DNA of 43,549 bases from a virus, in the IMG/VR virus record IMGVR_UViG_3300025703_000011, positions 1 through 43,549 of that record; one strand, 5' to 3'. Shown piece after piece: positions 1 to 43,549 of the stretch; within the stretch, counting starts at the first letter, position 1, and each line of letters starts with the position of its first letter. The notes below the pieces were generated by a model. That model had not been told where the DNA came from and ran no database searches. It worked only from the letters and a program-made list of their open reading frames with translations. The position numbers and the translations under genes were made by a program.

Positions 1-1
1 A

Positions 2-118
2 GCGAGCGTCCCGGCAGCCATAGGCTATACTCTCAGTGGACAAGCCGCTATCGACGCGGCTAACGCTTTGCAGCCCACTACGCCTATCACGGTTCAGGCC
101 GGTGGGAAGGTACTATAG
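2..118 (+). CDS. C-terminal end of an unidentified protein (partial)
   Basis: An open frame enters from the left edge and runs 38 codons to a TAG at 116-118. It reads as ordinary protein (ASVPAAIGYTLSG..., ending TVQAGGKVL) with balanced codon use. The TAG overlaps the GTG start of the next gene (TAGTG), as expected for translationally coupled phage genes. The Ala/Gly/Thr-rich composition gives no family. The N-terminus lies outside the window. Confidence 0.6.
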   Translation, partial: ASVPAAIGYTLSGQAAIDAANALQPTTPITVQAGGKVL

Positions 119-393
119 TGAATGTAAAAGAGAACCGAGAGCTGGGGCACTTATGGCTTAATCGCTATGTGCAGGCTGGGCATAAAATGTCTATACAACG
201 CTATCAGCGTTTGATGTGTTGGCTGCTGGGCGATACCTATGCTCAAATTGCTGACGCTGAGGGCACGACAGCTCAAGCTGTAGCTCATTCAGTGCGCCGT
301 GACCTCAAGAGAGTACAAGCCTTTGCGCTTGATGTTAAAAAGACTGTTGACAACGTAAACGATAAGCCTATTATAGAAAGCAAAGAGGACTAG
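118..393 (+). CDS. Small helix-turn-helix DNA-binding protein
   Basis: 91 residues with a GTG start overlapping the previous stop. Residues about 42-70 (GDTYAQIADAEGTTAQAV followed by a basic helix) look like the helix-turn-helix of sigma-factor region 4 or a phage terminase/regulator HTH: a Y.QIA first helix, a small turn and a recognition helix. The C-terminal 20 residues are charged and probably disordered. It opens a run of overlapping small genes and could regulate them, but target and function are inferred from the HTH alone. Confidence 0.7.
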   Translation: MNVKENRELGHLWLNRYVQAGHKMSIQRYQRLMCWLLGDTYAQIADAEGTTAQAVAHSVRRDLKRVQAFALDVKKTVDNVNDKPIIESKED

Positions 394-397
394 CATT

Positions 398-583
398 ATG
401 CGGGCAACCGTACTTTGGGATATACCAATGCGAACTAACGAACAGAGAATATGGGTAAAGCGTGGAGAGTATCCAGTGCTTCATCCTGTAGGTGTAGATA
501 AGCTTTTAATTGAGATCTTCGATAAGGGCGAAGAGCGACAAGTAACGTGCGTTAAAGTGGAGGACGTAAGGTTAAGCATATGA
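398..583 (+). CDS. Hypothetical protein, 61 aa
   Basis: Short soluble protein beginning MRATVLWDIPMRTNEQRIW and ending in a predicted beta-rich segment. No motif is recognised. The start follows the previous stop by 4 nt, and the TGA stop overlaps the ATG of the next small gene (ATGA), which supports real translation. The reverse-strand ORF over the same bases has no such coupling and is taken as a shadow. Confidence 0.6.
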   Translation: MRATVLWDIPMRTNEQRIWVKRGEYPVLHPVGVDKLLIEIFDKGEERQVTCVKVEDVRLSI

Positions 584-663
584 GAATAACCATCGACTAT
601 ATTGAGAGTACACATTTTATACCTGTACGGGTAACCCGAGAACGTATTTATGACCACGAGTGA
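580..663 (+). CDS. Very small hypothetical protein, 27 aa
   Basis: The ATG overlaps the preceding TGA (ATGA at 580-583), and the frame ends at TGA 661-663, inside the first codons of the next gene (ATG 650). The product begins MRITIDYIESTHFIPV and ends IYDHE. It is called on position: it fills an otherwise empty gap in a chain of coupled genes. No function can be assigned. Confidence 0.45.
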   Translation: MRITIDYIESTHFIPVRVTRERIYDHE

Positions 664-880
664 GGTAACTACCGCTGAGATCCCGAAGCCACTGGTGCAC
701 ATTGAGGACTGGTGGATACGACAAGGACGTTTGCATGGTAAGGTACTCGATCACCCTATGTTTGGTGCGGGGGAGATCATTACCAGCTTTCCCTTAATCG
801 GAGACTATGTTGGAGCTGTTGAAGGTTCGAGCGTAGAAACGAGTAATGTTATTTATAGGTTGGGGAAGGAAAAAGACTAA
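650..880 (+). CDS. Hypothetical protein, 76 aa
   Basis: Soluble protein with Trp-rich IEDWWIRQGRLHGKVLDHP and FGAGEIITSF segments, suggesting a small beta-barrel fold. It resembles short phage proteins that carry a 'xGxVxxHPxFxxGxxIxTS' pattern, but I cannot name the family. The TAA stop overlaps the ATG of the zinc-finger gene at 880. Confidence 0.6.
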   Translation: MTTSEVTTAEIPKPLVHIEDWWIRQGRLHGKVLDHPMFGAGEIITSFPLIGDYVGAVEGSSVETSNVIYRLGKEKD

Positions 881-1845
881 TGGCATACAAGCGCAAGTCG
901 AGTAGGCGTAAGACCTGCCCGCAGTGTGGAGAGAAGCGGGCTATAGCTCATTCTCGTACTTTATGTATGGGTTGCCGACGGTTCAATACTGATGTAGCCC
1001 TGGGGCGTATTAAAGCACCCGACTATGAGGAGGTAACGATTGAAGGCTATAAAGAGCCTATGGAGAAAGTGCAGACTGGCTTCGGATACTTTGGAGCGGT
1101 TACTACTACCAAAGATGGGGAGTTGATCCAGTGTCATATATGCGGTTACTACTATGCTAATCTCTGTGGTCACATTATTCACAATCACAAGAGAAACCTC
1201 AAAGAGTACAAGATTGAATATGGTCTACGGATCAACGACGGCCTTGTGTCGCCAGTAATGAGAGAGAAGTTTCAGCAAGCCTTTGAGAAGCATAGACAGG
1301 CTAGTGGGTTCGGTAATGATGAGAACAATAAGAAGGCCTGGGCTGCTGCTAAAAAGTCTAGGGACGAGGGTTATCAAGCCGGTGGCGATACTTGGAAGCC
1401 TATCACTCGAAACGAGAAGGGCATGTGCAGGGAGCAGATACTCGCCAAAGTCCGTCATGTAGTAGAGCTCAACGAAGGTACGGCTACTATACGAGATATG
1501 CGTGATACCTACGGGAAGCAATACACTGATACTATTCGTACATTCTTTGGCTCGTGGCCAGCTGCCGTCAAAGCAGCTGGAGGTTCGACAGCCTTACAGA
1601 TGAAAAACAAAGCGTTTAGGAAACGTAAGCGTGACGTTATTAAGCGTATTAAACGCTGGTACAAAGAGACCGGACACCCACCCTATAGCTCTGACTTCAA
1701 CTCTAGCGATGAGCTACCAGATCAGAAGTGGGTTAGTAGACACTTTGGTACGTTGAATAAGGCGCGTCGCTTGGCTAAGGTTCCCGAGGTCGTCTACATT
1801 AACGGCCAGTGGGAAGAGTTATTTATAGATCTGGATGAAAAGTAA
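880..1845 (+). CDS. Zinc ribbon / MucR-like zinc finger / HNH-repeat DNA-binding protein
   Basis: 321 residues with three visible parts. Residues about 13-33 hold a zinc ribbon (CPQCGEK...CMGC). Residues about 85-125 hold a Ros/MucR-type finger (CHICGYYYANLCGHIIHNH followed by LKEYKIEYGL), which in MucR proteins binds DNA. The C-terminal third has two copies of the homing-endonuclease-associated repeat: about 187-236, with the signature TFFGSWPAAVKAAG, and about 252-303, with RHFGTLNKARRLAKVP. No HNH or GIY-YIG catalytic motif is visible, so it is more likely a sequence-specific DNA-binding regulator than an active homing nuclease. The stop overlaps the next ATG (TAATG). Confidence 0.8.
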   Translation: MAYKRKSSRRKTCPQCGEKRAIAHSRTLCMGCRRFNTDVALGRIKAPDYEEVTIEGYKEPMEKVQTGFGYFGAVTTTKDGELIQCHICGYYYANLCGHIIHNHKRNLKEYKIEYGLRINDGLVSPVMREKFQQAFEKHRQASGFGNDENNKKAWAAAKKSRDEGYQAGGDTWKPITRNEKGMCREQILAKVRHVVELNEGTATIRDMRDTYGKQYTDTIRTFFGSWPAAVKAAGGSTALQMKNKAFRKRKRDVIKRIKRWYKETGHPPYSSDFNSSDELPDQKWVSRHFGTLNKARRLAKVPEVVYINGQWEELFIDLDEK

Positions 1846-2012
1846 TGATCTGTTATAAAGATATTACATACTGCGGTAGTAAGGTTAAAAAACATACTTG
1901 TGGCCGTGAGTTTACTAAACAAGACGCTATAGACGCTGAAAAGTGGTGGGGCGGTAAAGATTACCCTGTTGCTTACAGTTATTATTGCGGAGAGCCAAAG
2001 GGGGAGAAGTAA
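1845..2012 (+). CDS. Cys-containing mini-protein, 55 aa
   Basis: The ATG overlaps the previous TAA, and the TAA stop overlaps the ATG of the HAD-like gene. The product begins MICYKDITYCGSKV and has four cysteines (near residues 3, 10, 19 and 48), which could form a zinc knuckle. It fills exactly the gap between two coupled genes. The longer alternative start of the next gene at 1985 would run through it and is less likely. Confidence 0.6.
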   Translation: MICYKDITYCGSKVKKHTCGREFTKQDAIDAEKWWGGKDYPVAYSYYCGEPKGEK

Positions 2013-2359
2013 TGGGAGCTAACGCTGATCTCGACCTGCCTTTCGATAGAATACGAAAGATTAAAATAGCTTTTGATGTAGACGGGACGCTACGGAGCAA
2101 TAAGACTGATACTACCCAAGATCCGAACGAGCGTATAGTAGCCCTGTTCCAGATACTGAGCACATTCAAGAATACCAAGCTGTATGTATGGTCTGGCGGA
2201 GGAGCTGACTATGCTCTACGGTTTGCTGAGCGTTACCACCTACCCGTCCCGTCGACGCGCTGTATTAGTAAGATCGGGGCTCCGCACATGGATATAGCTA
2301 TAGATGATATTCAAGATACGGCTATTGCAGACATTAATTTAATTGTAAGGGAGAAATAG
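2012..2359 (+). CDS. HAD-like hydrolase/phosphatase
   Basis: 115 residues from the ATG that overlaps the previous stop. HAD motif I is FDVDGTL (Asp22 and Asp24, nucleophile and acid/base). Motif II is VWSGGG. Motif IV is DIAIDD (acidic Mg2+ ligands) near residue 95. The protein is short and has no cap domain, like small polynucleotide-phosphatase or nucleotidase members found in phages. A likely role is nucleic-acid 3'/5' end or nucleotide dephosphorylation; the substrate cannot be read from the sequence. The motif III lysine is probably in SKIGAP. Confidence 0.75.
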   Translation: MGANADLDLPFDRIRKIKIAFDVDGTLRSNKTDTTQDPNERIVALFQILSTFKNTKLYVWSGGGADYALRFAERYHLPVPSTRCISKIGAPHMDIAIDDIQDTAIADINLIVREK

Positions 2360-2360
2360 T

Positions 2361-2780
2361 ATGGGTTTATTTTATGGGAAAAACAGTAATGGCTACCCAG
2401 AGCCTAAGTCATTCAATATAGGGTTTGCTCTAGTGGGTATGTTGTTGTTGGTCATTGTGGCACCCATGTACGGGCTACCGTCCTATGGACGCTACCAGAG
2501 GTTACAGAACGAGCATAACCAGACATCAGTTAACGATATACAGATAGCGCAGACACAGCAGCTCGTGAAGGTGCAGCAGCAGAAAGCTCAGATACAGATA
2601 GCACAAGCTATTGGTATTGCTAAGGCTCAAGAGATCATTAAAAGTACTTTGACGCCAGCCTACCTACAGTATGAGGCTATCGAAGCCCAGAAGGCCGAGA
2701 TCAACAGCCCGAACCATACTATTATCTATGTTCCGTCCGGAGCTAATGGTATCCCGCTAGTACAAACAACTAACCCTTAA
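2361..2780 (+). CDS. Truncated prohibitin-like (SPFH-tail) membrane protein
   Basis: 139 residues with one transmembrane segment (about 19-41, GFALVGMLLLVIVAP). A Gln/Ala-rich coiled coil follows (about 58-95), then a C-terminus reading AKAQEIIKSTLTPAYLQYEAIEAQ and IIYVPSGANGIPLV. That C-terminal pattern is characteristic of prohibitin/HflC-type SPFH proteins (typically '..IIaesLTPeYLrYkalEal...vvyVPsGgnGlPli'). The large SPFH/band-7 domain that normally sits between membrane and coiled coil is missing. It may join or block a host SPFH ring; this is inference. Confidence 0.7.
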   Translation: MGLFYGKNSNGYPEPKSFNIGFALVGMLLLVIVAPMYGLPSYGRYQRLQNEHNQTSVNDIQIAQTQQLVKVQQQKAQIQIAQAIGIAKAQEIIKSTLTPAYLQYEAIEAQKAEINSPNHTIIYVPSGANGIPLVQTTNP

Positions 2781-2792
2781 GGAGAAATAAAT

Positions 2793-3470
2793 ATGGGAAG
2801 TGCATACGACCACGAACCAAGAAGAGCCCCTAGTCCGTACTTGAGACTGGGCAATAAAGACGACAGTGTCACTATACGTATCGCCTCAGAGCCATATAGA
2901 GAGCCCAAGGTATGGCTGGGTGAACCACCAAGTGCTAAGCCAGTAGATAGCGTGGAGATCGCTCTGTGGACGCCTGAGACATGGGCAGACGTTATGCGTG
3001 ACCCTACTACTGACTACAACATCAACGAAGCTTACAGTTGGGTCGTGATTGATCGGAGTGATGGCCGGGCTAAGGTATTCTCTGGCTCTCCGTCTGTCTA
3101 TAAGAACATTAAGAATTACGCCACTATGCCAGAGTGGGGAGATCCTAAAGAATATGATATTAAAATTACCCGCACTGAAGATCCTGGACGTAATTACTAT
3201 ACAGTTATGGCACTCCCGAACAAAAGTGCCCTTACTGCCGACGAGAAGACGTTAGTAGGAGCACTGGATATGTCTACCTTGTCTCCTAATGCACGGCTAT
3301 TGACTGAACCGCAGATTGACGCAGTAGGAAACCCTGAAGACCACGTGGACGTTAGAACATTCCCAACCATAGAAAATACAATGAAGCATACTCCTGGAGT
3401 GGCCGACAAGAAAGATGCTGTTGCTGAAGTTAGTGATGAGCCTATTAACTTGGACGACATTCCATTCTAG
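2793..3470 (+). CDS. Putative single-stranded DNA-binding protein
   Basis: 225 residues. The start follows a strong AAGGAG. The N-terminal half (RLGNKDDSVTIRIASEPYREPKVW) looks like the beta-barrel core of phage SSB/gp32-type proteins. A central region rich in charged and aromatic residues follows. The extreme C-terminus EPINLDDIPF is a near-perfect SSB-Ct tip (acidic tail plus IPF), the element that recruits replication proteins. It sits among nucleic-acid genes in the left cassette. The assignment rests mainly on the tail and on length. Confidence 0.7.
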   Translation: MGSAYDHEPRRAPSPYLRLGNKDDSVTIRIASEPYREPKVWLGEPPSAKPVDSVEIALWTPETWADVMRDPTTDYNINEAYSWVVIDRSDGRAKVFSGSPSVYKNIKNYATMPEWGDPKEYDIKITRTEDPGRNYYTVMALPNKSALTADEKTLVGALDMSTLSPNARLLTEPQIDAVGNPEDHVDVRTFPTIENTMKHTPGVADKKDAVAEVSDEPINLDDIPF

Positions 3471-3478
3471 GGGGAGAT

Positions 3479-4231
3479 ATGACGAAGTTTAAGATAGGCG
3501 ATAGGGTCAATATACCCGACGACTGTATCGTTAACTACGAGAGAGGGGCTACAGTCGGTACCGTAATAGAGATTATGAGTTCCGGCGTGAGAGTGCGTGA
3601 GGATGGAAGAGGCGATGATGGGGGCTGCTATGGACACGATTACACACTAATTAAGGAAGGAGGATCTATGAAGCGGAAGTTTAGAATTGGCGATAGGGTA
3701 AAAGTTATTAAGAGCGAGTCAAGCCCCGGGAGAAAACACATGGGGACTCAAGAATATGTGGGTATGACGGGCGCTATTACCGTTAATGATGGTTCTGGGG
3801 CTCACAGTATCAAGATAGAAGGGGTTGAAAGTTGGTGGGCAGAATGGGAATTACAACTAATAGGTAAAGGAGCAAAGAAAGTTATGGGTAAGAGGACATT
3901 TAAGCAATTAAAAGATAACCAGGCTATACGCAAGGGCGCTATCTGGCAGGAAGAGTGCGAGGACGGTACACAGCCGTACGCGCTCATTACACCCGAGTTG
4001 TGTAAGTTTGAAAGCGATGACCGAGAGTACAGTCAGCCCTGTAGGGAAATAATCGAGCAGAACCCTACGTGGTTTGTTGAGGTATTCCCGGCTAGTGAGG
4101 CATTTTTGACCAAGGAAGAGCTTGCTACTTTCAGGCAGTTTGTGAAGGCTCAGCAACATTTTAAGAAAGTAACCACTCCCAAGGTTGAAGTTCAACGAGT
4201 AAAGCGCAAGTACACGAAGAAGACTAAATAG
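3479..4231 (+). CDS. Multi-domain KOW/SH3-like protein with internal start sites
   Basis: 250 residues. Two tandem SH3/KOW-like modules begin KFKIGDRVNIP (residue 3) and KFRIGDRVKVI (residue 66). A third domain starting MGKRTFKQLKDNQAI contains IEQNPTWFVEVFP. Each later module begins at an in-frame Met preceded by purine-rich sequence. The best is AAGGAGGATCT before ATG 3669, a textbook Shine-Dalgarno that also encodes KEGGS. The ORF may therefore yield full-length and shorter products. The third domain is related to the C-terminal half of the gene at 5401. The Lys/Arg-rich tail could bind nucleic acid. Confidence 0.65.
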   Translation: MTKFKIGDRVNIPDDCIVNYERGATVGTVIEIMSSGVRVREDGRGDDGGCYGHDYTLIKEGGSMKRKFRIGDRVKVIKSESSPGRKHMGTQEYVGMTGAITVNDGSGAHSIKIEGVESWWAEWELQLIGKGAKKVMGKRTFKQLKDNQAIRKGAIWQEECEDGTQPYALITPELCKFESDDREYSQPCREIIEQNPTWFVEVFPASEAFLTKEELATFRQFVKAQQHFKKVTTPKVEVQRVKRKYTKKTK

Positions 4232-4244
4232 AGAGGAGGGAATC

Positions 4245-4835
4245 GTGGACGTAAGCAAACTAACCATTAACGAAGGGTTGCTGAAGTCGCCAGTATTGAC
4301 CAGTAAACGGAAGCGTGAGCTACGGATACTAGCTATTACAGACTTCATTAAGGCTAATCCAGGGAAGCGTATTTATTATAAGCAGATTGCCCAGATTGGT
4401 AATTTCCCCGGTCAGGCGGGGGCAACAAACGCTAAGGTGTTTATAGATCGGATGATTAGATGGGGTATTCTCACGGATAAATATACTGTCATTGAACCCT
4501 TGAAGGTGTGGCAGGCTTACGGGCTGAGTCGGCCTCATTACAGCAAGAAAAAGCCAGTTATTGGTAACACCTTCAACTCAGTAATACCGAAGGCTATAGA
4601 TCTTGGAGAGGCTATAGGGAAACTTAGGGCAGCCTCATTACAGCAAGAAAAAGCCAGAGGCTCGGAGCCGTTGCAGGGAGACAAAGCAGAGCCGCACAAG
4701 TGGGTTCCAGTAGTAAGTTACACCCTTAATGACTTGGAGAGGCTGGGCATGAGGTACGAGTTTTACAGTAGGTATGCTGGCGGAACCTCTGTACCGGGGT
4801 TCTTGACATGGCTGAAAGAACAGGAGAAGGCGTAA
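4245..4835 (+). CDS. Putative winged-helix protein
   Basis: 196 residues from a GTG preceded by GAGGAGG. Residues about 25-75 (ITDFIKANPGKRIYYKQIAQIGNF...KVFIDRMIRWGIL) have the helix-helix-wing look of a winged-helix DNA-binding domain. The middle carries the two reading-frame versions of a 26-bp direct repeat (positions 4532 and 4632). The C-terminal part (YTLNDLERLGMRYEFYSR...) is unassigned. The stop overlaps the next ATG (TAATG). Confidence 0.6.
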   Translation: MDVSKLTINEGLLKSPVLTSKRKRELRILAITDFIKANPGKRIYYKQIAQIGNFPGQAGATNAKVFIDRMIRWGILTDKYTVIEPLKVWQAYGLSRPHYSKKKPVIGNTFNSVIPKAIDLGEAIGKLRAASLQQEKARGSEPLQGDKAEPHKWVPVVSYTLNDLERLGMRYEFYSRYAGGTSVPGFLTWLKEQEKA

Positions 4836-5401
4836 TGGCGGCCTATACGGGTTATTGTGGTTGCCCCTCCTGTTATCCGCATTACCAGAGACATATTATG
4901 GAGCAGGAAATAGCGTACCGCGTAGCCCGGGAGGTGGAGTACGAAATGCGCCGGATGATGATGCCACGGATGCAGTACTACTACGAGACTTCAATAATGG
5001 GTATGGATGTCGCAAAGCCAACTGACACCGTGGAGTGCATTGGTAAGTGGCAGTCCGTAGCTATGCGCGAACAGGGATACTGGGAAACACGAGCCTGGAA
5101 TCAACAGTATATATCCTATTCTGAGACGAGCGCTTGGAATAAGGAAGCAATTAAGCAACTAATGGCTGGAGAGCCAAAGAAAGAGAGTAATAACATGGGC
5201 GGAATAGTAAAACGAATCAAGGCTTTAGGCCTCAACAAAGCAGACAAATTGTTACGCAAGTATCAGATTGTCGATAACGCTGGGGACTTGACCTCTGACG
5301 GTAAAGAAGCACTGCTTAATCTGTTGTTTGAGCAGAATAAGACAGCCCTGGTAGCTAAGTTAACAGAGGTGGAAGCTAACGAGAAGCAAAGCAAGAAGTA
5401 A
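4835..5401 (+). CDS. Hypothetical protein, 188 aa, Cys-rich N-terminus
   Basis: I chose ATG 4835 (overlapping the previous stop, 8 nt after AGGAGAAGG) over an upstream in-frame ATG at 4808. The N-terminus MAAYTGYCGCPSCYP has three closely spaced Cys, suggesting a metal site. A Met/Arg/Tyr-rich helical segment follows (VEYEMRRMMMPRMQYYYE). The last 65 residues, from a Met at about residue 122 (MGGIVKRIKALGLNKADKLLRKY), form a separate basic helical domain with a shuffled 'TSDGKEALLNLLFEQN' helix. That second part could be translated separately. Confidence 0.6.
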   Translation: MAAYTGYCGCPSCYPHYQRHIMEQEIAYRVAREVEYEMRRMMMPRMQYYYETSIMGMDVAKPTDTVECIGKWQSVAMREQGYWETRAWNQQYISYSETSAWNKEAIKQLMAGEPKKESNNMGGIVKRIKALGLNKADKLLRKYQIVDNAGDLTSDGKEALLNLLFEQNKTALVAKLTEVEANEKQSKK

Positions 5402-5886
5402 TGGCTCATTTGAAAGTCGGCGATAAAGTCATACTGTTTTATGACGACAATAACCCCAGTAACCCTCTGCTGGGTACCAAGACCATTATCACTAAGGTGC
5501 GTGGTGGGTCGACAACGGCCAATAAATATCCCTATAGCATTACAGCGGGTCCCGATGTGTGCTGGGGAGACCACGAATTAAAATTAGTAAAGGAGACAAG
5601 TATGTCAAAGAAGTTTTATAGAGTTATTAAAGATCTTCCTCAGTGGAGCGAAGGGGCGATAGTCAAGCTGGACGATGGTGGCTATGTGACTATTAGCGAC
5701 CTCTGGAACACCGAGGCTACTGATATTGCAGAGAAAGACGACGACACTATCTGCATAAGAGCTAAAGTAGTCGAAAATAGCCCAGAGTACTTTGAGCGTG
5801 TCTACGAGGTTGGTGTACTAGGGAAGACTAAGTACCTCGCTAAGGAAGCCGCACGGGCAGCTCACAACTCGCTCGTTAAGAAATAG
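5401..5886 (+). CDS. KOW/SH3-like protein, paralogue of the 3479 gene
   Basis: 161 residues. The first module, MAHLKVGDKVILFYDD through DVCWGDHELKLV, matches the IGDRV modules of the 250-aa protein. The second begins at an in-frame Met (5602) preceded by AAAGGAGACAAGT. It contains KDLPQWSEGAIVKL and VENSPEYFERVYEV, aligning with RKGAIW and IEQNPTWFVEVF of the other protein. The two genes therefore share a module order and the internal Shine-Dalgarno arrangement. The ATG overlaps the previous TAA. Confidence 0.6.
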   Translation: MAHLKVGDKVILFYDDNNPSNPLLGTKTIITKVRGGSTTANKYPYSITAGPDVCWGDHELKLVKETSMSKKFYRVIKDLPQWSEGAIVKLDDGGYVTISDLWNTEATDIAEKDDDTICIRAKVVENSPEYFERVYEVGVLGKTKYLAKEAARAAHNSLVKK

Positions 5887-5894
5887 GAGGTTAT

Positions 5895-6116
5895 ATGCCA
5901 GGTACAGTTGAAGGCGGCAAACAGGCCGGGAAGACGAATAAGAGAAAGTACGGTAAAGACTTCTACGCTAAGATCGGTGCCATGGGCGGTAAACTCGGCA
6001 AGACGGGGGGCTTTGGCTCCCCACTGAAAGGGGCTGATGGTATGACCGGTAAAGAGCGAGCTAGTGTTATGGGAGTAATTGGTGGGCGGAAATCAAGGAG
6101 AGGGAAGAGACGATGA
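5895..6116 (+). CDS. Basic Gly/Lys-rich KGG-type small protein
   Basis: 73 residues preceded by AGGAGG. The segments FYAKIGAMGGKLGKTGGF and SVMGVIGGRKSRRGKRR resemble the KGG repeat of small stress proteins (general stress protein, Con-10-like). The high positive charge suggests nucleic-acid or membrane contact. Similar proteins occur in many phages without a proven function. The TGA stop is inside the next start (ATGA). Confidence 0.6.
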   Translation: MPGTVEGGKQAGKTNKRKYGKDFYAKIGAMGGKLGKTGGFGSPLKGADGMTGKERASVMGVIGGRKSRRGKRR

Positions 6117-6355
6117 ACGCATTTGTATGGTTCTATTTAATCTGGTTTGGTGCAGGGTTGGTGAGTGCACCCTTCGTCTACGCTATGAGTTTTTATTATT
6201 GGCAGACAAAGTACGCGGAGATTTCCCCGCAGAACCGCACAGAAGATAGACAGAAGTCGATTGTGTTTGGGTTGTTAGGGATCCCTATGGGGTTTATATC
6301 CCTCCCCTTATACTACTCATTATGTAAGGAACACCTCGGCCTTAAGTGGAAATAG
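6113..6355 (+). CDS. Small membrane protein, two TM helices
   Basis: 80 residues. TM1 is about 3-25 (FVWFYLIWFGAGLVSAPFVYAM). TM2 is about 48-68 (SIVFGLLGIPMGFISLPLYYSL). A charged loop lies between them and the tail is basic. The ATG overlaps the preceding TGA. No lysis or channel motif is recognised and the function is unknown. Confidence 0.6.
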   Translation: MNAFVWFYLIWFGAGLVSAPFVYAMSFYYWQTKYAEISPQNRTEDRQKSIVFGLLGIPMGFISLPLYYSLCKEHLGLKWK

Positions 6356-6368
6356 AGTGTGCTAGACT

Positions 6369-6722
6369 GTGGGGGTGATAACAAAGAAGCAACGTATTGG
6401 ATACCGTAAATTATCTGAAGCTAGACATTCTGAGGGAAACCCCAACTGGCGTGGAGATAAAGTAAAATATCATGGCCTACATCAGTGGGTGGGTAGGCAC
6501 CTTCCTAAGCCCGTAGTATGCGATCGGTGTAAAATGGTACCCCCTTTAGACTTGGCAAACAAAGGAATATATGATCGGCAATTATCTAACTGGGAATGGT
6601 TGTGTAGGCGATGCCACATGCTTTCAGATGGACGTTTAGACGCTATGGTAACGCGCAATAAAACTCTCCCCGTAGATATGAGTGATAAGGTGCGAGATAA
6701 GAGAGGTCGATTTGTACACTGA
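6369..6722 (+). CDS. HNH endonuclease
   Basis: 117 residues. The motif NPNWRGDKVKYHGLHQWVGRHL is followed by a zinc pair CDRC and CRRCH, with an intervening LDLANKGIYDRQLSNWEWL. This is the usual layout of small phage HNH proteins: the beta-beta-alpha core lies between the two CxxC knuckles, and the second His of the motif sits in CRRCHM. The start is a GTG; a second in-frame GTG lies 6 nt downstream. It may nick DNA during packaging or mobility, or be a free-standing homing-type nuclease. It overlaps the following nuclease gene by 11 nt. Confidence 0.8.
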   Translation: MGVITKKQRIGYRKLSEARHSEGNPNWRGDKVKYHGLHQWVGRHLPKPVVCDRCKMVPPLDLANKGIYDRQLSNWEWLCRRCHMLSDGRLDAMVTRNKTLPVDMSDKVRDKRGRFVH

Positions 6723-7203
6723 ATCGAAAGGGTTAAAAGATCCCTCTACCTTGATTTGTCCCGACTGTGCAGGGACGAGGTTCCGCGTAAATTACAATAA
6801 GGTGGTGTGCGTGAATTGCCAGTGGACCGAGAAAAGGGGTAGCAATAAGTACGGCGCTAAACGGGCTGAGTTTAAGGGAAAACATTATGATAGTAAATAT
6901 GAGGCCTCGGTTGCTCAGGAGTTAGACCTACGTTTGCAGCTCAACGACATACTGGAAGTCATCCCCCAGTTCAAAATTGAGTGCTATGCCTATCGTGAGG
7001 ATGGCACTAAGGCCTTCCTAGTCAAACATAAGGTAGATTTCCGGATCCAGCTCAAAGACGGCTCATACGAGCTCATAGAGGCTAAGGGGCAGGAAACTGA
7101 TGACTATAAGTGGAGACGGAAGTTTCTGGAGCTAATATGGCTACCAGCACACCCCGACTATACTTATACGGTGGTTAAGCAATCGAAAGGTTGGCGTGGA
7201 TGA
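6712..7203 (+). CDS. DUF1064-like PD-(D/E)XK nuclease with zinc ribbon
   Basis: I prefer TTG 6712, which follows GAGAGG; an ATG at 6682 in the same frame lies deep in the previous gene. A zinc ribbon (CPDC...CVNC) is followed by a DUF1064-type domain. Recognisable pieces are NKYGAKRAEFKGKHYDSKYEASVAQEL, then VDFRI and the EAKGQ strand (Asp...Glu-x-Lys, the PD-(D/E)XK metal site), then YKWRRKFLEL. DUF1064 proteins are common in phage replication/recombination cassettes and are thought to act as branched-DNA or endonucleases; the exact substrate is inference. Confidence 0.75.
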   Translation: MYTESKGLKDPSTLICPDCAGTRFRVNYNKVVCVNCQWTEKRGSNKYGAKRAEFKGKHYDSKYEASVAQELDLRLQLNDILEVIPQFKIECYAYREDGTKAFLVKHKVDFRIQLKDGSYELIEAKGQETDDYKWRRKFLELIWLPAHPDYTYTVVKQSKGWRG

Positions 7204-7430
7204 AAAGCGATAAAGATATAGTAGACGAGATCCTAGCACTTAATCGGTACCAAAGTACCCTGCGGAGGACACGGGGTAGGTTAGCTGGTGGTGCTGACTA
7301 TGCGGGCAGGAAGTCGCTCAGTGTGGATATACGCAATAATCAAAGAGACATAGCGACCCGGCAGGATATACTGCGGAAGCGTGGGCATGTGATACCAGAA
7401 GGCAAAGTTGTGCCGGAGACTGTGCTATAG
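7200..7430 (+). CDS. Hypothetical helical protein, 76 aa
   Basis: ATG 7200 overlaps the previous TGA. Charged helical protein (MKSDKDIVDEILALNRYQS, then Arg-rich segments) with a coiled-coil look and no known motif. It is the last gene of the left + strand cassette before the convergent junction with the late genes. Confidence 0.55.
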   Translation: MKSDKDIVDEILALNRYQSTLRRTRGRLAGGADYAGRKSLSVDIRNNQRDIATRQDILRKRGHVIPEGKVVPETVL

Positions 7431-7566
7431 TAGTAACTATCTTTTAACAAAAGGACACCAATGGAGCAGTTGTCCACCCCTGTTGCTGCTCACTGATTTT
7501 GATTGCATTTAAGCTACAATTTGAAGCTATGCCCATCCCTAAGCACTGGGCTGCAAAGCACCGTTA
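7431..7566. other. Convergent junction between early and late gene blocks
   Basis: 136 bp where left-cassette genes (+) meet the ends of the late operon (-). It contains an imperfect hairpin, GAGCAG (7463-7468) with CTGCTC (7486-7491), but no convincing U-run. Two tiny + strand ORFs are present: ATG 7461, 11 codons, after AAAAGGACACCA; and ATG 7529, 13 codons, 8 nt after a TACAAT box. Neither can be supported as a gene. Confidence 0.4.
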
Positions 7567-7818
7567 TTAGGCTACGGGTACTACTGGAAGTGCCTCTACT
7601 GGTACAGCAGCTGGCACAACGACAACAGGTGTAGTAGCTACGACTGTGGGCTGAGACTGTCGGACTAGGTTATAGACTGCTGATAGACCAGCTCCTACGG
7701 CTCCAGCGATAGCTGTCTTGTTCCAGTTGACTGTTGGTACTACCGTTAGGTAGACGACTGCGGCTTCTACGAAGGTAACTGCTACCTTCTCTGCTAATTG
7801 CTGATATTTAGTGGTCAT
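7567..7818 (-). CDS. Holin-like small membrane protein
   Basis: 83 residues. Two hydrophobic stretches are present: about 11-28 (VAVTFVEAAVVYLTVVP) and about 34-50 (TAIAGAVGAGLSAVYNLV). A basic stretch and a Val/Ala/Pro tail follow. Length, topology and position at the end of the late operon, near the lysozyme gene, fit a phage holin. No family signature is decisive. Confidence 0.5.
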   Translation of the reverse strand: MTTKYQQLAEKVAVTFVEAAVVYLTVVPTVNWNKTAIAGAVGAGLSAVYNLVRQSQPTVVATTPVVVVPAAVPVEALPVVPVA

Positions 7819-7833
7819 ATATTCTCTTTCTAA

Positions 7834-8016
7834 TTAAACTCTAGGGGCGACAGGTGGGACACCTGGGCCATAAAGGAAGTAGGCTAGACCAGCGATAACA
7901 CCGGCTACCCAACCCCAAAATATATCAACTGAGAAATGTTTACAGACCTCACCGACAAAGAAGGCGACAACGACGCCGACTACTAGGGCAATAAGGGCTT
8001 TTAGTAATATGTTCAT
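7834..8016 (-). CDS. Small membrane protein, second holin candidate
   Basis: 60 residues with two TM helices (about 4-21 LLKALIALVVGVVVAFFVG and about 30-50 DIFWGWVAGVIAGLAYFLY) joined by a short loop with CKHFSVD. This is a class II holin-like hairpin topology. It lies next to the 83-aa membrane protein, so the pair may be holin and antiholin; which is which cannot be told. Confidence 0.5.
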   Translation of the reverse strand: MNILLKALIALVVGVVVAFFVGEVCKHFSVDIFWGWVAGVIAGLAYFLYGPGVPPVAPRV

Positions 8017-8024
8017 ATAACTCC

Positions 8025-8348
8025 TTAATTTAGGGACGTACCAGAGGCAGGGCGGCTAGTCCCTTTTCTGGTACCGATTTTTTCTTGACTACTCTTAGCA
8101 CCGGCTCGTCCACCGTTGGCATTGCCCTTTGGTGGTTGTGCTGGGGCGTGGCCTGGATGTAAGCCCTCATTACTAAACGTTTCTACGGCTCCGACCTTGG
8201 GCACGTTTCTAGTACCGCTAGTCTCAGCTGGGCGCTTGAATTGACTGCCAGAGCTGGTCTGGACTGGGTTCGGGCTGCCACCGATGTTACCATTAGCTGC
8301 TCCAGAAGTAGCTATGGCTGCGTGTTTTCTTAAGTGATTTACTCCCAT
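8025..8348 (-). CDS. Low-complexity hypothetical protein, 107 aa
   Basis: Basic protein rich in Gly, Ser, Ala, Thr and Pro with no hydrophobic core, probably disordered throughout (e.g. SQEKIGTRKGTSRPASGTS). It lies between a virion-like gene and the holin-like genes in the late operon and may be a minor virion protein. No family is recognised. Confidence 0.55.
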   Translation of the reverse strand: MGVNHLRKHAAIATSGAANGNIGGSPNPVQTSSGSQFKRPAETSGTRNVPKVGAVETFSNEGLHPGHAPAQPPKGNANGGRAGAKSSQEKIGTRKGTSRPASGTSLN

Positions 8349-8368
8349 GATATATATTCCTTTCTAGT

Positions 8369-9298
8369 TTATACTAGCGCTGCTCCAGCTTGTGCGCCTG
8401 GTTGGTCGCTTGGCTGAGCAACAACGGCCTGTACGTTAGTTTGCATTGTTGTTGCTCCCCATGATAGCTGAGCGCCTCCGGTTGATCCGGTAGTAGAGAC
8501 CGTTATACCGCTAGAGGACTTTGTCCCTCGCACTAACAGTGTAGTAGCGCCTAGGGTGCTTCCAGTAACGTATGGATGAGCGATTGTGCCGTTAGAGAAT
8601 AGGGTACCCTTGCTGGTTGTCCCTAGGATAGCTGCCTTAAGGTTAGTAAGACCGGCTGAGCCGTCTGATGTGCTACCAATAAGTACTTGGTTGCCGATAG
8701 GGTCTACTCCGGCTGTGAAGTTAACTCCAGTAGCTGTTAGGGTGGCCGCTGTAGGGATCAGCGTAAAGTTGTTGCCTCTGGTACCGGCCGTCAAAGCGGT
8801 TATGACTGTGGCGTGAGAGCCAACTGCGGCTGCTGTAACGTCTGGGTTAACCACTGTGCCTGTTCCATAGTCAGTACCGATAGTACCTGCGGCTGTAATA
8901 GCACTTACGAGGTTGGTTAGGCTGGCGTCAGCGGATGCTCCGATATTGACATCGTATGGCTTAGTAATAGTCGTCTGGAAACGATACGTAAGGGCGTTGA
9001 TCGTTACTGTGTCACCGTTACTTACGTTGGTGTTGTTTGAAGTCAGCGTGTTAGTAGACACTACTTCCGTAAGGGCAGTCTTGAAGGTATAAGTAACCGG
9101 CGCAATCGTTACTGTGTCACCATCTGTGTTGGCAGTACCTGTTGATGTCACAGTACCAGATGTTAGCGTACCAGTGACTGTAGCCTGGTTGGCTTCGTTC
9201 CATAGGATCCGCTGCTCTAACTTAGAGTCATTAACATAGTTAGCAGGATCAATCCCTACCACTCGGGCTCGGTGATCTAGTTCTCTTCGACTAGGCAT
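8369..9298 (-). CDS. Virion-like repeat protein with N-terminal SAP-like helix pair
   Basis: 309 residues. The N-terminal 35 (MPSRRELDHRARVVGIDPAN...LEQRILWNEA) resemble a SAP/HeH-type helical hairpin. The rest is Thr/Gly/Ala-rich beta repeat: GDTVTIAPVTYTFKTAL, then GDTVTINALTYRFQTTI, then VLIGSTSDGSAGLTNLKAAI. These belong to the 'xGDTVTIxxxTYTF...AIxxxxTxGTxYG' modules common in phage structural proteins. It is probably a surface fibre or decoration protein. It has its own extended -10 promoter and a 5' leader of about 96 nt. Confidence 0.6.
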   Translation of the reverse strand: MPSRRELDHRARVVGIDPANYVNDSKLEQRILWNEANQATVTGTLTSGTVTSTGTANTDGDTVTIAPVTYTFKTALTEVVSTNTLTSNNTNVSNGDTVTINALTYRFQTTITKPYDVNIGASADASLTNLVSAITAAGTIGTDYGTGTVVNPDVTAAAVGSHATVITALTAGTRGNNFTLIPTAATLTATGVNFTAGVDPIGNQVLIGSTSDGSAGLTNLKAAILGTTSKGTLFSNGTIAHPYVTGSTLGATTLLVRGTKSSSGITVSTTGSTGGAQLSWGATTMQTNVQAVVAQPSDQPGAQAGAALV

Positions 9299-9400
9299 AG
9301 TTTTTTCCTTTTGTTTTAGTTTTTGTTTCTAAGAGAGCGAGGTCTTTCTTCGATACTCAGATACCCCGGATGGGCACCTTTCTCCGCCTTAGATACTTCT

Positions 9401-9409
9401 AGTGTAGCA
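9401..9409 (-). promoter_or_regulatory. Extended -10 promoter (TGCTACACT) for the 8369-9298 gene
   Basis: On the - strand, TG-C-TACACT lies just past the lysozyme stop. The predicted start near 9394 gives a leader of about 96 nt to ATG 9298, including a short CGGA/TCCG hairpin and an A-rich stretch with AAAGGA. No good -35 is seen, as with the other extended -10 boxes here. Confidence 0.5.
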
Positions 9410-9413
9410 CAAA

Positions 9414-10346
9414 CTACTTGCTACGTGTAAATAGCTTCTTTAGGAAGGCTATTACGGCTGCCCAGAAGGTCTCCAGAGGCGTAGGAGAAGTTACAACCAC
9501 TGGATGGGGTGTGGGAGTTGGCTGAGGAGTAGGAGGGGTAACTGGTACTGTTGGGTCAGGTTGGGGTGTTGCCAGTGGAGCGGGTTCTGGCACAGGCACG
9601 GGAGCAGGGGCTGGTTCCGGTGTAGGTGGTACGGGAACGGGGGGTGCGACGGGAGTGTCAGCTGCTGGTGGGGCTGGGAGTTCTGGGGCTGGTTGAGGGG
9701 TGTGAGTCCCGGCGTATGCGTCCCAGGCTGCTGCTGCGCCATAGAAGAATGAACAGTCAAGATTGCCTCCGTAGCCGTCAATGCGGCCTGTTGATGTGAA
9801 TTGCCATAATACATCGTTTACGTTTCCGTCCCAGCGTGGGTTAGGATCCCGGTTAGGATCCATACTGTAGTTAGCGATTGGAGTGTTATTTTCTACATAA
9901 TCAGCACACCAAAGACCGTAACCGCCGAAGATGACAGATGACCAATCGTATGCGGAGATAAGGCTTAGGCTCATATAGATGACGGGCTTGACACCAGTGC
10001 GAGCCTCAACGTGTTGTAGCCATGCTAATGCTTTACCAACGTTTCCTACATCTGGGTTGCCACCACGTTCCCAGTCAAGACCGAGAATACCCTTACCGAC
10101 ATAGCCCGCACAGTTGTCAACAAACCAGTTAGCCTCAGCGATAGGGTCGCCGTCGTTGAACCCATCAGAGAAGTAGTGATAGACTCCCCACTTCTTACCA
10201 AGAGCGATTGCCTGCTGAACATGAATATCACAATGGGGGTTAACGTACCCGTTGCCACCAGTGGCTTTGACGATAGCAAAGTCAAAGGCGATGCTCGCTA
10301 GATTAAGATCTGCTTTATAAGAATTAAGATCGACGCCTCGTAACAT
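9414..10346 (-). CDS. GH25 lysozyme (endolysin) with Pro-rich linker and C-terminal membrane anchor
   Basis: 310 residues. The N-terminal GH25 (N,O-diacetylmuramidase) domain starts RGVDLNSY, with Asp6 in the expected catalytic position. The LGLDWERGG strand places the DxE catalytic pair at Asp91/Glu93. KPVIYMSLS, GLWCADYVEN and VLWQFTSTG complete the barrel by about residue 205. A linker of about 80 residues of Pro/Ala/Val/Thr follows. The end, FWAAVIAFLKKLFTRSK, is a hydrophobic, basic amphipathic helix that could hold the enzyme at the membrane. It would cleave the glycan backbone of peptidoglycan at lysis. RBS AGGAGCAATAAT precedes the ATG. Confidence 0.92.
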   Translation of the reverse strand: MLRGVDLNSYKADLNLASIAFDFAIVKATGGNGYVNPHCDIHVQQAIALGKKWGVYHYFSDGFNDGDPIAEANWFVDNCAGYVGKGILGLDWERGGNPDVGNVGKALAWLQHVEARTGVKPVIYMSLSLISAYDWSSVIFGGYGLWCADYVENNTPIANYSMDPNRDPNPRWDGNVNDVLWQFTSTGRIDGYGGNLDCSFFYGAAAAWDAYAGTHTPQPAPELPAPPAADTPVAPPVPVPPTPEPAPAPVPVPEPAPLATPQPDPTVPVTPPTPQPTPTPHPVVVTSPTPLETFWAAVIAFLKKLFTRSK

Positions 10347-10370
10347 ATTATTGCTCCTTACTACTCACTA

Positions 10371-10760
10371 TTATCTCCTCGCGTTATCTATTTGCAAGTC
10401 TGTTTTTACGCCCTGAACAGCTGATGCTGCATCGCTTGTAGTACGAGCCGAAGTGATGGCCGACGTGTTGAGTGCTTGTAATATCTGCTCATTACTATTA
10501 GCCACGGCCTTAATGCCATCCGCTAGTTCTCTTAATGGAATATCCTTATAGACCTTGAGTTGTCCCTCTAGGTTAGACAGAGCTCGGCGATCTTCGTCAC
10601 GCTCTCTAGTAATGTCTTTCATAAGTAGATCTTGAGCTTTTACGTGGGCTTGAAGATCCTTAACAGTTTGTCTCGGAAGGCGTCCCTTGTAGTAAAGGAG
10701 AGACCCACCAATCATGGTGATACCAACGAGGACGTCTTGGATAATTGCCGGGCTAATCAT
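10371..10760 (-). CDS. Membrane-anchored coiled-coil protein
   Basis: 129 residues from ATG 10760, which overlaps the previous TAA (TAATG); an upstream in-frame ATG at 10784 is inside that gene. One TM segment (about 6-20, IIQDVLVGITMIGGSLLYY) is followed by a long helical coiled coil (DLQAHVKAQDLLMKDITRERDEDRRALSNLEGQL split by breaks) and a polar tail. Next to the lysozyme, it may be a pinholin/holin-type or i-spanin-like lysis component, but no motif proves this. Confidence 0.55.
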   Translation of the reverse strand: MISPAIIQDVLVGITMIGGSLLYYKGRLPRQTVKDLQAHVKAQDLLMKDITRERDEDRRALSNLEGQLKVYKDIPLRELADGIKAVANSNEQILQALNTSAITSARTTSDAASAVQGVKTDLQIDNARR

Positions 10761-11620
10761 TATAGAGCTTCTACCAACAAACAAGACGGAGCGCCCGCTG
10801 CCTGAGCTAAGCTGCCCGTACCACCGCTTGCGCCGAGCCCGACATTATAGGTCTTTGAGCCCGCAGCTGGAGTTAGAACAACAAATGGAGACACACACTG
10901 CTGGGCACCAGCGTTAGTAGTGTTAATGTAGGCCTGTTGGATCTGCGTACCACTTCCGACTGCTCCATCCCATATACTCATGTAGACAGCGGCGTTAGTG
11001 GCTGATACAAACATCTCTGCGTAAGCACTGATCTTTATTTTCCGGCCTCCAGCAGGGATCGTAACAGTGACAGTAAGGCCGGTTACTTGGACTGGACTAC
11101 CAGACGCGGTACTAAAGTTAGTGCTCGCGCCTGTATCTGCATAGCCTAGAGTAATAGTTCCAGCAGGGAGAACGGGTATGGCAGTAAAGGTTGCTACACC
11201 AGTGAAAGCTGAGGTTGATGATACCGCTAATGTATCAGTTGTCATCCCCGATGTGTTGGTTATGCCAACGTGAGCTCCAGTAGCGGCGTGTTGTACCTGC
11301 ATCCCCTTCGAGATCATACCAACAGCGGTAGCGCTGACATCATCTACTACGGTAGCTCCAGTAGCGTGTGACTGGTTGGTGCCGTATGTCCAGATGACAT
11401 TTACGATGTTACCACCAGATTTTTGACCGGTGAATACCTGCTTAAGCGTAGGAGTGTTGCTGTCGACAGTGAAGACGACAGTTTGACCATCAGAGTAGTT
11501 GGTCAGCCCGGTTATTCCCACAGTAGTAGCTCCTGGGGCAATAGTACCCGATAGAGTCATCGCTACGGTGTTTTCGAAGGGCGTAGGAAAGTATTTAGTT
11601 ACTGACGCTAGATTTGGCAT
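10760..11620 (-). CDS. Tail fibre/receptor-binding-like virion protein
   Basis: 286 residues, Thr/Gly/Ala/Val-rich beta structure. The N-terminal half has short beta repeats (GATTVGITGLTNYSDGQTVVFT). The C-terminal half, VTIPAGGRKIKISAYAEMF through CVSPFVVLTPAAGSKTYNVGL, resembles the compact beta-sandwich head of phage fibre or neck proteins. The start is preceded by AAACAGGAAAAACAAAA. It follows the nozzle-like gene in transcription order. Confidence 0.6.
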   Translation of the reverse strand: MPNLASVTKYFPTPFENTVAMTLSGTIAPGATTVGITGLTNYSDGQTVVFTVDSNTPTLKQVFTGQKSGGNIVNVIWTYGTNQSHATGATVVDDVSATAVGMISKGMQVQHAATGAHVGITNTSGMTTDTLAVSSTSAFTGVATFTAIPVLPAGTITLGYADTGASTNFSTASGSPVQVTGLTVTVTIPAGGRKIKISAYAEMFVSATNAAVYMSIWDGAVGSGTQIQQAYINTTNAGAQQCVSPFVVLTPAAGSKTYNVGLGASGGTGSLAQAAGAPSCLLVEAL

Positions 11621-11651
11621 TTTTGTTTTTCCTGTTTGATTTTATTGTACA

Positions 11652-14045
11652 CTAGCTCGCCGTTAGACGCCATGCGTGAGGCATACCGGCATTAGTAGCG
11701 CTACCGCTAATTTGTAGGGTACGCAGCACATAGGCAGAGATAGCTTGATTAGTTGTTACGTGATACTGGTAGGCGTTCAGCTCTTTGTTAACGATGAAGT
11801 AGCGCTTAGAGGTACTCTCTGAATAGATCTGAGGGATAGTAGGCGTGTAGTCCCAGAGCTGAGTGTCCCACAAGAAAGTATCCCAACCGACGTTCGTAGG
11901 AGAGCTCGACTGCCCAGCCATAACAGTGCTCTTCTGAGTTGCGTAGCCCCTCGTACGGTCAATACCGATCAGTTCTATGTAGATATTCCCTACCTGCTTA
12001 GAAAACTCTACGTAGGCAGTGTCAGCGTACATCCACTGGAAGCGGTCTTTTTGGGTAGGGATCAGTCCAGTAAGAAGAGATGTAGTAAATGCTTGGCCGT
12101 AGTCGCCTTGGATGTTACTGCTGGTCTCGCTTAGCGTGTTGTCGCCGGGCTTCCAGAACATCAAGTGGTTAAGACCTGATGTGTCTGTGTACTGAAATAG
12201 TCGCTCCATACCGATAGAGTAGGCGTCCGGTAAGAAGGCCTTACGCTCTGTGTCATAGACCATTGTGGTGTTGTTGGTAGTAGAGTTCTTCGGGTAGCTA
12301 ATAAATACCTTGGCTAAGAAGTAGTGAGCCGCTACCTGGTTAGCGTAGGCAGGGTTAATGTTGTCCACTAGAGACTTACGCACGTTGGCTGAGTACTCGT
12401 CGCTAGACAGTAAGTTGAACAGTGATTGCCTAGACCCTAGGTCGTAGACCGCCTGGTAGTTGAAGAACATAAAGTCATTGAGCACTGATACCACGCTGTT
12501 AGGAGCGGGGGTACCTCTTGAGCCTGCCAGTTTGTTGGCTGTCGGTTGAGTAAACTGCGTATTAAGCAAAGTGGTGGCCGCGAGGCTGATCTGCCAGATA
12601 CATCCCACAGTGTCGGCGCTATCACAGAAGACAGTGGTCAGCGGATGGCCTTGTCCGTCCCTATAATCAACTGCTTGGACTGGTAGGAATTGTGAGCCAA
12701 GTTGAAGGTCTATATAGCCACCATCATAGCTGTCACTGAAGTAGCCGACGAATGGGCCTGAGCCTGTCCACCATACCCGGTAAGGGAAGTCACGGTCTTG
12801 CACTCCCCACATACGACTGCCAATAAGTTGCAGCTCGCGGACTCGTGGCCCTCCGCTAGTGTTCTGAAGCGGAGCGGTGGTATTAGGGTTAAGAGCGTGT
12901 TGACCATTATCGACATAGCCCGGGCTGGCTACAGCACCGACAGAGTCAAGGTAGTAGTTGTTGTTAGCCGCGTCATCGGAAGTGTTTTCAGCTAAGTAGA
13001 TGTCATAACGTACCGCTCCAGAGACTGCCGCCCAGCTCAGGGTCATGTAGTGAGAGCCGGTGTTAGTGGGATCCCATGACTCTCTAGCTATAGCAGTAGT
13101 GATAGTGCCAGAGGCTGAAGCCTGAGTGAAGCCAACGGCGTTTACGGCACTAATACGATAGTAGTACGAGTAGACCCCAGTAGAGATACCAGTAGCAACA
13201 GGGGTTGGAGCGGTAGGAGCTAAGATAGCTACGAAAGGTACCAGTGTTGTGCTGCCGTCATAACGTACCGGATAGTCATAGCCGTTAGTGATGTACATGT
13301 AGTTATGGCCTGAACCATCTGATGAGCCCTGTCTAAAGTAAGCCTTCTTGCCGGGTGTCAGCGTAGCTGCGGTACATAGAGTCCAGGTTGTGCCATTGTT
13401 GGTACTCCGGAATATATTACCTCCAGCTACTTGTATAAGGTGGTTAGCTAGAGCTGAGCTCTGATACATTGTCGCCCCATCTATGACTGCCGTAGCTGTG
13501 TTGACGGTTGGTACGGCAACCCCTAGGCCTACATCGGCAGTAGTATCAGCATAGGTAGTTGTTGTGTTGTCGGCTATAGTCGCCACGAAGAGCTCACTGC
13601 CCGCAGCCCCTCCTACCGCAGTGCGATAGACATTACGGGCAGTGACCCCTCCGGGACCAAGCGGTATAACGCTCAGGTTAACAGCTAAGTTGCCGCCTGA
13701 AGTAGTGACGCTGACTGGCGTTCCGCCTGAAGTTTCACCCTGGGAATTAATAAAGGTTATCTGGTATCTGTAAACACCTGCACCCAAGTTGCTACCAGCA
13801 GCAGCAGCAGCCGAAGGAGCTACGGCAATAGGTAGTACTGGTGCAGTACCGTACCAGCCAGTACCCCAGCGAGGGCCCGGTGCGCCCTTTTCGTATAAGA
13901 ATATGTTGATAGCCTCAGCTAAAGCCGTAGGAGGCAAGTTAGACTGCTCTATGAGCGTTACAACCCCAGTCTGAAAAGTCCCCTGGCTTAGTGTCTGCTC
14001 AGGGGGTGGCGTCATGGGGAAGCTGACAGCTTGGACGTTAGCCAT
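11652..14045 (-). CDS. Tail nozzle/tail tubular protein B-like, with two FN3-like domains
   Basis: 797 residues. The N-terminus, SFPMTPPPEQTLSQGTF...LPPTALAEAINIFLYEKGAPGPRWGTGWY, has the 'gyid/D..lpp.a...a.Nv....G....R.G' look of gp12/gp10-type nozzle proteins. Two fibronectin III-like modules follow (about 80-195 and about 285-390; GVYRYQITFINSQGETS and GVYSYYYRISAVNAVGFT). The remainder (VRELQLIGSRMWGVQDRDFPYRVWW...) fits a beta-propeller. It follows the adaptor-like gene, the T7 gp11-gp12 order. It would form the distal short tail tube. Confidence 0.65.
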   Translation of the reverse strand: MANVQAVSFPMTPPPEQTLSQGTFQTGVVTLIEQSNLPPTALAEAINIFLYEKGAPGPRWGTGWYGTAPVLPIAVAPSAAAAAGSNLGAGVYRYQITFINSQGETSGGTPVSVTTSGGNLAVNLSVIPLGPGGVTARNVYRTAVGGAAGSELFVATIADNTTTTYADTTADVGLGVAVPTVNTATAVIDGATMYQSSALANHLIQVAGGNIFRSTNNGTTWTLCTAATLTPGKKAYFRQGSSDGSGHNYMYITNGYDYPVRYDGSTTLVPFVAILAPTAPTPVATGISTGVYSYYYRISAVNAVGFTQASASGTITTAIARESWDPTNTGSHYMTLSWAAVSGAVRYDIYLAENTSDDAANNNYYLDSVGAVASPGYVDNGQHALNPNTTAPLQNTSGGPRVRELQLIGSRMWGVQDRDFPYRVWWTGSGPFVGYFSDSYDGGYIDLQLGSQFLPVQAVDYRDGQGHPLTTVFCDSADTVGCIWQISLAATTLLNTQFTQPTANKLAGSRGTPAPNSVVSVLNDFMFFNYQAVYDLGSRQSLFNLLSSDEYSANVRKSLVDNINPAYANQVAAHYFLAKVFISYPKNSTTNNTTMVYDTERKAFLPDAYSIGMERLFQYTDTSGLNHLMFWKPGDNTLSETSSNIQGDYGQAFTTSLLTGLIPTQKDRFQWMYADTAYVEFSKQVGNIYIELIGIDRTRGYATQKSTVMAGQSSSPTNVGWDTFLWDTQLWDYTPTIPQIYSESTSKRYFIVNKELNAYQYHVTTNQAISAYVLRTLQISGSATNAGMPHAWRLTAS

Positions 14046-14047
14046 GC

Positions 14048-14839
14048 TTATATACCGAATCCGCTATTAGTCAACGCTGGGGTATTAGTTGGTCCGAAAG
14101 TACCAGTCTTATTGTTGTCGTTAAGGTTCCAGCTATTACCTGGAGTGCCTGTACCATTCTTGATCTGCATACCGGTTAGGGCTATCTCAGAATCACGCTC
14201 TCGCTGTTGGAAGAATGGGTTACGAGTCTCAAATAGTCGGGCTCCCTGCATTGAAGCGATAATGAAGCTGGAGTCAGGACATTCAGATATTGTAGTGCCA
14301 TCCTCTTGGACGTTGCCTGTACCATCTGGTTGACCAGAGCTATTTAAGACAAGAGAGGCATTGAAGTAAGTAGGGTTCTTGTAGTAGGGGAAGTCGATGA
14401 TCCAGCCGTTGTTGCTTGAACCGCTAAAGTTTAGTGTCAAGTTCCACCCCGTCTGAAGATCGCCAGTGAAGTAGGCGTAGGGGCTAGAGGCGTTCTGGAA
14501 TTGGATGTCTTGTAATTTACAGACATTTATGTGGATATAGCTACCCGATACAGGGTCAGTCATCTGGACAAAGCCACCAGGACGAGCCATGTTAGACGGA
14601 CACGGGTAGGTAGTCACTGTAGGGCTGGCGGATGTGCCGGTATATGTCTCAACGAAGCTGTTATTGGTAGCCACGTCCCACAGTACGTCCCATACCTCGC
14701 CATCCACATTAGCCCAACGTCTAATAGCTCGGTTACCCGCATAGACAGCCAGAGCCCACTCGGGGTCTGTCACCCCTGGTACAGCGTTGTCGCCTCGGAA
14801 TAGGCCATAGTATTCTTGGAAGATGCTTAGAAAGTCCAT
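14048..14839 (-). CDS. Tail adaptor/tail tubular protein A-like
   Basis: 263 residues. The helical N-terminus (MDFLSIFQEYYGLFRGDN...WALAVYAGNRAIRRWANVDGEVW) followed by a beta-rich insertion and a C-terminal helical return (IASMQGARLFETRNPFFQQRERDSEIALTGM) matches the layout of head-tail connector adaptors (P22 gp4/T7 gp11 type). It directly precedes the nozzle-like gene. It would sit between portal and nozzle. An extended -10 promoter lies upstream. Confidence 0.6.
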   Translation of the reverse strand: MDFLSIFQEYYGLFRGDNAVPGVTDPEWALAVYAGNRAIRRWANVDGEVWDVLWDVATNNSFVETYTGTSASPTVTTYPCPSNMARPGGFVQMTDPVSGSYIHINVCKLQDIQFQNASSPYAYFTGDLQTGWNLTLNFSGSSNNGWIIDFPYYKNPTYFNASLVLNSSGQPDGTGNVQEDGTTISECPDSSFIIASMQGARLFETRNPFFQQRERDSEIALTGMQIKNGTGTPGNSWNLNDNNKTGTFGPTNTPALTNSGFGI

Positions 14840-14863
14840 ATTTTTGTTTTAGGGTTTAACCTT

Positions 14864-14872
14864 ATTCTACCA
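14864..14872 (-). promoter_or_regulatory. Extended -10 promoter (TGGTAGAAT) before the tail adaptor gene
   Basis: On the - strand, TG-G-TAGAAT lies in the 36-bp gap after the 1742-aa gene. The predicted start is near 14857, leaving a leader of about 18 nt (A-rich, CTAAAACAAAAAT) before ATG 14839. It could boost tail-protein expression. Confidence 0.5.
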
Positions 14873-14875
14873 TGA

Positions 14876-17800
14876 TTAGCTCACTGGAGCTGATTTAATA
14901 GTTATCTTACGATTAGGGACGCCCTTAACGTGCGGGGCAGGTCGTAGGTATATTTTATTCTTGTAAGCCTTGCGGATGTAAGCCTTCTTACCGGCATGTC
15001 TTACGGCCGCGTCGGCATGCGAGCGCTCTATATCATTGAGTAGTCTCTGCACTGCTGAGCTGGAAGAGCTTGACCCCCCGCCTGATTTACTGGCCGCAAA
15101 GGCTTTAGCGGGGTCAACACTGTAGCTTGTTGTCCCGTCGGCACCGATAGAGGGAGCGATGTCATATTGACCAAGGTTGTATATGGACTTTAGGTTTGAT
15201 TGTGACAAACTAGACCCCTGGAACTTAGCCTGTCCGGCTGTTTGAGCCAGAGTATATTCATCGACCTTAGCCATGTAGTCCTGCATAGCATTAAAATTGC
15301 CCATGTTAGCGTTACGCAGCCCCGCGCGGGCTGCCTTGCTACCGTTGATATAGCTATCTATCCATGACTGTAGCCCTGCTGGTGCAGTAGGGTAAGGGTT
15401 AAGCTGGGGCTCGTCTAAACTAGCTCGTTGAGCATTATGGTAATTAAACGTAGCATTGAGCGCTTGGGTTACGCTTGGGTTGTTTGTCAAAAATACTGCC
15501 CGATCCTTAGAGGTACTATTAGGGTCACTCAGCATGCTGTAGTAAGTGTTAAGTGAAGTCTGAGTATCAGATGAAACCTGGGGGAAAGGTATCCCTCCTG
15601 GGGTCGCCTGGGGAGCTGTGCTACCTTTTAGGCCGCCCGAAGCCTTGTATAGGGCGTTCATGTCTGTCGAGTAAGCAGCTACATCATTTTGGTATTTGCT
15701 TATCATTGGCTTATTGTTGGCGTAGATAAACGCTGCTGAATCGTTGGCGTCAGAGCCGGGGTCACCTGTTTTTAGGCGCTCATAAGTTATAAGAGTCTTC
15801 TGGTCTTGGGGTGATAGATCAAACAGCGGGTTACTAGGCTCCCCGTGCGCTTTAGCAAAGGCATTTTGCTTAGCCAGAGTAGCTAGGACAGCAGGGTTTT
15901 CTGCTAGAGTCTGCCATTTCTGGCTTTCATAGTACGGGCTGGCGTAGACAGCGTTCTGGGACGCCTTAGTTGAGTTAGGATCCCAGCTAGGGTGGATCTG
16001 ATCTAAGGCAGACTGGTCATGAGTCGACAGACCCTCACGCAGTAGAGCCCGGTTATTCATTATCTGCATAGCAGGAGCATCGGGGTTAGCTTTTACCCGA
16101 CCGACACCGCTAATGTCAATGGCGGCCTCTCCTGGGCTAATAGCACTCTGACCGCCCGCAGCTATCTGAGTAGCTTCATTCTTACCGAAACGTGTGCCCT
16201 CTAAGTAGCGAGCGCCTGGTTGGTTAGGAATAGGTGCAGCGGTGTTAAGAAGCTGCCCAACATCTTCAGCAGCATTAAGACCGTGTCCGTGCATGGGGTT
16301 GCCGTAGAAGTCGCGGTTGTTTATTTCCTCTTGACCGGCAGCCAGTAAGGCTGCTAAGTTACCAGATGCCTCAGACTTAAGGCCAGATGTCTTGTCGGGG
16401 TTATTTGGGTTAAGCGCTGGGGCTACAGCTCTATATAGTTTGTTAGTTACGGTGGCTAGGCCACTGATTTCCTTTGGATTGCCGCCAGCGGTCTTCCAGC
16501 CAGTCTGATAAGAAGGATCAACTAATTGCTTACCTACAAACTTAAGTATGTCTTCTGGATTATTACCGATCTGGCCGGAGGCGATAGCTTGTAGGCTTCC
16601 AGGTGTAGCGAGGATGGCTGCACGACCACCTATCATCTGCCGAGCCATACGTCCCTCGGGACCGCCCCTTGCTACAGCAGCTATAAGAGTCCTGATCTGG
16701 CCCTCGTTATAGTCGACCGCCAGAACACCACGAGCGACAACCTTAAAGACGCCAGGAGGAAGGCCGCTCAATACTCTATTCATACCACCGAAGATTTCGT
16801 TGGTGGCGTTAGCCACTCGACCTAACTTAGCTGCTCCTTCTGCCGTATTAGGGTTCATCCCCTTAGTGAACTTCTCGAAGTTAGCCACTTTAGCATAAGG
16901 TATCTCGCGTTGGAATAGAGAGGCGTGAAGTTGCTTTATACCAGGTACTTTATTGATACCGCTGTCAAACTCACTACCACCGCCAAGAGTACCGCCATGG
17001 TTTAGGTACTTCTCTAGGGTGCCGTTAGACTCCCACTTATCCATGCTATCAAGGAAGAATTGGGGATCTACAGTCGCTCGGGCGGCCTGAACAGCTATCC
17101 TAGGATCAAGAGCCGTGGCACTGAGCCCGATGTTAATATGGTGAAACCCACTACCACTTAATTTAGTGGTTTTCTGGGCGTTGTTGGCTTCGTCATATAG
17201 TTTAGCTAACTGCCCGCCAACATTTTTATTGTACTCGTGCATTGAACGAGAGTTAATTTTACCGGCTATCTCCTTATCGGCGTAAACGCTGGGAAAGTCT
17301 TTTAATTGAACGTGCTGAGGGTTGTAGGTATCACCAAAGCTAACCTTGTCTTCACCGAAGCCTTGGCGTAAGCCGTGGAGCAGATTGCGCTGAGTAGTAT
17401 CGTATCGGCCCTTGCTAATGTCTTTTGAGAGATCCTCCATAAAGTTTTTGGTAGTGCGAACCTGCCCAGTGGCTTCCTCTAAGTCCTGGTAGGAGTGATA
17501 GTGCCGAGAGTCATCTTCTGGGGCGGTAGGAAACTCTTTAGGGGTCGCTGGGGCATGCTCAGGAGCGCCGGGCTCTGCGGCATATAGCTTAGCACCGTAA
17601 TTCTTCCTGTATAGAGTCGGATCGCCACTGTTGTATAAGCGCTTAGTCTCAGATAGATAGTCCTGAATATAGGCAGCTCGTTTAGCGAAGGTCGTAAAAG
17701 CTTCAGGATCTTTGGCACCTTTGGCTACCTCTTCAATACTATGGTTGCGTAAGTTATCCGCTAATGCTTGATCTTCCGGTGCCAGTTTATCAAACTCTTG

Positions 17801-20104
17801 TTTTGATCGTCCTTCCAGGTAGTCGAGCCATGCTTTGCCACCAGTCGCTCGACTCATGGCGGCCTTTATAAGGTTATTCCGTACGTAGCTACCGCTTTTA
17901 GATAAGAGACGCACCGTACCGCTTCTGGCTTTCGGTGTTTCTATCTTCGGGCTAGCTACCTTCTCATGAAGAGGGTTGTTCTCGGCAGCGCCGGCTGTTT
18001 CAGCGTGAGGATTGTCCTCGATTATGCCGTAAGCCTTCTTAGCTGTAGCTTCATCGGCACCTGTAGCTTCCATGTAGCTCTTAACGATGTCCGCATCAGA
18101 GGCTTGGTCTTTGATCCCCTGTAAGATGGCCTCGTCCCCGGCGGTGCTGGCTGGAGCGTCACGGGCGGCTTCCTCTTTCTTGATAATCTCCTCTAGTTTA
18201 GCCTGATCCTCAGCACCAAACGCGCCTTCGTTAAGGTTGGGGCCTTTGGGTACCTCTCCCTCTGCCGGCAGTGCATTGATCTTAGTAGCTATACGGCTCT
18301 TGCCTGGTGTTATTGTAGACTCCATAGGAGGCGCTGGAGCTTCTGTTGGTGCTTGTGGGGCACTGCTAGCTACTTTGACGGGATGAGCCACCTCATAGGG
18401 TTGATTGCGCGTTAAACGGACGCCTGACTTAGCGGTCAAGTTTACATCTGGATGAGCAGCGTCAAGCGCTTCAGCAGATCGCTTATAAGCTAAGGAGTGT
18501 ATCTGCTCCTGACCTACGGTAAAAACGTTGTCACGCTTAGCTCGGGTTAGGTTCTGCCTAGCTACTTCTCTGGCAGCAGGGGTACCCCTCTTGTTGGCAT
18601 GGTCAAAAGCTTTTTGAGCATCTTTTAGGTTAGCCTTAGTCATCTCCAGGGTGTCGCGAGTAGACGATAGCTGGGCACCTGTTCCACCAACAACGCCACG
18701 TCCCCCGCGAGCCTGAAACTCTGGTGAGTGCGTCTTGTCGTAGAGAAGTTGGCTAAACTTCTTGTCTGGAGATCCTTTCGGTACCTGGTACTTAGCTTTG
18801 TCATAACCACTAGCCTTGTCGGCAGCAGCTTGATCCTTAAGGCTATTCTCAGCCTTGGCCCGAGCCTCTACGTTATCAAACTGGTGCGGGTTATCGTGAA
18901 TAAGCTTAGCAGCCTTAGTTTTATACTCAGCTGCTGTTTTAAGCGGGGCATTAGGAGTAGACCGGATCTCTCCCTCACGGAGGATAGCCTCATGTAGCGT
19001 CTCGTGGTCTGGGTAGCCCAATTCCTGGGCCACTCGATCCATAGACATGCCAGTTTTTCTTTTAAGGTGGAGTGGGATATTATCATATTCACTAGAGCCA
19101 ATGCCGCCCGCGCTCTGGATCTGTTTATAGAGGTCGGTTGGTTGCGGACGCATCATCAAGTCCTGCTGTCTCAGCCCTTGAGCTGTTTCCTGTACGGTCT
19201 GAGACAGCTCTTTATTAGCACCCTGCACCTTTGTCCAGTCAATGGATGGTGTTGGCTCGTTACCGTGTGGTACGTCTGACCAACTTGGTGTCGAAGGAGC
19301 GTGAGGGTCACTGTGAAGACCGCCACCTTCACCCGCTTTCATAAACTCATCTTTTGCAGCTACTGATAAGGCCGGGATACGTGTGACACCGCCAGCGGCA
19401 CCACCGATAATAGCGTTTTGTATAGTTGGCTTAAGTATATCTGAGGCTACCTGTCCAGGAGTTTGGGCAGTAGCTACCGCGTTGGCCGTACCTTGACCTG
19501 CTCCATAGCCACCAGCTGTAGTACCGGAAGCGAATATACGACTAAGAGTTTTATCTATAGCCCCTTTGCCCAGAATACTCTCAGCCCCTTTTTCGAGGGT
19601 TTGTTCAGCTGCTTTCCCCTTACCTAGCGTAAGAGCATTGACCCCTGTACCGATGATGTTTCCAGCTAGCGCTCGGGGGCTATCTATATTTGTCTTCCCA
19701 TGGTTGGTCGCAAAGCTTCTCGCACCCCTTAAGTTCGGTAGAAGATTAGGGTCACTAGGACTGTTATGTTGCCCGGTAATCATGTTGCCGACCCCTGTAC
19801 CGATGTCTTCCCCTAAAACTAAGGGAGCAGCTACGGCCTGCCGCGCCATTCCAGTAAGACCAATATCCTGGCTAAGCCCTCCTAGATTTTGAGGGAGGCT
19901 TTGACCTGATAGGTTCCTATCGTTATTGCTTATGGCTGACCGAGCGTTCCCAGCAGCAACTTGGTTGCCGGTAAGATTAGCTAGGCCCAGAGAACCAAGA
20001 TCGCCTACGTCTTTAGCGCCAGCCACGACAGCGTTAGCGCCCGTGTTAAGAGCGCCTCCTATAGCGTCCAGTATTGAACCTTTACCCGTAAGATGGAGAC
20101 TCAT
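14876..20104 (-). CDS. Giant virion protein, probable internal/ejection protein
   Basis: 1742 residues, Ala/Gly/Lys-rich, with a hydrophobic N-terminal region (about 10-125: GGALNTGANAVVAGAKD... VLGEDIGTGVGNMITG) and long charged helical stretches through the middle. The segment about 1040-1180 (LSATALDPRIAVQAARATV...GMNRVLSG) recalls phage 'large polyvalent'/ejection proteins. The end is basic (KIYLRPAPHVKGVPNRKI). No lysozyme, transglycosylase or protease motif was found. Size, absence of Cys and location between fibre and adaptor genes fit an internal virion protein ejected with DNA; a tape-measure role is possible but the other genes suggest a short tail. Confidence 0.6.
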   Translation of the reverse strand: MSLHLTGKGSILDAIGGALNTGANAVVAGAKDVGDLGSLGLANLTGNQVAAGNARSAISNNDRNLSGQSLPQNLGGLSQDIGLTGMARQAVAAPLVLGEDIGTGVGNMITGQHNSPSDPNLLPNLRGARSFATNHGKTNIDSPRALAGNIIGTGVNALTLGKGKAAEQTLEKGAESILGKGAIDKTLSRIFASGTTAGGYGAGQGTANAVATAQTPGQVASDILKPTIQNAIIGGAAGGVTRIPALSVAAKDEFMKAGEGGGLHSDPHAPSTPSWSDVPHGNEPTPSIDWTKVQGANKELSQTVQETAQGLRQQDLMMRPQPTDLYKQIQSAGGIGSSEYDNIPLHLKRKTGMSMDRVAQELGYPDHETLHEAILREGEIRSTPNAPLKTAAEYKTKAAKLIHDNPHQFDNVEARAKAENSLKDQAAADKASGYDKAKYQVPKGSPDKKFSQLLYDKTHSPEFQARGGRGVVGGTGAQLSSTRDTLEMTKANLKDAQKAFDHANKRGTPAAREVARQNLTRAKRDNVFTVGQEQIHSLAYKRSAEALDAAHPDVNLTAKSGVRLTRNQPYEVAHPVKVASSAPQAPTEAPAPPMESTITPGKSRIATKINALPAEGEVPKGPNLNEGAFGAEDQAKLEEIIKKEEAARDAPASTAGDEAILQGIKDQASDADIVKSYMEATGADEATAKKAYGIIEDNPHAETAGAAENNPLHEKVASPKIETPKARSGTVRLLSKSGSYVRNNLIKAAMSRATGGKAWLDYLEGRSKQEFDKLAPEDQALADNLRNHSIEEVAKGAKDPEAFTTFAKRAAYIQDYLSETKRLYNSGDPTLYRKNYGAKLYAAEPGAPEHAPATPKEFPTAPEDDSRHYHSYQDLEEATGQVRTTKNFMEDLSKDISKGRYDTTQRNLLHGLRQGFGEDKVSFGDTYNPQHVQLKDFPSVYADKEIAGKINSRSMHEYNKNVGGQLAKLYDEANNAQKTTKLSGSGFHHINIGLSATALDPRIAVQAARATVDPQFFLDSMDKWESNGTLEKYLNHGGTLGGGSEFDSGINKVPGIKQLHASLFQREIPYAKVANFEKFTKGMNPNTAEGAAKLGRVANATNEIFGGMNRVLSGLPPGVFKVVARGVLAVDYNEGQIRTLIAAVARGGPEGRMARQMIGGRAAILATPGSLQAIASGQIGNNPEDILKFVGKQLVDPSYQTGWKTAGGNPKEISGLATVTNKLYRAVAPALNPNNPDKTSGLKSEASGNLAALLAAGQEEINNRDFYGNPMHGHGLNAAEDVGQLLNTAAPIPNQPGARYLEGTRFGKNEATQIAAGGQSAISPGEAAIDISGVGRVKANPDAPAMQIMNNRALLREGLSTHDQSALDQIHPSWDPNSTKASQNAVYASPYYESQKWQTLAENPAVLATLAKQNAFAKAHGEPSNPLFDLSPQDQKTLITYERLKTGDPGSDANDSAAFIYANNKPMISKYQNDVAAYSTDMNALYKASGGLKGSTAPQATPGGIPFPQVSSDTQTSLNTYYSMLSDPNSTSKDRAVFLTNNPSVTQALNATFNYHNAQRASLDEPQLNPYPTAPAGLQSWIDSYINGSKAARAGLRNANMGNFNAMQDYMAKVDEYTLAQTAGQAKFQGSSLSQSNLKSIYNLGQYDIAPSIGADGTTSYSVDPAKAFAASKSGGGSSSSSSAVQRLLNDIERSHADAAVRHAGKKAYIRKAYKNKIYLRPAPHVKGVPNRKITIKSAPVS

Positions 20105-20107
20105 AGG

Positions 20108-21133
20108 CTAGAACCCCGGTGCTTGTGTCTTGTTGCTTCCGACCTGTCCCAGTGTTAGCGGTATGAGTGATGGTGCAGGGGCACCAGCCTGTGTAGTTGC
20201 AGCAGAAGGAGGGATTATGCCAGTAGAGGAGACGGGAGTGCCTGAGCTCGGAACCACTCCAGCGTTACTCCCGGCCACGGCGTTGGTGGCGATCTGATCT
20301 GAGGTCATCGGATGGATGCCATTAAGCATATCCTGATAATTCTTATCTATTTGGGCTAGGTCAGCCTGAGCCTGTTGGATAATCGTATCCTGAGTGTCTT
20401 TAGCGGGAACAGAGTTAGGATCTCCACCGGAGTAGAGAATCTGTGTTTTAAGGGCTTGCATATCAGCCTGAGCCTTAGCGGTTACCGCTGTGACCCCAGC
20501 GTCACGGGCGGCATCAAGTTGAGTCTTGCTAGCTGACTTAAGTAACTCTAGGTTGGCTTGCTGAGTATCCTGATCCTGGTTAGCTACGGCTGCGGTGTTG
20601 TTGGCAGCATTAGTCTGGACATTATCATAGTTAGCATAAGCCCTAGAAGCAGCGTCACGAGCACTAGACGATAAAGCTCCAGTGTTACCCAGCTGCACTC
20701 CAGTACCAAAGAGCCCCTCATGGAGAGTGTTGAGTAGCTGCTTAATAGAGTTGATCTGAGTAATACCGATGTCTTTACGGGTATTGTCGATAGTGTTTTG
20801 TTGACCGCCCTCTTGAGCGACTGCGGTCGAGCCTGTATTTACAATTCCCTGATGAGCTTGAGCAGTACCACCAACTCCACCAGATATAGCGCTGCTAGTA
20901 CCCGTCCCGATAAGTCCGGCAAGTTTAGTCTGTAGAGCGCTAGCAGCAAGCTGAGCAGCTGTTGGCCCAGTGTTAGCAGGAGGGTTGTTATTAGTAGTAA
21001 TTACAGGAGCGTTATTACTGCCAGAAGGCTGGGAGTTTATCTTATTAGCTATGCCAACAGACTGAGCGCCACCTATGATACCCGGTGTACCGGCTGTAAC
21101 GTCTGGGCCTCCCCCTAATATCGGTAACGCCAT
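20108..21133 (-). CDS. Virion-associated helical protein, 341 aa
   Basis: Ala/Gln/Thr/Gly-rich protein. The low-complexity N-terminus is followed by a helical core (about 95-270; SAISGGVGGTAQAHQGIVN, ANNTAAVANQDQDTQQANLELLKSAS, AKAQADMQALKTQILYSGG) with heptad-like repeats and a Pro/Ser/Thr tail. It lies directly upstream of the giant virion gene with a 3-nt gap and has its own strong extended -10 promoter. It resembles internal virion proteins by composition only. Confidence 0.55.
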   Translation of the reverse strand: MALPILGGGPDVTAGTPGIIGGAQSVGIANKINSQPSGSNNAPVITTNNNPPANTGPTAAQLAASALQTKLAGLIGTGTSSAISGGVGGTAQAHQGIVNTGSTAVAQEGGQQNTIDNTRKDIGITQINSIKQLLNTLHEGLFGTGVQLGNTGALSSSARDAASRAYANYDNVQTNAANNTAAVANQDQDTQQANLELLKSASKTQLDAARDAGVTAVTAKAQADMQALKTQILYSGGDPNSVPAKDTQDTIIQQAQADLAQIDKNYQDMLNGIHPMTSDQIATNAVAGSNAGVVPSSGTPVSSTGIIPPSAATTQAGAPAPSLIPLTLGQVGSNKTQAPGF

Positions 21134-21165
21134 GTTTTTTCCTTTTTGTTTTTGAGCTTTTCTAA

Positions 21166-21174
21166 ATTATACCA
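21166..21174 (-). promoter_or_regulatory. Extended -10 promoter (TGGTATAAT)
   Basis: A perfect TG-G-TATAAT on the - strand in the gap between the genes at 21175 and 21133. It predicts a start near 21159 and an A-rich leader of about 26 nt with AAAAGGAAAAAAC before ATG 21133. It should drive the two probable internal virion proteins. Confidence 0.65.
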
Positions 21175-21642
21175 CTAAACTGAGGTGACCGTCTCCCATG
21201 CAGTGGCACCACCTATCCTCATCTTGTTGAGAGTAGTGTCAAAATACATACCGCCCTTAACATAGGCAGGAGCACTAGCAGTGATAGCCTGTACAGGGAA
21301 GAACACCCCGGCGTTGGTAATACGATCAGCGCTGCCTAGACGTAAGTTACCGTCTAACAGGTTGAGGTTTAGGGTATTGCCCCCAGATCCATATAAAGCT
21401 AAAACCTGAGCCCCGTTAGCCGAGAAGATGTTATAGTCTCCCCCATCACTGGCAGCGGTCAGCGTTAAGGTGCCGCTGGCGCCGACAATGTTGAGCTGAG
21501 TGTTGGCCGTTAGGAGGGTGTTAGTTGTCAAAGAGGTAATGGTTGACCCTGAAGCCAACACTACAGCGCCGGAGCCCGTAGAGGTAGCGCCACCGGTACC
21601 ACCTTGAGCAACCGGTAAAGGGTTAGATGGGAAAAGAGGCAT
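21175..21642 (-). CDS. Tail fibre-like protein sharing a module with the tailspike
   Basis: 155 residues. The N-terminus (SNPLPVAQGGTGGATSTGSGAVVLASG) is the common fibre-tip 'VxQGGTGxxT' pattern. Residues about 58-100, LTAASDGGDYNIFSANGAQVLALYG and LNLNLLDGNL, are a near copy of the module in the tailspike at 23926-25530. The C-terminus (KGGMYFDTTLNKMRIGGATAWETV) is a typical fibre end. It may attach to the tailspike or replace its tip. Confidence 0.65.
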   Translation of the reverse strand: MPLFPSNPLPVAQGGTGGATSTGSGAVVLASGSTITSLTTNTLLTANTQLNIVGASGTLTLTAASDGGDYNIFSANGAQVLALYGSGGNTLNLNLLDGNLRLGSADRITNAGVFFPVQAITASAPAYVKGGMYFDTTLNKMRIGGATAWETVTSV

Positions 21643-21945
21643 TTAAGATAGCTCCGTGACTCTTAAGTTGCCATTGGCTGAAGCCCAGATACCGGTGATA
21701 ACTCCCGTCCAGACTGGTGCCTGGGGTAGCTCATAAAACTGACCAGCAGCTAGCTGCACGGTATAGGCTGAGCTGCTCGCAGCAGCTGAAGTTAGGGCTA
21801 AGTAGAGCACCTGCGTAGAGTCGTTATAGAAATACGCTCCAGATCGGCTGTTGTTGCTCGCCAAGATAGTAACGCTAGTATTAGAAGACGCTACGTTAGT
21901 TAGCGCTCCTGTATTTGTTCGATTGAGCGGTGATTGGTCAGCCAT
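21643..21945 (-). CDS. Small virion-associated protein, 100 aa
   Basis: The start ATG 21945 follows AGAGGTAATA; a longer ORF from 21972 would overlap the previous gene. The sequence ADQSPLNRTNTGALTNVASSNTSVTILASNNSRSG... is Ser/Ala/Thr-rich beta structure resembling the small jelly-roll 'FYNDSTQVLYLAL...YTVQLAAGQFYELP' domain found in phage structural proteins. It ends 1 nt before the next fibre-like gene. Confidence 0.6.
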   Translation of the reverse strand: MADQSPLNRTNTGALTNVASSNTSVTILASNNSRSGAYFYNDSTQVLYLALTSAAASSSAYTVQLAAGQFYELPQAPVWTGVITGIWASANGNLRVTELS

Positions 21946-21947
21946 TA

Positions 21948-23549
21948 TTACCTCTGTATCACAGTTGACCACGCTTCAACGGTGGAGTTTCTTACCTGTG
22001 CCCACTGGGAGAGTCTAGCCGTAGAGCTAGGGTCAAAGTAGAAAATACAAAAACTTCTTTCACCTACTGAAGTAGTACCACCTTGAGCAAAGTTCAGGAA
22101 AGCCCACGGCTCTAAAACTCTATTTAACATGTCGAAACGGTAATTACGCTGTGAAGCGTTCTGGTTAAGATAAATGTACCGCCCTTGATTGGTTAGGGGG
22201 TCATACGACTCCGCTGAACCGCTTGAGAAAGAAGCAGTTAATCCACCATAAGTAACAGCGTTAGCCCATACTCCGTTAGTACCGGCAGTTATATCCAGCA
22301 CGTCCATGCTAGACGAACCACCACGGAGAGAATAGATCATACCGTTATTGACGTTGCCCGTAGGATCAGTAATACCAAAGGCTAACTCGGCTTTACAGCC
22401 AGCCCCTACAGCCGAACCTCTCGAAGCGAACGTAGTTGAGGCGTCCCAGGCGTTGCCGGAGATAGAGTAAGTAAAGGTAGTCACAACAGCACTTGACCAA
22501 AGTAGAATCAGGTCATCATTGGGTTCTATAACAAACTTGGCGGTAGCGCTAGGCTGGACAGTCCAGGCCGGTACTGTATAAACCGCTGAAGCTCCGGCAG
22601 TGTGGGAAGTTATGTTGCGTCGTTGACCGGCGGCCGTAGGCGTACCAGTATCTTCAACAATTCTAATCTGGAAGTTACGGTACTGGTTGGTACGGACAGC
22701 AGCGTCACCAGCAGCACTTTGACCAGTAATCGTAGCAGCAGCAGAGGCGGTAGCAGATAGACAAGGAATCGCCATCGGGCTAGTAGTTGAGTTGGAGTAG
22801 TTAGAAGCGCCCGATACATGCCCTTGCCCCGGAACATTAGTATAGGGAACATAGGCCTCACTCATGGCTACTAGACATGAATCAGTACCAACAGTGACAG
22901 GTAGGTTGGTAGTTAAAAGGTTGCCAGAATATGAGTTAGTGGCTATATCGTAATACTTCCATGTTCCGGCAGCGGTAGTACCAGCGCCAAGCAGGAAGAC
23001 ACGACCCGAGATAATCTCGTAAGCGTCTCCCGAAGCTGGAGTGAAGCTCAGGGTGCGGTCTAGGGTAATTACGGGGGTTGTACCAGAGGTGTTACCGATT
23101 ATGTAAGCCTCTTCAGTTTTACCAGCTCCGGCAGCGTGGTTACCGACGATACGAATACGGAAGCCTTGACCATCGCCACGGTTAGCTAACTGGTTGATAC
23201 CGACAGCAGCTGGCAGAGCAGTCGTCAGGGTAACGGTAGTAGTAGTAGCGGAGGCCAGAGTACCCCGTGGACCTTGTGAGGGGTGGAAAATAGCGGCTGC
23301 CCCAACTCCGAACGTACCGGCCAGTCCAGGAGAAGCAAGTTGAACCCACTCGTTGTTCTTCTGATTATAAGTTTGCAGAACGCTACTAGATAGTAAGTAG
23401 TAGGTCAGCGGATGACAAGACTTATCGCCTCTCATATCATAAGCCATATAAGAACCGGCGGCATTACCGGATATAGCGTTTGCTATTGACCGCCATTGTG
23501 GTAGGTCTATCGCGTCTCTGAAATTGGTTACAAGTGGTGGTTGTGCCAT
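21948..23549 (-). CDS. Large virion structural protein with internal repeat
   Basis: 533 residues, beta-rich. Two related modules are visible: GFRIRIVGNHAAGAG...TPVITLDRTLSFTPASGDAYEI (about 125-185), and NFQIRIVEDTGTPTAAGQ...YTVPAWTVQPSATAKFVI (about 290-345). These 'rIv..tG.g.rrxIxxntgxxxxxxxxWxxxPxxxaxyxI' units recur in phage surface proteins. The C-terminus (RFDMLNRVLEPWAFLNFAQGG) looks like a propeller repeat. It is likely part of the tail or baseplate-like collar; no enzyme motif. Confidence 0.6.
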   Translation of the reverse strand: MAQPPLVTNFRDAIDLPQWRSIANAISGNAAGSYMAYDMRGDKSCHPLTYYLLSSSVLQTYNQKNNEWVQLASPGLAGTFGVGAAAIFHPSQGPRGTLASATTTTVTLTTALPAAVGINQLANRGDGQGFRIRIVGNHAAGAGKTEEAYIIGNTSGTTPVITLDRTLSFTPASGDAYEIISGRVFLLGAGTTAAGTWKYYDIATNSYSGNLLTTNLPVTVGTDSCLVAMSEAYVPYTNVPGQGHVSGASNYSNSTTSPMAIPCLSATASAAATITGQSAAGDAAVRTNQYRNFQIRIVEDTGTPTAAGQRRNITSHTAGASAVYTVPAWTVQPSATAKFVIEPNDDLILLWSSAVVTTFTYSISGNAWDASTTFASRGSAVGAGCKAELAFGITDPTGNVNNGMIYSLRGGSSSMDVLDITAGTNGVWANAVTYGGLTASFSSGSAESYDPLTNQGRYIYLNQNASQRNYRFDMLNRVLEPWAFLNFAQGGTTSVGERSFCIFYFDPSSTARLSQWAQVRNSTVEAWSTVIQR

Positions 23550-23558
23550 GTTTTCTCC

Positions 23559-23924
23559 TTAGTTAATTCTTCCTCTTATGCTGCCGGCCCACGAGGTTTG
23601 AGATAGCGGATTTAGAAAGCTATCCATAGCTGAGAAGCCAGAAGCCGTGGAGCTCGATATAGCTGAGGTGCTACCCCAAAACTGACTGATGTCAGACCAT
23701 TGGCGGTTACCGTTAGCTGATTGCTGACCGTAGGTTTCAACCTTTAACATCCCGGTAGCATCGTCTACCCATGGCGGGTTTACCAAAACATTTATTAAGG
23801 ACTTAAGGGCTAGGGATAAATCTGTCATCTGCTGAGGTACAGAGCTTTGATCGGAAGCTATAACAACAGGGGCGCTATTAGCAGAAGTAGATTGGCCGTT
23901 TGAGTTGTTGGGGTAATAGGTCAT
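23559..23924 (-). CDS. Hypothetical virion protein, 121 aa
   Basis: Polar protein beginning MTYYPNNSNGQSTSANSAPVVIASDQSSVPQ, a pattern ('SAPVVIASDQS.vPv') widespread in phage and bacterial tail-associated proteins. A helical middle (LSLALKSLINVLVNPPW) and a Ser-rich end follow. It sits 1 nt after the tailspike gene, probably as a small tail component. Confidence 0.55.
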   Translation of the reverse strand: MTYYPNNSNGQSTSANSAPVVIASDQSSVPQQMTDLSLALKSLINVLVNPPWVDDATGMLKVETYGQQSANGNRQWSDISQFWGSTSAISSSTASGFSAMDSFLNPLSQTSWAGSIRGRIN

Positions 23925-23925
23925 T

Positions 23926-25530
23926 TTATATTACTCTCCAGTTCGCACCGTCCGATACCACTGTCAAGTTCGTATTTGTGACCGACATGGTAGCGGTTAG
24001 GCTGCCATCTATGGTCTGACTTGAAGTGGTATTTATGGTTACAGTATTAGAACCGGTGTTTTTTATGTTGTAGGCATAGCCTGTGATCCCCACTGCGGTA
24101 GGCAGTGTAATCGCGGTAGTTCCACTTACTAATATAACACTATCGGAGGCAGTTGCGATATAGTTACCTGATTTTACGACTACCGGTATGAGCAGACCAC
24201 CGCCTAGAGTCGTCGTCCCAGAAGCTACCGTTAGGTTGCCGTCAAGTAGATCAACATTAAGGTGCTGACCGCCCTGTCCGTATAACGCTAATGTTCCACT
24301 GGTGTCCACTTCCAGGTTATATTCACCACCATCAGAAGCAGCTGTTAGGATCATTGAACCACTAGAGTCCTTGACCGTTAGCTGCTTAGTAAGCATGCCG
24401 TTGGCACCATCATTTAAGACAGTAACCGTACCGGCCGAGTAGCTATTGGCGGTCGTGTTGTGGACATCAGACAGAGTAGTGTTAGTGCTAACGTCAGTCT
24501 TAACAAAGGCAGTAGCACCTACTCCAGGTGAGTTATCGGCTGCACCGAAGATCTCTGTAGCGATAGAACCGTTAGTCACCCATATACCAACAGCTGGGTT
24601 GCCCGTGATCCAGGCGTTGTGGATACCCACAACAGAGCTGTTACTGATCTTGAAGCCAGTACCATCCCAAGCCCCTGCCCCCACGACTTGCGTCTCGGCG
24701 CCACAGCCATTAAAGTTGATGCTCTGAGCACTCTCTACCAGGTAACCAACACCGTTATTGTCAGCCGCACAGCCATTAAGAGACATGTAGACCGACTGGT
24801 AGAAGTGGTACCCAGCAAAGGCGTTTAGTCTCATCCAGCAGTCGTTAAAGACACAAGATGTACCAGCGTGGTAGAAGTTGACCCCATAACCACCGTTACT
24901 CTTACAGACTACTTGAGTAAAAGATGACACAATAGGGGTCTCAATAGCGATACCATCAGAGCCGAAGTTATAGACCTTAAGGTCGGTGAAGTTAAGATAA
25001 GGAACATTTCCCGCCCCTGTCCAGCCAAAGTTAACACCAACACCCGTACCTGAGCCTGGACCATCGAGGTATAGACCAGTCAGACTAATAGAGGCGGCGT
25101 CATTAGCAGTGAAGACACTAGCTGCTGTATTAGCCTGAGTGATTTGAGAGGCTTCTGAGCCCTCGCCTAGTACCGAGACACCCGTATAGAGTGTTAGGGC
25201 ACCTGTTATCTTATAGTTGCCTACAGGAACGAAGACAGTGCCCCCCTGAGCAGCGTGGGCAGCGTTAATAGCATTTTGAATGAAGACAGTATTATCTACC
25301 GCACCATTACCTATGGCACCATAGTCAGCAATATCGATGTAGAGAGGAGCTCCAGGTACTCCAGCTGGGCCCGCGGGTCCTGTTGCCCCTGTTGCCCCAG
25401 CTGGGCCCGGTGCGCCAATCACGCTGACAGCTCCTGTAATGTTCGTAACATTAGCTACAGTAGCAGCAACCGGTTTACCGGCGCTGTTGAGACTAGCCGC
25501 TATATCGTAAGTAGTTACGCCGCCGCTCAT
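23926..25530 (-). CDS. Tailspike: collagen-like linker plus pectate-lyase-type beta helix
   Basis: 534 residues. Residues about 37-58 form a short collagen-like GXX stretch (GPAGATGATGPAGPAG). A Pectate_lyase_3-type parallel beta helix then begins IDIADYGAIGNGAVDNT and continues NAAHAAQGGTVFVPVGNYKI. The helix runs to about residue 370. The module ILTAASDGGEYNLEVD...LNVDLLDGNL follows, shared with the 155-aa fibre protein. The C-terminal cap (about 445-534) ends in a beta sandwich 'IKNTGSNTVTINTTSSQTIDG'. It should bind or depolymerise a surface glycan of the host. Confidence 0.8.
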   Translation of the reverse strand: MSGGVTTYDIAASLNSAGKPVAATVANVTNITGAVSVIGAPGPAGATGATGPAGPAGVPGAPLYIDIADYGAIGNGAVDNTVFIQNAINAAHAAQGGTVFVPVGNYKITGALTLYTGVSVLGEGSEASQITQANTAASVFTANDAASISLTGLYLDGPGSGTGVGVNFGWTGAGNVPYLNFTDLKVYNFGSDGIAIETPIVSSFTQVVCKSNGGYGVNFYHAGTSCVFNDCWMRLNAFAGYHFYQSVYMSLNGCAADNNGVGYLVESAQSINFNGCGAETQVVGAGAWDGTGFKISNSSVVGIHNAWITGNPAVGIWVTNGSIATEIFGAADNSPGVGATAFVKTDVSTNTTLSDVHNTTANSYSAGTVTVLNDGANGMLTKQLTVKDSSGSMILTAASDGGEYNLEVDTSGTLALYGQGGQHLNVDLLDGNLTVASGTTTLGGGLLIPVVVKSGNYIATASDSVILVSGTTAITLPTAVGITGYAYNIKNTGSNTVTINTTSSQTIDGSLTATMSVTNTNLTVVSDGANWRVI

Positions 25531-25902
25531 CTAACTCGCCTTGTTGGTTGGAGTGCCGATAATCTGGATAGTGCCGCTTACCGTTGTTATAACGTTGCCG
25601 GATCCATAGTCTACGGTGATATCCCAGGCATACGTCTGGGGGTTAACCCAGGTTTCAACAGGGGTAGAGGTAAAGGTGCAGGTATTACCAGTGTTTCCGG
25701 TAGAAGTTAGTTGCCATATAGCACTAGAGTCGTTGGCAGTCGTGTCCCAGCCTGGGTTCACCTTGACAGTAAAATATATAGTAGCCCCACTAAGGCTAAT
25801 AGGCTGAGGACCACCCTGAGCGACCGGGGTATTGTCCTGGTTAGTATAATTTATAACGAGGGTGTTGCCACGCTTGAGCGTTAGAGCATTTTGTAGAGCC
25901 AT
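25531..25902 (-). CDS. Tail-associated beta-sandwich protein (BppU N-domain-like)
   Basis: 123 residues. The pattern LKRGNTLVINYTNQDNT...ISLSGATIYFTVK...W.V.LT.tdT..t....Y.WDI.V resembles the N-terminal domain of phage baseplate-upper/receptor-binding proteins that attaches them to the tail. The gene ends 1 nt before the tailspike start, so it may be the tailspike's anchor. Confidence 0.6.
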   Translation of the reverse strand: MALQNALTLKRGNTLVINYTNQDNTPVAQGGPQPISLSGATIYFTVKVNPGWDTTANDSSAIWQLTSTGNTGNTCTFTSTPVETWVNPQTYAWDITVDYGSGNVITTVSGTIQIIGTPTNKAS

Positions 25903-25925
25903 TTTTGTTTTTCTTTTCTGATTTT

Positions 25926-25934
25926 ATTGTATCA
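25926..25934 (-). promoter_or_regulatory. Extended -10 promoter (TGATACAAT) before the tailspike block
   Basis: On the - strand, TG-A-TACAAT overlaps the end of the 80-aa gene. The predicted start, near 25919, leaves a short A-rich leader (GAAAAGAAAAACAAAA) to ATG 25902. It should drive the tail-anchor and tailspike genes. Confidence 0.6.
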
Positions 25935-26174
25935 TATCAGGCGCGTATAGCTGAGTAGCTCCTCTAGGTCTATGTAGGCTTTCTCGCCATTTATTTCCAG
26001 TAAGAATACTTGGTCGCGTATTGAAGATGGGCTCAAGTTCCACGTCATGCTTATGGTTGAGTGCCCACCATGATCTTTTAGGTCAGCATGAGATACTTTT
26101 TTTACGACTGCATCACGAAACGAGGTAGTATTCTCCCGTACGGGCTGCATATCCTTGCGAGTAGCTGCTCTCAT
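25932..26174 (-). CDS. Hypothetical protein, 80 aa
   Basis: Basic N-terminus (MRAATRKDMQPVRENTTSFRDAVVKK), then a beta-rich body (STISMTWNLSPSSIRDQVF, KAYIDLEELLSYTRLI). It overlaps the end of the GroES-like gene by 4 nt, so the two are likely co-translated. No family is recognised. A role as partner of the co-chaperonin is possible but speculative. Confidence 0.5.
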   Translation of the reverse strand: MRAATRKDMQPVRENTTSFRDAVVKKVSHADLKDHGGHSTISMTWNLSPSSIRDQVFLLEINGEKAYIDLEELLSYTRLI

Positions 26175-26413
26175 AATATAGCGATGACCCCACTATAAGG
26201 AACCACCTGGAGGTCGCCCTCTATGTCTACGGAAGCATGGACTTTATAGAGTACGCGATCGCCCACCTTGATGTCTTTGACTGTGGCCGCTACATGCTTA
26301 ACAGTGCCAGTAGGAGGATAAGTCTTAATGGCACTGGCTAAGTGTAAGCCCGACTTAGTTGTAGACTCGTGCTTGTCGTTTTCTATGGCTATATAGTCAT
26401 GGAGAAGGCGCAT
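26171..26413 (-). CDS. GroES-like co-chaperonin
   Basis: 80 residues from ATG 26413. The N-terminus MRLLHDYIAIEND matches the 'irPLhDyVlve' start of Cpn10. A mobile-loop region follows (ESTTKSGLHLA; cf. KTaGGIvLP), and then PPTGTVKHVAATVKDIKVGDRVLYKVHASVDIEGDL, the conserved 'G.V.avG.G...vkvGDrVly.k..G.ei' barrel. An upstream GTG (26431) would add six residues but is not preceded by a ribosome site. Like T4 gp31 it should work with host GroEL, probably on the coat protein encoded 1.3 kb upstream. Confidence 0.85.
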   Translation of the reverse strand: MRLLHDYIAIENDKHESTTKSGLHLASAIKTYPPTGTVKHVAATVKDIKVGDRVLYKVHASVDIEGDLQVVPYSGVIAIL

Positions 26414-26421
26414 ATAGCCCC

Positions 26422-26430
26422 ATTCTAGCA
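26422..26430 (-). promoter_or_regulatory. Extended -10 box (TGCTAGAAT), near-leaderless GroES-like transcript
   Basis: On the - strand, TG-C-TAGAAT is followed by GGGGCT and then ATATG, so the predicted +1 is 2 nt before ATG 26413. The same 6-nt spacing is used for other leaderless starts in the window. It overlaps the short gap after the 189-aa gene. Confidence 0.45.
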
Positions 26431-26434
26431 CAAC

Positions 26435-27004
26435 TTAGGCTGTAGGAGGTGTTGGCTGGTTAGCTGGATCTAGTCCGACTACCTGACCATCTTCGTCAAT
26501 TTCTACCTGACCCTGCTCGTTCTTGGGCAGGCTAGCGATGATGTCGTCATTAGTCGTTAAACCAATGTTGCTACCATCAATCCGACCATCAGTAGACGCA
26601 GCTACTTCTTCGACAGGGGAAAGATCCCGGGCCAGGTTAGCTTGCTCAGCAACGGCAGCTGCCTCTACGCGGGCTACGCGAGCAGCTTCGTCGGCTACTG
26701 CATCACCGTCTTTATCACCGACTGGTGGTACTTCTGGTGTAGTAGCAGTCGCAGGAACCGCTGGGGTTCCGGGAGCCGCTTCTTCTGCGGGCTCTGCGGC
26801 GGCTTCATCAGGCGCTTCAGCCTCTGGAGGTGTTGGTGCGTCAGCTGCTGGAGCTGGCACATCTGCGACGGTTGTTGATTGCACATCTGCGACGGGAGCA
26901 GAGGCGTCTTGAGTGGTTGCAGGAGCAGTTTGCTCCGCAGCAGTAGTAGGTACTACGGGCTGAGCCGTAGGATCTACTGGAGTTTGGACACTATCTGGTA
27001 CCAT
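26435..27004 (-). CDS. Acidic Ala/Pro/Thr/Val-rich disordered protein
   Basis: 189 residues. The first 95 are almost all Ala, Pro, Thr, Val, Glu and Asp (e.g. PAADAPTPPEAEAPDEAAAE) and must be disordered. The rest is acidic helix (AARVARVEAAAVAEQANLARD) and a polar tail. It lies between capsid genes and the co-chaperonin. It may be a capsid accessory or internal protein. RBS AAGGAGATTAGT precedes the ATG. Confidence 0.6.
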   Translation of the reverse strand: MVPDSVQTPVDPTAQPVVPTTAAEQTAPATTQDASAPVADVQSTTVADVPAPAADAPTPPEAEAPDEAAAEPAEEAAPGTPAVPATATTPEVPPVGDKDGDAVADEAARVARVEAAAVAEQANLARDLSPVEEVAASTDGRIDGSNIGLTTNDDIIASLPKNEQGQVEIDEDGQVVGLDPANQPTPPTA

Positions 27005-27063
27005 ACTAATCTCCTTAGTTATTTAGTTACTAATAATAGAGTACTATAGACTTCCTAGTTTTA

Positions 27064-27582
27064 CTAGAAAGCGTTAACTTCTGCCCAAGTGACCGAAATG
27101 ATCGCGCTGATGGCAGTTGTCAGAGAGTTAATCGACAAAGCTGTGCCTGGCGTCAAAGCCAATGCGCCGTCAACATCGTCAACGATCTGTGGTTGGCTGA
27201 CTGAACCGGTAGCAACTGGACCACCGATTGCCCGGACTACTACAGGAGCAGCGGGCAGCGTTACGGCAGAGGCGGCTAGACCAGATGCCTGCTGAGTGCT
27301 ACCAAGTTTAGCGTTACGAACGGTTAGCGGAGTGGTCTGAGTGACGGCTGCGGCTATCGGGTTGACATTAGCGGCAGCTACGACGCTGGCTATACCAGCT
27401 GGAGCTGTCGTAAAGGCAACACGGATTTGCAGGATTATCAGGTTCACGCCTGACTGAACTGGGTTAGTTAGGGTGAAGCCAGTCTGCGTGGTGCTTAGGG
27501 CTAGTGACAGAGCCTGCCCTGCCTGGTTGGAGGCAACGAACACGTTGTCACTACCGTTTGCAATATATTGTCCTTTTGACAT
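27064..27582 (-). CDS. Capsid-associated beta protein (decoration-like)
   Basis: 172 residues, Ala/Val/Thr-rich. The beta sandwich pattern (QAGQALSLALSTTQTGFTLTNP...NLIILQIRVAFTTAPAG) resembles small head proteins that follow the coat gene. It is transcribed directly after the coat gene, separated by two RNA hairpins. A decoration or head-stabilising role is inferred from position. Confidence 0.55.
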   Translation of the reverse strand: MSKGQYIANGSDNVFVASNQAGQALSLALSTTQTGFTLTNPVQSGVNLIILQIRVAFTTAPAGIASVVAAANVNPIAAAVTQTTPLTVRNAKLGSTQQASGLAASAVTLPAAPVVVRAIGGPVATGSVSQPQIVDDVDGALALTPGTALSINSLTTAISAIISVTWAEVNAF

Positions 27583-27600
27583 GATTTTGTTTCCTTGTTT

Positions 27601-27662
27601 ATGCGGACCGTTCCCCGGCCGCTAGGGTTTATGGTGGGGAGGTGAGGTTGACTCTCCCTCCC
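27601..27662 (-). other. Two tandem RNA hairpins downstream of the coat gene
   Basis: On the transcribed strand, GGGGAGG...CCTCCCC (27635-27661) is followed by GCGG-CCG...CGG-CCGC (27602-27621). Neither has a U-run, so they are more likely mRNA-stability or processing elements than terminators. They would protect or separate the coat message. Confidence 0.45.
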
Positions 27663-27678
27663 CGATTAAGCGATCAGT

Positions 27679-28530
27679 CTAGGCGGCTGTTGTTCGTGAA
27701 AGCGCTACGAGAGCGGTTGAACGCTCTACGGCTACTCCGTAAATACAGTGAAGCACAGCTTTCATACCAATAGCGTCAACAGAGTCTTCCATCTTGTAAG
27801 TAGGAGGAAGCTGCATAGCGATTGATAGAGCCTTTTTGTGGAAGAACACGTCATAACCTGAACCACCAGTCACAACAACGTTGTTTGACATGTGTAGTTC
27901 CATACCGTAGAGACGCCCAACTAGGGAATCATCTGAGCCATTATCCTTAACGGCTACTCCGGTTTGACCAGTTTGGTCATAAGCTACGTACTTGTTAACG
28001 TTCAGCAAGTCACCTTCAGTGTAGCTACCGATGATACCGTAACGCTCGCTTCGTGGAACGTTGTTGGCGTCAAAAGTAGTAACAATAGAGATGATGTTCG
28101 GGTCAGTAACTGTCGCACCAGCCGCTACCGTTGTACCAGCTCCTGTGTAAAGAGAAGCGATGTCGGTGTCGACCTGTCGGGCTACAGCTTCAGCCTGGGC
28201 AGCTCGGTAAAGAGACTGTAGGTCGTAGCTGGCCTGTACTTTGGCGATGTCTTCAATAAGAACAGCTGAGTAAGTCTGCTTGTTAATGTTAATAGTGATT
28301 GTGGTTTCCGTGTTGGCGTCAAAAGTGACGTTGGTGCTGGCGCTCTTAGAACGAGCGTTCAGTGTACCCAGGAAAGGCACGTTGATGACGTTACCGCCAT
28401 CTTGAACCAGACTACCACGCTGAGTGATAAGGTTCTGGAATCGGAGCGCTTTGTAAAAAGGTAGCTCAACTTCTTTAGTCCACTTTTGGGCAATTAGATA
28501 TGCCTCAGTAGTGGTTGTTACATCTGCCAT
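27679..28530 (-). CDS. Major capsid (coat) protein
   Basis: 283 residues. The N-terminal arm (MADVTTTTEAYLIAQKWTKEVELPFYKALRF) is followed by RGSLVQDGGNVINVPFLG, an HK97-fold coat signature. Then come ININKQTYSAVLIEDIAKVQASYDL (spine-helix region) and ARQVDTDIASLY. The A-domain (YGIIGSYTEGDLLNVNKYV...) and the C-terminal DVFFHKKALSIAMQLPP...VERSTALVAL complete the usual order. It lies directly after the scaffold-like gene with a good AAAGGA site. It should assemble the icosahedral shell. Confidence 0.85.
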   Translation of the reverse strand: MADVTTTTEAYLIAQKWTKEVELPFYKALRFQNLITQRGSLVQDGGNVINVPFLGTLNARSKSASTNVTFDANTETTITININKQTYSAVLIEDIAKVQASYDLQSLYRAAQAEAVARQVDTDIASLYTGAGTTVAAGATVTDPNIISIVTTFDANNVPRSERYGIIGSYTEGDLLNVNKYVAYDQTGQTGVAVKDNGSDDSLVGRLYGMELHMSNNVVVTGGSGYDVFFHKKALSIAMQLPPTYKMEDSVDAIGMKAVLHCIYGVAVERSTALVALSRTTAA

Positions 28531-28569
28531 GATGCTTAATTTCCTTTTCTTTTGGTTTTTATTGTTTTA

Positions 28570-29451
28570 TTAGGCGAGGCCGCGCTTGGCTAAGTAAGCG
28601 TCTGAAGCTTCCTTGCCACCGAGGTCAAAATACTGCTTCTTACTCATTCGAGAGACTGATCCGGCTGCGTCATTAGGGTCAAAGCCATGCGTCTCTTTAG
28701 TGGCGCGAGTTTGTCCACCGGGGCGAACCCCTGTGCGAGCAGCTTGCTGTCGGACGTTATTAGTGCTCTGTTGGTTACGAGTACTAGCGTAGTCTTCCAT
28801 GTTCTGCATCTCGGCATCCACGAAGTCTCGGAAGCGGATGTTGGGTCTAGTAATAGAAATGTTACCCTTAGCGTCCTTTTCAACGCCAGCGAAGGCGATG
28901 TACTGGGTCACTAGGTACTGCTCCAGCTTAGGGTTATACCCTTCAGCGTCGGGATCCAGAGAATCCCACTTAGCAGCCACTCTATCTTTGTCAATGTCCA
29001 GTTTGGTTTCGAAGTTTTCTAGTGTTGCCCGGGTAGTCCCCTGGCGATAACCTTGTTCTCGACCCTCTGAGCGGCTGTTGTCAGCCACCTTCTGTCGGTC
29101 TTCTTCGAGTTGTTTGGGATCGTATTCCTCGCCTTCCTTAAAGGTCAGCGGTTCATACTTTTTGGGAGTAGGAGCGAATAATGAGTCGTCGTAGCGGCCT
29201 GATTGCTCAGTACCTAGGCGAATCTCCGCACTCAGCTTGTCTATGTAGCGTTCATGTCTACGTTCACCACGAGGTTTGACCTCTTCTGCGTTCGTATTTT
29301 GTTCGCTATTAGCAGTTTGGTCTTCTTCGGCATTACCGGTAGAAGTATCTGCTACTTGCTGAGCTTCTTCTTGCCCAGTTGACGTTTGATCTATTACTGC
29401 GGTATTACCATCAGTGTTTGTTGCGTCGTCTTCAACAGGAGGCGTAGCCAT
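28570..29451 (-). CDS. Scaffolding protein
   Basis: 293 residues, strongly charged and helical. The disordered, acidic N-terminus (DTSTGNAEEDQTANSEQNTNAE) is followed by basic and mixed charged helices, with KYEPLTFKEGEEYDPKQLEEDRQ in the middle. The C-terminus DLGGKEASDAYLAKRGLA could be the coat-binding helix-turn-helix. Size, composition and position immediately upstream of the coat gene are typical of podovirus scaffolds. No protease motif. Confidence 0.75.
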   Translation of the reverse strand: MATPPVEDDATNTDGNTAVIDQTSTGQEEAQQVADTSTGNAEEDQTANSEQNTNAEEVKPRGERRHERYIDKLSAEIRLGTEQSGRYDDSLFAPTPKKYEPLTFKEGEEYDPKQLEEDRQKVADNSRSEGREQGYRQGTTRATLENFETKLDIDKDRVAAKWDSLDPDAEGYNPKLEQYLVTQYIAFAGVEKDAKGNISITRPNIRFRDFVDAEMQNMEDYASTRNQQSTNNVRQQAARTGVRPGGQTRATKETHGFDPNDAAGSVSRMSKKQYFDLGGKEASDAYLAKRGLA

Positions 29452-29505
29452 TTTGTTTTCCTTTTTGTTATCAGCCCTCGTTTTATTTTTGCGCCGGGCG
29501 CCACG

Positions 29506-29808
29506 TTACTTACCAGTATTAGACACAGACTTCAGCTTGTCAAGTTCAGCTTGATTAGCTAACACCACATCCTTATAAATCGGGGCACCCTCAGGGCTAG
29601 TACCAACCAAAATCTTATTAACATGATCGAAAGGAACACCGTGCCCGTTCTGCCCCTGATCGCAGTGCAGTAAGTTACCACGAGCTTGCCATTGGTGCTT
29701 ATGGTTGTCTGGCTTAATCGGATCAGCCGACCCAGTATGGACAATATGCTCTGGTGGTTCTACGCCAAGGTTCTCATACCATGAGTCTGGCTTCAGAGGG
29801 CCAGCCAC
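29506..29808 (-). CDS. Hypothetical head-cluster protein, 100 aa
   Basis: Soluble protein with His-rich centre (SADPIKPDNHKHQWQARGNLLHCDQGQNGHG), which could bind metal. The ATG overlaps the previous stop by one base. It lies between portal and scaffold genes. Comparable small genes occur there in many phages, with no known function that I can assign. Confidence 0.6.
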   Translation of the reverse strand: MAGPLKPDSWYENLGVEPPEHIVHTGSADPIKPDNHKHQWQARGNLLHCDQGQNGHGVPFDHVNKILVGTSPEGAPIYKDVVLANQAELDKLKSVSNTGK

Positions 29809-30107
29809 TAGATGTCTCCACCTTCAACAAAGTTCTTCCAGACTTGCAGCTCCTTAATGATGCAGTCAGCCACTATCCAGTTGTCGTCGGACTTCTTAAT
29901 AGCCGGGTTGGCACCGGGTAGAAAGTTCCTATATTGGTCTACTCTCTCTTCCGCGAACACCAGAAACTCTTTCCACCGCTTAGTTCTGCTTATGCTCTTC
30001 TTGCGCTTCTCGTCAGAGTCATCTAACGTATTGACCGGCTCCTGTATATCAAAGTCTGTTGCCATAGGCCGAAGGGAGGCCATAGGGTTTTTACTTGGTG
30101 TTGCCAT
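29808..30107 (-). CDS. Hypothetical head-cluster protein, 99 aa
   Basis: Charged helical protein (DSDEKRKKSISRTKRWKEF, then VADCIIKELQVWKNFV). It starts at ATG 30107 after GGAGAG, inside the last codons of the portal gene (17-bp overlap), so the two are translationally coupled. It may be a head-completion or portal-associated factor. Confidence 0.6.
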   Translation of the reverse strand: MATPSKNPMASLRPMATDFDIQEPVNTLDDSDEKRKKSISRTKRWKEFLVFAEERVDQYRNFLPGANPAIKKSDDNWIVADCIIKELQVWKNFVEGGDI

Positions 30108-32238
30108 TCGCCATCTCTCCTAATTTAATGTGGGCTGCTGCTATCTTGGGATCAGCGATCGTATGTCCATTATGCACCACTACCGGCGTTTTAGTAGACT
30201 TAGCAGGAGCTTTCTCTCCGGTGGCTGGTTTATTAGCCTGTTGCTGCTTAATCTGGATCTCCTGGGCTTTCATTTCCTCGGCAGGAGTCGTCATTGTAGC
30301 CCCTTGAGGCTGCTGATACCCCTGCTTACCTAACCACTGTGGACGCGTCCATAGCGGTAGGTCTTTGAAAGCGGTGGTATCTATCTGCTCAGGTGGCTTA
30401 GGGTTAGCTGCGGCTTTTGACTGCTGATAGGTCTGCTGCTCCTCGGGAGTCATCTTGCGGAATATCTTGCCCATTTCCGGCACATCAGACAAATCTTCCT
30501 CTAGTTTAGCGATCTGGACTACATCGAGCATCCATCCCTGGTCGTTAGCTTGGGTCAGTACGTTCTGCATACTGGTGAGATTCTTAACAAACCCCTCTAG
30601 GTTGGTCAGTTGAGCGCTCTTGTCGGCCTTAGCGGTAGAGTTGGCGTCTAAGTAGAAGCGTAAGCTCAAGTTCTTAAAGAAGGCTGGCTTGATAGTCATG
30701 TGTCCAGACTGCTGAGAGTCGCTCACCTCTATCATGTCCTTAAGATCATCACCCCAACCAGAGACCTCTATGTCTTTGAAGTCGTCCACAAACAGGTCAA
30801 CTGGTATGTCTTCAGTGGCGATAGTGCCAAACAGCCCCATCATGCGATCAACAAGCACCTCGATCTTAGACTCTAAGTAGAAACGGTCTTGGTTGTCCCG
30901 CGCACTCTCACGCTGCTGCTGCTGAGCAATCCCTTGTGGAGACTTACCTGAAGCTGGATCAGCTGACATAGCAGTAGAAGCCATATCAGTAGTACCGGCC
31001 TGGTTCATCAGAGCACTATTCATCAGAGTCTTAGCGTTCTGGTAAGTACTCATGCCCACCGGGTTAGTAGCGTACTCGCGAATAGAGTCTTTTATTGTTT
31101 CTTGCCAGATGGCCCCAGGGTCTTGCGTAATGCTGCTTTTGACAACCCCGGCTGGGTTAATAATAGTAGGCGGGTATAGTCCTCTCTTAAGAGACGCAAA
31201 GTAGAAGGCGTCAAGTCCGTCACTGGCAAACTGTAATGGTTTGGCTCGCTGGAAGTCTCCGAGTCCGTAGAAGTTGTCGAACAACGGGGTGGCATATTTG
31301 ACGACGAAGGGTATTTTTCCATTTTTGTGTGGGTTACGGATAGTCCGTATTACCACTCCATTATACTCCGGAGCGAAGGTAACCCAGTTGCCATCCTCGC
31401 CGCACTCGTATCGAGTGGCCAGCATAATGCGACCCTTATCCGCTTGTGATTGGCGCTCTCGCGTCACCAGAGAGTCCCGCCGAGCATCAGGGAAGCGTAG
31501 CCGTTCCTCTATAAGATCTAGGAGTACCTTACACTCGTCTTTGTCGTACCCAGCATCATCATCTTGTTCCATAAGATCTTCAATGAAGCCCTTACCAACA
31601 AAGGTTAGAGCGGTAACATACTCCATGTCGTCAATAGAGGCATAACCGATCTGCGGTATAAAGTTGCGAGGGTGCCAGAGCCAACACTGGGGGCCTATAT
31701 AGCCACTAGACTCATCAACATCCCAGTCATAGAACATCGGCATGTATCCGTAAACAGAGCTATAGAATTGCCAGTTACGAAACTTCTCCAGTAGGGGAGC
31801 TTGGGCATTAGCATTAGGGTAGACATACTTCTGAAGGATAATATCTAGTACAGCGGAAGCCCCAGCGTCCTTCTTGCCCGCAGCCTTCATGCTGCCTTTT
31901 GGCAGCTGCCCCATAACCCGAGCGGCTCGCTCCTGGTAAATAGTTGTCGTACGACCGTCAGACAGCCCGCTCTGGATCTTTTTACTGACAGAGTCATAAG
32001 GCTGACTAATAAGCATCGCCTCATAGGCGTCAAAGTTCTGTATGTAGTTATCGTGGGCTAGGAGATCATAGCGGAAGTCAGCTCGTACTTTGAGCACATA
32101 CTCATCAAGCTCAGTCTCACCAGCAGTTTGGGGATCAATCTCTTCGTAGTCATCTCCCCCGCCGCTCTTCGTGGCTTTGAGTCGTTTTTTGGTAGCATTT
32201 GTGTTTTTAGTGCTCGTTTTGAGCGAATCTGGGTCCAT
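30091..32238 (-). CDS. Portal protein
   Basis: 715 residues. The N-terminus is basic and Lys/Thr-rich. The core has the usual portal features: ...YEAMLISQPYDSVSKKIQSGLSD, then LLEKFRNWQFYSSVYGYMPMFYDWDVDE and WLWHPRNFIPQIG. Further on come KIPFVVKYATPLFDNFYGLGDF and STAMSADPASGKSPQGIAQQQQRES (the long-helix region). The Gln/Pro-rich C-terminus (about 590-715) is probably the flexible barrel/tail. It directly follows TerL and has its own extended -10 promoter. It forms the dodecameric DNA gate. Confidence 0.85.
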   Translation of the reverse strand: MDPDSLKTSTKNTNATKKRLKATKSGGGDDYEEIDPQTAGETELDEYVLKVRADFRYDLLAHDNYIQNFDAYEAMLISQPYDSVSKKIQSGLSDGRTTTIYQERAARVMGQLPKGSMKAAGKKDAGASAVLDIILQKYVYPNANAQAPLLEKFRNWQFYSSVYGYMPMFYDWDVDESSGYIGPQCWLWHPRNFIPQIGYASIDDMEYVTALTFVGKGFIEDLMEQDDDAGYDKDECKVLLDLIEERLRFPDARRDSLVTRERQSQADKGRIMLATRYECGEDGNWVTFAPEYNGVVIRTIRNPHKNGKIPFVVKYATPLFDNFYGLGDFQRAKPLQFASDGLDAFYFASLKRGLYPPTIINPAGVVKSSITQDPGAIWQETIKDSIREYATNPVGMSTYQNAKTLMNSALMNQAGTTDMASTAMSADPASGKSPQGIAQQQQRESARDNQDRFYLESKIEVLVDRMMGLFGTIATEDIPVDLFVDDFKDIEVSGWGDDLKDMIEVSDSQQSGHMTIKPAFFKNLSLRFYLDANSTAKADKSAQLTNLEGFVKNLTSMQNVLTQANDQGWMLDVVQIAKLEEDLSDVPEMGKIFRKMTPEEQQTYQQSKAAANPKPPEQIDTTAFKDLPLWTRPQWLGKQGYQQPQGATMTTPAEEMKAQEIQIKQQQANKPATGEKAPAKSTKTPVVVHNGHTIADPKIAAAHIKLGEMANGNTK

Positions 32239-32264
32239 TTTGTTTTTTGTTTCCCTTTTTAATC

Positions 32265-32273
32265 AGTATATCA
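32265..32273 (-). promoter_or_regulatory. Extended -10 promoter (TGATATACT) for the portal gene
   Basis: On the - strand, TG-A-TATACT overlaps the TerL stop. The predicted start is near 32258 and the leader is about 20 nt (AAAGGGAAACAAAAAACAAA) before ATG 32238. It should drive portal and head genes separately from TerL. Confidence 0.6.
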
Positions 32274-33650
32274 CTAGACAGGAGGCATGACACCATAGGC
32301 ACCAAAGTTCATCGGTTTAGAGATCTTATCTGCCTTTATAACACCATATTTGAGATAAAGTGCCAGATAGCGGATACCGTCACAATGGTCATCATTCACC
32401 TTCATAGGCAGCTCATTAGATGGACGATCTTTTTTAATCTCCGGGTATTTGTACTGCTCGAAATCCATTATGGTATGTTTACAGTTACTCGTGAACATAA
32501 TCTGCGGCATAGGCTCGCCAATCAACTGCATGCGTGGACGCAGTCGGATCGCCAGTAGCTGGATACCAGAGATAATAGAATTGCCCCCCTGCTTCGGCGA
32601 AGGCACTACCGGAAGACCCTTAGACTGCATATAAGCAATAAGATCAGGCCGGGCGGAGTCGCCGATAATAGCCGTAATACGGTGAGAGCCCATTTTCAGC
32701 TTAATCATCTCTATAACCGAGTCCAGCTCCGTCTCGGTAACGTGGATCTCGTCATATACCCACCATTTATCCTCAATGTCACAACGAATGAAGTTAACGG
32801 CCATAGGGTGCTCTTTAGCGTAGCCAAAGTCGATAGTCACATAGTCTGTACCCTGCTCCGGTACCTTATCGGGCGGACAGACATGAGACGAACGCTTAAA
32901 CGTCGGGTAGACCGATCCCTGCACCGCTCGAAACTCCAGCTCCACTTCCTGTAAGAAAGCATTAAGAGTCCCAGTCTTCTCAGCCTCAGCTCGCTCCTGA
33001 GTGATCCACTTCTCCGTAACATAGGGAGAGTCCCGCCACGTAGCCTTAGAGAAATACCAGCCATTAGCCTTAACGTTGGCGTACTGCAACATGTCATACC
33101 AGTGGTTATACCCCTTAGGAGTGCTCATAAAGACAGCCCAACCATCAGTAGTGGCTAGGAAGTACTTATAAACCTCATCCCAGTTAGCGGGGTTCTGGTC
33201 GGCATACTCGTCGAAAACGATACCTTGCGCCTTATTACCACGATGAGAGTCAGCCTGGTCACTCCCCAAAAGCCTTATGCTTGATGGCGGCAGGTCCGGG
33301 TTATGCTTCACTGCCACTTTGCCTATACCGGGCAGGACAATGTAGCCATCTAAGATATTGAAGGTAATACGTAGATCGTCGTTGTTAATGCCCCCTTTGA
33401 CCTGAATGAGCTCTTTGGGGATCGTATGTAGATATTGTTTCCAAACGACCTGTGCGGCCTGAGAATACGTCTTGAAGACAATAAAATACTGCCCCTGGTT
33501 CATGCAGGCAGCTATCCACGCCATATAGACCGACCACATCGTCTTGCCGGACTGTCTACCCCAAAACAGCGTACCGCGCTTAAAACCATCCAATAAGAAC
33601 GCTCTATGCGCGGCTACTTGCTTGGGGTGCGGTTTATAGGTAACCGCCAT
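32274..33650 (-). CDS. Terminase large subunit
   Basis: 458 residues. Walker A is GRQSGKT at 31-37. Walker B is IVFDE at 144-148 (Asp147/Glu148), followed by the coupling motif FMSTPKGYNHWYDML. The RNase-H-like nuclease begins VTIDFGYAKEHPMAV (about 275), continues ITAIIGDSARPDLIAYM and ends NDDHCDGIRYLALYLKYG, giving three acidic metal ligands. It is the packaging ATPase/nuclease. Unusually its small partner is encoded 6.4 kb away (40049-40513), beyond the tRNA array. Confidence 0.93.
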   Translation of the reverse strand: MAVTYKPHPKQVAAHRAFLLDGFKRGTLFWGRQSGKTMWSVYMAWIAACMNQGQYFIVFKTYSQAAQVVWKQYLHTIPKELIQVKGGINNDDLRITFNILDGYIVLPGIGKVAVKHNPDLPPSSIRLLGSDQADSHRGNKAQGIVFDEYADQNPANWDEVYKYFLATTDGWAVFMSTPKGYNHWYDMLQYANVKANGWYFSKATWRDSPYVTEKWITQERAEAEKTGTLNAFLQEVELEFRAVQGSVYPTFKRSSHVCPPDKVPEQGTDYVTIDFGYAKEHPMAVNFIRCDIEDKWWVYDEIHVTETELDSVIEMIKLKMGSHRITAIIGDSARPDLIAYMQSKGLPVVPSPKQGGNSIISGIQLLAIRLRPRMQLIGEPMPQIMFTSNCKHTIMDFEQYKYPEIKKDRPSNELPMKVNDDHCDGIRYLALYLKYGVIKADKISKPMNFGAYGVMPPV

Positions 33651-33653
33651 AAG

Positions 33654-33872
33654 CTATCTCTTATATTTCAGTTTTGCGTTAAGCGCGTCTGCGAGAGCCC
33701 GTAGATCGTCATCCTCCCAGAGCATAGTTTCGTCATAAACAACCTGGGTACCGGGGTCTTTCGCAACCCATCCACCGCCTGTCAGATATTCAGTCCGACC
33801 ATCTAGGCCTGGTCGAGTTCGAATCACTTTCCAGGCAATTAAGTCAACCGAGTCTTCGATATGTACAGCCAT
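33654..33872 (-). CDS. Hypothetical protein, 72 aa
   Basis: Small acidic protein (AVHIEDSVDLIAWKVIRTRPGLDG...LRALADALNAKLKYKR). It starts 1 nt after the previous stop and ends 3 nt before TerL, so it is certainly part of the late operon. No motif. It might help TerL or be a small regulator. Confidence 0.6.
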   Translation of the reverse strand: MAVHIEDSVDLIAWKVIRTRPGLDGRTEYLTGGGWVAKDPGTQVVYDETMLWEDDDLRALADALNAKLKYKR

Positions 33873-33873
33873 A

Positions 33874-34668
33874 CTAACTCAGTTCTTCGTCTTTAATCTT
33901 AGGAGCTTTATTACCAAAGCCCTTAACGTTAGACTTAGTCACCACTTTTACCACTGAACCACCGATGGCCTCTTCAGACTCTTGAGTGTTCATCTCAAAG
34001 TTGCGAGGTGGGTAGAAAATAGCCACTAACCAGTCGCGAATACGCCAGTAACGGGTATCGTCCATGAGTTTCCGTAGCCCCTCGTCATTAACCTCTACGC
34101 CCTGCTCTGAGGCGTAAATACGCGCCAGCTCTTCATCCTCATTCATGTGCAGCGTCTGAATAACGTAGGCTCGGCTTGTTGCCTCTCCGTCGTCATCAAA
34201 CTCGTTGGCATAGAGTGTCAGGTGGAACGTTGGCTCTTGCACACTGAGATTGTCCTTCGTCTGATACGGCTTAGCAGTCATATCAAAGGTAATGAAATAG
34301 TTTTCTCGGAGGTTGTGACGACGCATACGAACATCGTCATCAAAGTCCGCCAAGAGATCCTCTACCGGGTTAGGGTAGTAGTCGGGCTGGATATTAAACT
34401 TGGTGACCGTTCCTACGACCTGCCCAAAGGGGTTAGTCTGGAGGCCAACGCCCGGCGTCATAGACGGAGCTGATGCCTTATCGGTGCTAGACCCTGCGCC
34501 TAACCGACTAATCAATTCTGTGAATTGCTCAGGGGTCAGAACGATATTACTAGGGGTCGCGCCTACTACCGAGTTGTTGTTAGATGTACTACTTTTTGTT
34601 TCTTCTGTTTTTGTTTGAGGTGTTTGTGTCTCGTTTGTATCTGGAGACGGAGCAGTATTTGCTGCCAT
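33874..34668 (-). CDS. First gene of the late operon, unknown function, 264 aa
   Basis: The N-terminal 95 residues are polar and Thr/Ser/Asn-rich, probably disordered, with a helix NIVLTPEQFTELISRLG. Residues about 95-265 form a folded acidic domain (NPVEDLLADFDDDVRMRRHNLRENYF; RYWRIRDWLVAIFYPPRNF). It is not recognisable as TerS. As the first late gene it could be a packaging or late-regulatory factor. Confidence 0.6.
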   Translation of the reverse strand: MAANTAPSPDTNETQTPQTKTEETKSSTSNNNSVVGATPSNIVLTPEQFTELISRLGAGSSTDKASAPSMTPGVGLQTNPFGQVVGTVTKFNIQPDYYPNPVEDLLADFDDDVRMRRHNLRENYFITFDMTAKPYQTKDNLSVQEPTFHLTLYANEFDDDGEATSRAYVIQTLHMNEDEELARIYASEQGVEVNDEGLRKLMDDTRYWRIRDWLVAIFYPPRNFEMNTQESEEAIGGSVVKVVTKSNVKGFGNKAPKIKDEELS

Positions 34669-34683
34669 ATTTATTTTCCCTCA

Positions 34684-34726
34684 CGCTATATGTAGTGTTT
34701 GCCTAATCCACTATGACGCTATATAT
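34684..34726 (-). repeat. Two CATAT(AT)AGCG operator-like repeats at the late promoter
   Basis: On the - strand, CATATATAGCG (34716-34726) lies within the -35/-10 spacer and CATATAGCG (34684-34692) in the leader. Three more copies occur near 39788, 40006 and 40031. No match is seen at ordinary genes. Candidate binding site for a phage regulator. Confidence 0.55.
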
Positions 34727-34738
34727 GGTGGTTGTCAA
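34710..34738 (-). promoter_or_regulatory. Late operon promoter (TTGACA-17-CATAGT)
   Basis: On the - strand, a perfect -35 TTGACA (34733-34738) is followed after 17 bp by CATAGT (34710-34715). It lies 42 bp upstream of the first late gene. The spacer carries a CATATATAGCG copy (34716-34726), and a second copy (CATATAGCG) sits between promoter and gene, as operators often do. Confidence 0.6.
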
Positions 34739-34785
34739 ACTAAGCCTAGGCGGTATATAGTAGTTATTAGCTGCTTGCCAGCCAA

Positions 34786-34833
34786 GGCCATAAAGAAAAC
34801 CACCCCGAAAGGTGGTCTTGCTTGCTATGGCCA
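34786..34833 (-). terminator. Nested hairpin terminator upstream of the late promoter
   Basis: On the - strand, GGCCATA/TATGGCC encloses ACCACC-TTTCGG-GGTGGT followed by TTTTCTTT. It should stop - strand transcription arriving from the right (TerS and small-gene side) before the late promoter, so the late block would depend on its own promoter. Confidence 0.7.
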
Positions 34834-35072
34834 AATAGTACCCCTATCCTACCATTACCAACTTCACCCTGTCAAGCAGTAAATAGTCAAAGGTGTTGTA
34901 CGATCACCGAGAAGTAGTGCAGAAAGTGCACGAGTTCTCTCAAACAAAGACGTATGTAGAGGGTAGACCTCAAATCCAGGCTCTGTTCGACCCCGCAACC
35001 TGGTCCCCGGCTTACCCTCCACGTAATTGACTTATGGGTACGCTCAATCCCTACCGGGGAATGGGGGTCCTA

Positions 35073-35101
35073 TTGCCTTAAAACAGAATCGTTGGTAAAC
35101 T
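35073..35101 (+). promoter_or_regulatory. Promoter of tRNA operon 1 (TTGCCT-17-TAAACT, extended -10)
   Basis: -35 TTGCCT at 35073-35078, 17-bp spacer ending TG-G, and -10 TAAACT at 35096-35101. Exactly 6 nt (AAGCCC) separate it from ATG 35108, so the predicted +1 is the A of the leader start codon. The same geometry precedes leaders 2 and 3. Confidence 0.75.
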
Positions 35102-35107
35102 AAGCCC

Positions 35108-35179
35108 ATGTTTACAAGATGCACAGTCAAACCGATAAATAAGCGCGATATTCATGTCTCGCTGGTTTCTGCTGCATAA
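35108..35179 (+). CDS. Attenuator leader peptide 1 (controls the 13-tRNA operon)
   Basis: 23 codons and TAA. The core RCTVKPINKRDIHV spells the downstream tRNAs. AGA is for Arg(UCU), TGC for Cys and GTC for Val. AAA is for Lys(UUU) and AAG for Lys(CUU). CCG is for Pro. ATA is for Ile(UAU) and ATT for Ile(GAU). AAT is for Asn, CGC for Arg(UCG), GAT for Asp and CAT for His. All 12 non-Trp tRNAs of the operon have a codon. No Shine-Dalgarno is possible because the mRNA starts at the ATG. The CGCTGGT at 35160-35166, in the last codons, can pair with the terminator's 5' arm. A ribosome reaching the stop would cover it; one stalled on a control codon would not. Confidence 0.85.
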   Translation: MFTRCTVKPINKRDIHVSLVSAA

Positions 35180-35227
35180 GTAAAAGTACATTAGTTAAAC
35201 AACTTACACTTCTTATAGAGACCAGCG
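35160..35227 (+). promoter_or_regulatory. Antiterminator of tRNA operon 1
   Basis: CGCTGGTTT (35160-35168) pairs with AGACCAGCG (35219-35227), 9 bp including one G-U. This is mutually exclusive with the terminator, because the same AGACCAGCG is the terminator's 5' arm. CGCTGGT is an exact copy of the terminator's 3' arm core. Confidence 0.75.
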
Positions 35228-35250
35228 CTTCAATCCCGCTGGTCTTTTCT
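35219..35250 (+). terminator. Intrinsic terminator (attenuator) before tRNA-Trp
   Basis: AGACCAGCG (35219-35227), loop CTTCAATCC, CGCTGGTCT (35237-35245) and then TTTTCT. The first tRNA of the operon begins 3 nt after it, so the hairpin decides whether the operon is made. Confidence 0.85.
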
Positions 35251-35252
35251 AT

Positions 35253-35323
35253 ATCCGGATGGCTGTAGAGCCTATAAGCCTCCAAAACTTAAAAACTGGG
35301 TGCAACTCCTAGTCCGGGTGCCA
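35253..35323 (+). tRNA. tRNA-Trp(CCA)
   Basis: 71 nt with encoded CCA and discriminator G73, as usual for Trp. Acceptor ATCCGGA/TCCGGGT. Loop CTCCAAA. The anticodon stem has a C31-A39 mismatch. The D-arm is small (GGC-TGTAGA-GCC) and lacks the GG pair. First gene of operon 1 and the only one without a codon in leader 1. Confidence 0.88.
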
Positions 35324-35327
35324 ATAT

Positions 35328-35401
35328 CAGGGTATGGTGTAGTGGCAACACGTGCGGTTTGGGACCGTGAGTTGACAGTCCGATTCTGTCTTCCCTGACC
35401 A
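35328..35401 (+). tRNA. tRNA-Pro(UGG)
   Basis: 74 nt, CCA encoded. Loop TTTGGGA. Acceptor CAGGGTA/TTCCCTG starts with C1-G72, as bacterial tRNA-Pro does, with one T-T mismatch. T-loop TCCGATT. Leader 1 has CCG. Confidence 0.9.
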
Positions 35402-35404
35402 AGA

Positions 35405-35478
35405 GTCTCCATGGCTTAGCGACCGAGCAGCTGACTTTTAATCAGCCGAGGAAGGTTTGACTCCTTCTGGAGGCACCA
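35405..35478 (+). tRNA. tRNA-Lys(UUU)
   Basis: 74 nt, CCA encoded. Loop CTTTTAA in stem GCTGA/TCAGC. Acceptor GTCTCCA/TGGAGGC. Canonical T-loop TTTGACT. Leader 1 has AAA. Confidence 0.93.
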
Positions 35479-35481
35479 TAT

Positions 35482-35549
35482 GCTGCTGACGGGAGTTAAT
35501 GGGGTGTTCTAAGCCCTAAACCTGGGTTCGATACCCAGCAGCAGTTCCA
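35482..35549 (+). tRNA. tRNA-Arg(UCU), shortened D-arm
   Basis: Only 68 nt. Acceptor GCTGCTG/CAGCAGT, loop GTTCTAA in GGGGT/GCCCT, T-arm CTGGG-TTCGATA-CCCAG, CCA encoded. Just 12 nt separate acceptor and anticodon stems instead of about 19, so no proper D-stem can form. Leader 1 has AGA. Confidence 0.85.
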
Positions 35550-35550
35550 T

Positions 35551-35625
35551 GAGTCTGTAGTTTAACAGGGAAACACCTGCCTCTTAAGCAGGATAGCGTG
35601 GGGGCGGCACCCACCAGACTCTCCA
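35551..35625 (+). tRNA. tRNA-Lys(CUU)
   Basis: 75 nt, CCA encoded. Perfect acceptor GAGTCTG/CAGACTC; loop CTCTTAA in CCTGC/GCAGG. The T-loop is GGCGGCA instead of TTC-type. Leader 1 has AAG. Confidence 0.9.
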
Positions 35626-35629
35626 ATAC

Positions 35630-35703
35630 TGGGGTGTATTTCAATAGTAGAAACCTCGTCTGATACGCGAGAAACCTAGGGGCAGAACCTAGTACCCCTA
35701 CCA
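35630..35703 (+). tRNA. tRNA-Ile(GAU)
   Basis: 74 nt, CCA encoded. Loop CTGATAC. Acceptor TGGGGTG/TACCCCT with a T1-T72 mismatch. T-loop GGCAGAA. D-loop AATAGTA lacks G18. Leader 1 has ATT. Confidence 0.88.
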
Positions 35704-35707
35704 ATAA

Positions 35708-35781
35708 CGGCCATTAGTTCAATGGGAGAACGGCAGTCTTATATACTGTTAACGACAGATCGAAACTGTCATGGCCCACCA
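35708..35781 (+). tRNA. tRNA-Ile(UAU)
   Basis: 74 nt, CCA encoded. Loop CTTATAT in GCAGT/ACTGT. Acceptor CGGCCAT/ATGGCCC with a C1-C72 mismatch. It reads ATA, which most bacteria read with a lysidine-modified CAU tRNA; this gene needs no lysidine. Leader 1 has ATA. Confidence 0.88.
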
Positions 35782-35855
35782 GCCCGGTTGGTTCAATAGT
35801 AGAACGTCTGTCTTACATGCAGAAGACGAGAGTGCGATTCTTTCACTGGGTACCA
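35782..35855 (+). tRNA. tRNA-Val(UAC)
   Basis: 74 nt, CCA encoded, A73. Loop CTTACAT in TCTGT/GCAGA. Acceptor GCCCGGT/ACTGGGT. T-loop TGCGATT. Leader 1 has GTC before the block and again after CAT. Confidence 0.9.
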
Positions 35856-35856
35856 A

Positions 35857-35931
35857 AGATCCATAGCTCAACAGATAGAGTACCTGGCTTCGAACCAGAT
35901 GATGAGGGTGCAATTCCTTCTGGGTCTACCA
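35857..35931 (+). tRNA. tRNA-Arg(UCG)
   Basis: 75 nt, CCA encoded. Loop CTTCGAA. Acceptor AGATCCA/TGGGTCT. T-loop TGCAATT. It would read CGN codons. Leader 1 has CGC. Confidence 0.9.
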
Positions 35932-35936
35932 AATCT

Positions 35937-35960
35937 AAAGGTGTCTAATTCGATACCTTT
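35937..35960 (+). other. Hairpin between tRNA-Arg(UCG) and tRNA-His
   Basis: AAAGGT, a 12-nt loop containing ATTCGAT, and ACCTTT. It could be a T-arm remnant of a lost tRNA or a processing hairpin. No U-run follows. Confidence 0.4.
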
Positions 35961-35967
35961 ACAATAC

Positions 35968-36045
35968 GGTGACGGAAGACGAAGTAGACGAGTCATCGAC
36001 CTGTGAAGTCGGAGGAAGCCAGCGCACGTCTGGTCTGTCACCCCA
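35968..36045 (+). tRNA. tRNA-His(GUG)
   Basis: 78 nt including an encoded G-1 (35968) opposite C73, the His identity pair, giving an 8-bp acceptor. Loop CTGTGAA in TCGAC/GTCGG; CCA encoded. T-loop CGCACGT is irregular. Leader 1 has CAT. Confidence 0.92.
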
Positions 36046-36050
36046 AGTAT

Positions 36051-36124
36051 GACTGTGTAGCTCAATAGCAGAGCACCCGGTTGTCATCCGGAAGACGGGG
36101 GAGCGTAACCCCTTACAGTCGCCA
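36051..36124 (+). tRNA. tRNA-Asp(GUC)
   Basis: 74 nt, CCA encoded, G73 as expected for Asp. Acceptor GACTGTG/TACAGTC; loop TTGTCAT. T-loop AGCGTAA. Leader 1 has GAT. Confidence 0.9.
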
Positions 36125-36125
36125 A

Positions 36126-36200
36126 TGGCGTGTAGCTGAGTGGTAAAGCACCTCCCTGTTAAGGAGTAGATCGTCGGATCGTAACCGACCATGCCAGCCA
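36126..36200 (+). tRNA. tRNA-Asn(GUU)
   Basis: 75 nt, CCA encoded. Acceptor TGGCGTG/CATGCCA; loop CTGTTAA. T-loop ATCGTAA. Leader 1 has AAT. Confidence 0.9.
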
Positions 36201-36204
36201 TTAC

Positions 36205-36279
36205 GAGTCAGTGGCAGAACAGATATGCTACCGATTGCAAACCGGTATTAAGCAAGTGCAACTCTTGTCTGACTCTCCA
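36205..36279 (+). tRNA. tRNA-Cys(GCA)
   Basis: 75 nt, CCA encoded, U73 as CysRS requires. Acceptor GAGTCAG/CTGACTC; loop TTGCAAA with an A31-C39 mismatch. Last gene of operon 1. Its 3' end overlaps the -35 of the next promoter. Leader 1 has TGC. Confidence 0.9.
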
Positions 36280-36294
36280 TTTTTGTGTTATATT
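36265..36294 (+). promoter_or_regulatory. Promoter of tRNA operon 2 (TTGTCT-18-TATATT, extended -10)
   Basis: -35 TTGTCT at 36265-36270 lies inside tRNA-Cys. TG-T-TATATT is at 36286-36294. AAGTCT (6 nt) separates it from ATG 36301, so the predicted +1 is the start codon itself. Confidence 0.75.
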
Positions 36295-36300
36295 AAGTCT

Positions 36301-36345
36301 ATGAATTACGTAACGACCCAGCAAGCAGAAGGCACAATCGGTTAA
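36301..36345 (+). CDS. Attenuator leader peptide 2 (controls the Thr-Gly-Ala-Glu-Gln operon)
   Basis: 14 codons and TAA, MNYVTTQQAEGTIG. The core TTQQAEGT lists exactly the amino acids of the seven downstream tRNAs. ACG, ACC and ACA are for Thr. CAG is for Gln(CUG) and CAA for Gln(UUG). GCA is for Ala(UGC), GAA for Glu(UUC), and GGC and GGT for Gly. Only GAG, for Glu(CUC), has no codon. Leaderless by promoter spacing. CGGGG starts 2 nt after the stop codon and can pair with the terminator's CCCCG. Confidence 0.82.
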   Translation: MNYVTTQQAEGTIG

Positions 36346-36346
36346 C

Positions 36347-36382
36347 CGGGGTAGTTCAGCACGTTCAAAAGTAGACGCCCCG
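36347..36382 (+). promoter_or_regulatory. Antiterminator of tRNA operon 2
   Basis: CGGGGT (36347-36352) can pair with GCCCCG (36377-36382), which contains the 5' arm of the terminator. A ribosome at the leader stop codon (36343-36345) would cover CGGGG and let the terminator form. Confidence 0.65.
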
Positions 36383-36396
36383 AAAGGGGCTTTTTT
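36377..36396 (+). terminator. Intrinsic terminator (attenuator) before tRNA-Thr
   Basis: GCCCC-GAAA-GGGGC followed by six T. A compact GNRA-loop hairpin. It ends 5 nt before tRNA-Thr. Confidence 0.9.
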
Positions 36397-36401
36397 AATA
36401 G

Positions 36402-36476
36402 GCCAGGTTAGCTCAATTAGGAGAGCAATAGTTTTGTAAACTATGGACGAGGGGGCGGAGCCTTCACCTGGAGCCA
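36402..36476 (+). tRNA. tRNA-Thr(UGU)
   Basis: 75 nt, CCA encoded. Loop TTTGTAA in ATAGT/ACTAT. Acceptor GCCAGGT/ACCTGGA with a G1-A72 mismatch and G73. T-loop GGCGGAG. Leader 2 has three Thr codons. Confidence 0.88.
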
Positions 36477-36481
36477 AGTAT

Positions 36482-36555
36482 GCGTGTGTACGCTAGTGGT
36501 AGACCGCCTTCCTTCCAAGTAGGTAGCCTCAGTTCGATTCTGAGTACACGCACCA
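36482..36555 (+). tRNA. tRNA-Gly(UCC)
   Basis: 74 nt, CCA encoded. Acceptor GCGTGTG/TACACGC; loop CTTCCAA with a T30-T40 mismatch. Canonical T-arm CTCAG-TTCGATT-CTGAG. Confidence 0.9.
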
Positions 36556-36556
36556 A

Positions 36557-36631
36557 GGGGTTGTAGTTTAATGGCTAGAATAATGCGCCTGCAACGCGTA
36601 GACCACAGTTCGACTCTGTGTAACTCCACCA
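36557..36631 (+). tRNA. tRNA-Ala(UGC), with C33
   Basis: 75 nt, CCA encoded, A73. Acceptor GGGGTTG/TAACTCC contains G3-U70, the tRNA-Ala identity pair. Counting from the D-stem gives stem ATGCG/CGCGT and loop CCTGCAA, so the anticodon is UGC with C at position 33. A one-base shift would read GCA (Cys) but leaves a 3-nt variable loop. The GCA codon in leader 2 supports Ala. Confidence 0.82.
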
Positions 36632-36632
36632 A

Positions 36633-36651
36633 TTACCGGGAATCCCGGTAA
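36633..36651 (+). other. Perfect inverted repeat between tRNA-Ala and tRNA-Glu
   Basis: TTACCGGGA-T-TCCCGGTAA type palindrome, followed by AAAACAAAAG. No U-run on either strand, so it is more likely a processing or spacer hairpin than a terminator. Confidence 0.5.
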
Positions 36652-36663
36652 AAACAAAAGTAG

Positions 36664-36738
36664 CGCCCCTTCGTCTACTGGCTAGGATAGATGTTTTTCA
36701 GGCATCGGAAGAGAGATCGAAACTCTCAGGGGTGACCA
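36664..36738 (+). tRNA. tRNA-Glu(UUC)
   Basis: 75 nt, CCA encoded. Acceptor CGCCCCT/AGGGGTG; loop TTTTCAG in GATGT/GCATC. T-loop ATCGAAA. Leader 2 has GAA. Confidence 0.9.
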
Positions 36739-36813
36739 CAGCGCATGGACAACTGGCTAAGTCGGTTCCCTCTCAAGGAGCAGAAGTGGGATCGTAACCC
36801 GCTGCGCTGACCA
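36739..36813 (+). tRNA. tRNA-Glu(CUC)
   Basis: 75 nt, CCA encoded, directly abutting the previous tRNA. Perfect acceptor CAGCGCA/TGCGCTG; loop CTCTCAA. T-loop ATCGTAA. Reads GAG, the one codon of this operon absent from leader 2. Confidence 0.9.
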
Positions 36814-36814
36814 A

Positions 36815-36893
36815 TGGCAAGTAGACAAACTGGGAAAGTCGTCTGCCTTTGAAGCAGGAGTTTATGTAGGTTCGAAGCCTACCTTGCCAGCCA
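36815..36893 (+). tRNA. tRNA-Gln(UUG)
   Basis: 79 nt, CCA encoded, G73. Perfect acceptor TGGCAAG/CTTGCCA; loop CTTTGAA in TCTGC/GCAGG. T-arm GTAGG-TTCGAAG-CCTAC. Leader 2 has CAA. Confidence 0.92.
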
Positions 36894-36896
36894 TAA

Positions 36897-36970
36897 TCGG
36901 AGATCGTCTAATGGTAGGACACGTGGTTCTGAGCCATGCAATCTAGGTTCGAGCCCTAGTCACCGAGCCA
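36897..36970 (+). tRNA. tRNA-Gln(CUG)
   Basis: 74 nt, CCA encoded, G73. Acceptor TCGGAGA/TCACCGA with an A5-A68 mismatch; loop TTCTGAG. T-loop TTCGAGC. Leader 2 has CAG. Last gene of operon 2. Confidence 0.9.
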
Positions 36971-36979
36971 AGTCACTTA

Positions 36980-36988
36980 TGCTACAAT
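36980..36988 (+). promoter_or_regulatory. Extended -10 promoter (TGCTACAAT) with +1 at the tRNA-Met 5' end
   Basis: TG-C-TACAAT followed by AAACAC (6 nt) and then T36995, the first base of mature tRNA-Met. With the 6-nt spacing used elsewhere here, transcription would begin at the mature 5' end and need no 5' processing. No leader ORF or terminator intervenes. Confidence 0.65.
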
Positions 36989-36994
36989 AAACAC

Positions 36995-37070
36995 TGCGGG
37001 TAGGACAAAGTAGATAAGTCGGCGGCCTCATAAACCGTAGGACTGGGTGCAGATCCCAGACCCGCAACCA
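36995..37070 (+). tRNA. tRNA-Met(CAU), elongator type
   Basis: 76 nt, CCA encoded. Acceptor TGCGGGT/ACCCGCA with a paired T1-A72, and no three G-C pairs at 29-31/39-41, so not an initiator. Loop CTCATAA with a C31-A39 mismatch. Since tRNA-Ile(UAU) is also present, Met is more likely than lysidine-Ile. It is the only tRNA with a private promoter and no attenuator. Confidence 0.82.
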
Positions 37071-37075
37071 TTTTG

Positions 37076-37084
37076 TGATATAAT
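37076..37084 (+). promoter_or_regulatory. Extended -10 promoter (TGATATAAT) of a small RNA
   Basis: A perfect TG-A-TATAAT 6 nt after tRNA-Met, then ATAGAT, predicting a start at A37091. No start codon lies at the start site, unlike leaders 1-3. Confidence 0.65.
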
Positions 37085-37090
37085 ATAGAT

Positions 37091-37210
37091 AGTCAAACCG
37101 AGTCTCGTAGCGCAAGGTAGCTCGTACCTTCGAGCGGCGTAGCAGGTAAAGTCGGTTTCCTCCCATAGACAAGGATAGGTTAGCGCCTAACACCCTCTAT
37201 GGGCTTTTTT
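37091..37210 (+). ncRNA. Structured small RNA of unknown function
   Basis: About 120 nt with its own promoter and terminator. A closing stem AAACCGA (37095-37101)/TCGGTTT (37152-37158) encloses CTCG/CGAG and hairpin AAGGTA-GCTCG-TACCTT (37114-37130). Its first 11 nt (AGTCAAACCGA) repeat the sequence of four control codons in leader 1 (35125-35135), and its TCGGTTT could in principle pair with that leader. A 16-codon open frame in the same register (from 37093) lacks a start codon. It is neither a tRNA nor a known phage RNA class that I recognise. Confidence 0.6.
37162..37210 (+). terminator. Intrinsic terminator of the small RNA
   Basis: CCCATAGA (37162-37169) pairs with TCTATGGG (37196-37203), enclosing GTTAG-CGC-CTAAC, and is followed by CTTTTTT. 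It ends 1-2 nt before the next promoter, insulating operon 3. Confidence 0.85.
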
Positions 37211-37211
37211 G

Positions 37212-37220
37212 TGGTATACT
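37212..37220 (+). promoter_or_regulatory. Promoter of tRNA operon 3 (TGGTATACT, extended -10)
   Basis: TG-G-TATACT followed by ATTTCC (6 nt) and ATG 37227, the same geometry as operons 1 and 2. It sits directly on the U-run of the preceding terminator. Confidence 0.75.
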
Positions 37221-37226
37221 ATTTCC

Positions 37227-37286
37227 ATGAAAGCCTTTTATTCATTGTCGAGTCTAGTACTCTCCGACAAAGGAGTAGCTTTCTAG
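37227..37286 (+). CDS. Attenuator leader peptide 3 (controls the Phe-Tyr-Leu-Ser operon)
   Basis: 19 codons and TAG, MKAFYSLSSLVLSDKGVAF. The run FYSLSSLVLS contains exactly the four amino acids of the seven downstream tRNAs. TTT is for Phe and TAT for Tyr. TTG is for Leu(CAA), and CTA and CTC for Leu(UAG). TCA, TCG and TCC are for Ser(UGA), and AGT for Ser(GCU). Only TTA, for Leu(UAA), is missing. Leaderless by promoter spacing. The last codons GGA GTA GCT TTC TAG form the antiterminator strand. An upstream TACTC/GAGTA hairpin could sequester it. Confidence 0.85.
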   Translation: MKAFYSLSSLVLSDKGVAF

Positions 37287-37341
37287 TACCCTGTGTAGGG
37301 CGTACACCATAAGGTCCTCCAACCTAGAAAGAAGCTTCTCC
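37272..37341 (+). promoter_or_regulatory. Antiterminator of tRNA operon 3
   Basis: CTTTCTAG (37279-37286, end of the leader ORF) pairs with CTAGAAAG (37324-37331), 8 bp. GGAG (37272-37275) can extend to CTCC (37338-37341) across an internal loop, disrupting the terminator's 5' arm (37333-37340). A competing hairpin TACTC (37258-37262)/GAGTA (37273-37277) lies within the ORF. Confidence 0.65.
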
Positions 37342-37361
37342 TTCAAACGAGAGGCTTTTTT
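37333..37361 (+). terminator. Intrinsic terminator (attenuator) before tRNA-Phe
   Basis: AGCTTCTC (37333-37340), loop CTTCAAAC, GAGAGGCT (37349-37356), then a run of T to 37361. It ends 3 nt before tRNA-Phe. Confidence 0.88.
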
Positions 37362-37364
37362 CAT

Positions 37365-37439
37365 GTCTTCGTAGTGTAGTGGTCTGCACATCTGCTTGAA
37401 GAACAGAAGGTCTTAGTTCAATTCTAAGCGTTGACACCA
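37365..37439 (+). tRNA. tRNA-Phe(GAA)
   Basis: 75 nt, CCA encoded, A73. Loop TTGAAGA with a C31-A39 mismatch. Acceptor GTCTTCG/CGTTGAC has two T-T mismatches (4-69, 5-68), the weakest acceptor of the set. T-arm CTTAG-TTCAATT-CTAAG. Leader 3 has TTT. Confidence 0.85.
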
Positions 37440-37443
37440 ACAA

Positions 37444-37526
37444 GGCACGTTCGTATAGCGGCAATTACTCCGGGCTGTAAACTCGGCGCTTCGGCTTCCT
37501 AGGTTCGAGTCCTAGACGTGTCACCA
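37444..37526 (+). tRNA. tRNA-Tyr(GUA)
   Basis: 83 nt, class II with a short variable arm GC-TTCG-GC, CCA encoded. Acceptor GGCACGT/ACGTGTC; loop CTGTAAA in CCGGG/CTCGG. T-loop TTCGAGT. Leader 3 has TAT. Confidence 0.92.
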
Positions 37527-37527
37527 A

Positions 37528-37604
37528 GCCACTATAGGCCAACTGGCAGAGCCGGGGGGCTCAAAACCCCCTGATTGTACGTTCGAATCGTACTAGTGGT
37601 ACCA
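37528..37604 (+). tRNA. tRNA-Leu(CAA), class I form
   Basis: 77 nt, CCA encoded. Acceptor GCCACTA/TAGTGGT; anticodon stem GGGGG/CCCCC; loop CTCAAAA. The variable loop is only 5 nt (TGATT), whereas bacterial tRNA-Leu has a long variable arm. T-arm GTACG-TTCGAAT-CGTAC. Leader 3 has TTG. Confidence 0.85.
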
Positions 37605-37608
37605 ATAA

Positions 37609-37684
37609 GCTCTCGTATCCCAATGGTAGAGGACTCCGGCTTAGACCCGGATCAGTGTCAGTTCGAGTCTGACCGAGAGTACCA
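37609..37684 (+). tRNA. tRNA-Leu(UAG), class I form
   Basis: 76 nt, CCA encoded. Acceptor GCTCTCG/CGAGAGT; anticodon stem TCCGG/CCGGA; loop CTTAGAC. The variable loop is 5 nt (TCAGT), again not the long arm of bacterial tRNA-Leu. T-arm GTCAG-TTCGAGT-CTGAC. Leader 3 has CTA and CTC. Confidence 0.85.
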
Positions 37685-37770
37685 GCTCAGTTGGCGAAAG
37701 GGGAAACGCTGTCGGCTTAAACCCGACTGTCTAACAAGACTTATAGGTTCGAGTCCTATACTGAGTACCA
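37685..37770 (+). tRNA. tRNA-Leu(UAA), class II
   Basis: 86 nt, abutting the previous tRNA. Normal long variable arm TGTCT-AACA-AGACT. Acceptor GCTCAGT/ACTGAGT; loop CTTAAAC in GTCGG/CCGAC; CCA encoded, A73. The contrast with its two class I neighbours is clear. Confidence 0.92.
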
Positions 37771-37771
37771 A

Positions 37772-37862
37772 GGTAGATTAAGCAGCTGCATGGAGCGGCG
37801 ACTGGCTTTGAATACCAGGCTACATGAAAGTGTACGGGGGTCGGGTCCTCAATCTACCGCCA
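37772..37862 (+). tRNA. tRNA-Ser(UGA)
   Basis: 91 nt, class II with variable arm TACA...TGTA, G73 as for Ser, CCA encoded. Perfect acceptor GGTAGAT/ATCTACC. Loop TTTGAAT with a C31-A39 mismatch. Leader 3 has TCA, TCG and TCC. Confidence 0.9.
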
Positions 37863-37865
37863 AAT

Positions 37866-37949
37866 GGAGGGTGAACGGTCTAGGAGATCGGCTCGCCCGC
37901 TAAGCGAAGCGCTCGAAAGAGTGGGTTTCGATTACTCCGCCCTCCGCCA
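37866..37949 (+). tRNA. tRNA-Ser(GCU), with C33
   Basis: 84 nt, class II, variable arm GCTC-GAAA-GAGT, G73, CCA encoded. Acceptor GGAGGGT/GCCCTCC. Loop CCGCTAA has C33 in place of the near-invariant U33. Leader 3 has AGT. Last tRNA of the array. Confidence 0.88.
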
Positions 37950-37955
37950 TAAGAG

Positions 37956-37961
37956 TATAAT
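37956..37961 (+). promoter_or_regulatory. -10 box (TATAAT) with near-leaderless start
   Basis: A perfect TATAAT 8 nt before ATG 37970. A start 7 nt downstream would leave a 1-2 nt leader. There is no TG extension and no Shine-Dalgarno. Confidence 0.5.
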
Positions 37962-37969
37962 AATTATTT

Positions 37970-38269
37970 ATGAGACGCATTGAACAAGATCCCGAAGAAA
38001 TACGGGAAGAAGAAGAGGCTATAGCTAGACACGCTACCCCTAGCCATGAGCAAATAACTGAAGAGATCGACGTAGAAGCTATCCGTGAAGCACTAGGCGA
38101 TAAGGCCTGTCGCAGCCTACGCCCAGCCGAGCATATCTTAGGTGAGTATGGAGAAGTACACCCCCATCGAGCCGGATATGGAGAGTTCTACCCTCTTGAC
38201 GTATTAAGGGGTATGCAAGCCGAGATTGAAGCACGACAAAGACCACCCGACAACGAGTGGGAAAGTTAA
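37970..38269 (+). CDS. Acidic hypothetical protein, 99 aa
   Basis: Highly charged and helical (EQDPEEIREEEEAIARHA, then ITEEIDVEAIREALG), with a HILGEYGEVHPHRAGYGEFYP middle. No family is recognised. It directly follows the tRNA array with its own -10 box. The TAA overlaps the next ATG. Confidence 0.6.
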   Translation: MRRIEQDPEEIREEEEAIARHATPSHEQITEEIDVEAIREALGDKACRSLRPAEHILGEYGEVHPHRAGYGEFYPLDVLRGMQAEIEARQRPPDNEWES

Positions 38270-38433
38270 TGGATCGTGAAGACTATAAAGTACTACCTTT
38301 GGCTATTGTTGGTGCGGCCGAAGGAATAGCCAGATACTACATTAAACCAGAGATAACTACCGAAAGAGTGGCGTTTCTTGGTGGTTTAGTAATAGGCGCT
38401 CTAGTAGCTAAAAGTCTAAGTCCTCATACATAG
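38269..38433 (+). CDS. Small membrane-associated protein, 54 aa
   Basis: The ATG overlaps the previous TAA (TAATG). One or two hydrophobic segments (VLPLAIVGAAEGIA; VAFLGGLVIGALVA). The 3' end overlaps the convergent gene at 38408 by 26 bp. No function is recognised. Confidence 0.55.
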   Translation: MDREDYKVLPLAIVGAAEGIARYYIKPEITTERVAFLGGLVIGALVAKSLSPHT

Positions 38434-38722
38434 GCACATCTTCAATATGCTTCGTAACCGGTGCTACAGGCACATCTTGTTTCATGCCGTACGTCTTCCC
38501 AAAACCAGATAGATCCACGTCAGCAGCATTAGCTGGGGGCAGTATAGTACGTTTAACAGGCTTTTTGGGCACCGTAGGGGGCTTCTCAGCTGGCATGCCT
38601 TTGAGGAGATCCAGTTTCCGGGTAATAGCCATGTGTAGCCACCACGGGCGTTCTGTGAAGGTCTCCATGGCATCAAACGCTGCTATGTCATCATCACGAA
38701 CCCATAGTGTTCTTCGAGGCAT
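38408..38722 (-). CDS. Small DNA-binding-like protein, paralogue of the 40532 gene
   Basis: 104 residues. The N-terminus RTLWVRDDDIAAFDAMETF...PWWLHMAITRKLD aligns with RTVYFRPEDIELWNRIDNK...LWLHEHLRAPI of the 40532 gene. This strand-then-two-helices pattern (R-T-V-x-V-R-x-x-D...W-x-x-x...x-x-W-L-H) resembles ribbon-helix-helix regulators. The C-terminal half is Pro/Val-rich and disordered. Confidence 0.55.
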   Translation of the reverse strand: MPRRTLWVRDDDIAAFDAMETFTERPWWLHMAITRKLDLLKGMPAEKPPTVPKKPVKRTILPPANAADVDLSGFGKTYGMKQDVPVAPVTKHIEDVPMYEDLDF

Positions 38723-38969
38723 GCTTTTTCCCTTTGTGTTTTTGACGCCTTAGCTGTAGCTTCCTACGCCGTTGAGACTTAGTAATAACAGGGGTACCGC
38801 GGACGTTCTTAGGATGGTATATCTCGCCATCTAAGATAACAAGATCAATAAACTCAGTGCCTTCTAGGTTACAAAATACCCTAGCGTTCTGTCGGCCATC
38901 CATTAAGATAACGTCCCAGACCTTGTTTACGCCGCCTGGTTTAACGTGCATAAGACGCAGTTTAGGCAT
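38694..38969 (-). CDS. Hypothetical basic protein, 91 aa
   Basis: Beta-rich N-terminal domain (MPKLRLMHVKPGGVNKVWDVILMDGRQNA...EFIDLVILDGEIYHPKNV) and a strongly basic tail (SQRRRKLQLRRQKHKGKKH) fit nucleic-acid binding. RBS AAAGGAGTAGCT precedes the ATG. It overlaps the next gene by 29 bp. Confidence 0.55.
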   Translation of the reverse strand: MPKLRLMHVKPGGVNKVWDVILMDGRQNARVFCNLEGTEFIDLVILDGEIYHPKNVRGTPVITKSQRRRKLQLRRQKHKGKKHASKNTMGS

Positions 38970-38971
38970 AG

Positions 38972-39142
38972 CTACTCCTTTACGAGAACGAGTAGAGCCC
39001 CTTGCGCGTGAGGCATGGTGCTGGCTATTTTCCAGTCATCGTCTAGCATCAGTTGTAGCTCTTCTAATGTTTGTTTGACTAAGATTACTTTGATCCTAGG
39101 TTTGGCGAACGGGTTTGGTGTTCTAGCAAGTGGTAATACCAT
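38972..39142 (-). CDS. Hypothetical protein, 56 aa
   Basis: Starts at ATG 39142 after GAGGGAAAAA and ends 2 nt before the next ATG. Begins MVLPLARTPNPFAKPRIKVI and continues with a helix TLEELQLMLDDDWKIAS and strand GALLVLVKE. A compact alpha-beta mini-protein with coupling on both sides; no family is recognised. Confidence 0.55.
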   Translation of the reverse strand: MVLPLARTPNPFAKPRIKVILVKQTLEELQLMLDDDWKIASTMPHAQGALLVLVKE

Positions 39143-40048
39143 TTTTTCCCTCTATGTTAATTCCTAAATAACTCCCTACCTCTCAAGCCCCGCACACTAC
39201 CGCCTACTCCCATAGTGACTACTTTCCGGGCTTCCCCAGATTTCGTATATCGGCCTCAGCAAATAACGTTTGTTACTTGAGATCAGCAACCCCTCAGCAC
39301 TCGTCTCGCGACAGCCCCCCCAGCGGACCACCTAGTGGGTGGGCACCAGATGACCCGGTGGCGGGGGGCAACCATTAACAGTGATTGTAGTCATTGATAA
39401 AAAGGGTTCCTACCTCTCAGTGCTCTTTCGAGCGCTATCTACCAGCCTTTGATTATTGACCCATTCCATTACAGAGTAGGGGACTGACAGACGCCTTCCT
39501 TTCGGAAACCTTGATGACCTTAGCCGTGCTTAGCAGCTTATTAGGCGAAGGTAGGGAGATATTAAAGAACTAATACTAACCGCTAGCATACCGAGTCGGT
39601 ACGTCCTTGTCAATAGGTTCTGAAATTATATAGGTATAAACCCATATTACTATCTATATATAACGTATAAGTAAATATTAAAGCCCGACCCTACGGGGGG
39701 GGTGGTTTTGGGTACGAAAAAGGATTGCTTGCACGGATACTACTACAAAAGGATGTCATAACATCTATATAAACTATGGCAATACCCCATATATAGCGTG
39801 TACATATCATAGTGCTATAGCCCACCCCTAGTACCCTATGTCGCACAATATATCTTTTACGACATCTATGATGTATCTATAAGGTATTGACCCCTGTTAT
39901 CACTACCCCTACCCACCGATTAGTAGCGTTATCTTACGTATACAAGACCTCCCGACACAAACAAGTTGGAGTTAGCACCTCTGGAACACTTTACGAACAC
40001 CACCACATATAGCGTTCTACCATCAGATCTTAACGCTACATATAGCGC
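39143..40048. other. 0.9 kb non-coding region (candidate regulatory/origin region)
   Basis: No convincing ORF. The left half (39160-39560) has several inverted repeats, e.g. CCACCTAGTGGGTGG (39328-39342) and GGCACC...GACCCGGTGGCGGGGGGC, and a direct repeat CCTACCTCTCA (39174 and 39409). The right half is AT-rich (39605-39690, 39780-39870) with many CTATATA steps. Three CATATAGCG-type motifs lie at 39788, 40006 and 40031. Features would suit a replication origin or control region; no iteron ladder is visible. Confidence 0.4.
39788..40040 (+). repeat. Three CATAT(AT)AGCG operator-like repeats
   Basis: CATATATAGCG at 39788-39798, ACATATAGCG at 40005-40014 and ACATATAGCG at 40031-40040, all on the + strand. 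The same motif appears twice, reversed, at the late promoter. The last two flank the end of the TerS-like gene by 9-44 bp. Confidence 0.55.
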
Positions 40049-40513
40049 CTAGACACTTGGCAAGTCTATAGGCTCTTCTTCGATCAGATCGCCACCTGAT
40101 AAGTCTATGGCTATCTTGACTACTGAAACCTGTTGCTCGACCTTCACAGTAGCCTTGCCGTGTACCTTATCATGCCCAAACATGGCTGCATTTAGGGCTA
40201 TTTCCCGTTTACGTGGCATATCACTCTTAGACCAATCACGAGCTGTACCAACTATGACACTCTCAAACAGCTCTGAGTGCTTGCCCAGAGCCATGAGAAC
40301 CTTTGGGTCTTTCATATTGCGGTTAGCTACAGCAGCAGCAGAGCGCGCGCTAACTAGGTTGTGCGAACGTCTAGCAGCTTCACTTGGCGTGATCTTAGGG
40401 TTGTCTATCAACTCCTTAACAAACAACTTTCTGTTGTGTGATAGTCCTTGCTTCTTTACGCCTTGCCTTCGTAGCTCGGCAGCAGAAGCTCCGTCTTTAG
40501 TAACAACTGTCAT
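40049..40513 (-). CDS. Terminase small subunit-like protein
   Basis: 154 residues. The pattern LSHNRKLFVKELIDNPKITPSEAARR...SARSAAAVANRNMKDPKVLMAL matches the N-terminal domain of small terminases ('LT.kq..Fv.eyl.d.n...AA..AGYS...A...a..ll.np.V'), an HTH that recognises packaging sites. The C-terminus is a charged helix and beta strand (VEQQVSVVKIAIDLSGG). The gene is 6.4 kb from TerL, divided from it by the tRNA array on the other strand. It has a leaderless-type promoter. Confidence 0.7.
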   Translation of the reverse strand: MTVVTKDGASAAELRRQGVKKQGLSHNRKLFVKELIDNPKITPSEAARRSHNLVSARSAAAVANRNMKDPKVLMALGKHSELFESVIVGTARDWSKSDMPRKREIALNAAMFGHDKVHGKATVKVEQQVSVVKIAIDLSGGDLIEEEPIDLPSV

Positions 40514-40519
40514 ATAAGT

Positions 40520-40528
40520 ATATTACCA
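40520..40528 (-). promoter_or_regulatory. Leaderless promoter (TGGTAATAT) of the TerS-like gene
   Basis: On the - strand TG-G-TAATAT is followed by ACTTAT (6 nt) and the ATG at 40513. The geometry is identical to the three tRNA leader promoters. No Shine-Dalgarno is present. Confidence 0.65.
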
Positions 40529-40531
40529 CCG

Positions 40532-40786
40532 TTAGCTCTCTACAGGCTCATAAGCAGGCTCAATGATCGTTGAGGTCTGTTGATCCTTCGGAACAGCCGA
40601 GCCAGTGGAACGTGAAGGAGAGGAAGAAAGAAAAGGCACAACTATAACGTTACCCTCCCTTGTTGGTTTAGTATTGTATATAGGTGCTCTTAGATGTTCA
40701 TGTAGCCATAGAGCCTTATTGTCTATTCTATTCCATAACTCTATATCTTCAGGTCTGAAGTAGACTGTTCTTTGTTGTAATGGCAT
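40532..40786 (-). CDS. Small DNA-binding-like protein, paralogue of the 38408 gene
   Basis: 84 residues from ATG 40786; an upstream ATG (40822) is in the promoter. The first 36 residues align with the 38408 product (see there), a probable ribbon-helix-helix-type fold. The rest is Ser/Pro/Thr-rich and disordered. Leaderless-type promoter. It could be a regulator of the region to its left. Confidence 0.55.
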   Translation of the reverse strand: MPLQQRTVYFRPEDIELWNRIDNKALWLHEHLRAPIYNTKPTREGNVIVVPFLSSSPSRSTGSAVPKDQQTSTIIEPAYEPVES

Positions 40787-40792
40787 ACAGTA

Positions 40793-40801
40793 ATAATACC
40801 A
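40793..40801 (-). promoter_or_regulatory. Leaderless promoter (TGGTATTAT)
   Basis: On the - strand TG-G-TATTAT is followed by TACTGT (6 nt) and ATG 40786. The same spacing occurs at TerS and the tRNA leaders. Confidence 0.65.
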
Positions 40802-40896
40802 GACAAGGCGTAAGGCGTACATTGTAAGGTTGTAGAATAGACAATAACTGTATCTGTAAATGTACCAAATAACAATACTTGCCGCCTGTTAGGTAT

Positions 40897-40905
40897 TGAC
40901 ATAAT
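40897..40905 (+). promoter_or_regulatory. Extended -10-like box (TGACATAAT)
   Basis: TG-A-CATAAT on the + strand, about 83 nt before ATG 40988. One mismatch to consensus. It could start the right-hand + strand block, diverging from the gene at 40786. Confidence 0.4.
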
Positions 40906-40987
40906 AAGGAAAAAGGCGCAGGATGTTGGCAGGTCAAACGAACAGCAACCTACACGGTCAAGTATCGTACACAGGTAGCCAACTAGG

Positions 40988-41155
40988 ATGACAAGCACGA
41001 AGAAGAAAGCTCGTATCGGTAAACTACAAGGACATGATCGAAAAGCCTTGCGAGCAACAAGTACATTAATAATTGACTGGTTAGATAGTCCTATAAGTGG
41101 GTACAAGCAACGAAGTATCCATAACACCCTGCGACCTGCTTACGGTGGCTTGTAG
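40988..41155 (+). CDS. Small basic hypothetical protein, 55 aa
   Basis: ATG 40988 to TAG 41155. Basic and helical (MTSTKKKARIGKLQGHDRKALRA, then TLIIDWLDSPISGYK). It has a weak ribosome site (TAGG). It is the only open frame in this stretch and begins after an extended -10-like box. No family is recognised. Confidence 0.45.
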   Translation: MTSTKKKARIGKLQGHDRKALRATSTLIIDWLDSPISGYKQRSIHNTLRPAYGGL

Positions 41156-41484
41156 GACTGAATAGCTACATAAGGTTTACGCAAAGCTGGTATGTAATTA
41201 AATGGATACCAACGCCTTGAGGCTGTACGGTATGCGGAGTATTGCACTCCTGAGTAGTAGGTATGTACTACGGTACACGACAGATAAACAATAGTAGGTA
41301 ATAAACACCGCCTTGTGTAGCTAACACCGGTAACAACATCCTATAGTAAGTCGGCACTTCAGATGATAACCGCAAGGCAGTCATGGACACAGTCGCAATA
41401 GTGAGTTACCGGTGCTATCCAGCCAGTCAATTAAGCAACGCAGACAGAATGACTAGATCACTGTAAGCGTAAGGAGATAAGATA
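41156..41484 (+). other. 329-bp untranslated region with predicted RNA structure
   Basis: Several inverted repeats. GGAGT-ATTGC-ACTCC lies near 41235, and GTAGTA-GGTATG-TACTAC near 41258. A 10-bp pair CACCGGTAAC (41325-41334)/GTTACCGGTG (41405-41414) encloses 70 nt. It precedes the 41485 gene and could be a structured leader or a small RNA. No U-run terminator or known riboswitch core was recognised. Confidence 0.45.
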
Positions 41485-41913
41485 ATGGAAGCACGAGAAG
41501 AACAACAGCAAGCAGTCAAGGAGCTACGTAAACTCTTGCAAGGTCAAGATACTATTATGACACTGGCACAGTGGACAGGCTCGACAGCCTATGTACGTCT
41601 GTTTGTTGTCAAGAATAACCAATTAATAGACATAACACATAGAGCAGGAGAAGCCATGGGCGATAAGACTGTACACTCAGTCAATAAACCCTATGGACTC
41701 AAGTATGGTGGCTACGGCTACGGTAAGGAGTTTGCAGCAGTTTATGGCTTAGGTAGCGCGCTGTACCGCAAGGGATACAAGCACACCCTGAAAAACTGTC
41801 ATAGCAACGATCACTCAAATTATAGCCGTAATGACGGTGGTAACTTTGACGCTAGTAAATTACCGGACTGGCACACTGCCGGTGGTTACAGGTTTAGCCA
41901 GAGGAGTATCTAG
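41485..41913 (+). CDS. Hypothetical phage protein, 142 aa
   Basis: The start follows AAGGAGATAAGATA. An N-terminal charged helix is followed by WTGSTAYVRLFVVKNNQLIDITHRAGEAMG, then GYGYGKEFAAVYGLGSALYRKGY and a His/Asn/Asp-rich stretch. The Y-G-rich middle is reminiscent of small conserved phage proteins of unknown function. First gene of the right-hand + strand cluster. Confidence 0.6.
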   Translation: MEAREEQQQAVKELRKLLQGQDTIMTLAQWTGSTAYVRLFVVKNNQLIDITHRAGEAMGDKTVHSVNKPYGLKYGGYGYGKEFAAVYGLGSALYRKGYKHTLKNCHSNDHSNYSRNDGGNFDASKLPDWHTAGGYRFSQRSI

Positions 41914-41914
41914 C

Positions 41915-42097
41915 ATGAAATTACTAATTACTATAAACACTGACAACGCAAGTTTTGATGATAATTTTATAACGGAGCTGACCTATGTTGTCAATCAGAT
42001 ACCGCAGATTATAACAGAGGCAACTTATGTAACTCGCAAGCTAAAAGATAGCCACGGTAATATTGTTGGTACAGTAACCCCAGAGGAGAAGGAGTAG
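41915..42097 (+). CDS. Hypothetical protein, 60 aa
   Basis: ATG 41915, 1 nt after the previous stop and preceded by GAGGAG. Sequence MKLLITINTDNASFDDNFITEL then helices and a polar tail. A longer frame from 41831 would lie inside the preceding gene. No family is recognised. Confidence 0.6.
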   Translation: MKLLITINTDNASFDDNFITELTYVVNQIPQIITEATYVTRKLKDSHGNIVGTVTPEEKE

Positions 42098-42101
42098 CTA
42101 T

Positions 42102-42386
42102 ATGGCTCAACACATACCGCTAGAAACTATGCTGTACTTACACAACGACAACAAATCACTTGCTAACCTATTGCATGGGGTTAAGTACGATCTAAAACAC
42201 AGCTATACCGGACTGAAGGGGTCGCTGAAATATCAAGAAATGCCCAAAGATTACCTCGAAAATGACGATACAGCCGTATTCTGTAAACTGGTCAATGTAC
42301 CGCGCTGGCTAGTGGCTGGCGGTAAAGCAAGCCTAGAGGTACATCTGAAGAATAAGAAACTTAATATGATCTACTTAGTAGCTTAG
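42102..42386 (+). CDS. Hypothetical protein, 94 aa
   Basis: ATG preceded by AAGGAGTAGCTAT. Mixed alpha/beta protein (IPLETMLYLHNDNKSLANLLHG; CKLVNVPRWLVAGGKASLEVHL). No family is recognised; the gene is coupled into the cluster by its ribosome site and tight spacing. Confidence 0.6.
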   Translation: MAQHIPLETMLYLHNDNKSLANLLHGVKYDLKHSYTGLKGSLKYQEMPKDYLENDDTAVFCKLVNVPRWLVAGGKASLEVHLKNKKLNMIYLVA

Positions 42387-42397
42387 AAAGGCATAGC

Positions 42398-42487
42398 ATG
42401 AAAAAGATAATTGTAAAACAATACTCGATCAGCGAAACGATAAACGTAAGAAGTGACTATAGCCCAGTATCAGGGGTGAACCAATGA
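42398..42487 (+). CDS. Mini-protein, 29 aa
   Basis: ATG preceded by AGAAAGGCATAGC. Sequence MKKIIVKQYSISETINV... ends at TGA 42485-42487, which overlaps the next ATG (ATGA). It fills a gap between two coupled genes. No function is recognised. Confidence 0.5.
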   Translation: MKKIIVKQYSISETINVRSDYSPVSGVNQ

Positions 42488-42699
42488 AGTACTTTGTAAT
42501 AACTAGCACCATCAAGGATGGAGAGTACGAGTACCTGCAACAGACCCCTGTTATGCAGACCTCAGAAAAAGAGGCTATCGCAGTGGTCGAGCGTGATAAT
42601 AACGCATGGATAGAAGACGATTACCGCGAGCAGGAGATCAACTCTTGCCAGAAGATTACAAAAGCCGAGTGGCTTATCATTCACAAGTATATTTATTAA
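42484..42699 (+). CDS. Hypothetical protein, 71 aa
   Basis: ATG overlaps the previous TGA. Acidic protein MKYFVITSTIKDGEYEYLQ...SEKEAIAVVERDNNAWIEDDYRE...ITKAEWLIIHKYIY. The alternating strand/helix pattern resembles small phage proteins with a 'y.v....ik.geyey' start. No function is assigned. Confidence 0.6.
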   Translation: MKYFVITSTIKDGEYEYLQQTPVMQTSEKEAIAVVERDNNAWIEDDYREQEINSCQKITKAEWLIIHKYIY

Positions 42700-42712
42700 G
42701 GAGGACAATACG

Positions 42713-43219
42713 GTGCTAAATAAATCACAAGTTAAAGCGTTACTAGAAGTTATGTCGAGTGACGAAACGCGCCCGATCTTAACAAATGCTTATCTGGACA
42801 ACTACCACGATACGCTCGTATTGGTGGCAACAGATAGCTATAAGCTGGTCGCGATACAACTAGGCGAGGCAGATATGGTATTAGCTGGAAGGTTTATACC
42901 ACGAGCTGAGCTGATTAAGTGGTACAAGTTAGCAGCCACCCGAGATCTATTGACGCTCGAAGTTATTGCTGGCATGGCTATAGTAGACAATGACAGTAAG
43001 TATCCTGCATGGCAGAAGTTACTCGACAAGCAAGAGGAAGAAACCGACCCGAAGTACACGGGGGCAACAGACAGTATTAGTTTTAACGCTAGTTATGCCT
43101 TGACCCTTGAAAAGCTGGCTGGTCAGTCCCTGAGTTATCAACTGAACGGCTACATGGGGCAAATGCAAGCCACGACTGATGACGGTTTATATATACTAAT
43201 GCCACTAAAAGCTAAGTAA
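42713..43219 (+). CDS. Mini sliding clamp (DnaN/beta-clamp-like)
   Basis: 168 residues from GTG after AAGGAGGA. The segments ILTNAYLDNYHDTLVLVATDSYKLVAIQL (cf. 'ATDghRLa' of beta-clamp domains), FIPRAELIKWYKL, and the C-terminus GQMQATTDDGLYILMPLKAK (cf. '..y.lmPmr.' at the DnaN C-end) suggest a clamp fold of one to two domains. Bacterial DnaN has three domains (about 370 aa) and T4 gp45 two (about 228). A shortened processivity factor or clamp decoy is plausible; the assignment is tentative. Confidence 0.5.
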   Translation: MLNKSQVKALLEVMSSDETRPILTNAYLDNYHDTLVLVATDSYKLVAIQLGEADMVLAGRFIPRAELIKWYKLAATRDLLTLEVIAGMAIVDNDSKYPAWQKLLDKQEEETDPKYTGATDSISFNASYALTLEKLAGQSLSYQLNGYMGQMQATTDDGLYILMPLKAK

Positions 43220-43232
43220 GGGAGTAATTGTA

Positions 43233-43388
43233 ATGCACATTTTACTAGTATTGTTCCTTATAGGAATGGTCGTATGGTTCGGAATTATGATATTCGAGCT
43301 GGTCATGGGCGTAATTGTAATGATCTTTGCAGGGCTGATAATGGCTATCAAGCTGGTATATGATTGGGTCACTGGGGAGGATGAATGA
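43233..43388 (+). CDS. Membrane protein, 51 aa
   Basis: ATG follows AAGGGAGTAATTGTA. Almost entirely hydrophobic: two TM helices (about 3-24 ILLVLFLIGMVVWFGIMIF and about 26-43 LVMGVIVMIFAGLIMAIK). The TGA overlaps the next ATG (ATGA). Function unknown; possibly holin-like or superinfection-related. Confidence 0.55.
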   Translation: MHILLVLFLIGMVVWFGIMIFELVMGVIVMIFAGLIMAIKLVYDWVTGEDE

Positions 43389-43549
43389 AATACCAACTGC
43401 ACAAGCCACGTACAAGCCGTATGCGCCCTGTATTGGTAGGAATGATTATATTCCTGCTGGGAGTACTAATAGGCGTTTATATCGGGGTTGTGAGTGTCGT
43501 AGTCTATATTGAAACGCGCCCTTTGGGTACGGCTAGCTTACCGGCTGAC
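43385..43549 (+). CDS. Membrane protein, N-terminal part (cut by window end)
   Basis: ATG overlaps the previous TGA. A basic start (KYQLHKPRTSRMR) is followed by one TM helix (about 16-42, VLVGMIIFLLGVLIGVYIGVV) and the beginning of an external part (YIETRPLGTASLPAD). The frame is still open at the last base. Joining it to the first bases of the window does not give a continuous protein in the left-end frame. Confidence 0.55.
   Translation, partial: MKYQLHKPRTSRMRPVLVGMIIFLLGVLIGVYIGVVSVVVYIETRPLGTASLPAD

Follow-up and report, generated by a model that had tools for sequence, protein, structure and literature searches.

Why would a phage place a short open reading frame and a transcription terminator in front of its own tRNA genes? 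The purpose of phage tRNAs has been argued over for 50 years, with codon compensation on one side and, on the other, the replacement of those that host defence destroys. The window that we analysed (IMGVR_UViG_3300025703_000011, positions 1 to 43,549, which is the whole stretch of 43,549 nucleotides) holds a phage tRNA array, in which many tRNA genes are grouped together in the genome of a tailed phage: we counted 28 tRNAs for all 20 amino acids, adjoining terminase, portal, and capsid genes. Large clusters of this kind are found in T5-like phages, Straboviridae (e.g., KVP40), and mycobacteriophages, where their presumed role is to make up for host tRNAs that have been depleted and to evade anticodon nucleases (PMC10264068, PMC11555353).

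The tRNA units lie at 35073–37949 and form three operons, each ordered promoter, ORF of 14–23 codons, intrinsic terminator, and tRNAs. This order had been claimed in a preliminary description of the sequence, and all three units are where it placed them. A blind detector, which searches tRNA arrays for short ATG ORFs followed by a terminator, recovered these three leader units from the window. A separate tRNA-Met has no attenuator in front of it. The features are as follows.

35073–35101, + strand: operon 1 promoter, TTGCCT, 17 nt, TAAACT (from its sequence and -10 spacing)
35108–35179, + strand: leader ORF 1, MFTRCTVKPINKRDIHVSLVSAA
35218–35248, + strand: intrinsic terminator 1, GAGACCAGCG...CGCTGGTCTTTT
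35253–36279, + strand: operon 1, 13 tRNAs (Trp-CCA, Pro-UGG, Lys-UUU, Arg-UCU, Lys-CUU, Ile-GAU, Ile-UAU, Val-UAC, Arg-UCG, His-GUG, Asp-GUC, Asn-GUU, Cys-GCA)
36289–36294, + strand: operon 2 -10 box, TATATT, 6 nt upstream of the leader ATG
36301–36345, + strand: leader ORF 2, MNYVTTQQAEGTIG
36377–36396, + strand: intrinsic terminator 2, GCCCCGAAAGGGGCTTTTTT
36402–36970, + strand: operon 2, 7 tRNAs (Thr-UGU, Gly-UCC, Ala-UGC, Glu-UUC, Glu-CUC, Gln-UUG, Gln-CUG)
36983–37071, + strand: tRNA-Met-CAU (36996–37071) with its own -10 box, TACAAT (36983–36988)
37215–37220, + strand: operon 3 -10 box, TATACT, 6 nt upstream of the leader ATG
37227–37286, + strand: leader ORF 3, MKAFYSLSSLVLSDKGVAF
37331–37361, + strand: intrinsic terminator 3, GAAGCTTCTC...GAGAGGCTTTTTT
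37365–37949, + strand: operon 3, 7 tRNAs (Phe-GAA, Tyr-GUA, Leu-CAA, Leu-UAG, Leu-UAA, Ser-UGA, Ser-GCU)

ARAGORN left two of these tRNAs ambiguous between Cys and Ala (the last of operon 1 and the third of operon 2). Based on orthologues and identity elements, the former is Cys (U73) and the latter is Ala (G3:U70), which fits the TGC codon in leader 1 and the GCA codon in leader 2.

The preliminary description had suggested looking for the same ORF-terminator units in related phage tRNA arrays, and these are present in five further phages, with 11 more such leaders spanning four lineages with different head genes. Our comparison set is therefore the window plus these five, all of them metagenomic contigs, with four ways of dividing the tRNAs. 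Every unit has a predicted ORF between the promoter and the first tRNA, and 14 of 15 leaders have an intrinsic terminator between the ORF and the first tRNA. (Operon 1 of phage G043 has a codon-matched 50-codon ORF and no poly-T terminator; in leader 1 of phage L002, the T-tract is weak and the predicted switch is small.) In operon 1 of the window, 6 nt separate the end of the -10 box from the leader ATG, so the mRNA is probably leaderless, with no 5' untranslated region. Across the six phages, the -10 box lies 6–7 nt before the ATG in 8 of 12 promoter-proximal leaders, and the two leaders behind tRNA-Met have an SD in place of the close -10 box.

Of the 13 tRNAs in operon 1, 12 (all except Trp) have a codon in leader ORF 1, and leader ORF 2 has codons for 6 of 7 tRNAs and 5 of 5 amino acids (there is no GAG, so Glu-CUC is uncovered). 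Leader ORF 3 has codons for all of the amino acids of operon 3 (Phe, Tyr, Leu, and Ser) and covers 7/7 tRNAs, or 6/7 if Leu-UAA is barred from reading UUG. Together, the three leaders cover 24–25 of the 27 downstream tRNAs, and our recount agrees with the earlier tally of 12/13, 6/7, and 6/7 (24/27). The preliminary description also held that the codons of each leader are read by the tRNAs of its own operon and not of the other two. The claim about the other two is too strong: own-operon codons are 33 of the 53 leader codons in the window. The other-operon codons are mostly in the 3' part of the leaders, which is the part that forms the antiterminator (see below).

Such a match is very rarely reached by chance. 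When amino acids were shuffled between operons, the window's value was reached in 1 of 200,000 trials. Under a codon-usage null, tRNA coverage had a mean of 12.9 and a maximum of 24, and it never reached 25 in 200,000 trials. Among 14 leaders from all six phages, 187 of 258 codons are cognate to the operon's own tRNAs, as compared to a mean of 102 and a maximum of 171 in 100,000 label shuffles; related phages are non-independent samples, so pooled P values overstate the certainty. The values for the window alone, and for phages G044 and G043 alone (50/62), whose tRNAs are divided differently, were each reached in about 1 in 100,000 shuffles or fewer. As a frame control, own codons were 137 of 196 in frame versus 71/196 in the +1 frame and 77/196 in the +2 frame (11 leaders). 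The three nulls and the frame control rule out a chance match.

The preliminary description had named the finding that would refute it, namely relatives whose leader codons do not track tRNA content; across the six phages, the codons do track it. In phage L003, operons 1 and 2 are fused and leader 1 has acquired codons for Gln, Glu, and Ala: operon-2 codons in leader 1 are 9/20 in the fused L003 versus 11/59 (P = 0.02). The fused leader lacks Gly, His, Arg, Val, and Trp codons. In G044 and G043, the tRNAs for Cys, His, Asp, Asn, and Gln are in the Phe-operon (Phe/Tyr/Leu/Ser), and their codons are in its leader; in G043, the same is true for Pro and Trp. Overall, codons for Cys, His, Asp, Asn, Gln, and Pro are split 18 versus 0 in G044 and G043, against 2 versus 39 where those tRNAs are elsewhere. 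Among the 14 terminator-bearing leaders, an internal AUG is found solely in G044_0, whose operon has tRNA-Met, and UGG is found solely in G043_1, whose operon has tRNA-Trp. tRNA-Trp is first in operon 1 of most phages, yet the leader has no Trp codon.

In the window, the end of the leader ORF (or for attenuator 2, the sequence just past the stop codon) is predicted to pair with the 5' arm of the terminator, giving an antiterminator that excludes the terminator. The part of each leader that pairs in this way (segment 2) is listed here, with P values from comparison to shuffles.

35160–35169, + strand: segment 2 of attenuator 1, CGCTGGTTTC, pairs with the terminator 5' arm (P = 0.014)
36346–36351, + strand: segment 2 of attenuator 2, CCGGGG, right after the stop codon, pairs with CGCCCCG (P = 0.12 alone, not significant; P = 0.016 for the L002 orthologue)
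37269–37286, + strand: segment 2 of attenuator 3, AAAGGAGTAGCTTTCTAG, pairs with AGAAGCTTCTCCTT (P = 0.0035)

All 14 terminator-bearing leaders from the six phages have a predicted antiterminator that overlaps the stop-codon region, a position that would be covered by a ribosome on the stop codon. Testing individually named terminators, the combined P value was 1.7e-12 for 11 leaders, and three more had P = 0.0025–0.006. The sequence of the antiterminator is wholly different between phages and the pairing is kept. This pairing is absent from the preliminary description, though attenuation requires it.

When we modelled ribosome positions, a stall on the control codons left the antiterminator free and a ribosome at the stop codon restored the terminator in 14 of 14 leaders (Wilcoxon P = 1e-4 for the switch in fold on stalling). 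Own-operon codons are concentrated in the zone in which a stall permits antitermination (141/171 versus 46/87 elsewhere, P = 1.5e-6). For attenuator 2 of the window, the terminator can win at equilibrium even when the ribosome stalls early, and any switching there would need to be kinetic.

Four features read from the sequence argue strongly that each unit is a ribosome-mediated transcription attenuator governing a phage tRNA operon: the layout of the units, the match of leader codons to tRNAs, the way in which this match co-varies with the content of the operon, and a suitably placed pairing in which antiterminator and terminator exclude each other. This mechanism had been proposed earlier and gains support from codon co-variation and from the antiterminator in all 14 leaders. 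RNA polymerase would start at or near the leader AUG, with a ribosome following behind. If all of the named tRNAs are charged and present, the ribosome would arrive at the stop codon and cover segment 2, so that the terminator (3:4) forms and no tRNAs are produced from the operon. When one of the named tRNAs runs short, the ribosome would stall upstream and segment 2 would pair with segment 3 (the terminator 5' arm), which would block the terminator and allow the whole operon to be transcribed. Because each leader lists its own tRNAs about once each, it would act as an OR-gate roll-call: losing any one tRNA would switch on its set. The likely purpose would be to replace host tRNAs that are destroyed or depleted in infection, ceasing once they suffice.

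We infer that the switching takes place, and that what sets it off is depletion of tRNAs and not a shortage of amino acids. The same attenuators could respond to amino-acid starvation, with more tRNA being made when aminoacylation is limiting. In the classical systems (trp, his, phe, ilv), the leader peptide senses charging rather than the amount of tRNA, and the RNA machine would respond to charging and amount alike. We consider starvation an unlikely signal, as extra tRNA does not relieve a shortage of amino acids and the operons supply a full set of tRNAs and contain neither synthetases nor transporters. Also, roughly one codon per tRNA, with no single-codon runs, suits complete tRNA loss better than a graded drop in charging. 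Alternatively, the leaders might couple tRNA synthesis to translation in general, so that any slow ribosome would act and the cognate codons would just fine-tune the response. In the model, any early stall does free the antiterminator, whether the codon is cognate or not, but codon identity tracks the operon precisely over four partitions, which a speed sensor would not need, and we view this as quite improbable.

A T-box riboswitch, or another leader that binds uncharged tRNA directly, would have the same output logic (tRNA-responsive antitermination ahead of a terminator), and in T-boxes it is likewise the state of specific tRNAs that sets the terminator/antiterminator choice. However, T-boxes do not need translation, and the phage units are just 100–145 nt with an in-frame ORF; with no T-box match to Rfam in any of the six cassettes at E up to 0.5–1, we reject T-box identity and hold this whole class to be highly implausible. 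(The sole Rfam match of a leader, L003 leader 3 to the Phe leader peptide family, was sub-threshold at 27.8 bits and E = 0.12.) It is hardly credible that the leader ORFs encode small functional peptides with incidental codon matches and terminators: the peptides are recognisably homologous between relatives (e.g., ...SSLYLS... in leader 3), but their amino-acid content changes along with tRNA content, the 3' half keeps its RNA complementarity despite its changed sequence, and an explanation by chance is off by several orders of magnitude.

Ribosome-mediated attenuation is known for the trp, his, leu, ilv, thr, and pheA operons and for pheST. As in those systems, the phage units have a short leader ORF with control codons and an intrinsic terminator; likewise, the end of the leader ORF and the terminator 5' arm make up the predicted antiterminator, and the stop codon is placed where a ribosome would restore the terminator. 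Unlike in those systems, the output is tRNA genes instead of enzymes, and the leaders list 4–11 amino acids about once each instead of having runs for one to three. Also unlike those systems, the phage cassettes divide the whole genetic code among three or fewer attenuators, and the leaders are mostly at the probable 5' end of the transcript with no ribosome-binding site. Most lack the segment 1 of trp-like attenuators (it is significant in just 4 of 14 leaders, so we make no general claim of a trp-like segment 1:2 pause hairpin). For translation components, leader-peptide attenuation has a precedent in aminoacyl-tRNA synthetase genes, such as the His leader before hisZ/hisS* (PMC2965389), but those leaders control the synthetase for one amino acid, and the phage leaders control tRNA genes for many. 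That survey of leader peptides does not mention tRNA genes, and the main text of PMC10264068 mentions none of operon, transcription, or attenuation. In the open-access papers that we searched, we did not find leader-peptide control of tRNA operons described. Thus, the class of mechanism is classical, and tRNA operons as its target and a one-codon-per-tRNA sensor appear to be undescribed.

If true, one of the oldest known RNA switches gains a new output, tRNA itself, and these leaders would be a natural multi-input sensor of tRNA loss. A sensor that names tRNAs and gates their replacement would be direct genomic evidence that phages expect, and answer, specific tRNA shortages. The leader sequences would predict which tRNAs a phage expects to lose together, and the question of what phage tRNAs are for becomes testable with reporters.

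How widespread are such units? We think it likely that the array is a mobile, complete 28-tRNA cassette of two or three operons, each silenced by its attenuator until the host tRNA pool is destroyed, that these are the first such tRNA operons known, and that they are present in at least four unrelated phage lineages. We do not regard the cassette as a trait of the phage family, as about 70 capsid relatives have no array, though many of those contigs are fragments. The nearest cassette-free relatives are G003 (71% terminase) and G006 and G007 (about 80% to G001). Among reference phages and plasmids, we found no homologue of the cassette, only matches to single tRNA genes. Unlike the phage cassettes, seven tRNA-rich regions of reference phages had no leader-terminator units ahead of their tRNAs: the blind scan gave 5 terminators there, none with a leader-like ORF that matched its tRNAs. 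A query with neighbour proteins, a scan of genome contigs for a host (using the leader pattern and the capsid), and a scan with a degenerate leader-1 pattern gave no matches, and contigs L109–L112, which were picked up by a tRNA-Ser scan, have no tRNA array. A scan with the leader-3 pattern returned three cassette phages, along with four chance matches inside other genes.

The 43.5-kb record carries tailed-phage genes (a terminase, a portal-sized gene, a capsid-like protein, and a GH25 endolysin) as well as 28 tRNA genes on the + strand at 35.07–37.95 kb. ARAGORN with default settings reports 17 tRNAs; the count of 28 was reached with Rfam, ARAGORN under relaxed settings, and inspection of each anticodon arm. 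These tRNAs cover all 20 amino acids, and all 61 codons are readable provided that the U34 tRNAs read whole four-codon boxes. As the preliminary description had it, operons 1, 2, and 3 all open with a promoter (a -10 box), a short ORF 6 nt further downstream, and an intrinsic terminator.

tRNA genes of the window
Operon 1: 13 tRNAs
Operon 2: 7 tRNAs
tRNA-Met: lone gene
Operon 3: 7 tRNAs

We reassigned the last tRNA of operon 1 to Cys (based on U73) and the third tRNA of operon 2 to Ala (based on G3:U70 and on Ala-UGC in the equivalent position of other phages), so TGC in leader 1 and GCA in leader 2 are cognate. The leader codons name 12 of 13 tRNAs for leader 1, 6 of 7 for leader 2, and all 7 for leader 3, for which the preliminary description had counted six. 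Leaders generated at random from the phage's codon usage name 12.9 tRNAs on average and never reached 25 in 200,000 draws. The leaders were also said to use codons of their own operon and not of the other two. This is true as an excess only: 33 of the 53 codons are cognate to a tRNA of the same operon ("own codons") and the remainder are not, and shuffling amino acids among operons attains 33 once in 200,000, which places the match to the tRNA partition beyond chance.

Five further phages with a tRNA cassette, all metagenomic contigs, divide their tRNAs in various ways, and the leader codons track the tRNAs. L002 and G001 have the same operon division as the window, and their leaders match their operons. 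In L003, operon 2 has lost its leader and has been joined to operon 1; in leader 1 of this phage (KTICQPTNKDAQPEAKADLT), 19 of 20 codons match tRNAs of the fused operon, and Thr, Gly, Ala, Glu, and Gln, the amino acids of operon 2, take up 9/20 of the codons, versus 11/59 in other leader 1s. G044 has just two operons (W,P,K,I,R,Met,V,T,G,A,E and F,Y,C,L,S,H,D,N,Q). Leader A, of the first, is VEFVTAVMKEGTPRKEVVG (18/19 own codons and an internal AUG), and none of the nine amino acids is missing from the leader of the second, KALCQQLSHYQSDYNFDSIVVGV. In G043, the second operon has gained tRNA-Trp and tRNA-Pro, and its leader (KHLCNQQPQPFSLNDYWVGA) has codons for each of its 11 amino acids, including UGG and two CCG. 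If the tRNA for C, H, D, N, Q, or P lies in the Phe-type operon, then its codons occur 18 times in the Phe-type leader and never in the other leader; if not, the counts are 2 and 39. tRNA-Met lies ahead of leader 3 or under its own promoter in four phages and inside an operon in G044 and G043, and only these two have an internal AUG in a leader ORF. Pooled over 14 leaders, own codons number 187 of 258 (shuffles: mean 102, maximum 171 in 100,000), with related phages counted more than once; when the window set and the two repartitioned phages are tested on their own, the chance is about 1 in 100,000 or lower in each case. Operon 1 of G001 holds an additional tRNA-Gln(UUG) whose gene does not encode the CCA end (L023 8668–8741), and leader 1 of this phage contains a CAG codon that is not in leader 1 of the window or L002.

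Every one of the 14 leaders with a terminator behind it has a segment near the stop codon (-23 to +11; segment 2) that pairs with the 5' arm of the terminator (segment 3). Relative to dinucleotide shuffles, this antiterminator pairing has a combined P = 1.7e-12 in 11 leaders; the remaining three have P = 0.0025, 0.004, and 0.006. The three-way complementarity of segments 2, 3, and 4 (the 3' arm) is kept while the sequences are completely different between phages (an example is leader 1, with CGCTGGTTTC, AGGCTTCT, AAGGCGG, and CGGTTCTTGG). We modeled stalling in a simple way, by removing RNA upstream of the ribosome's leading edge before computing folding probabilities. In this model, segment 2 captures segment 3 with a higher probability when the ribosome is on early codons than when it is at the stop (14/14 leaders), and terminator probability runs opposite to this capture (14/14, Wilcoxon P = 1e-4). 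In the part of the leader where a stall would allow antitermination, 141/171 codons are own codons, versus 46/87 after that part (P = 1.5e-6), and other ribosome footprint sizes gave similar enrichment. Therefore, the end of each ORF is shaped by RNA pairing and its front by the roll-call of tRNAs.

When the six cassettes were scanned blind for a terminator with a short ORF, 13 of their 14 units were recovered; the one missed was L002 leader 1, because of its weak T-tract. In seven tRNA-rich regions of reference phages, the scan found five terminators; an ORF precedes two of these, and neither ORF resembles a roll-call. Rfam finds no T-box in the cassettes, and its sole leader match is of L003 leader 3 to the Phe leader-peptide family (full-length but sub-threshold). 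In eight of the 12 promoter-proximal leaders, a -10 box lies 6 or 7 nt ahead of the AUG, and from this spacing their transcripts likely start at the AUG, as leaderless mRNAs. Leader 3 of L003 and of G001 lies downstream of tRNA-Met with a Shine-Dalgarno-like sequence and no promoter of its own at that site.

There are exceptions. A Trp codon is missing from leader 1 of the window, L002, L003, and G001, despite tRNA-Trp heading operon 1, and from G044 leader A. The fused L003 leader has no codons for Gly, His, Arg, Val, or Trp. The antiterminator of window attenuator 2 is short (P = 0.12), and the predicted switching of L002 leader 1 is weak. Operon 1 of G043 begins with a 50-codon ORF (L115 4640–4775, - strand; 40/50 own codons, including Met) that ends inside tRNA-Lys, with no poly-T terminator downstream; a different mode of control is possible there.

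Leader-peptide attenuation is a classical mechanism. Codon match, co-variation, alternative pairing, and the stall model support the proposal that it would operate here, as ribosome-mediated transcription attenuation of phage tRNA operons. Unlike in the classical cases, the target would be tRNA operons, several amino acids are each listed once, and the setting is phages; these three features, rather than attenuation itself, would be what is new. We found no description of any of them in the open-licence papers searched, in agreement with the preliminary description. The ribosome would stall because it runs out of a particular tRNA rather than from amino-acid shortage, since an extra tRNA can cure the loss of a host tRNA but cannot cure amino-acid shortage; a leader with one codon per tRNA is suited to the loss of any single tRNA among many. 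The phage would thus keep a full tRNA set in reserve and release it when ribosomes lack a particular tRNA, which fits reports that phage tRNAs take the place of host tRNAs that defence systems have cleaved or depleted (PMC10264068, PMC11555353).

L002 and L003 were found by terminase search (82% and 76% identity to the window), G001 through a leader-3 DNA pattern, and G044 and G043 through a tRNA-Ser pattern. The window, L002, and L003 have head genes in common; G001 overlaps with them in no more than the endolysin and two small proteins; the overlap of G044 with G001 consists of the endolysin and a few small proteins; and G043 has almost no genes in common with the other five. By gene content, the six phages therefore represent four lineages. 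Because some close relatives lack the array (G003, G006, and G007), the cassette is an accessory, mobile trait. Short candidate HNH-type endonuclease ORFs, judged by eye, sit within or next to the cassettes of G043 (L115 ~1430–1720), G044 (L114 ~7170–7640), and L002 (~4955–5374), and are a possible vehicle of this mobility.

Other elements also lie in these regions. Between tRNA-Met and leader 3 of the window (37075–37206) is a separate unit, not present in L002, with a TATAAT box, an RNA of ~120 nt closed by AAACCGA/TCGGTTT, and a strong terminator; it has no ATG and no Rfam match. L003 has a structured-looking insertion of ~700 nt between tRNA-Gln(CUG) and tRNA-Met (~3480–4150, - strand), also with no Rfam match. 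G001 encodes a 75-nt RNA (L023 7275–7349) that matches Rfam's tmRNA above the cut-off (53.1 bits) and has the tRNA-like domain alone, without the mRNA-like part, and G043 has a tRNA-like gene whose anticodon is not assignable (L115 2096–2166). Finally, in all six cassettes, tRNA-Ser(GCU) (window 37866–37950 and orthologues) has C33 in place of the near-universal U33 (loop CCGCTAA), which is possibly relevant to nuclease resistance.
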